From Actinomycetota bacterium (GTDB lineage: Bacteria; Actinomycetota; Coriobacteriia; Anaerosomatales; Anaerosomataceae): 44,681 nucleotides of DNA. Positions 1 to 44,681 of the stretch are shown piece by piece. The position numbers and the translations under genes are program-made. The notes below the pieces were generated by a model. It saw nothing but the letters and a program-made list of their open reading frames with translations. It had not been told where the DNA came from and made no database searches. Where the stretch lies: positions 99,380 to 144,060 of the forward strand of contig RCMX01000007.1 in the NCBI GenBank assembly GCA_004348925.1, in the 5' to 3' direction. Each line of letters begins with the position of its first letter. Positions within the stretch are counted from its first letter, which is position 1.

Positions 1-2
1 TC

Positions 3-1631
3 GTTCGCTATGACGTGGGCGGCGAATCTCACGACCTGCCGCTCGTGCTTGATGGCGGCGTCTACACGGCCGATGTGGGTCTGCCGTACGACACCACGAT
101 CGCAAGCTGGCAGTTCTTCGCGATGATGGGCTCGGGGGAAGTCGCTCTCTCGGCAGTCCTGGGTCCGGAGACCCTCACGGGTCCCATGACCAACCCGTTC
201 ACCTACGTCCCCGGTGAGATCTCGGGGCACAAGTTCAGCGACCTCAACGATAACGGCGTCTGGGATGAGGGAGAGCCTGCACTTGAAGGCTGGACCATCC
301 GACTGTTCAAGTCCGAGCCGATTCTGGTCGCAGTCGACATCTCGACCGCATCGGTCCCGTTGGCGTGGAGCCTCGTGGCCGAGACGACCACGGATGCTGA
401 CGGTGCGTATAGCTTCAGCGGTCTTGCTCCCGGTGTCTACAGGGTCGAGGAGGTCCAACAGCCCGGCTGGAGCATGACGCTCGCGCCGGACGACATCAGC
501 GTCACGAGCGGGACGGTGGCTGCCGACGCCGATTTCGGCAACTACCAGATCATCTACAACAAGACGTTCGAGTTGACGTTCGCAGGCGCGCCCGAGGGAA
601 CCACGTTCTCGGCCGCCTTCACGTTCAACGGTCAGTACATGGACGTTCCCCTGGAGGGCGACGGTCCGTACACCGCGATGTTGCCGGTCATCTACCCGTG
701 GGAAATCGGGGCGGTGACGTGGTACGCGCATCTCGGCGATGAGACCTTCGTGCTCGGTGAGTCGTCCGGTGAAACCCTGGAAGGTGACGCGACGAACTCG
801 TTCACGTACACCGCATCGGTCAGCGGTTTCAAGTTCTCGGACGATGATGGCAACGGCGTGTGGGACACCCCGGCCGAAGTTGGCCTGTCTGGCTGGACGA
901 TCGGTCTGTATCGTCAGTCTCACAACCAGGTCGTTCCCAGCGCGCTTCCCGCGCCGGAGCCCGGATTCGTTCTCGTGGCCTCCACGGTGACCGGCGCCGA
1001 TGGCGCATATGCGTTCAGCGGTCTGCTTCCAGGCGTGTACTACCTCGCCGAGGACCAGCAGAGCGGCTGGATCATGACGGTCGGTCCTGACGGCCCGTTC
1101 GAGGTCGGGAACGGGACGGCGCTTGAGAACCAGGACTTCGGTAACCAGGAGCAGTTCCTGCCCTTCACCGACACCGATCTGACCAAGTCCGCCGACAAGA
1201 CCACCGCCGATCCTGGCGAGCTGGTCACGTATACGCTGACTTACAAGAACATCGGTGATGGCACTGTCGAGGGCATCAAGATCGTCGACGACTACGACCA
1301 GCGGTACATGACACCTGTGGATGTCGCAGGCGCCACCGTTGCGGGCGGGACCCTTACGTGGGTTGACAACGTGCCGCTCGGTCCCGGTGAGCAGCGCACC
1401 ATCACTTACACGATGCGCGTTGCGGAAGATATGCCGGTAGGCCTCACGCATGTCGACAACGTCGCGGTCATCACGCCAGGCGACCACCAGGCGACGTGGC
1501 GTGTTGATGTGAACGTCGAAGAGGAACCGTTCCTGCCGTTCACCGGCGGCGACGCGCTGATCCTGTTCTTGATCGCCGCGCTCGCTACCGTTCTCGGAGT
1601 CACGTTCCGGCGGGCGGCCCGCGCCTCGTGA
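3..1631 (+). CDS. LPFTG-anchored surface protein with SdrD-B/Cna-B-like repeats, 5' partial
   Basis: The frame is open from the first base, so this is the C-terminal part of a larger cell-wall protein; a GTG at 15 is unlikely to be its real start. Two similar modules are visible, about 220-540 and 818-1140. Each has a KFSD-x-D-x-NGVWD calcium-site-like motif, a GWTI strand and a DGAY-FSGL-PGVY motif, as in SdrD B-like / Cna-B-type beta domains. A DUF11-like domain (about 1170-1520) follows. The C-terminus has a complete sorting signal: LPFTG at 1533-1547, a hydrophobic stretch and a final RRAARAS basic tail. A sortase cleaves such signals and links the protein to the wall; a sortase gene lies 1 kb downstream. 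A second LPFT sequence (LPFTD, near 1157) ends the second module but has no membrane segment after it. Adhesin or structural role is inferred. Confidence 0.88.
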   Translation, partial: VRYDVGGESHDLPLVLDGGVYTADVGLPYDTTIASWQFFAMMGSGEVALSAVLGPETLTGPMTNPFTYVPGEISGHKFSDLNDNGVWDEGEPALEGWTIRLFKSEPILVAVDISTASVPLAWSLVAETTTDADGAYSFSGLAPGVYRVEEVQQPGWSMTLAPDDISVTSGTVAADADFGNYQIIYNKTFELTFAGAPEGTTFSAAFTFNGQYMDVPLEGDGPYTAMLPVIYPWEIGAVTWYAHLGDETFVLGESSGETLEGDATNSFTYTASVSGFKFSDDDGNGVWDTPAEVGLSGWTIGLYRQSHNQVVPSALPAPEPGFVLVASTVTGADGAYAFSGLLPGVYYLAEDQQSGWIMTVGPDGPFEVGNGTALENQDFGNQEQFLPFTDTDLTKSADKTTADPGELVTYTLTYKNIGDGTVEGIKIVDDYDQRYMTPVDVAGATVAGGTLTWVDNVPLGPGEQRTITYTMRVAEDMPVGLTHVDNVAVITPGDHQATWRVDVNVEEEPFLPFTGGDALILFLIAALATVLGVTFRRAARAS

Positions 1632-1651
1632 CCTCGAGTCGGGCGTGGAGA

Positions 1652-1682
1652 AGGGGCCGCGAAAGCGGCCCCTCTTTTCTTG
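1652..1682 (+). terminator. Intrinsic terminator of the LPFTG protein gene
   Basis: An 8-bp perfect G/C stem (GGGGCCGC / GCGGCCCC, 1653-1660 with 1665-1672) closes a GAAA tetraloop and is followed by a T-rich tract (TCTTTTCTT). It lies 20 bases after the stop codon. Confidence 0.88.
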
Positions 1683-1690
1683 GGAAACCA

Positions 1691-1722
1691 CAAGAACCCC
1701 GGGAAGGGGCCCGGGGTTCTTG
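1691..1722 (-). terminator. 13-bp hairpin between convergent genes
   Basis: A perfect 13-bp inverted repeat (1691-1703 with 1710-1722, CAAGAACCCCGGG and its complement) sits 20 bases beyond the stop of the minus-strand gene at 1742. On the minus strand it is followed by TGGTTTCCC, a weak T-run. It probably terminates the minus-strand gene and may also back up the plus-strand terminator. Confidence 0.7.
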
Positions 1723-1741
1723 CGATCACTCAGTGAGAAGA

Positions 1742-2275
1742 CTACCTGGGAACGCTCTCGCCCCAGTCGATCCGACCGTTGTCGCGCCAGTCGATGATGT
1801 GCCAGACCTCGTGGTTCAGGATTCGCGAGAGGCTCGCCGTGTGGCTGGAGCTCACGATGATGCGACCCGACTGGTAGTACGCGACCGCCTGGTAGCCGCC
1901 CGGCGTCGTCCCGATGCTGACGGTCGTTCCCTTGAGAATCGGGTGCTTCGCGATCAGTCCGGCCAGAATCGATTTCGCCTGAGCGAGTTCGCCGGTAGCC
2001 GTGGCCTTGTAGGCTGCTGCACGGCTGGACTTGGACGACGACCCTGCCGCGGTGGGGGTGATGACCGCTGTACGCTTGCGGACTGCGGTGCGTGCTATGG
2101 TCACCGCAGGTTCTGAGGCGATCCGGACGGTGGGAGAAGCGGCGGTCAGCGTGCCGACGGCGGCAGCGGCCTGCGACGTGGCGCTGTGTGGCAGAAGACC
2201 GGCAACAAGTGCCGCTGTGACTGCGAGGGTTGTGATAAGCCCGGTCGCGATGATCCGTACCTTGCTGTTCTTCAT
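1742..2275 (-). CDS. Secreted protein with HExxH motif, possible metallopeptidase
   Basis: The 177-aa product has a signal peptide (basic MKNSKVR, hydrophobic residues 8-28, Ala-rich cleavage region near 36-40), then a low-complexity Ala/Thr/Ser linker to about residue 95. The compact C-terminal domain carries HEVWH at 155-159 and a Glu at 173, spaced like the zinc ligands of gluzincin-type metallopeptidases (HExxH plus downstream Glu). The protein ends only four residues after that Glu, so the usual C-terminal subdomain is missing. It may be a very small wall-modifying peptidase or a non-catalytic zinc protein. Expression is apparently set by the c-di-GMP-I riboswitch and terminator in its leader, which places it in the motility/biofilm switch regulon. 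The enzymatic role is inferred from the motif only. Confidence 0.8.
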   Translation of the reverse strand: MKNSKVRIIATGLITTLAVTAALVAGLLPHSATSQAAAAVGTLTAASPTVRIASEPAVTIARTAVRKRTAVITPTAAGSSSKSSRAAAYKATATGELAQAKSILAGLIAKHPILKGTTVSIGTTPGGYQAVAYYQSGRIIVSSSHTASLSRILNHEVWHIIDWRDNGRIDWGESVPR

Positions 2276-2305
2276 GGTGGAACGCCCCTTTTCGAGCTCG
2301 ACGCG

Positions 2306-2352
2306 AAAAACCGGTCCTGATCCCCCTGAGGCTGTGGGTGATCGGGCCGGTT
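2306..2352 (-). terminator. Terminator / expression platform of the riboswitch
   Basis: On the minus strand, AACCGG-CCC-GATC (2352-2340) pairs with GATC-GG-CCGG (2322-2310), with single-base bulges, and is followed by TTTTT (2310-2306). It lies between the riboswitch aptamer and the start codon at 2275, so ligand-dependent transcription termination or antitermination is the likely control mode. Whether c-di-GMP switches the gene on or off cannot be read from the sequence. Confidence 0.75.
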
Positions 2353-2371
2353 CGCGTGCGTGGCTCGACCT

Positions 2372-2455
2372 TCGGCAGTCCGGCTGTCATAGGGAGGTGA
2401 CGCTCCCGTTAGACCCGTGACTTTGCGTTGCCCGCCTTTCGGCGGGAGTGCCTTT
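2372..2455 (-). promoter_or_regulatory. c-di-GMP-I (GEMM-I) riboswitch aptamer
   Basis: Read on the minus strand, the leader has the features of the GEMM-I family in order: a hairpin CCCGCC-GAAA-GGCGGG with a GNRA tetraloop; the conserved ACGCAAAG junction (about 2429-2421); a second arm closed by GTCA/TGAC with an apical GGGAG/CTCCC helix; a tetraloop-receptor-like CTAA / TATG pair; and the conserved 3' GCCGGACTGCCGA segment. A short closing helix GGCA (2453-2450) with TGCC (2377-2374) ends the aptamer. The order and the conserved nucleotides match the Vibrio Vc2 type. It controls the secreted HExxH protein 97 bases downstream. Confidence 0.92.
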
Positions 2456-2587
2456 TTCGGGGCTCGTTCCGGTATTCGCTTGTCAACCGCCTTACACTGG
2501 ATGTATCGGCAGCGGTATGCCCGGTCTTTACTGCTTTTGTGGTCTACGTCACAGTCGTTGAGGATGTTCGCGCAGGAGGGGGATTTC

Positions 2588-3259
2588 GTGCGGTCACGTG
2601 ATGTGTTCACGCGAGCGCTGGGAAACGTGTTTCTCGGCGTGGCCGTCGGGCTCCTCGGCTACTACGGTCTGACAAGCATCCTGTCATGGGCCGAGCAGAC
2701 ACGCTTGCGCCAGGAGCTGGAGCGTCTCGGCAGCGTGTCAGCGTCGGCTCCGGATGACATCGACGTCTCGCTGCGCGGGCCGGAGCTCGACTTCGAAGGA
2801 TGGGAATCCCAGGACAGGGCGTATTGGGACGGACTGGCGGAAGGGGACATCTTCGGCAGGCTGGTCGTCGAACGCATGGATCTGGACACGATCGTGGTCA
2901 AAGGTGTTCGTGTGGCCGACCTGAAGAAGGGACCCGGCTGGGTCACGACCACTGCGCTTCCCGGGCCTGGCGGGAATTGCGGCATCTCCGGGCATCGAAC
3001 CACCTATCTTGCACCGTTCCGTCGCATCGATCAGCTCGTGCCCGGCGATGTGATCGACTTCTACTCGCCGTATCGCCGGTACCGGTACACTGTCGTCCGT
3101 GCGTTCACGGTAACGCCGGATAAGGTCGAGGTGTTCGACCCGACCGAGGTCCCGACACTCACCCTCACGGCGTGCCATCCGCCGTACAGCGCACGCTATC
3201 GCTACATAGTCCAGGCAGAGATCACGGGAGTGCGTCCGCTAGAGCAAAGCGGCGAGTAG
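2588..3259 (+). CDS. Sortase (class D/E-like transpeptidase)
   Basis: Membrane-bound cysteine transpeptidase that joins LPxTG-type proteins to the cell wall. The 223-aa product starts with a short basic stretch and one N-terminal membrane segment (about residues 11-32), then the sortase beta-barrel. Catalytic residues are visible: His136 in GISGHRT, Cys196 in TLTACHPPY, and Arg203 or Arg205 in SARYRY. The GTG start at 2588 is chosen because GGAGGGGG lies 6 bases upstream; the frame is open further upstream but that part is not protein-like and has no ribosome site. The closest visible substrate is the LPFTG protein at the left edge. The TLTAC form and single-TM layout fit class D or E rather than the housekeeping class A of Firmicutes; the exact class is uncertain. 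Confidence 0.9.
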   Translation: MRSRDVFTRALGNVFLGVAVGLLGYYGLTSILSWAEQTRLRQELERLGSVSASAPDDIDVSLRGPELDFEGWESQDRAYWDGLAEGDIFGRLVVERMDLDTIVVKGVRVADLKKGPGWVTTTALPGPGGNCGISGHRTTYLAPFRRIDQLVPGDVIDFYSPYRRYRYTVVRAFTVTPDKVEVFDPTEVPTLTLTACHPPYSARYRYIVQAEITGVRPLEQSGE

Positions 3260-3268
3260 GGAGCGACG

Positions 3269-4204
3269 ATGCGGGTACTCATCACCGGCGGTGCCGGGTT
3301 CATCGGCTCGAACCTCATGTGGACGTTGCGGACAGGCGACTACGAAGTTGGCGTCATCGACGACTACAGCACCGGGCATTTCGAGAACATGCATCCTGCC
3401 GCGTGGTCGCGCACGCTCGACATCACCGGACCTGACCTGATGGCAGCGGTCGTGGAATTCGCTCCGGACGCAGTGGTCCATCTTGCTGCGCAGACGAGCG
3501 TACCGGTCTCCATCGTGGATCCCGTGCGTGATCGGCTCGTTAACGTGGAAGGTACTCGCGCCGTCGCCCGCGCGGCTGCGGCGGTGGGAGCGCGCAGGAT
3601 GCTCTCGGCGTCGTCGGCGGCGGTGTACGGTGAACCCGAGATGGTGCCGCTCGTTGAGACTGCAGCGAAGCGCCCCGAGAATCCGTACGGCCGTTCGAAG
3701 CTCGAAGCCGAGAGCGTTCTTGCCGGGGAGCTCCGCGGAACGGAGACCGACTTCGCGAGCCTGCGGTTCTCGAACGTCTTTGGTCCCCGGCAGGACGCCC
3801 AGGGCGAGGGAGGCGTGGTGGCGATCTTCGCTTCTCGCATGCAGGCCAAGGAGACACCGATTCTCTACGGCACCGGCGCGCAGACGCGGGACTTCATCTA
3901 CGTGGGGGACGTGGTCTCGGCGATCATGTGTGCGTTGGATGCGCCGCAACCGCTGGCGCTCGATGGTCCCGACGGCCCGGCGTACAACGTGTCGACCGGC
4001 AAAGAACTGACGATCGATGAGCTGGCCTCGGCACTTCGGCTGACCACGCACTACTTTGGTGGTATCGACAGACAGCCCGCCCGTGACGGGGATATCGAGC
4101 GCAGCGCGCTCGATCCGACGAAGGTGCAGACCGCATTCGGCTGGCAGGCGCGGGCACCGTTCGAGACGGCGCTCGGAAGGACTGTGGGATGGTTCGCGCG
4201 CTAG
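3269..4204 (+). CDS. NAD-dependent epimerase/dehydratase (UDP-glucose 4-epimerase family)
   Basis: Extended short-chain dehydrogenase of the nucleotide-sugar epimerase family, 311 aa, the usual length. The Rossmann glycine motif TGGAGFIG is at residues 6-13, an Asp-Asp pair at the end of beta-2 (31-32) binds the NAD ribose, and the catalytic Ser115/116, Tyr140 and Lys144 lie in SSAAVYG and NPYGRSK. A likely substrate is a UDP-sugar used for cell-surface polysaccharide, but the substrate cannot be read from sequence. A GGGAG ribosome site precedes the ATG. The next gene starts inside its last 16 bases, so the two are probably translationally coupled. It follows the sortase by 9 bases and may belong to the same transcript. 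Confidence 0.9.
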   Translation: MRVLITGGAGFIGSNLMWTLRTGDYEVGVIDDYSTGHFENMHPAAWSRTLDITGPDLMAAVVEFAPDAVVHLAAQTSVPVSIVDPVRDRLVNVEGTRAVARAAAAVGARRMLSASSAAVYGEPEMVPLVETAAKRPENPYGRSKLEAESVLAGELRGTETDFASLRFSNVFGPRQDAQGEGGVVAIFASRMQAKETPILYGTGAQTRDFIYVGDVVSAIMCALDAPQPLALDGPDGPAYNVSTGKELTIDELASALRLTTHYFGGIDRQPARDGDIERSALDPTKVQTAFGWQARAPFETALGRTVGWFAR

Positions 4205-4785
4205 ATCCTGATGACGCAGGTCGCTGCCTCGCGAAGGTGCGTGCCGAGTTGGCGGGCGCCGACGCCGGGCTCCCGATCGCCGCACAGGATGCCTGGGCGG
4301 GTGATCTGTTTCCGGCAGTCGCAATCGTGAAAGGGGAGCCGGGGCCTGCCGAGCAGGCAGGCGGTTCAGTGCTGAGCGGTGCCGACGGGGAAGCGGTGAC
4401 GAAGGCATTGGCCGCACTCGGCATCGACGAGGGCGGGACCTGGCGCACACTGTCCCGTCCCGTGCCCGGGCTCACGCCGGCTGTGATCGCGGCACGGTTG
4501 CGCCAGCAGCTCGCCGCTGTCGATCCTTCGGTGGTTATCGCCCTCGACGCGACCGCGGCGCTCGACACAGCCGCGGCGCTCGCCGTCGATCTGCCGCCGT
4601 TCGGTGTGCCGGTGGCAACTGCGGGACTGATCCTGCTCGCTCTCGATGGCTTTGAGGAGTCGCTCGGCGACGAGCGTCGCAAACGCGAGATATGGCGACA
4701 GCTCCGCGGACTCGCCGGGGTTCCGCTCTATCCGGAAAGCGAACGGGACGCCCGGAGGCGTCCCGCTGGACCTGCACTGTTCTGA
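4189..4785 (+). CDS. Unrecognised protein, uracil-DNA-glycosylase-superfamily-like
   Basis: The 198-aa product is not confidently recognised. Its layout resembles a degenerate family-4 uracil-DNA glycosylase. A KGEPGPAEQAGG segment and LSGADGEAV (about residues 45-65) sit where GE-PG-E and the G-PFVG-AG loop would be. An ALGID turn follows, and then DPSVVIALDATAA where such enzymes have P-x-x-IV-LG-xAA. The catalytic acidic residue and the iron-sulfur cysteines of that family are not seen, so if related it is probably inactive as a glycosylase. It overlaps the epimerase gene by 16 bases, with GGAAGG 8 bases before its ATG. A hairpin lies in its final codons. Function unknown. Confidence 0.65.
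   Translation: MVRALDPDDAGRCLAKVRAELAGADAGLPIAAQDAWAGDLFPAVAIVKGEPGPAEQAGGSVLSGADGEAVTKALAALGIDEGGTWRTLSRPVPGLTPAVIAARLRQQLAAVDPSVVIALDATAALDTAAALAVDLPPFGVPVATAGLILLALDGFEESLGDERRKREIWRQLRGLAGVPLYPESERDARRRPAGPALF
4745..4764. terminator. Hairpin between convergent genes, inside 3' coding end
   Basis: GGGACGCC (4745-4752) and GGCGTCCC (4757-4764) form an 8-bp stem with a CGGA loop, at the convergent junction of the 198-aa gene and the ferredoxin gene. It overlaps the last codons of the plus-strand gene. No clear T-run follows on either strand, so activity as a terminator is tentative. Confidence 0.45.
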
Positions 4786-4793
4786 GGCAGGGA

Positions 4794-4985
4794 CTACTCG
4801 TCCTCTTCGATCTCCTCGATGGCGCCCATCGGGCACTCTTCCATGCACGTGGCGCACGCGGTGCATGCATCGTCGTTGACGGGGCTCGCCACGTCGTCGA
4901 CAAGCTCGAGAACGCCCTCGGGGCACGCGTCGACACAGATGCCACAGCCGGAACACTCGTCTTCATTGATGATGGGTCGGGGCAT
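4794..4985 (-). CDS. Ferredoxin, 2[4Fe-4S]
   Basis: A 63-aa bacterial-type ferredoxin, a soluble low-potential electron carrier. Two complete cluster motifs CxxCxxCxxxCP are present, with cysteines at 11, 14, 17, 21 and at 41, 44, 47, 51; each Pro follows the fourth Cys as in clostridial ferredoxins. The C-terminus is very acidic. The reading starts at the ATG preceded by GGAAGAGAGG. It stands alone, divergent from the dnaK promoter region and convergent with the gene before it, so no dedicated redox partner is visible. Confidence 0.95.
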   Translation of the reverse strand: MPRPIINEDECSGCGICVDACPEGVLELVDDVASPVNDDACTACATCMEECPMGAIEEIEEDE

Positions 4986-5172
4986 TGAGGCCTCTCTTCC
5001 GTTCGTCCGCGCGCACCGGTTCGAGCGCGCCCGCGGCGGTCAGTTTCGCACGTACCTTACCCGAGCGGGTTCGGCGGTGTAAATAGCGTTCTCGCAACTC
5101 GTTGCAAGTCGTCGTACATCTGAAGGTTCGATGAACGTGTTGCAGGGTATATATGCGTCTGCATTTAGAAAA

Positions 5173-5202
5173 CTTGACAATGGTACGCTCAGATTCTACT
5201 CT
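5173..5202 (+). promoter_or_regulatory. dnaK promoter with overlapping HAIR-like HspR site
   Basis: TTGACA (5174-5179) and TACTCT (5197-5202), separated by 17 bases, make a good vegetative promoter. The -35 region is embedded in CTTGACA-N7-GCTCAGA (5173-5193), a degenerate version of the HAIR element CTTGAGT-N7-ACTCAAG bound by HspR. The hspR gene is in this operon, so autoregulation by steric block of RNA polymerase is the natural inference. The stretch 4986-5295 has no gene. Besides this site it holds an inverted repeat GCGCAAGC/GCTTGCGC (5210-5217, 5231-5238) in the untranslated leader and the dnaK ribosome site GGAAGGAG. Confidence 0.65.
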
Positions 5203-5295
5203 CGGAGAGGCGCAAGCACCGGTTCACGGCGCTTGCGCGCGAACCACGTCACTTAACCTCCCGCACGGCGGGCGGATTGGAAGGAGCACTCGACC

Positions 5296-7191
5296 ATGGG
5301 CAAGATCATCGGTATCGACCTTGGCACCACGAACTCTGCGGTTGCGGTCCTTGAGGGTGGCGAACCCACGATCATCGTCAACTCCGAAGGCGACCGAACC
5401 ACGCCGTCGGTGGTTGCATTCCGCAAGGACGGGGAGCGCATCGTCGGCAAGTCCGCGAAGAACCAGGCGATCACCAACCCCGAGAACACCATCAAGAGCA
5501 TCAAGCGCTTCGTCGGTCGACGCTTCGAGGAGACCGAGTCCGAGCGCGGCACCATCGCGTATAACGTCGTGAAGGGCAAAGACGGTCGCGCAGTCGTTGA
5601 GATCGAGGGCAAGAACTACACACCCGAGGAGATCTCGGCGATGGTCCTCCAGAAGCTGAAGGCCGATGCCGAGGCGTATCTCGGCGAAACGGTCACGGAG
5701 GCGGTCATCACCGTTCCGGCGTACTTCAACGACATGCAGCGCCAGGCCACCAAGGACGCTGGCAAGATCGCCGGTCTCGACGTTAAGCGCATCATCAACG
5801 AGCCGACGGCCGCCGCGCTGGCATATGGCCTCGACAAGGGTCACCAGGACCAGACGGTCCTCGTCTTCGACCTCGGCGGCGGTACCTTCGACGTCTCGAT
5901 CCTTGAGATCGGCGACGGCGTCTTCGAAGTGAAGTCCACCAACGGCGACAACCACCTCGGCGGCGACGACTGGGACCAGAAGGTCATCGACTGGCTGGCC
6001 GAGAAGTTCAAGGCCGACCACGGCATCGACCTGCGCAATGACAAGATGGCACTGCAGCGCCTGAAGGAGCACGCCGAGAAGGCGAAGATGGAGCTCTCCA
6101 CCACGCAGACCACGCAGATCAACATGCCGTTCATCACGGCTGATGCATCCGGTCCGAAGCACCTCGACTACACGCTCACGCGTGCCGAGTTCCAGAAGAT
6201 CACGAGCGACCTCCTCGACCGCGTGAAGAAGCCGGTCGAGCAGGCGATCAAGGACTCCGGCGTGAAGGCGTCCGACATCAACGAGGTCATCCTCGTCGGC
6301 GGATCGACCCGCATGCCGGCCGTCCAGGAGATCGTGAAGAAGATCACCGGCAAAGACCCGCACAAGGGTGTCAACCCGGACGAGGTCGTCGCGATCGGTG
6401 CGGCCATCCAGGGCGGCGTGCTCGGCGGCGACGTCAAGGGCATTCTGCTCCTCGACGTGACCCCGCTGTCGCTCGGCGTTGAGACGCTCGGCGGCGTCAT
6501 GACCAAGATGATCGAGCGCAACACCACCATCCCGACGCGCAAGATGGAGACGTACACGACGGCGGCCGACGGCCAGACGAGCGTGGAGATCCACGTACTC
6601 CAGGGCGAGCGCGAGATGGCGGCGTACAACAAGACGCTCGGCAAGTTCACGCTCGCGAACATCCCGCCGGCGCCGCGAGGCATCCCGCAGATCGAAGTGA
6701 CGTTCGACATCGACGCCAACGGCATCGTGAACGTCTCGGCGAAGGACCGCGGCACGGGCCAGGAGCAGAAGATCACCATCAGCGGCACCACAGCGCTCTC
6801 CGACGAGGAAGTCGACCGCATGGTGAACGACGCCGAGGCGCACGCCGATGAGGACCGCAAGAAGAAGGAAGAGGCGGAGGTTCGCAACACCGCCGATACC
6901 CTCGTGTACGCCACCGAGAAGACCCTGAAGGACCTTGGCGACAAGGTGCCCGAGGAGACAAAGGCGGCGTGCGAAGAGGCTTCCGATGAGCTGAAGAAAG
7001 CGCTCGAGGGCGACGACATCGATGCGATGAAGGCCGCCACCGAGAAGCTTCAGCAGGCTTCGTACAAGCTGGCCGAGATCGTCTACCAGGACGTCGCCGC
7101 CGCCGAGGGCGAAGCTGCCCCCGAGGGCGCCGAGGCGCCCGCCGGTGACGAGGAGGTCGCCGACTACGAGGTCGTCGACGAGGAGAACTAG
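5296..7191 (+). CDS. dnaK: Chaperone DnaK (Hsp70)
   Basis: ATP-driven chaperone that binds exposed hydrophobic peptides with DnaJ and GrpE. Length 631 aa is typical. The ATPase domain begins GIDLGTTNS (residues 6-14), has the phosphate-2 motif [12 protein letters not shown] near 191 and the [10 protein letters not shown] adenosine motif near 334. The linker region [14 protein letters not shown] and the beta-sandwich substrate domain follow. The lid ends in an Ala/Glu-rich tail finishing EVVDEEN. A GGAAGGAG ribosome site precedes the ATG. It is first in an operon with grpE (2-base gap), dnaJ and hspR, under a promoter with a HAIR-like operator. Confidence 0.98.
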
Positions 7192-7193
7192 CC

Positions 7194-7751
7194 ATGGTCA
7201 AGAAGACCGACGACCCCGGACTCGATCCGGAGCTTGAGGGCGACCTCGGCGCCGAGTTCGACCTGCGTGGGGACAACCTGGAGCGCGAGCTTGAGGCCGC
7301 ACGCACGGAGGCCGCCGGCCACCTCGAGACTGCTCAGCGGCTTCAGGCCGAGTTCGAGAACTATCGCAGGCGCGTTGCGCGCGACCAGGGTGACCTGGTC
7401 GCGCGCGCGGGTCAGCGCATCGTCGAGGAGCTGCTGCCGGTGCTCGACAACCTCGAGCGCGCAATCGACCACACCACGGCGGGAGGCGATCTCATGCAGC
7501 TCCTCAAAGGTGTGGAGATGGTGCACCAGCAGGTGCTCGGCGTGTTCAGCAAGGAGGGCGTCGAGGTCATCGATCCGTTTGGCGCCGAGTTCGATCCTCA
7601 GCTGCACCACGCCGTGGGGCAGCGCGAAGACCTTGAGGTGCCCGATGGCACCGTTCTGGAGGTCTTCCAGAAGGGCTACAGCCTGGGCGGGCGCGTCGTG
7701 CGTCCCGCGATGGTGATCGTGAGCACGGGCGGTCCCGCATCTAAGGGGTAG
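7194..7751 (+). CDS. grpE: Nucleotide exchange factor GrpE
   Basis: GrpE (185 aa) releases ADP from DnaK and resets its peptide-binding cycle. The N-terminal half is acidic and predicted coiled coil (about residues 20-80, with the family motif [11 protein letters not shown] near 55). The C-terminal beta domain contains [29 protein letters not shown] and the closing [17 protein letters not shown], the DnaK-contact region of the family. It starts 2 bases after the dnaK stop and ends 2 bases before dnaJ, so the three are one transcript with coupled translation. Confidence 0.97.
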
Positions 7752-7753
7752 CG

Positions 7754-8866
7754 ATGGCCGGCAAGGACTACTACGACACGCTCGGCGTGGCCAAGACCGC
7801 TACCGCCGATGAGATAAAGAAGGCGTTCCGCAAGCAGGCGCGCAAGCATCACCCCGACGCAGGCGGCTCCGAGGAGAAGTTCAAGGAGATCAACGAGGCG
7901 TACGAGGTGCTCTCTGACGCCGAGAAGCGGTCGCAGTACGACCAGTTCGGTCAGTACTTCGGCGGGAACGTGCCCCCGGGGGCCGGGCCGCAGGGCGCAG
8001 GCTGGCCGGGTGGGGGCGGCGCGGGCGGCTACACGTACCAGAACGTCGACCTCGGCGATCTGGGCGGTCTGTTCGGCGACCTCTTCTCGGGCGGCATGGG
8101 TGGCAGTGCTCGCTCAAGCGCGCACCGCGGAGCCGACCTGCAGTACGACGTGACCCTCAGCTTCGAAGAGGCGCTGCACGGCGTCTCCACGAAAGTCGAG
8201 CTCAAGCGAAACGAGACGTGCGCTGTGTGCCACGGTACCGGCGCTAAGCCGGGCACGAGTCCCACGACATGTCCGACCTGCAAAGGTTCGGGGCATGTGA
8301 CGCAGGGCCAGGGTCTCTTCGGGGTTTCTCGGCCATGCCAGCGATGCGGCGGGAGCGGGAAGATCATCGAGAACCCGTGCGCCACCTGCAAGGGCAAAGG
8401 TTCGGTCGTGAAGCTCAAGCCGATCACCGTGAACGTGCCGCCGGGTGCGACCGACGGCGGACGGTTGCGCTTCAAGGGCAAGGGCGAACCGGGCACCGGT
8501 GGAGGACCCGCCGGCGACCTGTACGTCGTGACTCACGTGAAGAAGCACCCGTACTACTCGCGTGACGGCGCAGACGTCCTCATGGATCTCCCGGTGACGA
8601 TCGCCGAGGCGGTCCTTGGCACGGAGATCACCATCCCCACACCCGACGGCCAGAAGGTCAAGCTCAAGATCGCCGAGGGAACCTCTGACGGCAAGGTCTA
8701 CAAGATCCCCGGCAAAGGTGCGCCGAAGCTCAAGGGCAAGGGAGCTGGCGACCTCAGAGTGAGAGTGCATATCGCGATTCCCAAGAAGCTCTCGCGCGAA
8801 CAGAAGGAACTGCTGCAGAAGTTCGACGCAGCTCGCAACGACGATGTCCGAGAGCATATCGGCTAG
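7754..8866 (+). CDS. dnaJ: Co-chaperone DnaJ (Hsp40, type A)
   Basis: DnaJ (370 aa) stimulates DnaK ATPase and delivers substrates. The J domain occupies residues about 4-66 with the HPD triad at 33-35. A Gly-rich linker (70-120) is followed by four CxxCxGxG zinc repeats with Cys pairs 156/159, 173/176, 195/198 and 209/212, binding two zinc ions. Two beta-barrel peptide-binding domains and a C-terminal region complete a full type A protein. Third gene of the operon; hspR follows after 18 bases. Confidence 0.97.
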
Positions 8867-8884
8867 CGACACGGGAGGACGACG

Positions 8885-9292
8885 ATGAAGAACCAGCGAT
8901 CCTCGGGAAAAGACCGTCCCGTGTACATGATCAGCGTTGCCGCGGAGCTGGCGGGCATGCACCCGCAGACACTGCGCATCTACGAGCGTAAGCAGCTCGT
9001 GCAGCCGAAGCGCTCGGCAGGCAACACGCGCCTGTACTCGGAGGCCGATGTCGAGCGACTGCAGCTCATCCAGCGCCTGACGCAGGAAGAGGGCGTCAAT
9101 CTCGCCGGCGTGATGCGCATCCTCGAGTTGCAGGTGGAGATCGAGCGGCTTCAGGAGGACCTGGAGTGCGCACAGCGGGAAGCGAGCACCACGGAGCGTC
9201 GGATCGCCGATGAGATCCAGGCGGTCCGCCAGAGCCTGCGGGCCGACATCGTGCACATCCCGCGTGGTGGCATCGTCCGTCGTGGGCTGTGA
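8885..9292 (+). CDS. hspR: MerR-family heat-shock repressor HspR
   Basis: A 135-aa MerR-type DNA-binding protein. The helix-turn-helix and wing span about residues 14-75, with the family core [19 protein letters not shown] and the recognition wing [11 protein letters not shown]. The rest is an amphipathic coiled coil for dimerisation. In actinobacteria HspR represses the dnaK operon and clpB by binding HAIR operators, using DnaK as co-repressor. Its position directly after dnaJ and the HAIR-like site upstream of dnaK agree with this. GGGAGGACG precedes the ATG. The 188-base spacer to clpB shows no convincing HAIR element, only two CTTGAAG copies. Confidence 0.95.
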
Positions 9293-9480
9293 GTGCATGA
9301 GCGGTGACGGCGATACCCGCTCGGCGCTGGTGCGCTGGGTGGAAGGCGTACATGCCGGGGCGATACCCGGCGGACCGATATGACATCTCGTTGCGTGGGT
9401 GTACTCACGCATCTTGAAGAACAGAACAGCGCCGGCTTGAAGCGTGAACCGCTGAGGCCGGTGGCCACAGGAGGTACGCT

Positions 9481-12075
9481 ATGAGACTCGACAAGCTCAC
9501 CGTGAAGGCGCAGGAAGCGCTGCAGGCGGCGCAGGGCATCGCCGATGACGCGTCATCGCAGGTCATCGAACCCGAGCACCTGCTCAAGGCGCTGCTCGAT
9601 GCCGCCGAAGGCGTCGTGCGCCCCATCGTCCAGAAGGTCGGCGCGGACCCCGACCTGCTCGAGGCCGAGGCGACCACCGCGATCCAGGCGATGCCGAAGG
9701 TCTCGGGCAGCGGCGCGACGGCGCCTGCGGGCATCGGTCCGCGACTCAACACCGTGCTCGGCTCGGCGTTCAAGCATGCCGAGAAGCTCAAGGACGCCTA
9801 CGTCTCCACCGAGCACCTGCTGCTCGGCGTTGCGGGCGATGGCGGCGAGGCCGGGCGCGTCCTCGGTAAGCAGGGTGTGACCGAGACACGGCTGCTGGAA
9901 GCGCTTGACGAGCTGCGTGCAGGCGCCAGGGTGACCGACCAGAATCCCGAGGCGCAGTTCCAGGCGCTTGAGCGCTTCAGCCGCAACCTCACGCAGGCGG
10001 CGCGCGACGGCAAGCTCGACCCCGTCATCGGCCGCGATGCCGAGATACGCCGTGTCATCCAGGTCCTGTCGCGCCGCACCAAGAACAACCCCGTGCTCAT
10101 CGGCGAGCCGGGCACCGGCAAGACCGCCATCGTCGAAGGGCTCGCCCAGCGCATCGTCGCGGGCGATGTGCCCACGAGTCTGCGTGACAAGGACGTCGTG
10201 TCGCTCGACCTCGGGTCGATGGTCGCCGGTGCGAAGTACCGCGGCGAGTTCGAGGACCGCCTCAAGGCAGTGCTCCGCGAGATCGAGCAGGCCGAGGGGC
10301 GTCTCATCCTCTTCATCGACGAGCTGCATACCCTCGTGGGCGCAGGAGCCGCCGAGGGTGCGATGGACGCGAGCAACATGCTCAAGCCCGCGCTCGCGCG
10401 TGGGGAGCTGCACGCGATCGGCGCGACCACGCTTGATGAGTACCGCGAGCACATCGAGAAGGACGCGGCACTTGAGCGGCGGTTCCAGCCGGTGTTCGTC
10501 GGCGAGCCGACGGCAGAGGACACGATCGCGATCCTTCGCGGCCTCAAGGAGAAGTACGAGGTCCACCACGGCGTGCGCATCACCGACGGCGCGATTGTGG
10601 CGGCCGCGACCCTCTCGGACAGGTACATCGCGGACCGCTTCCTGCCGGACAAGGCGATCGACCTCGTGGACGAGGCGGCGAGTCGGCTGCGCATTGAGAT
10701 CGACTCGATGCCGACCGAGATCGACGTCATCGACCGCCAGGTGCGCCAGCTTCAGATCGAGGAACAGGCGCTGCAGAAGGAGAAGGACGACGCCAGCAAG
10801 GAGCGGCTCGAAGCGCTCCGTGCCGAGATGGCCGGCCTCTCCGAGAACCTCGCGGGACTCAAGGCGCGCTGGCAGTCCGAGAAGGACGTGATCGTGAACG
10901 TGCAGCGCTTCAAAGCCGCCCTCGACGAGGCGAAGGTGGACGAGGAGCGCGCCGAGCGCGACGGCGACCTGCAGCGCGCCGCCGAGATCCGCTACGGCCG
11001 GGTGCCGCAGTTGGAGCAGCAGTTGGCCGAGGCGGACGCACGCCTGAGGGAGCTGCAGTCCGGCTCGCCGATGCTGAAGGAAGAAGTGACCGAGGAGGAG
11101 ATCGCCGAGGTGGTGGGCGCGTGGACCGGCGTGCCGGTCTCGCGGCTGCTCGAGGGCGAGATGACGAAGCTCGCGCGTCTTGAGGAGCTTCTGCACGAGC
11201 GAGTCGTCGGGCAAGACGAGGCCGTCTCGGCAGTAGCGGGAGCGATTCGCCGCTCACGTGCGGGCCTCTCGGATCCGGACCGGCCGATCGGGTCCTTCAT
11301 CTTCCTGGGGCCGACTGGCGTGGGAAAGACCGAACTCGCGCGGGCGCTTGCGGCGTACCTGTTCGACGACGAGCGCAATATGGTGCGCATCGACATGTCC
11401 GAGTACATGGAGAAGTTCAGCGTGCAGCGCCTCATCGGCGCGCCTCCCGGCTACGTGGGCTACGAAGAGGGTGGTCAGCTGACCGAGGCGGTGCGCCGTC
11501 GCCCCTACAGCGTCGTGCTGCTGGACGAAATCGAGAAGGCACATCCCGACGTGTTCGGCGTGTTGCTGCAGGTGCTCGACGACGGTCGGCTCACGGACGG
11601 CCAGGGTCGTACGGTGAGCTTCCGCAACACCATCATCGTGATGACCAGCAATGTGGGCTCCCAGTTCATCAGCGAATTCGCTCGCGCCGGTGGCGAGGAG
11701 CAGCAGATGCGTACGATGGTCGAGGAGGCCATGCGCGCGACGTTCAGGCCGGAGTTCCTGAACCGCGTCGACGACATCGTGATCTTCCACGCACTCTCGA
11801 TGGACGATATCGCCGAGATCGTCGAGCTGCAGCTTGCGATCGTGCGCGCCCGGCTTGCGGCTCGCAAGATCACACTCGAGGTCACAGCCGCGGCGATGGA
11901 GCGCATCGCACTCGACGGCTTCGACCCGGTGTACGGCGCGCGGCCGCTCAAGCGCGCCATCCAGCGCGAGGTCGTCGATCGCGTCGCCAAGGCGCTCATC
12001 GAGGGTGAGGTCGCCGACGGTGATACCGTCACGATCGACCTCATCGGCGACGAGCTCGATCTGATCGGCTCGTAA
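9481..12075 (+). CDS. clpB: ATP-dependent disaggregase ClpB
   Basis: Hexameric AAA+ machine (864 aa, normal length) that extracts polypeptides from aggregates with DnaK/DnaJ. The Clp N-terminal repeat domain covers about residues 1-145. NBD1 has Walker A GEPGTGKT at 208-215 and Walker [10 protein letters not shown]; the coiled-coil middle domain (about 400-530) is present, which distinguishes ClpB from ClpA/ClpC. NBD2 has Walker A GPTGVGKT at 610-617 and pore loop GYVGYEEGG. There is no LGF/IGF loop for ClpP binding visible. It follows hspR on the same strand and may share its transcript or use a promoter in the 188-base gap; ACAGGAGG is its ribosome site. Confidence 0.97.
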
Positions 12076-12099
12076 CCGTACCGCACGCCCCCTCTCTGC

Positions 12100-12125
12100 G
12101 AGGACCCCGGGCAACCGGGGTCCTC
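12100..12125 (+). terminator. Terminator hairpin after clpB
   Basis: A perfect 11-bp stem (GAGGACCCCGG, 12100-12110, with its complement at 12115-12125) closes a GCAA loop 25 bases after the clpB stop. Only a weak T content follows (GGTCATGTT), so it is a strong hairpin with a poor tail. Confidence 0.75.
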
Positions 12126-12211
12126 GGTCATGTTCCGGCGACTCGGGTCAACCGTGCACTCACGACGTCGACGTGCCCGTGCTGCCCCGGGCGCACGTTT
12201 AGATCGCAGAC

Positions 12212-12258
12212 TTGACATCCTTGGAGTAAAAACATACTACTGTGATAGGAATTGTATG
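12212..12258 (+). promoter_or_regulatory. iscR promoter with overlapping dyad, probable IscR operator
   Basis: TTGACA (12212-12217), a 17-base spacer and TACTAC (12235-12240) form a promoter. A 26-base imperfect dyad with arms CATAC and GTATG (12233-12258), in an otherwise AT-rich patch, covers the -10 region and the likely transcription start. Rrf2-family repressors bind such dyads, so autoregulation by the iscR product is inferred. Confidence 0.6.
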
Positions 12259-12278
12259 GATTGCCCGAGGAGCGACCG

Positions 12279-12719
12279 ATGCGTCTCACTGCACGAAGCG
12301 AATACGGCCTTCTGGCGCTCGTGGAGATCGCCGCCGGCGGAGAGTCGCCGAGAAGCGCCCGCGAGCTGTCCGAGCGCTGGAAGATTCCCGCGAAGTTCCT
12401 TGAGCAGCTGCTGGCGGCCCTCAAGCGGGCAGGCGTGGTGCGAGCGGTCCGCGGGGCTCGCGGTGGCTACGTGCTCGCCAGTCCTGCGGCCGAGATCTCG
12501 GTGCTTGCCGTGGTCGAAGCGCTCGAGGGGCCGATCGCGCCGAGCATGTGCGCTCGCGAATCGGGCGGATGCGTGCAAAGCACCCACTGCGCGGCGGGTG
12601 CTGTGTGGGGACGCGTGAGCGACGCCGTTCGCGACGTCCTCTCCTCGGCAACGCTTGCGGACCTGGCAGGCGACCAGCTGCGTCTCGACGCGGTTTCACC
12701 CACCGATGAGGAGCGATGA
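12279..12719 (+). CDS. iscR: Rrf2-family Fe-S-responsive regulator, IscR-like
   Basis: A 146-aa winged-helix regulator. It opens with MRLTARSEYGLLAL, the Rrf2 signature, and has the RGARGGYVLA wing near residues 58-67. Three cysteines at 91, 98 and 104 (C-x6-C-x5-C) fit the Fe-S ligand cluster of IscR, with one extra residue in the first spacing compared with the E. coli C-x5-C-x5-C. The ATG at 12279 is chosen because GAGGAG precedes it and because the family N-terminus begins here. Its stop overlaps the iscS start (ATGA). The gene order iscR-iscS-iscU implies feedback control of cluster synthesis. Confidence 0.92.
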   Translation: MRLTARSEYGLLALVEIAAGGESPRSARELSERWKIPAKFLEQLLAALKRAGVVRAVRGARGGYVLASPAAEISVLAVVEALEGPIAPSMCARESGGCVQSTHCAAGAVWGRVSDAVRDVLSSATLADLAGDQLRLDAVSPTDEER

Positions 12720-13909
12720 TGACCGAGAAGCGGGTGTACCTCGATAATGCGGCAACCACGCGCACCGACCCGCGGGTCGTGGCGGCGATGGAGGAGTTCT
12801 TCACCGATACGTACGGCAACGCGAACAGCCTCCATGCGGAGGGCCGAGCAGCCCACAAGGCACTCGAGGATGCGCGGGCGCGGGTTGCCGGGGCGATCAA
12901 TGCGAGCCGTCCCGATGAGGTGCTGTTCACCTCCGGGGGCACCGAGTCAGACAACAGCGCGCTTATCGGGCTGGCCACGGCCGGAGGTCGAACGAGCGGG
13001 CACATCGTGGTCTCGGCGTTCGAGCACCATGCCGTGCTCGAGCCAGCCGAGTGGCTCGGGAAGCGCGGTTTCGATGTGACGTTGCTCAAGCCACGCGCTG
13101 ACGGCGTCGTGCATGCCGAGGACCTGAGGGATGTGCTTCGGGACGACACGATCCTTGTCTCGGTCATGCATGGGAACAACGAGCTCGGGACGATACAACC
13201 CATCAGGGAGCTCGCGGCCGTCACACACGAGCGCGACGCGCTCTTCCATACCGATGCGGCGCAGACGCTCGGCAAGATCGAATTCGATGCCGCCGAACTC
13301 GGAGTGGACGCCGCGTCCTTCTCGGGGCACAAGATCTACGGTCCGAAGGGTACCGGCGTTCTCTACCTGAAGAAGGGGCTACGGTTCGCGCCCTACCTGA
13401 TGGGTGGGGGCCAGGAGTTTCGTAGGCGCAGCGGTACGCAGAACGTAGCCGGTGCGCAGGGGTTTGCCGCCGCGCTCGAGATCATCGTTGCCGAACGCGA
13501 GACCGAGGCCGTTCGTCTCACGAAGCTGCGGGATCGTTTCGAGGAGGCAGTGGTCGGCAAGCTGGACAACACGTATGTCAACAGCATCGACTCGCCGCGG
13601 ATGCCCCACATCACGAGCCTCATCGTGAAGGGTGTGGAGGGCGAAGCCATGCTGCTGCACCTGGACGCACAGGGAATCGCCGTCTCCACCGGTTCAGCGT
13701 GCTCATCCGGGTCCCTGCAGGCCAGCCACGTGCTCATGGCCATCGACTGCCCGCAGGAAATCGCGCACGGATCGCTGCGCGTGAGTCTTGGAAGATGGAC
13801 GACTGACGCCGACATCGATCGCCTCGTGGACGCGCTTGTCCCGATCGTCGAGCGTCTTCGTGCGATGTCACCCGTGTACGAGAAGATGTTCGGTACTCAC
13901 AAAGCCTGA
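12716..13909 (+). CDS. iscS: Cysteine desulfurase IscS/NifS
   Basis: PLP enzyme (397 aa) that takes sulfur from cysteine as a persulfide for Fe-S clusters. N-terminal YLDNAATTRTDP, the PLP lysine Lys206 in SGHKIYGPKG, and the persulfide-carrying Cys329 in STGSACSSGS are all present. The long Cys loop identifies the group I (IscS/NifS) type that works with a U-type scaffold, which is the next gene (15 bases on). Translation starts at ATGATG overlapping the iscR stop; either ATG is possible. The NifS/NifU names are equally usable because no nitrogenase genes are visible. Confidence 0.96.
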   Translation: MMTEKRVYLDNAATTRTDPRVVAAMEEFFTDTYGNANSLHAEGRAAHKALEDARARVAGAINASRPDEVLFTSGGTESDNSALIGLATAGGRTSGHIVVSAFEHHAVLEPAEWLGKRGFDVTLLKPRADGVVHAEDLRDVLRDDTILVSVMHGNNELGTIQPIRELAAVTHERDALFHTDAAQTLGKIEFDAAELGVDAASFSGHKIYGPKGTGVLYLKKGLRFAPYLMGGGQEFRRRSGTQNVAGAQGFAAALEIIVAERETEAVRLTKLRDRFEEAVVGKLDNTYVNSIDSPRMPHITSLIVKGVEGEAMLLHLDAQGIAVSTGSACSSGSLQASHVLMAIDCPQEIAHGSLRVSLGRWTTDADIDRLVDALVPIVERLRAMSPVYEKMFGTHKA

Positions 13910-13924
13910 GAGCGAGGATTCACG

Positions 13925-14359
13925 ATGCTATACAGCGACAAGGTGATGGATCATTTCGGCAGCCCCCACAACATGGGCGTGATCGAGGACGCCGACGGCG
14001 TTGGCGAGGTTGGGAACCCCGTGTGCGGCGACATGATGAAGATCACCATCAAAGTCACCGATGACCGTCTCGACGACGTGAAGTTCCAGACGCTGGGCTG
14101 CGGTGCCGCGATCGCGACATCCTCGGTCATCACGGACATGGCACGCGGCCTCAGCATCGAGGACGCGGTCAAGATCACGAAAGCCGAAATCGCGCGGGAG
14201 CTTGACGGGCTTCCGCCGGCGAAGATGCACTGCTCGGTGCTTGCTGCCGACGGGCTCCGTGCGGCCGTTGATGACTATCTGGTGAAGAATGGCCGAGAGC
14301 CGATCTCCGGCGGGCCCGAGCACGTCGAGCACGATGAGCATGGACACGCCGCAGAGTAG
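13925..14359 (+). CDS. iscU: Fe-S cluster scaffold IscU/NifU-like
   Basis: A 144-aa U-type scaffold on which new clusters are built. The three conserved ligand cysteines are Cys34 (GNPVCGD, with Asp36), Cys59 (LGCGAAIATSS) and Cys103 (KMHCSVLAADGL). It lacks the extra [2Fe-2S] and C-terminal Nfu domains of full NifU, so it is of the simple IscU/NifU-N kind. The C-terminal about 20 residues are His/Glu-rich (EHVEHDEHGH), an unusual tail that could bind metal. Third and last gene of the iscR operon; the convergent lipoprotein gene ends 2 bases beyond its stop. Confidence 0.95.
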   Translation: MLYSDKVMDHFGSPHNMGVIEDADGVGEVGNPVCGDMMKITIKVTDDRLDDVKFQTLGCGAAIATSSVITDMARGLSIEDAVKITKAEIARELDGLPPAKMHCSVLAADGLRAAVDDYLVKNGREPISGGPEHVEHDEHGHAAE

Positions 14360-14361
14360 CG

Positions 14362-15288
14362 TTACTTGCCCAGCTTGAGCGGCACGGTCACCACGTTGAT
14401 CGGCGATCCATCCTTGGCGGAGGACTCGTAGACCACGAGAGAGCCCATCTGCGTCTTCGGCGTCGTGAATGAGAACGTCACATCGAATGTGCCGCGCGTC
14501 CCGGTCCCTGAAGTCGCGGTGACGACCTTCTTGGCAAGCACCGCGCCTGCGGCATCACGGATCTCGGCGATGAAGGTCGCCTCGAAGACGTTTGCGTTGC
14601 CCATCACGCGAACGGCGCCGGTCGCGGTCTGGCCGGGTGTGGGTGACTCGACGAGAATCGCCGGGAGCACATCTTCAAAGCTGAGGCGAGTGAGCGGCTT
14701 GTCGAGCATGACGCCCTCTCCGCCGAACACGGTCACCGGCTTGCCGTCGAGCGCGAAGCGGACGCTGTCTATGGTCTTGAACTGCGTCAGCGTGTAGACG
14801 ACCTGCGTGAGGCGCATCGTCATCGAGAGCGAGCCGCCGCCGGACTCGAACGTTCCCGTGAGATCGACGGTCGCGACCTTGTTGGCGACCGATACGCCGA
14901 GGAGCTTCGTGCCTTCAGGGACGGTCGTGCCGAGGCCATATGACTTCTCATCGGCATTCGGGCCCTTCAGCAGTTCGCGGACGGCAGCAGTCGCGATCGC
15001 CTTCGTCGCCGGAATCTGGCGGGTCGAGACTCCGAGCTTGTCGCCGCGCGTGAAGTACACCTTCACGAACATCGGTTTGGGCGGCGTGCCGTCTTCGGCA
15101 GAACTGCCGTCCTCGGCGGGGAGCGTGCTGGCTTCGGTCGATGGTGTCGCGGTGGGTGTGCCTGATTCGTTGCCGGCATCCGAGGTGCTCGTCGTGGGCT
15201 TCGTCTTACAGCCCGTGACCCCTGTGCCCACCAGCGCGACGGCGAGAAGAACAAGGAGCACTCGCAGCAGGACGGAACGACCGTTCAT
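14362..15288 (-). CDS. GerMN/Gmad2-domain lipoprotein
   Basis: A 308-aa exported lipoprotein. The signal peptide (MNGRSVLLRVLLVLLAVAL) ends in a lipobox VTGC with Cys27. A Thr/Ser/Asp-rich linker (28-70) leads to a GerMN domain (about 70-180: VKVYFTRGDKLG, AVRELLKGPNADE, NKVATVDLT, VVYTLTQFKTIDSVRFALDG). An immunoglobulin-like Gmad2 domain (about 205-305: ILVESPTPGQTATGAVRVMGNANVFE in pieces, TSGTGTRGTFDVTFSF) follows. These domains were first named from spore germination proteins, but occur in many non-sporulating bacteria on cell-surface lipoproteins. Convergent with iscU, divergent from the phosphatase gene. No sporulation genes are in the window. Confidence 0.88.
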   Translation of the reverse strand: MNGRSVLLRVLLVLLAVALVGTGVTGCKTKPTTSTSDAGNESGTPTATPSTEASTLPAEDGSSAEDGTPPKPMFVKVYFTRGDKLGVSTRQIPATKAIATAAVRELLKGPNADEKSYGLGTTVPEGTKLLGVSVANKVATVDLTGTFESGGGSLSMTMRLTQVVYTLTQFKTIDSVRFALDGKPVTVFGGEGVMLDKPLTRLSFEDVLPAILVESPTPGQTATGAVRVMGNANVFEATFIAEIRDAAGAVLAKKVVTATSGTGTRGTFDVTFSFTTPKTQMGSLVVYESSAKDGSPINVVTVPLKLGK

Positions 15289-15405
15289 GACGCACCCCCT
15301 CGGGAAGGAAACAACGCCAGTGTATCCCCCTCATGCCGACCACCGGTAACCCATTCAGATTCTCTGTAATCGAGCCGATACACCAATGACAGGGAACGTA
15401 TACCT

Positions 15406-17127
15406 TTGTACTCGTGCGCGGAGGTGGCGGCGACGGGAGATATCAGGGACAGGATCGAGAGCGCTGGCTCCGGCCTGCCGCCGCTGAGCGACTGGGCCCG
15501 TCTCGCGTTGCTGCTTGAGGGATCCTCGTTCCCTGCCGCGCTGTGGTCGGGTGCAGAACTTCGCTTCCGCTGGACCAACCGGGCCTTTCTCGACCTGATG
15601 GAGGATGCACGACCCCAGTGGGATCTTCTCGGCATGCCGGTGAAGGGGTTCCTCTCGGACACGCGTTCTGCGGTGCGCTTCATCGATGCCGCGTATACCG
15701 GCCAGGCGTTCACCGATCCCGAGTACGAGTATCGTGCCTCATGGGGCGAGACCTCCTTCTGGCAGCTCAGCTACCTTCCCATGCCCGCCCGCATCGGCGA
15801 TCCGTTCGACGTGTTGCTGCTTGGCATCGACGTCACGCCGCAAGTCAGCGGCCGCCGCGCCATAGAGCGCGAGCACGCCGATCTTCGCTCGGCAATGGGG
15901 CTCATCAACACGACGATCCTCTCCTCGCTTGACGCCGGGGAGATCCTGCAGCGTGTGCTCGTCGAGGCCACCGAGGCGTTCAAGGCCGATTGGGGCTGGC
16001 TCGCGGAGCGCGAGAACGGCGCATGGGTCTTCCGCAACGTGCACGGGTGGCCGACGGAGATGGTCGGTCTCTCGTTCAGGGAGGATGAGCTGTCGCTGCC
16101 ATCGCTTGCGGCGAAGAGCTGCTCGGTGGAGTACGCCACGGGCACGAAGAGCGTCCCGAGCGAACATCTTGAGCTGATGCGACGCCACGACATCGGTGCG
16201 TTCATGATGGTCCCCGTGCTCCATCGCGGCCAGGCTACCGGTGTGATGGGGTTCTGCTGGGACGTCGAGACGCCGTTCACGCCGGCGATGATCGAGCTTG
16301 CCGAGAAGCTTGCAGTCTCGTTGTCGCTTGCGCTGGAGAACGCGCGTCTGTACGACTCCGAGCGCCGGATCACGCGAACGCTGCAATCCGCGCTTTTCAG
16401 CGTCCCGGCCACCGTGCCCGGCCTGCAACTGGGTCACCTCTACCACTCGGCGTCTGCGGGCGCGCACGTCGGCGGTGACTTCTACGACATCATCCAGCTT
16501 GAGAACGAACGTCTCGGGCTGATGGTCGGCGATGTCGCCGGCCGTGGCGTGGAGGTAGCGGCGCTCACGACGCTCATCAAGAGCGCCATGCGCGCCGAGG
16601 CGATGCGTCTGCCGTCGCCCGGCGGGGTTCTGGGGCATGCGAACGACATCATGCTTCGCGGCGGCGCTCCGGAAGAGTTCGCGACCGCGTTCTTCGGTCT
16701 GCTCGATAACGTTTCGGGACACTTCTCGTACTGCCTCGCGGGTCATCCATCGCCCGTCCTGCTCCGCGACGGTGCCGATCCCGTGTTCCTTGCCGAGCCG
16801 CACCTGGTGCTTGGCGTGCGTCAGGACACTCGGTACAACGCGAGCGAGACCGTGCTCGACCCGGGTGATCTGCTCGTGATGTACACGGACGGCCTCACCG
16901 AGGCCAAGAACCGGCATGGCGAGCGCTACGGGAGCGACCGGCTCCTCGAGAACGTCGCCATGTGCGCGGCCGAGCCCGCCGAGGAGGTACCCGAGTCGCT
17001 CTTCCTCTCGGCGTTCTCATTCGCCGACGGGCACCTCGACGACGATGTCGCCATCATGGCGCTGCGTCGTACAGGGTCGGGACCTGAGGGGATCGTGCAG
17101 GGTCGGCTCGAACTCGCTTGCGCCTGA
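15406..17127 (+). CDS. PAS-GAF-PP2C (SpoIIE/RsbU-type) serine phosphatase
   Basis: A 573-aa sensor phosphatase. Residues about 20-145 form a PAS-like domain, 160-315 a GAF domain (VLVEATEAFKADWGWLAE to SLALENARLYDSERR), and 345-565 a PP2C-type SpoIIE domain. The metal-binding motifs GGDFYDI, VGDVAGRGVEVA, MYTDGLTEA and DDDVAIMAL are intact, so catalysis is expected. Such proteins dephosphorylate anti-anti-sigma factors to release an alternative sigma factor. No partner STAS or RsbW-like gene is adjacent. The start is uncertain: TTG at 15406 is the first start codon after an in-frame stop and has AGGGAA about 10 bases upstream; GTG at 15424 is possible. No membrane segment is seen, so it is cytosolic. 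Confidence 0.9.
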   Translation: MYSCAEVAATGDIRDRIESAGSGLPPLSDWARLALLLEGSSFPAALWSGAELRFRWTNRAFLDLMEDARPQWDLLGMPVKGFLSDTRSAVRFIDAAYTGQAFTDPEYEYRASWGETSFWQLSYLPMPARIGDPFDVLLLGIDVTPQVSGRRAIEREHADLRSAMGLINTTILSSLDAGEILQRVLVEATEAFKADWGWLAERENGAWVFRNVHGWPTEMVGLSFREDELSLPSLAAKSCSVEYATGTKSVPSEHLELMRRHDIGAFMMVPVLHRGQATGVMGFCWDVETPFTPAMIELAEKLAVSLSLALENARLYDSERRITRTLQSALFSVPATVPGLQLGHLYHSASAGAHVGGDFYDIIQLENERLGLMVGDVAGRGVEVAALTTLIKSAMRAEAMRLPSPGGVLGHANDIMLRGGAPEEFATAFFGLLDNVSGHFSYCLAGHPSPVLLRDGADPVFLAEPHLVLGVRQDTRYNASETVLDPGDLLVMYTDGLTEAKNRHGERYGSDRLLENVAMCAAEPAEEVPESLFLSAFSFADGHLDDDVAIMALRRTGSGPEGIVQGRLELACA

Positions 17128-17191
17128 GGCTTTACGCCTTGCGCCGAAGGCTCTAGGCTCGGAATGTAGGGCGTTCCGGGAGGAGTCTCAA

Positions 17192-18187
17192 ATGCAGTGT
17201 CCGACGTGTGGTTCCCCGTACGAGCCGGGTCAGGGCTTCTGTGGTTCATGCGGTGGTCAGCTTCCGGCGGAGGTGCCGCCGACACAGGCGATGCCGGTCA
17301 TCGAGGACGCGGCTCCGGTGGAGCCTCCTGCACAGCAGGACGATGGCGCGCAGGCGGAATACGAACGCGAGTACGCTCGCTACCAGCAGGAATACGCTGC
17401 ATGGCAGGCCGGACAGGCGCAGCCGGAGGCAGCGCCGCAGTACCCGGCCACGTACCCCGCGCCCGGCGCCCCGGTCGCGGCAGCACCCCCGAAGAAGAGC
17501 AAGACGGGTCTCATCATCGCGCTCGTTCTTGGTGGGTTCGTGTTGATCGGTATCACGATCGCGGTGCTCGCGCTCGTCGGCCTGCTCGGCTTTTCCATGC
17601 CGGTCAGGTCGGAGATCACCGAGGTCACGGAGTCTCCCGTCGAAGCCACCACACCGGCCGGCTTCGATAGCGCTGAAGCGGCGATCAAGGCGAAGCTTCC
17701 CGAGTACGGTGCCGACTGGGTGTACACGGTGTACGAGGAGAGTCCCACGGCGGTCACGTTCTGGGTCGGACCCCCCGCGAGCGAATACGCTGCAGCGGTG
17801 ACGGTGTCCAAAGCGGGTGACGGCTCATGGAGCATCACTGCAGAGGAACCACTCGACTTCGCGAGCGACGTCCCGGGCGGTAACGTCGAGATGTCCTCGG
17901 CAGAAGAAGCCGCGTCGGTGCTGAGCGAACACCTCAACGCCGTCATGGAGGATCGCGGCATGGACGCGCACGCGCTCACGGTCGAGCCGTTCGCGAGCGA
18001 TGGCGCAAGCGCTGGCGAGGCCGCCGGACAGTTCAAGTCGTTCACCATCGACGGCACCACGGAGCAGTCCGACGGTTCGTTCTGGGTGAAGTCCACGCAG
18101 GTCTGGACGTGGGGTACGGAGAAGTGGCAGTACTGGCTCGTTCCCACCGAGGCCGGCTACCGCATCGCTGATGTGAAGGAATGGTAG
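17192..18187 (+). CDS. Zinc-ribbon protein with one membrane segment
   Basis: A 331-aa protein of unknown role. It begins with a CxxC-x10-CxxC zinc ribbon (Cys3, 6, 17, 20), then a Pro/Gln/Ala/Tyr-rich linker (30-100), then a single membrane helix at about 106-134. The remaining 190 residues should lie outside the cell and are Thr/Glu/Ser-rich with two similar mixed beta segments, the second ending in VWTWGTEKWQYWLV. The ATG at 17192 is preceded by GGGAGGAG at the right distance and gives the zinc ribbon as N-terminus. It follows the phosphatase gene by 64 bases. The layout, cytosolic zinc ribbon plus external domain, is common in actinobacterial membrane sensors, but the function is not known. 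Confidence 0.85.
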   Translation: MQCPTCGSPYEPGQGFCGSCGGQLPAEVPPTQAMPVIEDAAPVEPPAQQDDGAQAEYEREYARYQQEYAAWQAGQAQPEAAPQYPATYPAPGAPVAAAPPKKSKTGLIIALVLGGFVLIGITIAVLALVGLLGFSMPVRSEITEVTESPVEATTPAGFDSAEAAIKAKLPEYGADWVYTVYEESPTAVTFWVGPPASEYAAAVTVSKAGDGSWSITAEEPLDFASDVPGGNVEMSSAEEAASVLSEHLNAVMEDRGMDAHALTVEPFASDGASAGEAAGQFKSFTIDGTTEQSDGSFWVKSTQVWTWGTEKWQYWLVPTEAGYRIADVKEW

Positions 18188-18226
18188 GGCCGCCCGGCGA
18201 TCGGACCAGCGCATCGACGCGTTCGT

Positions 18227-18319
18227 CTACTCGAGTTCGCCGGTCTTGAGGCACCCCTCGCACACGGGGGCGTCTGCCGTCAGCCCCGGGCTGCATGACG
18301 CGGTACGCTCGCACTTCAT
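18227..18319 (-). CDS. 30-aa Cys-rich microprotein
   Basis: A 30-codon frame on the minus strand with ATG at 18319 and TAG at 18227. GGAGGG lies exactly 7 bases upstream, a near-perfect ribosome site. The peptide begins MKCERTASC and ends CEGCLKTGELE, with four cysteines at 3, 9, 20 and 23, compatible with a minimal zinc-binding knuckle. It fills the spacer between the zinc-ribbon gene and the ABC transporter genes and is convergent with the former. Not recognised; support is the ribosome site and the Cys pattern. Confidence 0.55.
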   Translation of the reverse strand: MKCERTASCSPGLTADAPVCEGCLKTGELE

Positions 18320-18451
18320 CGGCGTTCCCTCCACGTGATGGTCGAAGACCTGCTACCCATGCATGCGGGGTGCCCTAACAGCGCCGGGGGTATATCCTGA
18401 GAGGCGTCGTGTCCGCTCGCCACCTGCCGCACTGATCGGAGCGATTCAGTC

Positions 18452-19186
18452 ATGTCCCAGACTCCCGACCCAGGCTCGTCCAGCAACGCGCTGCTGCACC
18501 TGCGTAGCGTCTTCAAGGTCTACGATACCGGCGAGACGCCGTTCACGGCGCTCAAGGGCATCGACCTTGACGTGCACACCGGCGAGTTCGTGGGCATCAT
18601 CGGCAAGTCCGGCAGCGGCAAGACGACGCTCATCAACATGATCACCGGGATCGACCACCCCACGTCCGGCGAGATCGTCATCGACGGCACGCCCGTTCAC
18701 GACCTCGGCGAGAACGATCTCGCGCGCTGGCGTGGCCGGACCATCGGCGTGGTCTTCCAGTTCTTCCAGCTGCTTCCTACGTTGACGGTACTTGAGAACA
18801 TCCTTCTGCCGATGGACTTCTGTCACATGTGGGCACCGAAAGAGCGCGTGGATCGGGCGATGGACCTGCTCGAGCAGGTCGAACTCGCGGATCAGGCGAA
18901 CAAGCTGCCTGCAGCGCTCTCGGGCGGGCAGCAGCAGCGTGCCGCGATTGCCAGGGCCCTTGCCAATGATCCGCCGATCCTTGCAGCCGATGAACCCACC
19001 GGGAACCTTGACTCGAAGACGGCCGACGCCGTGTTCGGGTTGTTCGAGCGGCTCGTCGAGCGCCACAAGACGATCATCATGGTGACGCACGACAACGACA
19101 TGGCGAATCGTGTCCGCCGGGCGCTTCATGTGAGTGACGGCGAGATCATCGAAGAACGCGTCCATCGTCCACGGGCCGGGGCATAG
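18452..19186 (+). CDS. ABC transporter ATPase, MacB/LolD type
   Basis: A 244-aa ATPase subunit. Walker A GKSGSGKT is at residues 51-58, the Q-loop in [22 protein letters not shown] region, signature LSGGQ at 156-160, Walker B and D-loop [12 protein letters not shown] near 175-185, and the H-loop MVTHDN. The sequence around the Q-loop and TVLENI fits the MacB/LolD/FtsE subfamily, whose members drive FtsX-like permeases in mechanotransmission or export of lipoproteins and peptides rather than import. The permease gene begins 2 bases after its stop, so they form one complex. Confidence 0.95.
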
Positions 19187-19188
19187 CG

Positions 19189-21576
19189 GTGCTCGCCGTT
19201 CGCTGGAAGAAGGTTCTTCGGGACCTCGTGAGCCACCGCTTCCGGACGGTGCTCGTCGTGCTGTCCATCGCCACGGGCATCTTCGCTGTGGGCGTCGTGA
19301 TGGGCGGGCGCGCGATCCTCTTACGTGAGTTCGACTCGGAATTCGCTGCCTCGGTGCCGCTCAACGCCGACTTCTACACGATGCCGTTCAGTGACCCGAT
19401 CGTGCGGCGCGCCCGGGAGTATCCCGGCGTGGCCGCGGCGATGGGTCGTCATGCGACGTCGCTTCGCTATCGCTGGTCGGGGTCGGACGCGCCGCGCACG
19501 CTCTCGCTTGTGGCCATAGAGGACTTCCGTGACGTGACGGTCCAGCGCATCGTTCCCGAGAACGTGAAGAGCTGGCCTCCGAAACGCGGCGAGATCGTGC
19601 TCGAGCGCGCGGCGCTCCAGGTGGGGGCGTACGAGATCGGTGACACGCTTCAGGTCGAGACGCGGACGGGCGAGAAGAAGTCGCTCATCGTGAGCGGGTT
19701 CGTCCACGACATCAACGCCGTCCCCGCTCAGTTCGTCGGCTCGGAGACGGGATACGTGTCGTTCGAGTCGCTGCCCGACATCGGTGAGGCGAAGTCGTAC
19801 AACGAGCTGCTGGTCGCGATGACAGGCACGGGCCTCACGCAGCGGGAGGCGTCGCTGCTTGCCGAGAATATCAAGCGCGATGTGCTTGAGGAGAACGGCA
19901 TCACCGTACTGGGTGTCTACGTTCCCAGGCCCGGCAGTCACTTCCTCGGGGATATCTTCAAGGCGGTGTCTCTGCTGCTGCTGGCGCTCGGACTGCTCAG
20001 TCTGTTGCTCTCAGGATTCCTGGTGGTGAACACCGTCTCGGCGCTGATGGCACAGCAGATCAAGCAGGTCGGCATCATGAAGGCGATTGGTGGACGGGCA
20101 TCACAGATCACCTGGATGTACCTGGGGATGGTCGCCGTCTACGGCATCCTGGCGGTGCTCGTCGGCGTGCCGGCGTCTGCGTGGGCCGGGCAGCAGTTCA
20201 TCGAGTTCGCCGCCGGGGTGCTCAACTTCCGCGTCTCCTCATACGTGCCCCCGGACTGGGTGACGGCGCTCGAGGTGGGTGTCGGACTCATCGTGCCGCT
20301 GCTGGCTGCGATCATCCCGATCCGGCTTGGTACCCGGACGTCGGTCGTCAGGGCTCTCACGCAAACGGGAGTCGATTCCTCGGCGTTCGGGCACGGGCTG
20401 GTCGACCGGGTACTCGGGCTCTTGCGCGGTCTCCCGAGACCGGTGGCGCTGTCGCTGCGCAACACCTTCCTCAGGAAAGGGCGGCTGCTCCTGACGCTCA
20501 CGACGCTCTCGCTTGCCTCGGCCGTGGTCATGAGCGTCTTCAGCGTGCAGGCATCGATCAACCAGACCACCGACGATCTGGACGAGTGGTGGCGCTACGA
20601 GGCCCAGGTGCGCTACGAGCAGCAGACCGACCAGGCAGGGACCGAGCGGATCATCAGCTCCACACCCGGCGTGACCGGCGTTGAGAGCTGGGTCGGGACC
20701 ACGGTCACGCTCGATCGCCCCGATGGCACGACCGCCGAGGGGCTGAACCTCATCGGTGCACCGTACGATACGACGTTCATCCATCCGACGATGCTGGCCG
20801 GGCGCTGGCTGCAGAAGGGCGATGACGATGCGATCGTTGTTAACACCGATGCGCGCAAGTCCGAGTCCTCGCTCGATCTGGGGCAGCGCGTCACCGTGGA
20901 GGTGGCGGGCGAGAAGCGTGTCTTGAAGGTCGTCGGGGTGGTGAAGGGCCAGTTCGGCGGTTCCGCGCTCTACATGAACCGAGACGCGCTCGCCGTCCTG
21001 TTGCCCGAATCCGGGATCACACAGACACTCATCAGGATGTCGTCGACCGACACGGCGGCTCAGCGGCGTGCGCTTGATGATATCGAGACGCGCCTGGATG
21101 AGGCGAACTACCGCGTCGTGAACACCCGCGCCACCGCCGAGTTCCGGGAGCAGATAGCGAACGAACTCGGCATCCTCGTGGCGTTCCTGGTGATCATGGC
21201 GGTGCTCCTCGCGGCCGTGGGTGTTATCGGCCTGACCGGTACGATGACCATCAACGTGATCGAGAGCACGCGCGAGATCGGCGTGATGCGCGCGATCGGT
21301 GCGCAGCATGGCTCCATCTACCAGATCTTCATCACCGAGGGTCTTGCGGTAGGATTCATGGCATGGATCATCGGCGCGGCGGCTGCATATCCGATGAGCT
21401 ACGGACTGGTATCGCTGCTCTCGGGTGCGATAGGTCTGCCGCTCTCGTATCGGTTCTCGTGGACCGGTGTTGGCAGCTGGCTTGGAATCATCGCGGCCAT
21501 CTCCGTGCTGGCGAGCGTGGCTCCTGCGTTCCGCGCAAGTCAGGTCAGCGTGCGAGATGCGATAGCATACGAGTAG
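19189..21576 (+). CDS. FtsX/MacB-like ABC permease, duplicated
   Basis: A 795-aa membrane protein starting at GTG. The order is: N-terminal membrane helix (about 17-40), external MacB-type periplasmic-core domain (50-250), an FtsX block of three helices (about 260-390), a further helix (about 435-460), a second external domain (470-650), and a second FtsX block (about 660-790) with the typical ESTREIGVMRAIGA motif; the first block has QQIKQVGIMKAIGG. This double arrangement resembles YknZ/SalY/LolE-like permeases fused in one chain. With the ATPase before it the pair probably extrudes a peptide, lipid or drug, or remodels the envelope. Substrate unknown. Confidence 0.92.
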   Translation: MLAVRWKKVLRDLVSHRFRTVLVVLSIATGIFAVGVVMGGRAILLREFDSEFAASVPLNADFYTMPFSDPIVRRAREYPGVAAAMGRHATSLRYRWSGSDAPRTLSLVAIEDFRDVTVQRIVPENVKSWPPKRGEIVLERAALQVGAYEIGDTLQVETRTGEKKSLIVSGFVHDINAVPAQFVGSETGYVSFESLPDIGEAKSYNELLVAMTGTGLTQREASLLAENIKRDVLEENGITVLGVYVPRPGSHFLGDIFKAVSLLLLALGLLSLLLSGFLVVNTVSALMAQQIKQVGIMKAIGGRASQITWMYLGMVAVYGILAVLVGVPASAWAGQQFIEFAAGVLNFRVSSYVPPDWVTALEVGVGLIVPLLAAIIPIRLGTRTSVVRALTQTGVDSSAFGHGLVDRVLGLLRGLPRPVALSLRNTFLRKGRLLLTLTTLSLASAVVMSVFSVQASINQTTDDLDEWWRYEAQVRYEQQTDQAGTERIISSTPGVTGVESWVGTTVTLDRPDGTTAEGLNLIGAPYDTTFIHPTMLAGRWLQKGDDDAIVVNTDARKSESSLDLGQRVTVEVAGEKRVLKVVGVVKGQFGGSALYMNRDALAVLLPESGITQTLIRMSSTDTAAQRRALDDIETRLDEANYRVVNTRATAEFREQIANELGILVAFLVIMAVLLAAVGVIGLTGTMTINVIESTREIGVMRAIGAQHGSIYQIFITEGLAVGFMAWIIGAAAAYPMSYGLVSLLSGAIGLPLSYRFSWTGVGSWLGIIAAISVLASVAPAFRASQVSVRDAIAYE

Positions 21577-21650
21577 CACGTCGTTGATTCACCCGGGCTA
21601 TCCGGCCGTCCCATTCACGCTCGCGCATCTTGGAAGTCCTGGAGGTCCGC

Positions 21651-21776
21651 GTGGAGAACCGGTTTCACAATCCCTACAGGCACTGGGTCCGTGGCCTGGT
21701 AGCGGAGGTCATGATACTCGGCCTGTACCTCGTGGCGCTCGGCCTGGTGGCCGCCGCCCTGAGTTGGGTTCGGTAG
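21651..21776 (+). CDS. 41-aa single-pass membrane peptide upstream of trkH
   Basis: A 41-codon frame starts at GTG 21651, 5 bases after GGAGG in CTGGAGGTCCGC, and ends at TAG 21776. The peptide has a short polar, aromatic N-terminus (NRFHNPYRHW) and then one continuous hydrophobic helix (about residues 16-38, including VMILGLYLVALGLVAAA). It ends 7 bases before the trkH start, so the two are surely cotranscribed. Small hydrophobic peptides often accompany potassium transporters (KdpF is the known example), but this one is not a recognisable KdpF. A regulatory or stabilising role for TrkH is inferred only. Confidence 0.7.
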   Translation: MENRFHNPYRHWVRGLVAEVMILGLYLVALGLVAAALSWVR

Positions 21777-21783
21777 TCCCGGA

Positions 21784-23301
21784 ATGTGGGTAGACCGCAC
21801 ACGGGCCGACGTGAGAGCGATCGCACACTACATTGGCGTGCTCGTGGTCGGTATCGGGCTCCTCATGCTCCTTCCGCTCCTCACGGCCGTGGTCCTTGGC
21901 GAGTGGGCGGTGGCTGTGGACTACCTTGCGGGCCTTGGGGTCTCACTTGCCGCTGGCGTGCTGCTCATGCTCGCGGCACCACCCGGGACGCGGCTTTCGC
22001 ACAGCAATGCGCTCCTCGTGACCGGTCTCGCCTGGCTTGCAGCCACGCTGGTGGCCGCAGTGCCGCTTGCCTTCTCGGGCAACTATGCGAGCTTCCTTGA
22101 CGCCGCGTTCGACGCGATGTCGGGCCTCACCACGTCGGGGCTCACCCTGGCGCAGGACCTCGATCACATGTCGCTCGCTCACAACATGTGGCGACACCTG
22201 ACGCACCTCATCGGCGGCCAGGGCATCGTGGTGGCTGCGTTGTCGCTTGCCATCGGACTGCGCGGCGGAGCGATCTCTCTGTATCAGGCCGAGGGCCGGG
22301 AAGAGCGCATCATGCCGAACGTCATGCACAGCGCCCGGTTCATATGGTTCGTGACCGCGGTGTGGGTGACGCTTGGCACCCTCGCGATCTCTGCGCTCAA
22401 TATGGTGCGTGGGATGTCGCTCGTTCGTGGTTCGCTGCATGCGTTCTTCGCGGCCGTGGCCACGTTCGACACGGGCGGCTTCGGTCCGATGTCCCAAAAC
22501 GCGCTCTACTACCACAGCCCGGTGTTCGAATTCATCACGCTCGTGCTGATGCTTGCAGGCACGCTCAACTTCAACCTTCATGCCGACCTGTGGCGCGGCG
22601 ACCTTCGCGAGATATGGTCCAACATCGAAGCGCGCACGCTTGCGATCAACATGGGCCTTCTGTCGTTGGCGGTCGCCATTGGGCTTACAGCCACAAGACT
22701 CTTCGGTTCGCCCGGCGAAGTCATACGCAAGGGCGTGTACCATATTGTCTCTGCCAACACGGGCACGGGCCACCAGACGCTCTACGCGCCGCAGTGGGGG
22801 ACCGATGTCGGCGGACTCGCGTTCGCGGCGGTCGTGCTTGCGATGGCCTTCGGTGGCATGGCATCCTCGACAGCAGGCGGCATCAAAGCGCTGCGGGTGG
22901 GCGTTATCGTGAAGGGCATCATCCAGCGGGTTCGGGTTTCGCTCGCCCCCCCTTCGGCGGTCATTCGGACCCGGTATCACCACATCACCGATCAGACGCT
23001 CACCGATGAGCTGCTGTCGGGCGCGCTGCTGGTGTTCGTGCTGTATGTGGTGACGTACATAAGCGGAGGCCTGATCGGGGCCGCATATGGCTACCCGGCG
23101 GCTCAGGCGATCTTCGAGTCCGTGAGCGCGACAGCGAACGTGGGGCTTTCGACCGGGATCACGTCCCCCGCAATGCCCGTCGGCCTCAAGCTCGTGTACA
23201 TGGTGCAGATGTGGGCCGGACGGCTCGAATTCATCGCGCTGTTCGCGGTCTTCGCGAGCGCAGGACTCGCGTTCCGAAGAAGGAAGGCGCGAGGACTGTG
23301 A
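21784..23301 (+). CDS. trkH: Trk-type potassium uptake subunit TrkH
   Basis: A 505-aa channel-like membrane subunit for K+ uptake. The four pore-loop filter segments of the Trk/Ktr/HKT family can be found: SGLTTSGLT (about residue 116), ATFDTGGFG (about 230), SANTGTGHQT (about 325) and SATANVGLSTG (about 445), each with the central Gly. About ten membrane helices surround them. Such subunits need a cytosolic NAD/ATP-binding TrkA/KtrA partner, and none is adjacent here. It is preceded by a 41-aa membrane peptide and followed by an overlapping gene (GTGA), so at least three genes appear co-translated. Confidence 0.92.
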   Translation: MWVDRTRADVRAIAHYIGVLVVGIGLLMLLPLLTAVVLGEWAVAVDYLAGLGVSLAAGVLLMLAAPPGTRLSHSNALLVTGLAWLAATLVAAVPLAFSGNYASFLDAAFDAMSGLTTSGLTLAQDLDHMSLAHNMWRHLTHLIGGQGIVVAALSLAIGLRGGAISLYQAEGREERIMPNVMHSARFIWFVTAVWVTLGTLAISALNMVRGMSLVRGSLHAFFAAVATFDTGGFGPMSQNALYYHSPVFEFITLVLMLAGTLNFNLHADLWRGDLREIWSNIEARTLAINMGLLSLAVAIGLTATRLFGSPGEVIRKGVYHIVSANTGTGHQTLYAPQWGTDVGGLAFAAVVLAMAFGGMASSTAGGIKALRVGVIVKGIIQRVRVSLAPPSAVIRTRYHHITDQTLTDELLSGALLVFVLYVVTYISGGLIGAAYGYPAAQAIFESVSATANVGLSTGITSPAMPVGLKLVYMVQMWAGRLEFIALFAVFASAGLAFRRRKARGL

Positions 23302-23810
23302 GAACCCGGATGACACTCATCGCGGCGGCGCTGATTCTCGCCGTGCCTGCGCACGCGTTCGCTGCGTCAACCGACCTGCGCTCGCTCAGCGCCACATCGA
23401 TTCTCGCCGATCGCGCCGAGCTCGACGGCATGAAGGTTACGCTTCATGGCGAAGCCATCGGTGAGCTGCTCCTCACCAGCGATGATGGCGCGTGGCTGAG
23501 TGTGCTGAGCGACGGCACCGCGCTCGGCGTGCATCTTCCGCGCGACATAGCCGAGCCGGTCACCCGATTCGGCGACTACGAAACCACGGGCGACGAGGTG
23601 CGGGTCACCGGTGAGTTCCGGCAGGCATGCGACGAGCACGGAGGCGACATGGACATTCATGCGACATCCCTTGAGGTCGTCGCGACAGGCACATCGCGCC
23701 AGCACCCGGTCATGATGTGGAAGGCAGGGCTCGCGGTGGTCGCATTCGGGGTTGCGGGCGCGGGGACCCGGTACTCGCGCCGACGGCGGCTTGCCGTTGA
23801 AGGAGAGTGA
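23298..23810 (+). CDS. Exported protein with small beta domain and C-terminal membrane anchor
   Basis: A 170-aa protein whose GTG start overlaps the trkH stop (GTGA); ATG at 23310 is an alternative but GAGG suits the GTG. A signal peptide ends AHAFA-AS near residue 27. The mature part (40-130) alternates beta strands around LDGMKVTLHGEAIGE and DEVRVTGEFRQACDEHGGDMDIHA, resembling an OB-fold of the CcmE / tRNA_anti-like kind, with a single Cys. One helix at about 138-158 and an RYSRRRRL tail suggest membrane anchoring with an inside-facing C-terminus. Function unknown; linkage to trkH suggests envelope placement. Confidence 0.75.
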   Translation: MRTRMTLIAAALILAVPAHAFAASTDLRSLSATSILADRAELDGMKVTLHGEAIGELLLTSDDGAWLSVLSDGTALGVHLPRDIAEPVTRFGDYETTGDEVRVTGEFRQACDEHGGDMDIHATSLEVVATGTSRQHPVMMWKAGLAVVAFGVAGAGTRYSRRRRLAVEGE

Positions 23811-23814
23811 TCCC

Positions 23815-24843
23815 GTGCACCGAATGCTCGCGAGCGACAATGCTTCCGGCGCACACCCCGACGTCATGGCCGCCCTTGTCGCTGCGAACACGGGGCACGC
23901 GCATGCCTACGGGAACGATGAGTGGACTCGAACCGCGAAGCAGACGATGAAGCGGCACTTCGGCGATCAGGCCGAGACGTTCTTCGTCTTCAACGGCACC
24001 GGAGCGAACGTGACCGCGCTCTCGGCGGTCATGCGTTCGTACCATGCGGTCATCTGTGCGCAAACGGCGCACATCAACTGCGACGAGTGCGGCGCGCCGG
24101 AGCGTTTCACGGGCGGCAAACTGCTGCCTGTGGCGACGCCTGACGGGAAGCTCACGCCTTCACTCGTGGAGGGTGCCATCACCGGCGTGGGCGTCGAGCA
24201 TCATTCACAGCCGCGCGTGGTCTCGCTGACGCAATCGACGGAGTACGGCACGACGTATCGGCCCGAGGAGATCGCTGCGATCGCCTCGGTCGCCCACGCG
24301 CACGGGCTCGTGCTGCATGTCGACGGGGCCCGCATCAGCAACGCAGCCGCGTTTCTCGGCTGCACGCTCGGCGAGATGATCACCGACACCGGTGTCGACG
24401 TGCTTTCGTGCGGAGGCGCCAAGAATGGCATGGTTTTCGGTGAGGCTGTCGTGTTCGTCGACCCGGAGCTTGCAGAGGGGTTCGCTTTCGTGCGCAAGAA
24501 CAGCGCCCAGCTCGCGTCAAAGATGCGGTTCATATCGGCGCAATTCGAAGCGCTCTTCGGAGGCGATCTCTGGCTCCAGAACGCAGCGCATGCCAATGAG
24601 ATGGCGCATCGGCTTGCCTCGGAAATGCAGGGCATTCCAGGCGTCGAGATAACGCAGGCCGTCGAGGCGAACGAGGTGTTCGCTCGCGTTCGTCGGGAAC
24701 TCATCGAGCCGCTGCGGGAAGTCGCCGATTACTATCTGTGGGACGAGCGCTCCGATGAGGTGCGCTGGGTGACCTCGTGGGACACGACGAACGGGGACAT
24801 CGATCGCTTCGTCGGTGCAGCGCGTGCACTTTCCGAGAGGTAG
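23815..24843 (+). CDS. ltaE: Low-specificity threonine aldolase
   Basis: PLP-dependent aldolase (342 aa) splitting threonine or allo-threonine to glycine and acetaldehyde. The N-terminus RMLASDNASGAHPDV, the NGTGANVTAL cofactor loop, the HVDGARISNA segment with the PLP-pyridine Asp, and Lys203 in SCGGAKNGM identify the beta-eliminating lyase/threonine aldolase family. GTG at 23815 is preferred, with AAGGAGAG about 9 bases upstream; ATG at 23824 is less well placed. It sits 4 bases after the previous gene and 4 bases before the HD-GYP gene, so it is in a continuous operon though unrelated in function. Confidence 0.93.
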   Translation: MHRMLASDNASGAHPDVMAALVAANTGHAHAYGNDEWTRTAKQTMKRHFGDQAETFFVFNGTGANVTALSAVMRSYHAVICAQTAHINCDECGAPERFTGGKLLPVATPDGKLTPSLVEGAITGVGVEHHSQPRVVSLTQSTEYGTTYRPEEIAAIASVAHAHGLVLHVDGARISNAAAFLGCTLGEMITDTGVDVLSCGGAKNGMVFGEAVVFVDPELAEGFAFVRKNSAQLASKMRFISAQFEALFGGDLWLQNAAHANEMAHRLASEMQGIPGVEITQAVEANEVFARVRRELIEPLREVADYYLWDERSDEVRWVTSWDTTNGDIDRFVGAARALSER

Positions 24844-24847
24844 CTGC

Positions 24848-26107
24848 GTGGATCACAACAGGGACGTGCTGCGGAAGATTCGCCTCTGGGGCTTCGTGAC
24901 CATCATGGTCGTGGGCGTGATCGTGGCCGTCGTGGTGGGTCGTGAGGTTCAGATGGTCGTCGTCCGCGGCGCGGGCACCGTCGTGGCGTCGGGTTCGACC
25001 ACCCTCGTCGAGAGCTGTCTCGACGTCGACGCTGCTGGCACGCTGACGCCCGCCAGTCTCAGCGGGCTCGGTGAGCTCGTGAGCGCACGCAACGCCGGAG
25101 ACGATCGGATGCTCTTCCGCGTCATGGACCGAGACGGACGCGTCCTCTTCTCGACGATGTCAGAACAGGTCGGCGAGGAGCCGGAGGAAGAGGAGCTCGA
25201 CGCCGTCGTGGCGGGCAAGACGCACATCGGCATCGTGGACACGGCCGGGAATGCGGCGCTAGGAGACATAACTGACGAGCGGGCGATCGAAGTGCTGACG
25301 CCGCTCGCGATGCCCGGAACCGACACCATCATCGGGGTCGTGGAGACGTACAAGCCGTACTCGGAGGTCGCCGCCTCGGCCAGGAAGGCCGCGTTTATCG
25401 TGTGGATCCCGGTCGTCGTTGGCGCGCTGGTATCGTTCGCGGGACTCTCCTGGATACTCAACCGAGCCACCGCGGAGGCACGAGAGCATGAGGTGGAGGT
25501 CGCCTCGCTCAATGACCGTCTGCACGACTCGATGATGACGCTGGAAGGTCAGTCGCTCGGCACGCTGCAGGCACTCTCGGCGGCTGTGGACGAGAAGGAC
25601 TCCTACACCGCGCGTCATTCGCTCGGCGTGACGAACTGGGCGCACATCATCGGTGTTGCTGCCGGACTCACGACTGCCGAGCAGGCGACGCTTGAGCGCG
25701 CGGGGTTGCTGCACGATATCGGCAAGATCGGCGTGCCCGAGTCGGTACTGCTCAAGCCGAGCAAACTGACCGATGAGGAGTTCGCACAGATCCGAGAGCA
25801 CCCCGAGGCGGGCGCGCGCATTCTCGAGGCGATCCCGTTCCTGGAAGATACCGTGAGTGTCGTGCGCCACCACCACGAGCGGTGGGATGGTTCGGGATAC
25901 CCCGATGGCCTTTCCGGTGAGCAGATACCGTATCTCGCCCGGGTCCTGGCAGTCGCTGACGCATACGACGCCATGACGACCGACCGGCCGTACCGGCAGG
26001 CGATGCCCGCCGAAGCTGCCCGACGAGAGCTGTTCGCGTGTGCCGGGTCGCAGTTCGACCCTGATGTGGTGGCGCTCTTCGTCCGGGATAGTCTGGCCGA
26101 CGCGTAG
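24848..26107 (+). CDS. Membrane HD-GYP c-di-GMP phosphodiesterase
   Basis: A 419-aa signalling protein. Two membrane helices (about 14-36 and 180-205) bracket an extracytoplasmic sensor region (37-180) with a short GEEPEEEELD acidic patch. The cytosolic HD-GYP domain (about 245-410) has the HD pair His289-Asp290 in HDIGKIGVP, the second metal His ligands in VRHHHERWDGSGYPDGL with GYP intact, and the DAYDAMTTDRPYR signature. It should hydrolyse c-di-GMP. GTG start at 24848 has GAGAGG upstream and follows the aldolase stop by 4 bases. A c-di-GMP riboswitch lies elsewhere in this window at about 2.4 kb. Confidence 0.93.
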   Translation: MDHNRDVLRKIRLWGFVTIMVVGVIVAVVVGREVQMVVVRGAGTVVASGSTTLVESCLDVDAAGTLTPASLSGLGELVSARNAGDDRMLFRVMDRDGRVLFSTMSEQVGEEPEEEELDAVVAGKTHIGIVDTAGNAALGDITDERAIEVLTPLAMPGTDTIIGVVETYKPYSEVAASARKAAFIVWIPVVVGALVSFAGLSWILNRATAEAREHEVEVASLNDRLHDSMMTLEGQSLGTLQALSAAVDEKDSYTARHSLGVTNWAHIIGVAAGLTTAEQATLERAGLLHDIGKIGVPESVLLKPSKLTDEEFAQIREHPEAGARILEAIPFLEDTVSVVRHHHERWDGSGYPDGLSGEQIPYLARVLAVADAYDAMTTDRPYRQAMPAEAARRELFACAGSQFDPDVVALFVRDSLADA

Positions 26108-26176
26108 CACGGGTCGCGTGTGACTGCTCCGTCTGCGGGAATACTCACGGTGACGTCCTCGTCCCCGGAGGTTCTC

Positions 26177-28249
26177 ATGAAGCGCTCCGCAGCGCTCCTC
26201 GCCCTGGTACTCGTTGTGCTGCTCGTCGCTCCGGCGCCCGGCTCCGCTGTGCCATCCGTCTCGATCCGGCTGCTGGCGCGCTGGCGTGTTCCGCAGGCTA
26301 TCACGATCGTCAACGCCGGTGATGGGAGTGGTCGGCTCTTCGTGCTTGAGAAGAGCGGCAAAGTCCGGGTCATCAAAGGCGGCCAGCTTCTGGCCACTCC
26401 GATGCTCGACCTCACGTCCAAGGTGAGCAAAGGTGCCGAGCAGGGGTTGCTCGGCATCGCGTTTCCTCCGGGTTTCGCCACCAAGCAGTACTTCTACGTG
26501 AACTACACCGACACGCTCGGCGACACGGTGATCGCGCGGTACCACATGAGCGCGAATCCCGACGTCGCCACGACCGTCGGTGCGCAGACGGTGCTCAAAG
26601 TCGACCAACCGTACGCGAATCACAACGGCGGCGGGATCGTCTTCGGACCCGACGGCTACCTGTACGTGGGGATGGGCGACGGCGGCGGCGCGGGCGACCC
26701 GCTCGGCAACGGACAACGCACGAACGTGCTCCCGGGCAAGATGCTTCGGATCGACACCGAGAACGGTTCGGCGACGTACGGCATCCCGCCGGGCAACCCG
26801 TTCGTGGGATCAACAGGGTACCGTCCCGAGATCTGGGCTCTCGGGATGCGGAATCCCTGGCGCTTCTCGTTCGACCGGATGACCGGCGCGCTCTACATCG
26901 CTGATGTCGGACAGAACGGCTGGGAGGAGATCGACGTCGAGCCCGCAGGTTTCGGCGGGGGACGGAACTACGGCTGGAACTGGTACGAGGGGAATCACTC
27001 GTATCCGCCCGGCAGCACGCCGCGGTCGTCGGCGGGGCTTACGTTCCCGGTGTACGAGTACAACCACACGACGGGCGGCGACAGCATCACCGGCGGCTAC
27101 GTCTATCGCGGCTCGGCGGTCCCGGGATGGCAGGGTCTGTACTTCTTCGCAGACTTCGAGTGGGGCAAGATCTGGGCGATGGACGCCAGCAACACCACGG
27201 CGCTCGGCCTGGACTCATCGCTGCTGTTCCCGACGTTCGGCGAGGACGAGTCCGGCGAGCTCTACGTGAGCGAGTACTTCGACAGCACCATCTACGAGCT
27301 TCGGGATGGCACGGTACCGCCTGCGGTTGGCCTGCGTCGGCTTCAGGGATCTGATCGCTACGCGACGGCGATCGCCGTCGCCCGCGATGTCTTCCCTTCG
27401 GGGGCCACTACGGCCGTCGTGGCGACCGGCGAGCGTTTCCCGGACGCGCTGTCGGCTTCGGCGCTCTCGGGCGCGGTGGCGGGACCGCTGCTCCTGACCC
27501 CGTCGGCGCGGCTCGAGCAGCGACTGCTCGACACGCTTGCCGGCATGGGCGTGACCGACGTGTACATCGTTGGCGGCACGGCAGCGGTGAGTACTGTCGT
27601 CGAGCGCGGTCTGGTCTCGGCCGGATACACGGTGACACGGGTGGATGGCACTGACCGCTACGCAACGGCCGCGAACGTGGCGCGCACGGTGAAAGGCATC
27701 GAGGGTCCGGCGTTCTCGGGCAACGTTTTCCTCGCGCGCGGAGACTTGTTCCCGGATGCGCTCGCAGCCGCTCCGCTTGCGTACGCGGGGCACGGGCCGG
27801 TGCTGCTGACGCGGCCGACGGCGCTGCCCGCCGCCACCAAGAGCGCCGCGACCGCGATCGGCGCTACCGAGGTGACCGTCCTCGGCTCCACGACCGCGGT
27901 GTCGAACACAGTGTTGAGCGCGCTCGGGCTGCCAGCCACGCGGTGGCAGGGCGCTGACCGGTACAGCACGGCGTACCAGGTGGCGGCAGGGGCACGCGGT
28001 CGAGGTTGGACGACGTACTCGCACATCGGCATCGCGACGGGCCTGCAGTATCCGGACGGACTCACCGGTGCGACCGAGGCCGGCTCCAGGAACGGCGTGT
28101 TGCTGCTGACGAAGCCGACGGCGCTGCCCGTACCGACGCGCACCGCGCTCATCGGGCATCAGGCGGATGCGTCCTCGGCGACGGTGTACGGCGGGACGCC
28201 GGCCGTCTCGGCCGACACATACCAGATCATCAGGTGGCACTTGCCGTAG
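26177..28249 (+). CDS. Exported glucose/sorbosone dehydrogenase-like propeller with three CW-binding-2 repeats
   Basis: A 690-aa exported protein. The signal peptide (MKRSAALLALVLVVLLVAP) is followed by a GSDH/YliI beta-propeller (about 30-385): GLLGIAFPPGF, NHNGGGIVFGPDGYLYVGMGDGGG, GKMLRIDTENG, ALGMRNPWRFSFDR and FADFEWGKIW are the family landmarks. Three cell-wall-binding-2 repeats follow (about 387-480, 481-580, 581-690), each with a GxDRYxTA start and a GG-x-xAVS end. Such repeats tether the protein non-covalently to the wall. PQQ- or sugar-oxidising activity is only a family expectation. ATG 26177 has GGAGG 5 bases upstream and yields the signal peptide. Confidence 0.9.
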   Translation: MKRSAALLALVLVVLLVAPAPGSAVPSVSIRLLARWRVPQAITIVNAGDGSGRLFVLEKSGKVRVIKGGQLLATPMLDLTSKVSKGAEQGLLGIAFPPGFATKQYFYVNYTDTLGDTVIARYHMSANPDVATTVGAQTVLKVDQPYANHNGGGIVFGPDGYLYVGMGDGGGAGDPLGNGQRTNVLPGKMLRIDTENGSATYGIPPGNPFVGSTGYRPEIWALGMRNPWRFSFDRMTGALYIADVGQNGWEEIDVEPAGFGGGRNYGWNWYEGNHSYPPGSTPRSSAGLTFPVYEYNHTTGGDSITGGYVYRGSAVPGWQGLYFFADFEWGKIWAMDASNTTALGLDSSLLFPTFGEDESGELYVSEYFDSTIYELRDGTVPPAVGLRRLQGSDRYATAIAVARDVFPSGATTAVVATGERFPDALSASALSGAVAGPLLLTPSARLEQRLLDTLAGMGVTDVYIVGGTAAVSTVVERGLVSAGYTVTRVDGTDRYATAANVARTVKGIEGPAFSGNVFLARGDLFPDALAAAPLAYAGHGPVLLTRPTALPAATKSAATAIGATEVTVLGSTTAVSNTVLSALGLPATRWQGADRYSTAYQVAAGARGRGWTTYSHIGIATGLQYPDGLTGATEAGSRNGVLLLTKPTALPVPTRTALIGHQADASSATVYGGTPAVSADTYQIIRWHLP

Positions 28250-28283
28250 CGGCGTTTACCCCGCGAGTCCGCGGATAACGCCG
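28250..28283. terminator. Hairpin at the convergent junction
   Basis: Two nested stems, CGGCGTT/AACGCCG (28250-28256, 28277-28283) and CCGCG/CGCGG (28261-28265, 28270-28274), cover the stop region between the dehydrogenase-like gene and the selenoprotein gene. No T-run follows on either side, so termination is tentative. Confidence 0.4.
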
Positions 28284-28720
28284 AGAACGTCCTCGGCGTG
28301 ACCGTCGAGGTGCACTTTCGGCCACACGTGCGCGATCGCCCCGTCCGGGCCGATGAGGAACGTGCTGCGCTTGGCGGTGACGCCGAGGACCTCGCGTGCG
28401 CCGTACGCTTCGATGATCGACTTGTCGGTATCGGAGATCATCGGGAACGTGAGTTCGAACTTGTCGATGAACCGCTGCTGAACCTCCGGCTTGTCTGCGC
28501 TGACGCCCACCACGAGGGCGTTCAGGGCTTCCAGTTCGCTCTTGTGCGCCTGGAAGTCCTTGGCTTCGTGCGTTCAACCGGGGGTGTTCGCGCGCGGGTA
28601 GAAGTAGATGACCACCCATTCGCCGGCATGCGCCGACAACTCGAAGGTGCCACCACCTGTGACGGGCGCTGCGATAGCGGGGGCGGTGTCGCCGACGGCG
28701 GGCAGGAGGTTCTCGGGCAT
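28256..28720 (-). CDS. Selenocysteine peroxiredoxin (BCP/Prx-Q type), UGA read as Sec49
   Basis: A 154-aa thiol peroxidase-type protein reducing H2O2 and organic peroxides. The frame runs from ATG 28720 (AAGGAGC just upstream) to TAA 28256 with one internal UGA at 28574-28576. The UGA is residue 49, in ANTPG-U-THEAKDF, exactly where Prx proteins have the peroxidatic Cys (NTPGCT). Both flanks match the family without frameshift: FYPRANTPG before, THEAKDFQ to SADKPEVQQ, TFLIGPDGAIAHVW and GLAG after. A SECIS-like hairpin begins about 14-18 bases after the UGA. No Cys occurs anywhere else and the resolving Cys five residues on is Lys, so it is a one-Sec enzyme needing an external reductant. A split pseudogene is the only alternative and looks unlikely. 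Convergent with the previous gene. Confidence 0.9.
28524..28560 (-). promoter_or_regulatory. Bacterial SECIS-like hairpin
   Basis: Within the coding sequence downstream of the UGA, CTTCCAG (28556-28550) pairs with CTGGAAG (28534-28528), extended by AGG/CCT beyond one mismatch. The loop (28549-28535) starts with G at the 25th base after the UGA. Known bacterial SECIS elements have the apical loop about 16-37 bases after UGA with a G among its first two bases, so the position fits. It would bind SelB to direct Sec-tRNA to the ribosome. Confidence 0.75.
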
Positions 28721-28794
28721 GGGGCTCCTTTCGTAGGTTCTCGTAGTATCTACCTCTGATAGGATTCTTCTCACGACCCGGGGAGGTGCGACGC

Positions 28795-29043
28795 GTGGCT
28801 CAGTGCATGTTGCGGATGACGAATGGGATCGATGGCGTGCCCTGCGATGAGGGTATGTGCACGTATTGGCGCGTCGTGGAGCACCTCGATCTGGGCGGCA
28901 TTCCGGCCGAGGGCTGCGCGGTGCAGCATTTCCGGCTGCTTGTCGACGGAGACAGCGACCTCGCCGCCTGGCTGTTGAGCGTCAAAGAGCGTGTTGAAGC
29001 GCGTGAGCGCTCCGATCGCGATCGAACGGAGACGGCCCGATGA
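28795..29043 (+). CDS. 82-aa Cys-containing protein, unknown
   Basis: Not recognised. The 82-aa product (GTG at 28795, GGGGAGG 8 bases upstream; GTG at 28786 overlaps that site and is less likely) has Cys residues at 4, 17, 22 and 43, the middle two as CDEGMC, and a hydrophilic charged C-terminus (SVKERVEARERSDRDR). The Cys spacing could bind a metal. It is divergent from the selenoprotein gene across a 74-base spacer and its stop overlaps the next start (ATGA), so it heads a coupled run of small genes leading to the NYN protein. Confidence 0.7.
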   Translation: MAQCMLRMTNGIDGVPCDEGMCTYWRVVEHLDLGGIPAEGCAVQHFRLLVDGDSDLAAWLLSVKERVEARERSDRDRTETAR

Positions 29044-29186
29044 TCTGCCCCACGATCAACGTCCGCGACCTGGAGGGGACAGCGCACCTCGATCAGCCGG
29101 TCGCCCGGACCGCTTCGCCGGGCGTGTGGGAGGCCCCCGCGCTCTTTCGCAAGCACGGTATGGCGCGCGTCGGGGCAGGGGCGTAG
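29040..29186 (+). CDS. 48-aa ORF overlapping the previous stop
   Basis: A 48-codon frame starts at ATG 29040 within the ATGA overlap and ends 7 bases before the NYN gene. It begins MICPTINVRDLEG. No domain is recognised and it has one Cys. Its reality rests on the overlap and codon use like that of the neighbours; it could instead be chance. Confidence 0.45.
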   Translation: MICPTINVRDLEGTAHLDQPVARTASPGVWEAPALFRKHGMARVGAGA

Positions 29187-29193
29187 CGCGCCC

Positions 29194-29667
29194 ATGCGCT
29201 TCATCATCGACGGCCACAACGTGACCATGCGCGACCCGGCAACCCGGGCACTCACGACCGAGGAGCAGCGCGACGCGCTTGTGAGGCGGCTCGCGGTGCG
29301 CGGGCAGGAGCTGCTCGGCGCCGGGGCGATCACCGTCGTCTTCGACGGGCGCACGGGGGACGCCCCGCACACCTCCGGCGCGCTCGAGGTGCGCTTCTCG
29401 GCCGAGGAAAGCGCCGACGACGTCATCGTGCGCCTCGCGACCGGGGTCGAGGGCGTGACGGTCGTGACCGACGACCGCGCTCTTGCCACGCGCGTGACGT
29501 CTGCGAACGAGCGAGCGCGTGTGCTAGGGTGTGAAGCACTCTTCGAGGCGACCCGACCGAAGCGGGGGAAGCGCGGCAGGTATCCTGCAGCGTCCGCGGG
29601 ACTGCCGAAGGGTTCGAACCAGATAACCGAGGAGCTCAAGAAGCTCTGGCTACAAGACGGGGAGTGA
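29194..29667 (+). CDS. NYN-domain (YacP-like) putative RNase
   Basis: A 157-aa PIN-fold protein of the NYN/YacP group. Acidic active-site motifs are visible: FIIDGHNV (Asp6), VVFDGRTGD, SADDVIVRLA and VVTDDRALATRV, the last being the typical NYN C-terminal Asp pair. The C-terminus is Lys/Gly-rich (KRGKRGR), suitable for RNA contact. YacP-like proteins in Gram-positives (Rae1) cleave mRNA on the ribosome; whether this one does is not shown. It is closely followed by the DUF554 gene (1-base gap). Confidence 0.87.
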   Translation: MRFIIDGHNVTMRDPATRALTTEEQRDALVRRLAVRGQELLGAGAITVVFDGRTGDAPHTSGALEVRFSAEESADDVIVRLATGVEGVTVVTDDRALATRVTSANERARVLGCEALFEATRPKRGKRGRYPAASAGLPKGSNQITEELKKLWLQDGE

Positions 29668-29668
29668 C

Positions 29669-30418
29669 ATGCTCGGAGTACTCGTGAACGTCGCGGCGAT
29701 CCTGCTCGGCACCGCCGTCGGGCTGGTCTTCGGCGGTCTGATCAACGAGAAGATGCGCGAGATCTCGTTTCGCGGCGTCGGGCTGGCGGTACTCGTGATC
29801 GGCGCCTCGATGAGCATCGGGGGTCTCTCGGCACTTGGCGATTCGAAGCTCGGTGAGTTCGCGCCGCTCGTGCTTGTAGGCGCGCTTGTGGTCGGCGGGA
29901 TCCTCGGCGAGGCGATCGGCATCGAGCGCGGGCTCGAGCGCTTCGGGCACTTCCTGCAGGAGAAGACGTACAACATCAAGCTCTTCGCGCCCGGCCCTGC
30001 CGAGCAGCCGGATGCCAAGGGGCACACCATCGTCGAGGGATTCGTGACCGCCAGCCTGCTCTTCTGTGTGGGTGCGATGACGATACTCGGCAGCATCGAG
30101 AGCGGGCTCGGGAATCCGTCGTTGCTGTACCTGAAATCACTGCTCGACGGCGTCGCCGCCGTTGCGCTCGCCACGAGCTTCGGCGCAGGCGTTGGGCTCT
30201 CGGTCATCCCGGTACTGGTGATCCAGGGCGGCATTGCACTGGTGGCCGGGACCGTGCAGCCGTTCATGACGCCGCCGGTGATCCACGCGCTGCAGGCGGT
30301 GGGCGGCGCGCTCATCCTCGCGATCGGCCTCGATCTGACCGACATCAAGCGGCTGCCGTACGGCAACATGCTGCCGGGCGTGCTCATCGCAGCGCTGATC
30401 GCGGGTTTCTGGGGCTAG
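29669..30418 (+). CDS. DUF554 membrane protein (YdfK-like)
   Basis: A 249-aa integral membrane protein with about six or seven helices. It has the DUF554 features: N-terminal MLGVLVNVAAILLGTAVG, a cytosolic GIERGLERFGHFLQEK segment, the internal FVTASLLFCVGAMTILGSIESGL stretch and a small polar TDIKRLPYGNMLPG loop near the end. Family members have no assigned activity; a transport role is only guessed. Its TAG stop shares CTAG with the TAG stop of nth on the other strand. Confidence 0.9.
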   Translation: MLGVLVNVAAILLGTAVGLVFGGLINEKMREISFRGVGLAVLVIGASMSIGGLSALGDSKLGEFAPLVLVGALVVGGILGEAIGIERGLERFGHFLQEKTYNIKLFAPGPAEQPDAKGHTIVEGFVTASLLFCVGAMTILGSIESGLGNPSLLYLKSLLDGVAAVALATSFGAGVGLSVIPVLVIQGGIALVAGTVQPFMTPPVIHALQAVGGALILAIGLDLTDIKRLPYGNMLPGVLIAALIAGFWG

Positions 30419-31071
30419 AGCGACTCGCGCCATCCCGGAGTGGTGAACGCCGCAGGGCAGATGTCGTTGAGGGTGCACACGCCGCAGGCGGGGCGCTTCG
30501 CGGTGCAGACGGCCCGGCCGTGGTCGATGAACCGATAGTTCACGGCGAACCACTCGTCGCGTGGGATGACCTCCATGAGATCGCGTTCGACCTTGTCGGG
30601 ATCCTTGTGCTCCGAGAGGCCGAAGCGATGCGCGAGGCGGAAGACGTGCGTATCAACCGCGATGCCCTCCACTTTGCCGTACGCGTTCGCGATGACGATG
30701 TTGGCCGTCTTGCGCGCCACGCCGGGAAGGCGCATCAGGTCCTCCATCGTGTCCGGCACGCGTCCGCCGAACTCGGCGACCAGCATCCGTGCCGTGCCGA
30801 TGATGAGCTTCGTCTTGTTGTGGTAGAAGCCGGTCGGCCGCACGATCTCCTCGACCTCGAGCACGTCCGCCGAGGCAAGCGCCTCAGGCGTTGGATAGCG
30901 GTCGAAGAGCACTGGCGTCACCTTGTTCACGCCCGCATCCGTCGTCTGGGCCGAGAGGATCACCGCGACGAGCAGCGAGAACGGGTCGCCGTAGTCGAGC
31001 GCGATGTGCGCCTCGGGGTAGAGCTTGCCGAGTCGTCGCATGATCTCGCACGCACGCTCTTGCCGGTCCAT
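30415..31071 (-). CDS. nth: Endonuclease III (DNA glycosylase/AP lyase)
   Basis: A base-excision repair enzyme for oxidised pyrimidines, 218 aa. The helix-hairpin-helix LPGVARKTA contains the catalytic Lys121, Asp140 is in VDTHV, and the [4Fe-4S] ligands are Cys189, 196, 199 and 205 (C-x6-C-x2-C-x5-C). AGAGGAGC lies just upstream of the ATG at 31071. The frame is open upstream on the minus strand but that part is not protein-like. Convergent with the DUF554 gene, sharing the CTAG at the stops. Confidence 0.96.
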   Translation of the reverse strand: MDRQERACEIMRRLGKLYPEAHIALDYGDPFSLLVAVILSAQTTDAGVNKVTPVLFDRYPTPEALASADVLEVEEIVRPTGFYHNKTKLIIGTARMLVAEFGGRVPDTMEDLMRLPGVARKTANIVIANAYGKVEGIAVDTHVFRLAHRFGLSEHKDPDKVERDLMEVIPRDEWFAVNYRFIDHGRAVCTAKRPACGVCTLNDICPAAFTTPGWRESL

Positions 31072-31171
31072 CGTGCTCCTCTCGCGGGGCTGACGCTTCT
31101 GATGGTACCCGAATGGCGACGCGCTGGCGTCCGGTCGGCGACGGTCAAGCTGATGGTAAGTCCCGGTTAAG

Positions 31172-31265
31172 CCCGCCGAGGCATACTCGTCTCGGACCTG
31201 GCGCGCTGGGGGGCGAGTCAGGTGCTGGGGGACCTCGGCGGGCCCTCGGGTGGCCGGGCGCCCCC
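31172..31265 (+). promoter_or_regulatory. Structured leader of the C39-like gene, type unknown
   Basis: CCCGCCGAGG (31172-31181) pairs perfectly with CCTCGGCGGG (31233-31242), enclosing about 51 bases. A GGGGGGC run inside that loop (about 31208-31214) is complementary to GCCCCCC (about 31259-31265), which would cross the first stem as a pseudoknot or form an alternative. It lies about 50 bases before the start codon. It does not match a riboswitch class that I can name; in such GC-rich DNA part of this may be chance. Confidence 0.4.
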
Positions 31266-31311
31266 CGTCGGCGACACCTCGGACATATCGGACCGAGTAC
31301 GAGGGGGAACC

Positions 31312-32046
31312 ATGAGATTCAGGCACAAGGTCGCGACTATCGCCGTCGCGCTGGTGATGCTGGCGCAACCGACGGCTGCGCTTGCGGTAGGCACGGGCGA
31401 TGACCCGACGCCGACGAGGAATGTCGCAACGGCATTCGATGTACAGGTGGAGCGCGAGTACCAGGCGTGGCTGCTCAAGCAGCGCTCGTACGGAATCGCA
31501 CTCGAAGCGGAACCGACCCTTGTCGACGCGCCGTACAAGTACTTCTTCACGCCGACGCACCTGCAGGAGACCAACTACTACTGCGGTCCGGCGACCGTGC
31601 AGACGATCGACGACTACTGGGGCACTCCGGCGTCGCAGCAGGAGATAGCGAAGTACCTCGGCACCGACGTCACGCACTCGACGGACTTCTCGCTTGTAGA
31701 CAACGCCATCAACAAGTTCGCCGGCGAGAACTACACCTACGTCACCTGCACGTCCACGAGCGATGTCTACAGCCGAATCCAGTACGGGTTGCTGACCCGC
31801 GGGCACCCGGCAGCGACGGATGTCAGGATCGATGCTGCGCTGTGGCCGAATTACGAGTTCAATCACGACGGTCACATCGTCCCGATCGAGGCGTTCGACT
31901 GGCGCTACAACAAGGTGCGGATCAACGACCCGTACGACGAGGCGAAGTACCGTGGCGGAGGCAACACCTCCGGTCACAAGACGTACAGCAAGTCGGTCAT
32001 CGCGGCCGGCATCATGGCGCACCCGCGCCGTGCGATCGTGTACTAG
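31312..32046 (+). CDS. Secreted C39-like cysteine peptidase
   Basis: A 244-aa exported protein with a signal peptide (MRFRHKVATIAVALVMLAQPTAALA). The peptidase_C39_2-type papain fold starts with LQETNYYCGPATVQTIDDYW, where Gln85 forms the oxyanion hole and Cys91 is the nucleophile; His188 in NHDGHIVPIEAFD and Asp206 in INDPYDE complete the triad. A protein or peptidoglycan-peptide substrate is likely, but not identified. There is no C39-type ABC transporter, so this is not a bacteriocin exporter peptidase. GAGGGGG precedes the ATG at 31312. A strong hairpin follows the stop codon. Confidence 0.85.
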   Translation: MRFRHKVATIAVALVMLAQPTAALAVGTGDDPTPTRNVATAFDVQVEREYQAWLLKQRSYGIALEAEPTLVDAPYKYFFTPTHLQETNYYCGPATVQTIDDYWGTPASQQEIAKYLGTDVTHSTDFSLVDNAINKFAGENYTYVTCTSTSDVYSRIQYGLLTRGHPAATDVRIDAALWPNYEFNHDGHIVPIEAFDWRYNKVRINDPYDEAKYRGGGNTSGHKTYSKSVIAAGIMAHPRRAIVY

Positions 32047-32054
32047 GGGGTTCC

Positions 32055-32087
32055 GGATGGCTGCGGGCACGGGGTCCGCAGCCATCC
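32055..32087 (+). terminator. 12-bp hairpin after the C39-like gene
   Basis: GGATGGCTGCGG (32055-32066) and CCGCAGCCATCC (32076-32087) form a perfect 12-bp stem with a 9-base loop, 8 bases beyond the stop. No T-run follows; the lipoprotein gene begins 22 bases later. Confidence 0.6.
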
Positions 32088-32109
32088 CCGACAGGAGGGG
32101 GGCTCGTGC

Positions 32110-33345
32110 ATGCGAAAGGCACATGCTGTTTTCGTCGTGGTCGCGCTTTGTCTGGTGCTCGGCGGGTGTGGCGGCGGGGGAGGCGCTTCATCCGCGTCTG
32201 AAAGCCCGGAGGCGAAAGCGCCTGCCACCTGGCAAGCACCACCACGCATGGAGACGACCGAGGTAGCGCCGCCGCCGATGACGATGCGCGAGTACAAGCT
32301 TCCGGGAGGCTGCAGTCTGCAGGGGTATGGCAAGCGTCTTGCGGTGCTCTTCGATCGCTATACGGAAGAGAGCGTCGGATCGCCGATCAGGCTGCTTGAT
32401 CTTGAGACCGGCAAGCATGCGCGGGTCCGGGAGCGCGCGGTGGGATTCTCCGAGGGTTACCGGATGCTCGGGCTCCGCTGCTCGGATGAATGGGTCGCCT
32501 GGGAAGAACTGAAAGGCGATGAGCAACAAGAACCTCTTGCCGTTCGCTGGCGGCTCTACGTCGCGCGGATCGACAAGGACGCGCTCTCGGTCGGCGCTCC
32601 GATACTCGTCGACGAGAATCAGGTATCGATCGCGTCGCGGCCACTCTTTGCATTCATCGGTGATGAGATCTTCTGGATGACGAACAGCATGGCGAACACG
32701 CTCCAGGAAGGGGCGGTGGATGGCGCCCGCGTCCGGGCGAAGAAGCTGCCTGACGGCGCCATGCGCGAGGTCCTCAGCGGCACGAGCAACTACCGAACCG
32801 TGTACGCGAGCGAAGGCAGACTGTTTCTGAGCCAGTTCATCGACTCCAAGACCGAGGCCGAGCGACTCATTGTGGTGGATCCTGCGACCGGCGTGACCGT
32901 GGACAGCCACGAGATGGAGAACATCGACAGAGAGATCAGCCACTGCCCATCGGCACACGACGGCGCGCTCGCGTGGACGATCATGCCCGACCCGGCCGCT
33001 GCCTCCTGTGACGTGCTGTATCGCGGCGCCGGTGGCCCAACGATGCTGGTGGAGGAGCACGCCGGGGATCCCCTGTTCGTTGGCTCGCACATCTTCTACG
33101 AGTCCGACAAGCCCGAGTCGACCGGCACGGGCACGGAGCGGTACGTGAACCGGATCAGAGGAGTCGATCCCGTGAGCGGAGGGACCTTCACGCTCCTCGA
33201 AGCGGAGCGCCTCCAGGACGGGATGTGGATACTACCGATCAGGCAGCCGTACAGCGCCGACTCCTTCCTGGTGGTGAACGACCTCTCGATGCGGGTGGAC
33301 GACAGCCCTGACACGACCCTTGTACGACGGTACACGATCAAGTAG
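32110..33345 (+). CDS. Exported lipoprotein, unknown, probable beta-propeller
   Basis: A 411-aa lipoprotein. The lipobox LGGC (Cys20) follows a hydrophobic signal and is followed by a GGGGG and Ser/Ala/Pro/Thr-rich tether. The remainder (65-411) is rich in beta strands with repeated units such as RLLDLETGKHARV, WRLYVARIDKDALS, RLIVVDPATGVTV and RIRGVDPVSGGTF. It looks like a TolB/WD-type propeller; no catalytic motif is seen. AGGAGGGGG precedes the ATG at 32110. Confidence 0.8.
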   Translation: MRKAHAVFVVVALCLVLGGCGGGGGASSASESPEAKAPATWQAPPRMETTEVAPPPMTMREYKLPGGCSLQGYGKRLAVLFDRYTEESVGSPIRLLDLETGKHARVRERAVGFSEGYRMLGLRCSDEWVAWEELKGDEQQEPLAVRWRLYVARIDKDALSVGAPILVDENQVSIASRPLFAFIGDEIFWMTNSMANTLQEGAVDGARVRAKKLPDGAMREVLSGTSNYRTVYASEGRLFLSQFIDSKTEAERLIVVDPATGVTVDSHEMENIDREISHCPSAHDGALAWTIMPDPAAASCDVLYRGAGGPTMLVEEHAGDPLFVGSHIFYESDKPESTGTGTERYVNRIRGVDPVSGGTFTLLEAERLQDGMWILPIRQPYSADSFLVVNDLSMRVDDSPDTTLVRRYTIK

Positions 33346-33366
33346 CGGCGGCCGTCGTTGACCATG

Positions 33367-33404
33367 CCGGTGCGGGGTCGTAGACTTGGGCGACCCCGCA
33401 CCGG
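33367..33404 (+). terminator. 14-bp hairpin between lipoprotein gene and mfd
   Basis: CCGGTGCGGGGTCG (33367-33380) pairs with CGACCCCGCACCGG (33391-33404), perfect over 14 bp with a 10-base loop, 22 bases after the lipoprotein stop. The following sequence has only scattered T. It is the most stable hairpin in the window and a likely terminator. Confidence 0.7.
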
Positions 33405-33451
33405 TCTCCGGTTGCGGGCTTTCGTGCTGTTCGCCACCCCGGAGGTCACGC

Positions 33452-36400
33452 GTGTCACTGCTCACACACATACTGCCCGCGCTCGAGCGGGAGCCTGCGA
33501 TCGCGCGCTTGCGCACGCTGCTTGCCGATGGCCGGGACGCCACGGTCGCCGCTAACTCGCTCGTGCGTCCGCCCGTCATCGCGGCGCTCCTCGACGCGCG
33601 CGAGCGTCCGGCGCTCATCGTGGTCTCGGGCGAGGAAACGGCCGAGCGGTACGCGCGGCAGCTGCGGGCGTACCTGCCCCGTGAGCGCGTGCTGCGCCTG
33701 CCGCTTCGCGAGGACATGCCATGGGATGCCTCGGCGCCGGACCTTGAGGTCGTCGGCTCCCGGGCGCGTGCGCTCTACGCGCTCGACCACGGGCGCCCGG
33801 TCGTGGTGGTGGCGAGTGCCCGCGCACTCATGCGCGTGCTGCCGCCGCAGGGATCGCACGTCTTCGAGCCGCTCGAGATCGCGGTCGGCGGCACGCTCGA
33901 TCTCGTCGAGGCGGCGGATCGTCTCGGCCGCATGGGGTACGAGCGCGTCGACAGGGCGACCGATCGCGGCCAGTTCGCGGTTCGCGGCGGCACGCTCGAC
34001 GTGTTCGCCTCGGACGCGTCGTACCCGGTTCGTGCCGAGCTCTTCGGCGATGAGATCGATTCGCTCAAGCGGTACGTGCCCACCACCGGGCAGACGATCG
34101 GCGATGCCGAGCCCACCGAGGTCTTCCCGTGCCGCGACGTCATGCTCGGCACGCGGGCGGCTCAGGCGATCCGCCGCGCCTTCGAGAAGAAGGCGAAGGA
34201 GGACGACGCGCTCACGTTCGATCTCGAGCGCATCGACGAGGGCATCTACTTCAACGGCGTGGAGCGCTTCCTGCCGTACATCTACAGGGCCGCCGGTGCC
34301 GTGCTCGACTACGTCCCGCCCTCGGCGCTCATCGTCGTGGCCGAGCCGCGCTCGCTCTTCGACGACGCCGCGCGCTACCACGACGACGTCCTCGCGAAGG
34401 CGAAGGCGGCTGGTGCCGACGCGTCCGGCCTCTTCCTCGGCCCGGCCGCGCTTGATCTGGGGTCGCGCCAGCGGCTCACGCTGCTTTCGATGCTCCGCGC
34501 CGGTGGCGCCATCGATGCCGAGATCGTGTCGAGGCGTCCCGATGTCGCCGGCGGCGAGGAAGCGTTCACCGGGGGTGTTCGCGCGCTGCTGTCGGCGGGA
34601 TACTCGGTGACGGTCGCTGCGCGCGACCACCGCTCGCGCCGCCGGGTCTGCGACGCGCTTTCGGGCGCGGGCCTCTCGGTGGTCGACCTCGCGGAGGATC
34701 CGCACGCCGCGCCCACGCGGGGTGCCGTCGTCATCCTTGAAGCGGAGGTGCCGTCGGGCTACGTGCTTGCGGGTGCGCATCTCGCGGTCGTGAGCGTGGA
34801 TGACGTGTACCCGCGCGCCACGACCGGCCGACGAGCGCGCAGCGCGGACGACCCCACGCGCCTCACGTTCTCGTACAGCCCCGGCGACTACGTCGTGCAC
34901 GCCACGCACGGTATCGCGCTGTTCAAGGCCGTCGTGCGTCGCGAAGTGCTCGGTGCCGAGCGGGACTACCTGCAGCTCGAGTACGCCAAGGGCGACAAGC
35001 TGTACGTCCCGGTGGAGCAGCTCGATCGCGTCACCAAGTACGTGGGCCCCGAGGGCGGCGCCCCGCGCGTCACGCGCCTGGATACCGCCGACTGGTCGCG
35101 CGCGACCACCAAGGCGCGCAAGGCGGCCAAGAAGCTCGCCTTCGACCTGGTCGACCTCTACTCGCGCCGCGCTGCCGTCAAAGGCTTCGCCTTCTCGGAA
35201 GACACGCCGTGGCAGCTGGAGATGGAGGCGGCCTTCCCCTTCGAGGAGACGCCGGACCAGCTTGCCGCGATCGCCGACGTGAAGGCCGACATGGAGTCGG
35301 ACTCGCCGATGGACCGCCTGGTCTGCGGCGACGTTGGCTACGGCAAGACCGAGGTGGCGATCCGCGCCGCGTTCAAGGCCACGCAGGACCAGAAGCAGGT
35401 GATGGTGCTCTGCCCGACGACGATCCTCGCGCAGCAGCACTTCACGACGTTCTCGGAGCGGTTCGCCGCATACCCCGTGAAGGTGGAGGTGCTCTCGCGT
35501 TTCCGCAGCAAGCAGCAGCAGCAAGCGGCGATCGAGGGCTTCACGAACGGCACCGTCGACATCCTCATCGGCACGCATCGGCTGCTCTCGGCGGACGTGA
35601 CGCCGAAGAACCTCGGGCTTGTGGTCATCGACGAGGAACAGCGCTTCGGCGTGGAGCACAAGGAGCACATCAAGCACCTGCGCGAGCAGATCGACGTGCT
35701 CACGCTTACCGCGACGCCGATCCCGCGCACGCTGCAGATGTCGCTTTCCGGCGTGCGCGACTTCAGCGTCATCGACACGCCGCCGCCCAACCGCTTCCCG
35801 GTGAAGGTGCACGTGGGCGAGTACGACCCCGACGTGGTCTCCGGTGCGGTCCGACGCGAGCTTGAGCGCGGCGGCCAGGTCTACTACATCTCCAACCGCG
35901 TGAAGAGCATCGATGACGCCGTGGAGCGCGTGCGCAAGGCAGTGCCCGAGGCACGCATCGGCGTAGGGCACGGCCAGATGTCCGAGCACCAGCTGGAGCG
36001 CGTCATGGAGAGCTTCGCCGCCGGGCAGATCGACGTGCTGGTGGCGACCACCATCGTGGAGTCCGGCATCGACAACCCGCACTCCAACACGCTTATCATC
36101 GAGGACTCGCAGCGCCTGGGCCTCGCGCAGCTCTACCAGCTCAAGGGGCGCGTCGGCCGTTCGCACATCAAGGCGTACGCGTACTTCCTCTTCCCGGCGA
36201 CGGTGAGCCTCACGGACCAGGCGTACGAGCGCCTCGCCGCCGTGCAGGACAACGCCGAGCTTGGCAGCGGCATCAAGATCGCCATGCGCGACCTGGAGAT
36301 CCGCGGCGCCGGCTCCCTTCTCGGCGCCGAACAGAGCGGGAACGTGAGCGCCGTCGGCTTCGACCTGTACGCGCAGATGCTGCGCGAGGCCGTTGCCGAG

Positions 36401-36868
36401 ACGCGCGGCGAGCCCATCGTGGCGTTCCCGGAGATCAAGGTGGACCTGCCTGTGAACGCGTTCATTCCCGAGGAGTACATCGCCGACGTGGACGAGCGCG
36501 TGCGCGTCTACCGCCGCCTTGCCGGTGCGCTCACGCCCGAAGCGGTCGAGGCCGCGGCCGCCGAGATGGCCGAGAAGCACGGCGCGCCGCCGCAGGCAGC
36601 CCGCGATCTGGTGGCCGTCGCACGCGTACGAGCGCTTGCCGGCGAGATCGGCGCGAACGCCGTCTCGCTCGTGCGCAAACGCGTCCGCGTGCAGCCGGTG
36701 GAGTTCACGTCCGAGGAACGCGGGCGGGTCTCGGCGCATGGTGCGATCTTCGAGGCCCGTGGAAAAGCTGTGCTGTTTCCGCAGAGTTATGAAGAGTCTG
36801 CGACGGACGCCGCTCTGCGCGCGCTCGGTGCTATACTCTCCGCAGTCCGTGAACCATCCGGCGCGTAG
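33452..36868 (+). CDS. mfd: Transcription-repair coupling factor Mfd
   Basis: Mfd (1138 aa) displaces stalled RNA polymerase and recruits UvrA. The N-terminal UvrB-like module (about 1-330) includes SGEETAERYARQLRAYLP and the degenerate helicase-like fold. The CarD-like RNA polymerase interaction domain starts GDYVVHATHGIALF (about 480-550). The RecG-like translocase has Walker A GDVGYGKTEVA at about 626, DEEQRFG near 727, TATPIPRTLQMS and the TRG region GQVYYISNRV to GRVGRS. The C-terminal D7 domain follows (about 985-1110). GTG at 33452 has GGAGG 6 bases upstream; the longer open frame upstream is not conserved-looking. Confidence 0.97.
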   Translation: MSLLTHILPALEREPAIARLRTLLADGRDATVAANSLVRPPVIAALLDARERPALIVVSGEETAERYARQLRAYLPRERVLRLPLREDMPWDASAPDLEVVGSRARALYALDHGRPVVVVASARALMRVLPPQGSHVFEPLEIAVGGTLDLVEAADRLGRMGYERVDRATDRGQFAVRGGTLDVFASDASYPVRAELFGDEIDSLKRYVPTTGQTIGDAEPTEVFPCRDVMLGTRAAQAIRRAFEKKAKEDDALTFDLERIDEGIYFNGVERFLPYIYRAAGAVLDYVPPSALIVVAEPRSLFDDAARYHDDVLAKAKAAGADASGLFLGPAALDLGSRQRLTLLSMLRAGGAIDAEIVSRRPDVAGGEEAFTGGVRALLSAGYSVTVAARDHRSRRRVCDALSGAGLSVVDLAEDPHAAPTRGAVVILEAEVPSGYVLAGAHLAVVSVDDVYPRATTGRRARSADDPTRLTFSYSPGDYVVHATHGIALFKAVVRREVLGAERDYLQLEYAKGDKLYVPVEQLDRVTKYVGPEGGAPRVTRLDTADWSRATTKARKAAKKLAFDLVDLYSRRAAVKGFAFSEDTPWQLEMEAAFPFEETPDQLAAIADVKADMESDSPMDRLVCGDVGYGKTEVAIRAAFKATQDQKQVMVLCPTTILAQQHFTTFSERFAAYPVKVEVLSRFRSKQQQQAAIEGFTNGTVDILIGTHRLLSADVTPKNLGLVVIDEEQRFGVEHKEHIKHLREQIDVLTLTATPIPRTLQMSLSGVRDFSVIDTPPPNRFPVKVHVGEYDPDVVSGAVRRELERGGQVYYISNRVKSIDDAVERVRKAVPEARIGVGHGQMSEHQLERVMESFAAGQIDVLVATTIVESGIDNPHSNTLIIEDSQRLGLAQLYQLKGRVGRSHIKAYAYFLFPATVSLTDQAYERLAAVQDNAELGSGIKIAMRDLEIRGAGSLLGAEQSGNVSAVGFDLYAQMLREAVAETRGEPIVAFPEIKVDLPVNAFIPEEYIADVDERVRVYRRLAGALTPEAVEAAAAEMAEKHGAPPQAARDLVAVARVRALAGEIGANAVSLVRKRVRVQPVEFTSEERGRVSAHGAIFEARGKAVLFPQSYEESATDAALRALGAILSAVREPSGA

Positions 36869-36940
36869 GCGTCGTGTGTGCTGATCCGTTCGAGTGGCCT
36901 GCCGCGTTACCGTGGCCTGTCACGTCTAAGGAGGAACCGC

Positions 36941-37948
36941 GTGAAGAAGACGACCCGCACCGTGGCAGCCCTGATGGCTGTCGCACTTGTCGCCTCATTG
37001 GCGGGCTGCGGTAGCAAGAACATCGCAACGGTCAATGGCGTCGGCATCGCCAAAGCCGATTTCGAGGCCCTCGCCGCCGCTGCGCAGAAGCAGGACTCGA
37101 CGGTCGCCTCGGCAACCGCCGGAAGCCCCGAGCTCATGGCGTTCCGTCGCCAGGTGCTCGACTCGATGATCGAGACCGAGTTCGTCCGTCAGGACGCCAA
37201 GAAGCAGGGCGTCGAGGTCAAGGATGCCGACGTCGATGCGCAGCTGACGCAGATCAAGTCGGGCTTCCCGGACGATGCGACGTTCAACGAAGCACTCGCG
37301 TCCGCCGGCATGACGCTGGAGCAGCTGAAGGGCAGCGTCCGCGACCAGCTCACCTACCAGGCGCTCTACGACAAAGTCGCGCCGGCGCCGGAGATCTCCG
37401 ACGCTGAGGTGAAGAAGTACTACGACGCGAACAAGGCGCAGTTCCAGACCGCGGCGCAGTCGCAGCTGTCGCACATCCTGATCTCGGTGCCCGCGACCGC
37501 GACCGCGGATGAGAAGGCGACCGCGAAGGCGACCGCCGAGAAGGTCCTCAAGGAGCTTGAGGGCGGTGCCGATTTCGCCGCGCTGGCTAAGAAGTACTCC
37601 GAGGATCCGGGTTCCAAGGACTCCGGCGGCGACCTGGGTTGGTCCAGCACCGACTCGTACGTGGCCGAGTTCAAGGCAGCGGCCGACAAGCTCAAGAAGG
37701 GCGAGCTGAGCGGCCTGGTCGAAACCAACTACGGCTATCACATCATCCTGAAGGTGGACGACAAGGCTGCCGCGCAGCAGGCGCTCGCGGACGTTACCGA
37801 GACCATCAAGGCGAACCTTGTGACCGAGGCCCGCAACAAGACCTTCACCGAGTACCTCGCGAAGCTGAAGGCTGCCGCGGAGATAAAGATCCTCGACAAG
37901 GACCTGGCGGCGATCACGCCCGCCTCGACTGACACGACCGGCAAGTAG
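36941..37948 (+). CDS. Parvulin-type (PpiC) peptidyl-prolyl isomerase lipoprotein, PrsA/SurA-like
   Basis: A 335-aa extracytoplasmic folding factor. The signal ends in lipobox LAGC (Cys23). The N-terminal SurA-N-like helical region (about 28-165) precedes the parvulin domain (about 172-268), with SQLSHILIS, KKYSEDPGSKDSGGDLGW and NYGYHIILKVDD motifs. A C-terminal Lys/Ala helix rejoins the chaperone part. It should assist folding of exported proteins, many of which are encoded nearby. Start is GTG at 36941 with AAGGAGGAA upstream. It lies between mfd and mazG, and mazG follows after 33 bases. Confidence 0.93.
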   Translation: MKKTTRTVAALMAVALVASLAGCGSKNIATVNGVGIAKADFEALAAAAQKQDSTVASATAGSPELMAFRRQVLDSMIETEFVRQDAKKQGVEVKDADVDAQLTQIKSGFPDDATFNEALASAGMTLEQLKGSVRDQLTYQALYDKVAPAPEISDAEVKKYYDANKAQFQTAAQSQLSHILISVPATATADEKATAKATAEKVLKELEGGADFAALAKKYSEDPGSKDSGGDLGWSSTDSYVAEFKAAADKLKKGELSGLVETNYGYHIILKVDDKAAAQQALADVTETIKANLVTEARNKTFTEYLAKLKAAAEIKILDKDLAAITPASTDTTGK

Positions 37949-37981
37949 CAGACCGGCCGAACGGGACACGCGGGGGGCGCC

Positions 37982-40716
<2,735 letters not shown>

Positions 40717-40741
40717 GCGGGGGAGACAGGCGAGTGACGGA

Positions 40742-40766
40742 GGGGCGCCCGGGTGGGCGTCCCTTC
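40742..40766 (+). terminator. Terminator after eno
   Basis: GGGGCGCCC (40742-40750) pairs with GGGCGTCCC (40755-40763) including one G-T pair, then TTCCT follows. It lies 26 bases after the eno stop and before the convergent toxin gene at 40784. Confidence 0.75.
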
Positions 40767-40783
40767 CTGCGTGGCGCAGAGGG

Positions 40784-41185
40784 CTACGCCTGGAGCCTCC
40801 GCAGGAACTCGTCTGGGAGCGCGATCTGAACCCCGTGCACGCGCGTGCCGAGGCAACCGCCAAAATGCCGCATATCACCGGTGAGCAACCAGTCTGAGCC
40901 CGCGACGATGGCGGCGAGCAGTATTGGCCGGTCCTTGTCTGGCAGGCCGGGGTCGCCCTCGATCGCGAAGTCCGCAGGTTCTGTCGGCAGCACTACGAGT
41001 GGAGCGATCAGTGCCTCCAATTGCACCGCGAATTCCGGGGCTGCGCAGTTACGACGAGCCTCGGCCAGCACGTACGGTGAGGCGAGTAGACGCACATCAG
41101 CACGTGCCCACAGCGTACCGAGCTGCGATTCCGGCTTGAGTGCCGCCGAGACGAGCACGTTGGCATCAAGGAATACGCGTTCCAC
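40784..41185 (-). CDS. PIN-domain toxin, VapC-like
   Basis: A 133-aa PIN-fold RNase-type toxin. Acidic active-site residues are in FLDANVLVSA (Asp7), YVLAEARRN, LPDKDRPILLAA and WLLTGDMRHF. Start is GTG at 41185, directly adjoining the TAG of the upstream antitoxin gene, with GGAGG just before it, so the two are co-translated. The AbrB-type partner defines the module type. Family members cut tRNA or rRNA when the antitoxin is lost; the target here is unknown. Confidence 0.88.
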   Translation of the reverse strand: MERVFLDANVLVSAALKPESQLGTLWARADVRLLASPYVLAEARRNCAAPEFAVQLEALIAPLVVLPTEPADFAIEGDPGLPDKDRPILLAAIVAGSDWLLTGDMRHFGGCLGTRVHGVQIALPDEFLRRLQA

Positions 41186-41479
41186 CTACGCCTCCGGCCG
41201 CGACTGGTGGGGGAACGAACCCGGGTCGATGCCCCGTGCGCGGGCATCTGCTAGTGCTTCGTCGTACTCGGCTGCGGTGACGGCGTTGTTGATCATGAAC
41301 TCAGCCATGCGCTGTGGTGTGTAAACCTCGGTTTCGTAGGCCGCGATGGGCTTGAGTAGCAGACCTCCGGCAGACTCCTCCATTACGAGCATCTGACCCT
41401 CGTCGAGTCCCCATCGGCGTCTCGCATCAGCCGGGATCACGACGGTTCCGCGCTTACCTACACGTATGTACTCGGTCAT
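41186..41479 (-). CDS. AbrB/MazE-type antitoxin (VapB-like)
   Basis: A 97-aa DNA-binding antitoxin. The N-terminal swapped-hairpin AbrB fold covers residues about 1-45 (YIRVGKRGTVVIPADARRRWGL, then EGQMLVMEE). The C-terminal about 50 residues are the likely toxin-binding tail. ATG at 41479 is chosen because GGAGGTGG precedes it. Directly coupled to the PIN toxin after it. Confidence 0.88.
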   Translation of the reverse strand: MTEYIRVGKRGTVVIPADARRRWGLDEGQMLVMEESAGGLLLKPIAAYETEVYTPQRMAEFMINNAVTAAEYDEALADARARGIDPGSFPHQSRPEA

Positions 41480-41510
41480 GAATACCACCTCCGAGATCGC
41501 TTCTGGGAGC

Positions 41511-41539
41511 AGTATAGCAGAGTATCTGACATTCAGAAA
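41511..41539 (-). promoter_or_regulatory. Promoter of the VapBC-like module
   Basis: On the minus strand TATACT (41516-41511) with an extended TGC before it is preceded at 17 bases by TTTCTG (41539-41534). On the plus strand AGTAT recurs three times (41511, 41521 and 41539), overlapping the promoter, and could be the antitoxin operator. Confidence 0.55.
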
Positions 41540-41550
41540 GTATGACGTGA

Positions 41551-41982
41551 TTAGCCGAGCAGCTGCACCCGGCATGAACCCGTCGCTGCCTGGCTGCGGT
41601 CAGCGGTGACGAGCTCGGCGTCGAGGAGCGCGGCAAGCGCGATGAACGTGGCGTCGTAGAGCGCCAGGCCTTCAGCGTGCGCGATGTGCGCGGCCTGTGC
41701 CAGCAGCGCGGTGTCCACCGGCGCGATGAGCAGGTCGACGTCGGCGAGGAAGCCTATCGCGAGCGTGACGTCCTCGGCAGGAGTCCGTCGCGAGATGAGC
41801 GCGTTCACCACCTCGGGCAGCAGCATCGCAGGCGCGATGAGCGCCACCTCGTCGCGCTGATGCGCGCGCAGGAGCGACTCGGCGACGTTGGCGCCTGGCT
41901 CCGAGGCGTCGAACCACTTGAACGCGACAGATGAGTCGATGACAACGGGCCGCCCTGCCGAGACGCGCAGTGGCCTATCCAT
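41551..41982 (-). CDS. PIN-domain toxin, second module
   Basis: A 143-aa PIN-fold protein with VVIDSSVAFKWF, LPEVVNALI, ALYDATFIALA and AELVTADRS, carrying the acidic residues of the VapC active site. ATG at 41982 has GAGG 9 bases upstream; a GTG at 41988 is closer to that site and less likely. It overlaps the antitoxin gene by 8 bases. It ends 71 bases upstream of the other module's first codon. Confidence 0.88.
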   Translation of the reverse strand: MDRPLRVSAGRPVVIDSSVAFKWFDASEPGANVAESLLRAHQRDEVALIAPAMLLPEVVNALISRRTPAEDVTLAIGFLADVDLLIAPVDTALLAQAAHIAHAEGLALYDATFIALAALLDAELVTADRSQAATGSCRVQLLG

Positions 41983-42274
41983 CGTCACGATCCTCGCCAG
42001 TGTCCGTCCAGCGCGGAGGTTCGTCGCGCAGCTGGCGGATCAGCGCGGTACCATCGGCTCCGGCTGGTATCCGCCTCCCGATCTCGCGCATGCCGGCGAT
42101 CGCGCGGTCGATCCGCACCCGGCGTTCATCCTGCTCCGTGGCGCGATCCAGTTCGGCGATGTAGTGCGCCGCGGCCTCCTGCAAGAACCCGCTGCGCGTG
42201 GTGCCGGCAGCGGCCGCGCGGCGGTCGATCTCCTCCAGCACGCCGTCGGGAAACGATATGTTCGCTTTGCCCAT
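41975..42274 (-). CDS. Ribbon-helix-helix antitoxin, second module
   Basis: A 99-aa protein with an N-terminal RHH fold: KANISFPDGVLEEIDRRA forms the strand and first helix, TTRSGFLQEAAAHYIAEL the second. The C-terminal part (about 50-99) is Arg/Asp/Glu-rich and should bind the toxin. ATG at 42274 opens the RHH; in-frame starts upstream give residues of no recognisable kind. Partnered by overlap with the PIN gene. Confidence 0.85.
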   Translation of the reverse strand: MGKANISFPDGVLEEIDRRAAAAGTTRSGFLQEAAAHYIAELDRATEQDERRVRIDRAIAGMREIGRRIPAGADGTALIRQLRDEPPRWTDTGEDRDDG

Positions 42275-42498
42275 GAGTAGCCCATCTGGTAGCACCGCTA
42301 GTAGTACCAGCGTACGCTCGGGGTCTGACACGGGTCAACGTTGGCTCCGGCCGTTCGTCGGTGATAAGCGACACAGAGCGCCATCCAAGCTCCGCTCGTC
42401 ATCCTGAGTAAACCTGAGGGCGTTTCGAAGCGTTACGTGCGTCCCCGGAAGCGTATACATCGAAGGTATCTGTACTTCGCAGGAAGGGGAGGGACGCT

Positions 42499-44681
42499 AT
42501 GCGGAGGCGTACGGTTCGGTCTGTAGCGCTCATCGCGGTGATGGCGCTGGTTCTCTCGGCGGGGGCGAGTGCGGGGGCGTTGGTTTCACGGGACGGTGAG
42601 ACGCAAGCGGGCCGGCGACTTGGCACCGACAAGCGCGCGCACCCGCTGGGCGCGAAGAAGGCCGCGCTCAAGGCGACGGCGCTCGAGGCGAAGATCAAGC
42701 GTGGTGCGTCGGGGGACGTCTACGAAGTGGCGCCGGGCGAGTTCGTCGATCTCACGCTTGAGGGCACCGGGATGGTCTGGACGGTTCCCGGTGAGTTCTC
42801 GGATTATCCGCACAACAGCATCCTGGAGCCGGACCGCACGGTGGACAACTCCACCATCTGGACGGCGGACTTCGGCGAGGGCTACTACGACACCATGCTC
42901 TACGGCCGCGGCGCGGGCGTGAACTCGATGGCCGAGTACTTCCTGTCGCAATCGAGCGGGCGCTACACGGTTGATGGCGATTGCACCGACTGGGTAGCCG
43001 TGCCGGGCGACCACACCGTCTACGACGACGGCAACGCGAAGACCGACACCTCAACGAAGGTGTGGCTGTTCCTGGCCGACTCGCTCAACGGCTGGTACGC
43101 GCAGCAGGTGGCGACTGGCAAGACGCCGGCCGAGATAGACGCGTACCTGGCGCAGTTCGATCAGTACGATCGCTACGACAATGACGGCGACGGCAACTTC
43201 AACGAGCCCGACGGCTACATCGACCACTACCAGTCGCTCCACTCGGGTGAGGGCGAGGAGGCCGGCGGCGGCGAGCTTGGCGACGAGGCCATCTGGAGCC
43301 ACAGCTGGTACGCGAACTTCGCCGACATCGGCACGACCGGCCCCTCGGCGGAGTATCTGCTGGGCGGCATCCGGATCGGGAGCAGCAACTATTGGGTCGG
43401 CGACTACACGATCCAGCCGGAGAACGGCGGCGTGGGCGTGTTCACGCACGAGTACACGCACGACCTGGGGCTGCCGGACCTCTACGACACCGCGGGCGGC
43501 GACAACGCGGCGAGCTTCTGGACGCTTATGGATAGCGGCTCGTGGCTCTCGCAGGTGGACTACGACCTGGGCTCGGCGCCGTGCGACCAGGGCCCATGGG
43601 AGAAGCTGCAGCTTGGCTGGCTGGATGTTGCGGTGGCCGAGCCGGGCACCACGGCGGAGCTTACGCTGGGGCCGGTGGAGCACGCGTCCACGCAGCCGCA
43701 GGCGCTCCTGGTGAACCTGCCCGACAAGGTGGTGTCGTGGACGATCGCGGCGCCGTACGCGGGCCAGTACTTCTACTACAGCGGCAAGGGCGACAATCTG
43801 CGCAACAAGATGACGAAGGCGTTCACGCTGCCCGCGGGCGCGCAGCTCTCGGCGATGGTGAACTACGGCATCGAGGAGGGGTACGACTACGCGAACCTCA
43901 TCGTCTCGACCGACGGCGGGGCCACGTGGGCGACGGTGCCCACGAACCTCTCGAACTCCACGGTGGAGCTGAACGGCATCGACGGCGCCAGCCGCGGCTG
44001 GACGGCGCTCACGGCCGACCTCTCGGCATACAGTGGCGATGTGCTGCTGGGCTTCAGCTACATCACCGACGGCGGCGTGGCCGAGGTCGGGTTCATGGTG
44101 GACGACCTCTCGATCACCGGACAGGCGCTCGACGGTGCCGAGACGGACGCCGGCTGGACGTTCGACGGCTTCAAGGTGACGACCGGCTCCGAGAGCGGCT
44201 CGTACTGGAATTACTATCTGGCCGAGAACCGCACGTACTGCGGGTACGACGTCGCGCTTCAGAAGGCGTACAACTGGGGCAACCTCAAGGGCAAGAACGC
44301 GATGCCGAACTGGGCCGAGCGGTTCCCGTACCAAGACGGGCTGCTCGTGTGGTACTGCGACACCTGGCAGGCCGACAACAACACGAGCGTGCACCCCGGG
44401 AGCGGTTTCGCGCTGCCGGTGGACGCGCACCCCAAGGCGCTCACGCGCAACGGGAAGAACCTGTGGCGTAACCGGATCCAGACGTACGACTCGACCTTCG
44501 GGCTGCAGGCGACGGATCCGTTGGGGCTCCACTACAACGGCAAGCTCTACCCGATCCCGAGCCTTTCGGCGGTGTCGGTCTTCGACAGCATGCTGTCGTA
44601 CTACGACGCAAAGAACCCGACCGGCAGCGTGAAGACGCCGGTGACCAGCGCGAAGATCGAAGTGCTGGGGACGGGGACGGC
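42499..44681 (+). CDS. Secreted M6 metallopeptidase (immune inhibitor A-like), 3' partial
   Basis: The frame is open from ATG 42499 to the window end (727 complete codons). GGAAGGGGAGGG precedes the ATG. A signal peptide (MRRRTVRSVALIAVMALVLS) is followed by an N-terminal pro-region. The M6 catalytic domain has the zinc motif HEYTHDLGLPDLYD with His317, Glu318, His321 and a downstream Asp; an EF-hand-like DNDGDGN at 227-233 suggests calcium. A beta-rich MAM/concanavalin-like domain follows (about 430-560: GWTALTADLSAYSGDVLLGF, MVDDLSITG), as in InhA. Substrates would be extracellular proteins. The C-terminus, including any wall anchor, lies beyond the window. Confidence 0.92.
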   Translation, partial: MRRRTVRSVALIAVMALVLSAGASAGALVSRDGETQAGRRLGTDKRAHPLGAKKAALKATALEAKIKRGASGDVYEVAPGEFVDLTLEGTGMVWTVPGEFSDYPHNSILEPDRTVDNSTIWTADFGEGYYDTMLYGRGAGVNSMAEYFLSQSSGRYTVDGDCTDWVAVPGDHTVYDDGNAKTDTSTKVWLFLADSLNGWYAQQVATGKTPAEIDAYLAQFDQYDRYDNDGDGNFNEPDGYIDHYQSLHSGEGEEAGGGELGDEAIWSHSWYANFADIGTTGPSAEYLLGGIRIGSSNYWVGDYTIQPENGGVGVFTHEYTHDLGLPDLYDTAGGDNAASFWTLMDSGSWLSQVDYDLGSAPCDQGPWEKLQLGWLDVAVAEPGTTAELTLGPVEHASTQPQALLVNLPDKVVSWTIAAPYAGQYFYYSGKGDNLRNKMTKAFTLPAGAQLSAMVNYGIEEGYDYANLIVSTDGGATWATVPTNLSNSTVELNGIDGASRGWTALTADLSAYSGDVLLGFSYITDGGVAEVGFMVDDLSITGQALDGAETDAGWTFDGFKVTTGSESGSYWNYYLAENRTYCGYDVALQKAYNWGNLKGKNAMPNWAERFPYQDGLLVWYCDTWQADNNTSVHPGSGFALPVDAHPKALTRNGKNLWRNRIQTYDSTFGLQATDPLGLHYNGKLYPIPSLSAVSVFDSMLSYYDAKNPTGSVKTPVTSAKIEVLGTGT

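Follow-up and report, generated by a model that had tools for sequence, protein, structure and literature searches.

Can a UGA codon at the catalytic position of a peroxiredoxin-like reading frame be read as selenocysteine (Sec), and if so, what kind of enzyme results? The question is raised by a minus-strand gene in the window, the whole 44,681-nucleotide stretch of DNA that was analyzed. When TGA is translated as a residue, the frame contains a single in-frame TGA at codon 49, reads MPENLLPAVGDTAP...VVIYFYPRANTPG-U-THEAKDFQAHKSELEALNALVVGVSADKPE... and closes with a terminal TAA (Table 1). Standard gene calling would stop at the UGA, as the initial annotation had anticipated for a routine gene caller, making this gene an example of those broken by standard annotation. 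Judged from its sequence, the product is almost certainly a selenoprotein: a BCP/PrxQ-type peroxiredoxin in which a peroxidatic Sec49 is inserted at the in-frame UGA and presumably recycled by an outside thiol.

Table 1. Coordinates of the peroxiredoxin gene and its associated elements in the window.
Feature	Position	Strand	Description
Sec-containing BCP/PrxQ peroxiredoxin gene (predicted)	28256..28720	-	154 aa; ATG at 28720; stop TAA
UGA codon 49, read as selenocysteine (predicted)	28574..28576	-	Peroxidatic position (T-P-G-U-T)
AAAGGAG, ribosome-binding-like (Shine-Dalgarno-like)	28725..28731	-	4 bases 5' of ATG; read from sequence
Bacterial SECIS-like hairpin within the gene	28524..28560	-	UGA to apical region about 24-28 nt

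The reading frame has coding character on both sides of the UGA. G+C content by codon position is 0.67/0.56/0.83 before the TGA and 0.68/0.38/0.86 after it, and the gene contains no Cys codon. Elsewhere in the window, UGA is a normal terminator, ending 7 of 27 genes (genes picked by composition). A small open frame of 85 aa that does contain Cys lies divergent from the peroxiredoxin gene at 28786-29043 on the plus strand and has no Pfam match.

Both sequence and fold place the encoded AhpC-TSA domain in the BCP/PrxQ subfamily. The protein matches Pfam AhpC-TSA (PF00578) at 1e-35, and a phmmer search against solved structures returns Xanthomonas BCP/PrxQ as the best match (1e-28), with the peroxidatic Cys of that enzyme aligned to the TGA. 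An AlphaFold model based on 29 sequences from the order reaches a mean pLDDT of 90.5, and BCP/PrxQ structures rank first in a Foldseek search with it (TM about 0.8-0.9). The fold is shared with Xanthomonas campestris PrxQ/BCP (PDB 5iox, 3gkn; Foldseek E about 1e-15, TM about 0.8), whereas Cys48 and the second Cys84 of that protein correspond to Sec49 and Ile85 here. A TxxU motif is present (T46-P-G-U49); T46, H51, E52, and R118 are invariant, and P42 is nearly so. These results bear out the initial annotation, which had described a UGA at the peroxidatic Cys position of a BCP/PrxQ protein, family-like sequence on either side of it, a Lys at the resolving position (Lys54, five residues past the UGA), and a protein devoid of Cys.

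Assignment to more specific peroxiredoxin classes is constrained by the same comparisons. The best NCBIfam match is PrxQ, at 121 bits, which is below the curated cut-off of 260. A two-Cys PrxQ with an internal disulfide is rejected, as the resolving sites in helix 2 (five residues past the peroxidatic Cys) and helix 3 are occupied by Lys54 and Ile85 in a protein that has no Cys. PrxU of Eubacterium acidaminophilum, a strict anaerobe, was the first Sec-peroxiredoxin to be studied. The window protein is likewise a predicted Sec-peroxiredoxin but belongs to a different subfamily from PrxU, which NCBIfam (NF040737) names thioredoxin-dependent: it scores 50.9 bits against that model, for which the curated cut-off is 270.

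The UGA is conserved among relatives of the source organism. A search covering 199 relatives yielded matches in 33, all of the same genus, family, or order, at 58-84% protein identity and each with exactly one internal TGA, a degree of retention far exceeding chance. At the loci read out, which include the window's own copy, the codon is TGA in 30 of 30, flanked on either side by conserved protein sequence; 28 of these copies are without any Cys. The other two, L030 and L037, carry a Cys directly after the Sec (PGUC), and L037 has one further Cys near its end. Named public genomes, scanned separately, gave 25 loci, nearly all from metagenome-assembled genomes labeled Actinobacteria, Coriobacteriia, or Anaerosomatales, and TGA is found in all 24 in which the site is readable. 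Judging by these labels, the source organism probably belongs to, or is closely related to, the Coriobacteriia order Anaerosomatales (OPB41). In homologues read from elsewhere in the phylum, the position is Cys in 24 of 24, mostly followed five residues later by a second Cys, so that alignment around residue 49 reveals Cys or Sec there, as the initial annotation had proposed to check. A maximum-likelihood tree gathers the Sec proteins on one branch with support of 100/99. As a side observation, a contig labeled Chthoniobacter (L068), possibly misbinned, contains a partial copy with 66% identity to the Sec-PrxQ proteins of the order.

A hairpin downstream of the UGA provides a candidate signal for Sec insertion. 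It spans roughly 13 to 50 nt past the UGA and reads AAGGACU(U)CCAG...CUGGAGUCCUU or a variant of this. Because the RNAalifold covariation term is only weak (-0.3), a synonymous-shuffle test was used, in which the protein is kept and the genes' own codon choice is applied. In all 29 sequences, the 42-nt stretch is more stably folded than the average shuffle (mean z -2.6); at 18 other gene offsets, mean z values run from -0.75 to +0.51. Stem cells are paired in 88.5% of cases versus 20-55% when the partner is slid. One stem pair shows a GC-to-CG double change; compensatory changes are few, in part owing to the strong conservation of the coding sequence. The choice between GAA and GAG at codon +15 tracks Ala or Ser at codon +16 in such a way as to keep the stem paired (GAA at +15 in 7/11 versus 0/17; Fisher p 0.0003, with kinship not corrected).

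The published bacterial SECIS rules call for a G among the first two loop bases and a loop lying 16-37 nt from the UGA (PMC13188914). The distance here fits. The conserved stem has a large apical region of 15 nt, which opens with G in 28 of the 30 copies, whereas the window's own minimum-energy fold adds a 3-bp ministem with the loop ACAAGA, which does not fit the rule. Considered together, the 15-nt apical region and the window's minimum-energy loop match the published model only in part. The initial annotation had reported a hairpin with a G-starting loop at the expected distance within 28522-28576; the hairpin and its distance hold, its extent is narrower (Table 1), and the G start applies to the conserved stem but not to the window's own fold.

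The genome also encodes the machinery that Sec insertion needs. All four genes that the initial annotation had suggested searching for are present: the tRNA-Sec gene (selC), with a UCA anticodon, at C6:187028, selB at C6:180221, selA at C6:177733, and selD (L042) at C6:176275-177189. All score above curated cut-offs and cluster on the window's contig, about 32-43 kb past the right end of the window. The selD gene has an in-frame TGA of its own (KSGU; STKSGUAAKW), and its predicted product is a Sec-containing selenophosphate synthetase. A further gene, L071, on contig C1 (region of C1:615408-615668), encodes a lipoprotein-like protein with rhodanese and thioredoxin-fold parts, in which a UxxC motif (DWUPAC) includes an in-frame TGA; it is probably another selenoprotein.

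These observations allow other readings of the codon to be weighed against Sec. The UGA could be a real stop or nonsense mutation, so that the gene would be a pseudogene or give a short product of 48 residues, as would be expected from its ordinary role as the terminator of other window genes and from where standard gene calling would end. Such a stop is hard to reconcile with the recurrence of this UGA in dozens of independent genomes, strict conservation of the downstream protein, a full set of Sec machinery, and a conserved hairpin, and this explanation is highly improbable. A sequencing or assembly error for TGC or TGT, for which only the general possibility of such errors speaks, is the least probable of all: the same codon occurs in 33 other genomes of the order assembled by different groups, and its retention in independent genomes excludes an error for practical purposes. 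An open frame alone leaves the inserted residue unnamed, and decoding as another amino acid through a suppressor or a changed code, such as Trp or Gly, would also account for it. Genome-wide reassignment is nevertheless ruled out by the window genes that UGA terminates, homologues have Cys at this position, and tRNA-Sec with its UCA anticodon, SelA, SelB, and SelD are present together with a SECIS-like hairpin; decoding as a residue other than Sec is accordingly given very little credence. Of the contrary findings that the initial annotation had named (a genome lacking Sec machinery, TGC or TGT at the codon, or homologues with neither Cys nor Sec there), none occurred.

If codon 49 is read as Sec, tRNA-Sec and SelB would insert it at the UGA, directed by the hairpin just downstream. 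By analogy with other peroxiredoxins, the selenolate of Sec49 would be held in place by Thr46 and Arg118, both conserved, and would reduce hydrogen peroxide or an organic peroxide, being converted to a selenenic acid. Since the protein is without Cys, no internal selenenylsulfide can form, and an outside thiol would have to carry out the reduction. The most likely reductant would be thioredoxin fed by thioredoxin reductase; in the genome, a classical thioredoxin gene (C6:89727-90023) adjoins a thioredoxin reductase gene (C6:90096-90995). The peroxiredoxin gene itself stands alone, outside any redox operon. The neighboring genes (GSDH/CWB2, HD-domain, DUF554, YacP-like, and beta-eliminating-lyase) show loose synteny that is conserved in part, and no redox operon or linked reductase was found among them.

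It is also conceivable, although unlikely, that the Sec enzyme has a main role other than thioredoxin-coupled peroxide removal. It might, for instance, serve as a chaperone, sense peroxide, or depend on a low-molecular-weight thiol or persulfide for its reduction. A linked reductant gene is absent, reduction by thioredoxin is not self-evident without a resolving Cys, and a PrxQ with chaperone activity has been reported (PMC6590489). The conserved PrxQ active-site residues, the thioredoxin and thioredoxin reductase pair in the genome, and the existence of thioredoxin-dependent PrxQ peroxidases (e.g., PMC5811025) argue instead for a peroxidase served by thioredoxin.

Sec-containing peroxiredoxins of this type have clear precedents. 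Listed families of prokaryotic selenoproteins include the COG1225 (Bcp) peroxiredoxin with a TxxU motif (PMC9312934, PMC13188914), which has 43 Sec-containing sequences in the Sargasso Sea set (PMC1088965), and peroxiredoxin selenoproteins have been recorded in Deltaproteobacteria, Clostridia, and Symbiobacterium (PMC1794560). The initial annotation was therefore right that Sec-containing peroxiredoxins are known, but it understated the precedent in limiting them to a few anaerobes, given a catalogued family with dozens of environmental members (PMC1088965, PMC9312934, PMC13188914). The window gene fits the sequence definition of this family, sharing with it the BCP/PrxQ type, Sec in place of the peroxidatic Cys, a Thr three residues before the Sec, and, past the UGA, a SECIS-like hairpin, which in the window gene matches the published bacterial model only in part. 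It is thus a well-supported addition to an already known family rather than a new kind of protein. It differs in belonging to a clade that extends across an order of Coriobacteriia-related bacteria, most of them uncultured, and in that the window protein is free of other Cys, a state counted in this clade only. A literature search on selenoproteins of Coriobacteriia or OPB41 returned no relevant reports.

The Cys-free state is best regarded as a mild variation. Single-Cys PrxQ proteins of other Actinomycetota (L084, L098) offer a parallel, having one catalytic residue, in their case Cys, and no resolving Cys; the tree does not place them as sisters of the Sec clade, although its long branches make their position unsure. 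A broader reading is put forward tentatively, as somewhat less likely than not to hold in full: the order may possess a Sec-dependent, Cys-free PrxQ subfamily, with no return to Cys in any genome seen and a glutathione-peroxidase-like cycle using an outside thiol, in which a few families have gained a PGUC Cys that could form a vicinal selenenylsulfide. Members with PGUC, and hence a possible vicinal Sec-Cys pair, are L030, L037, L058, L064, L066, and L116.

The gene adds a well-supported selenium-peroxidase clade from Coriobacteriia-related bacteria about which little is known. Being entirely free of Cys, its product offers a clean natural setting for studying the recycling and over-oxidation resistance of a lone-Sec peroxidase, with PGUT and PGUC natural variants available for comparison.

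Other genomes of the order contain further peroxiredoxins with an in-frame TGA (L107, L108, L110, and L112), which have a TPVU active site, are about 26-35% identical, and belong to AhpE-like or other peroxiredoxin groups. The window's own genome yielded none of these. Several Sec-peroxiredoxin lineages seem to exist in the order.
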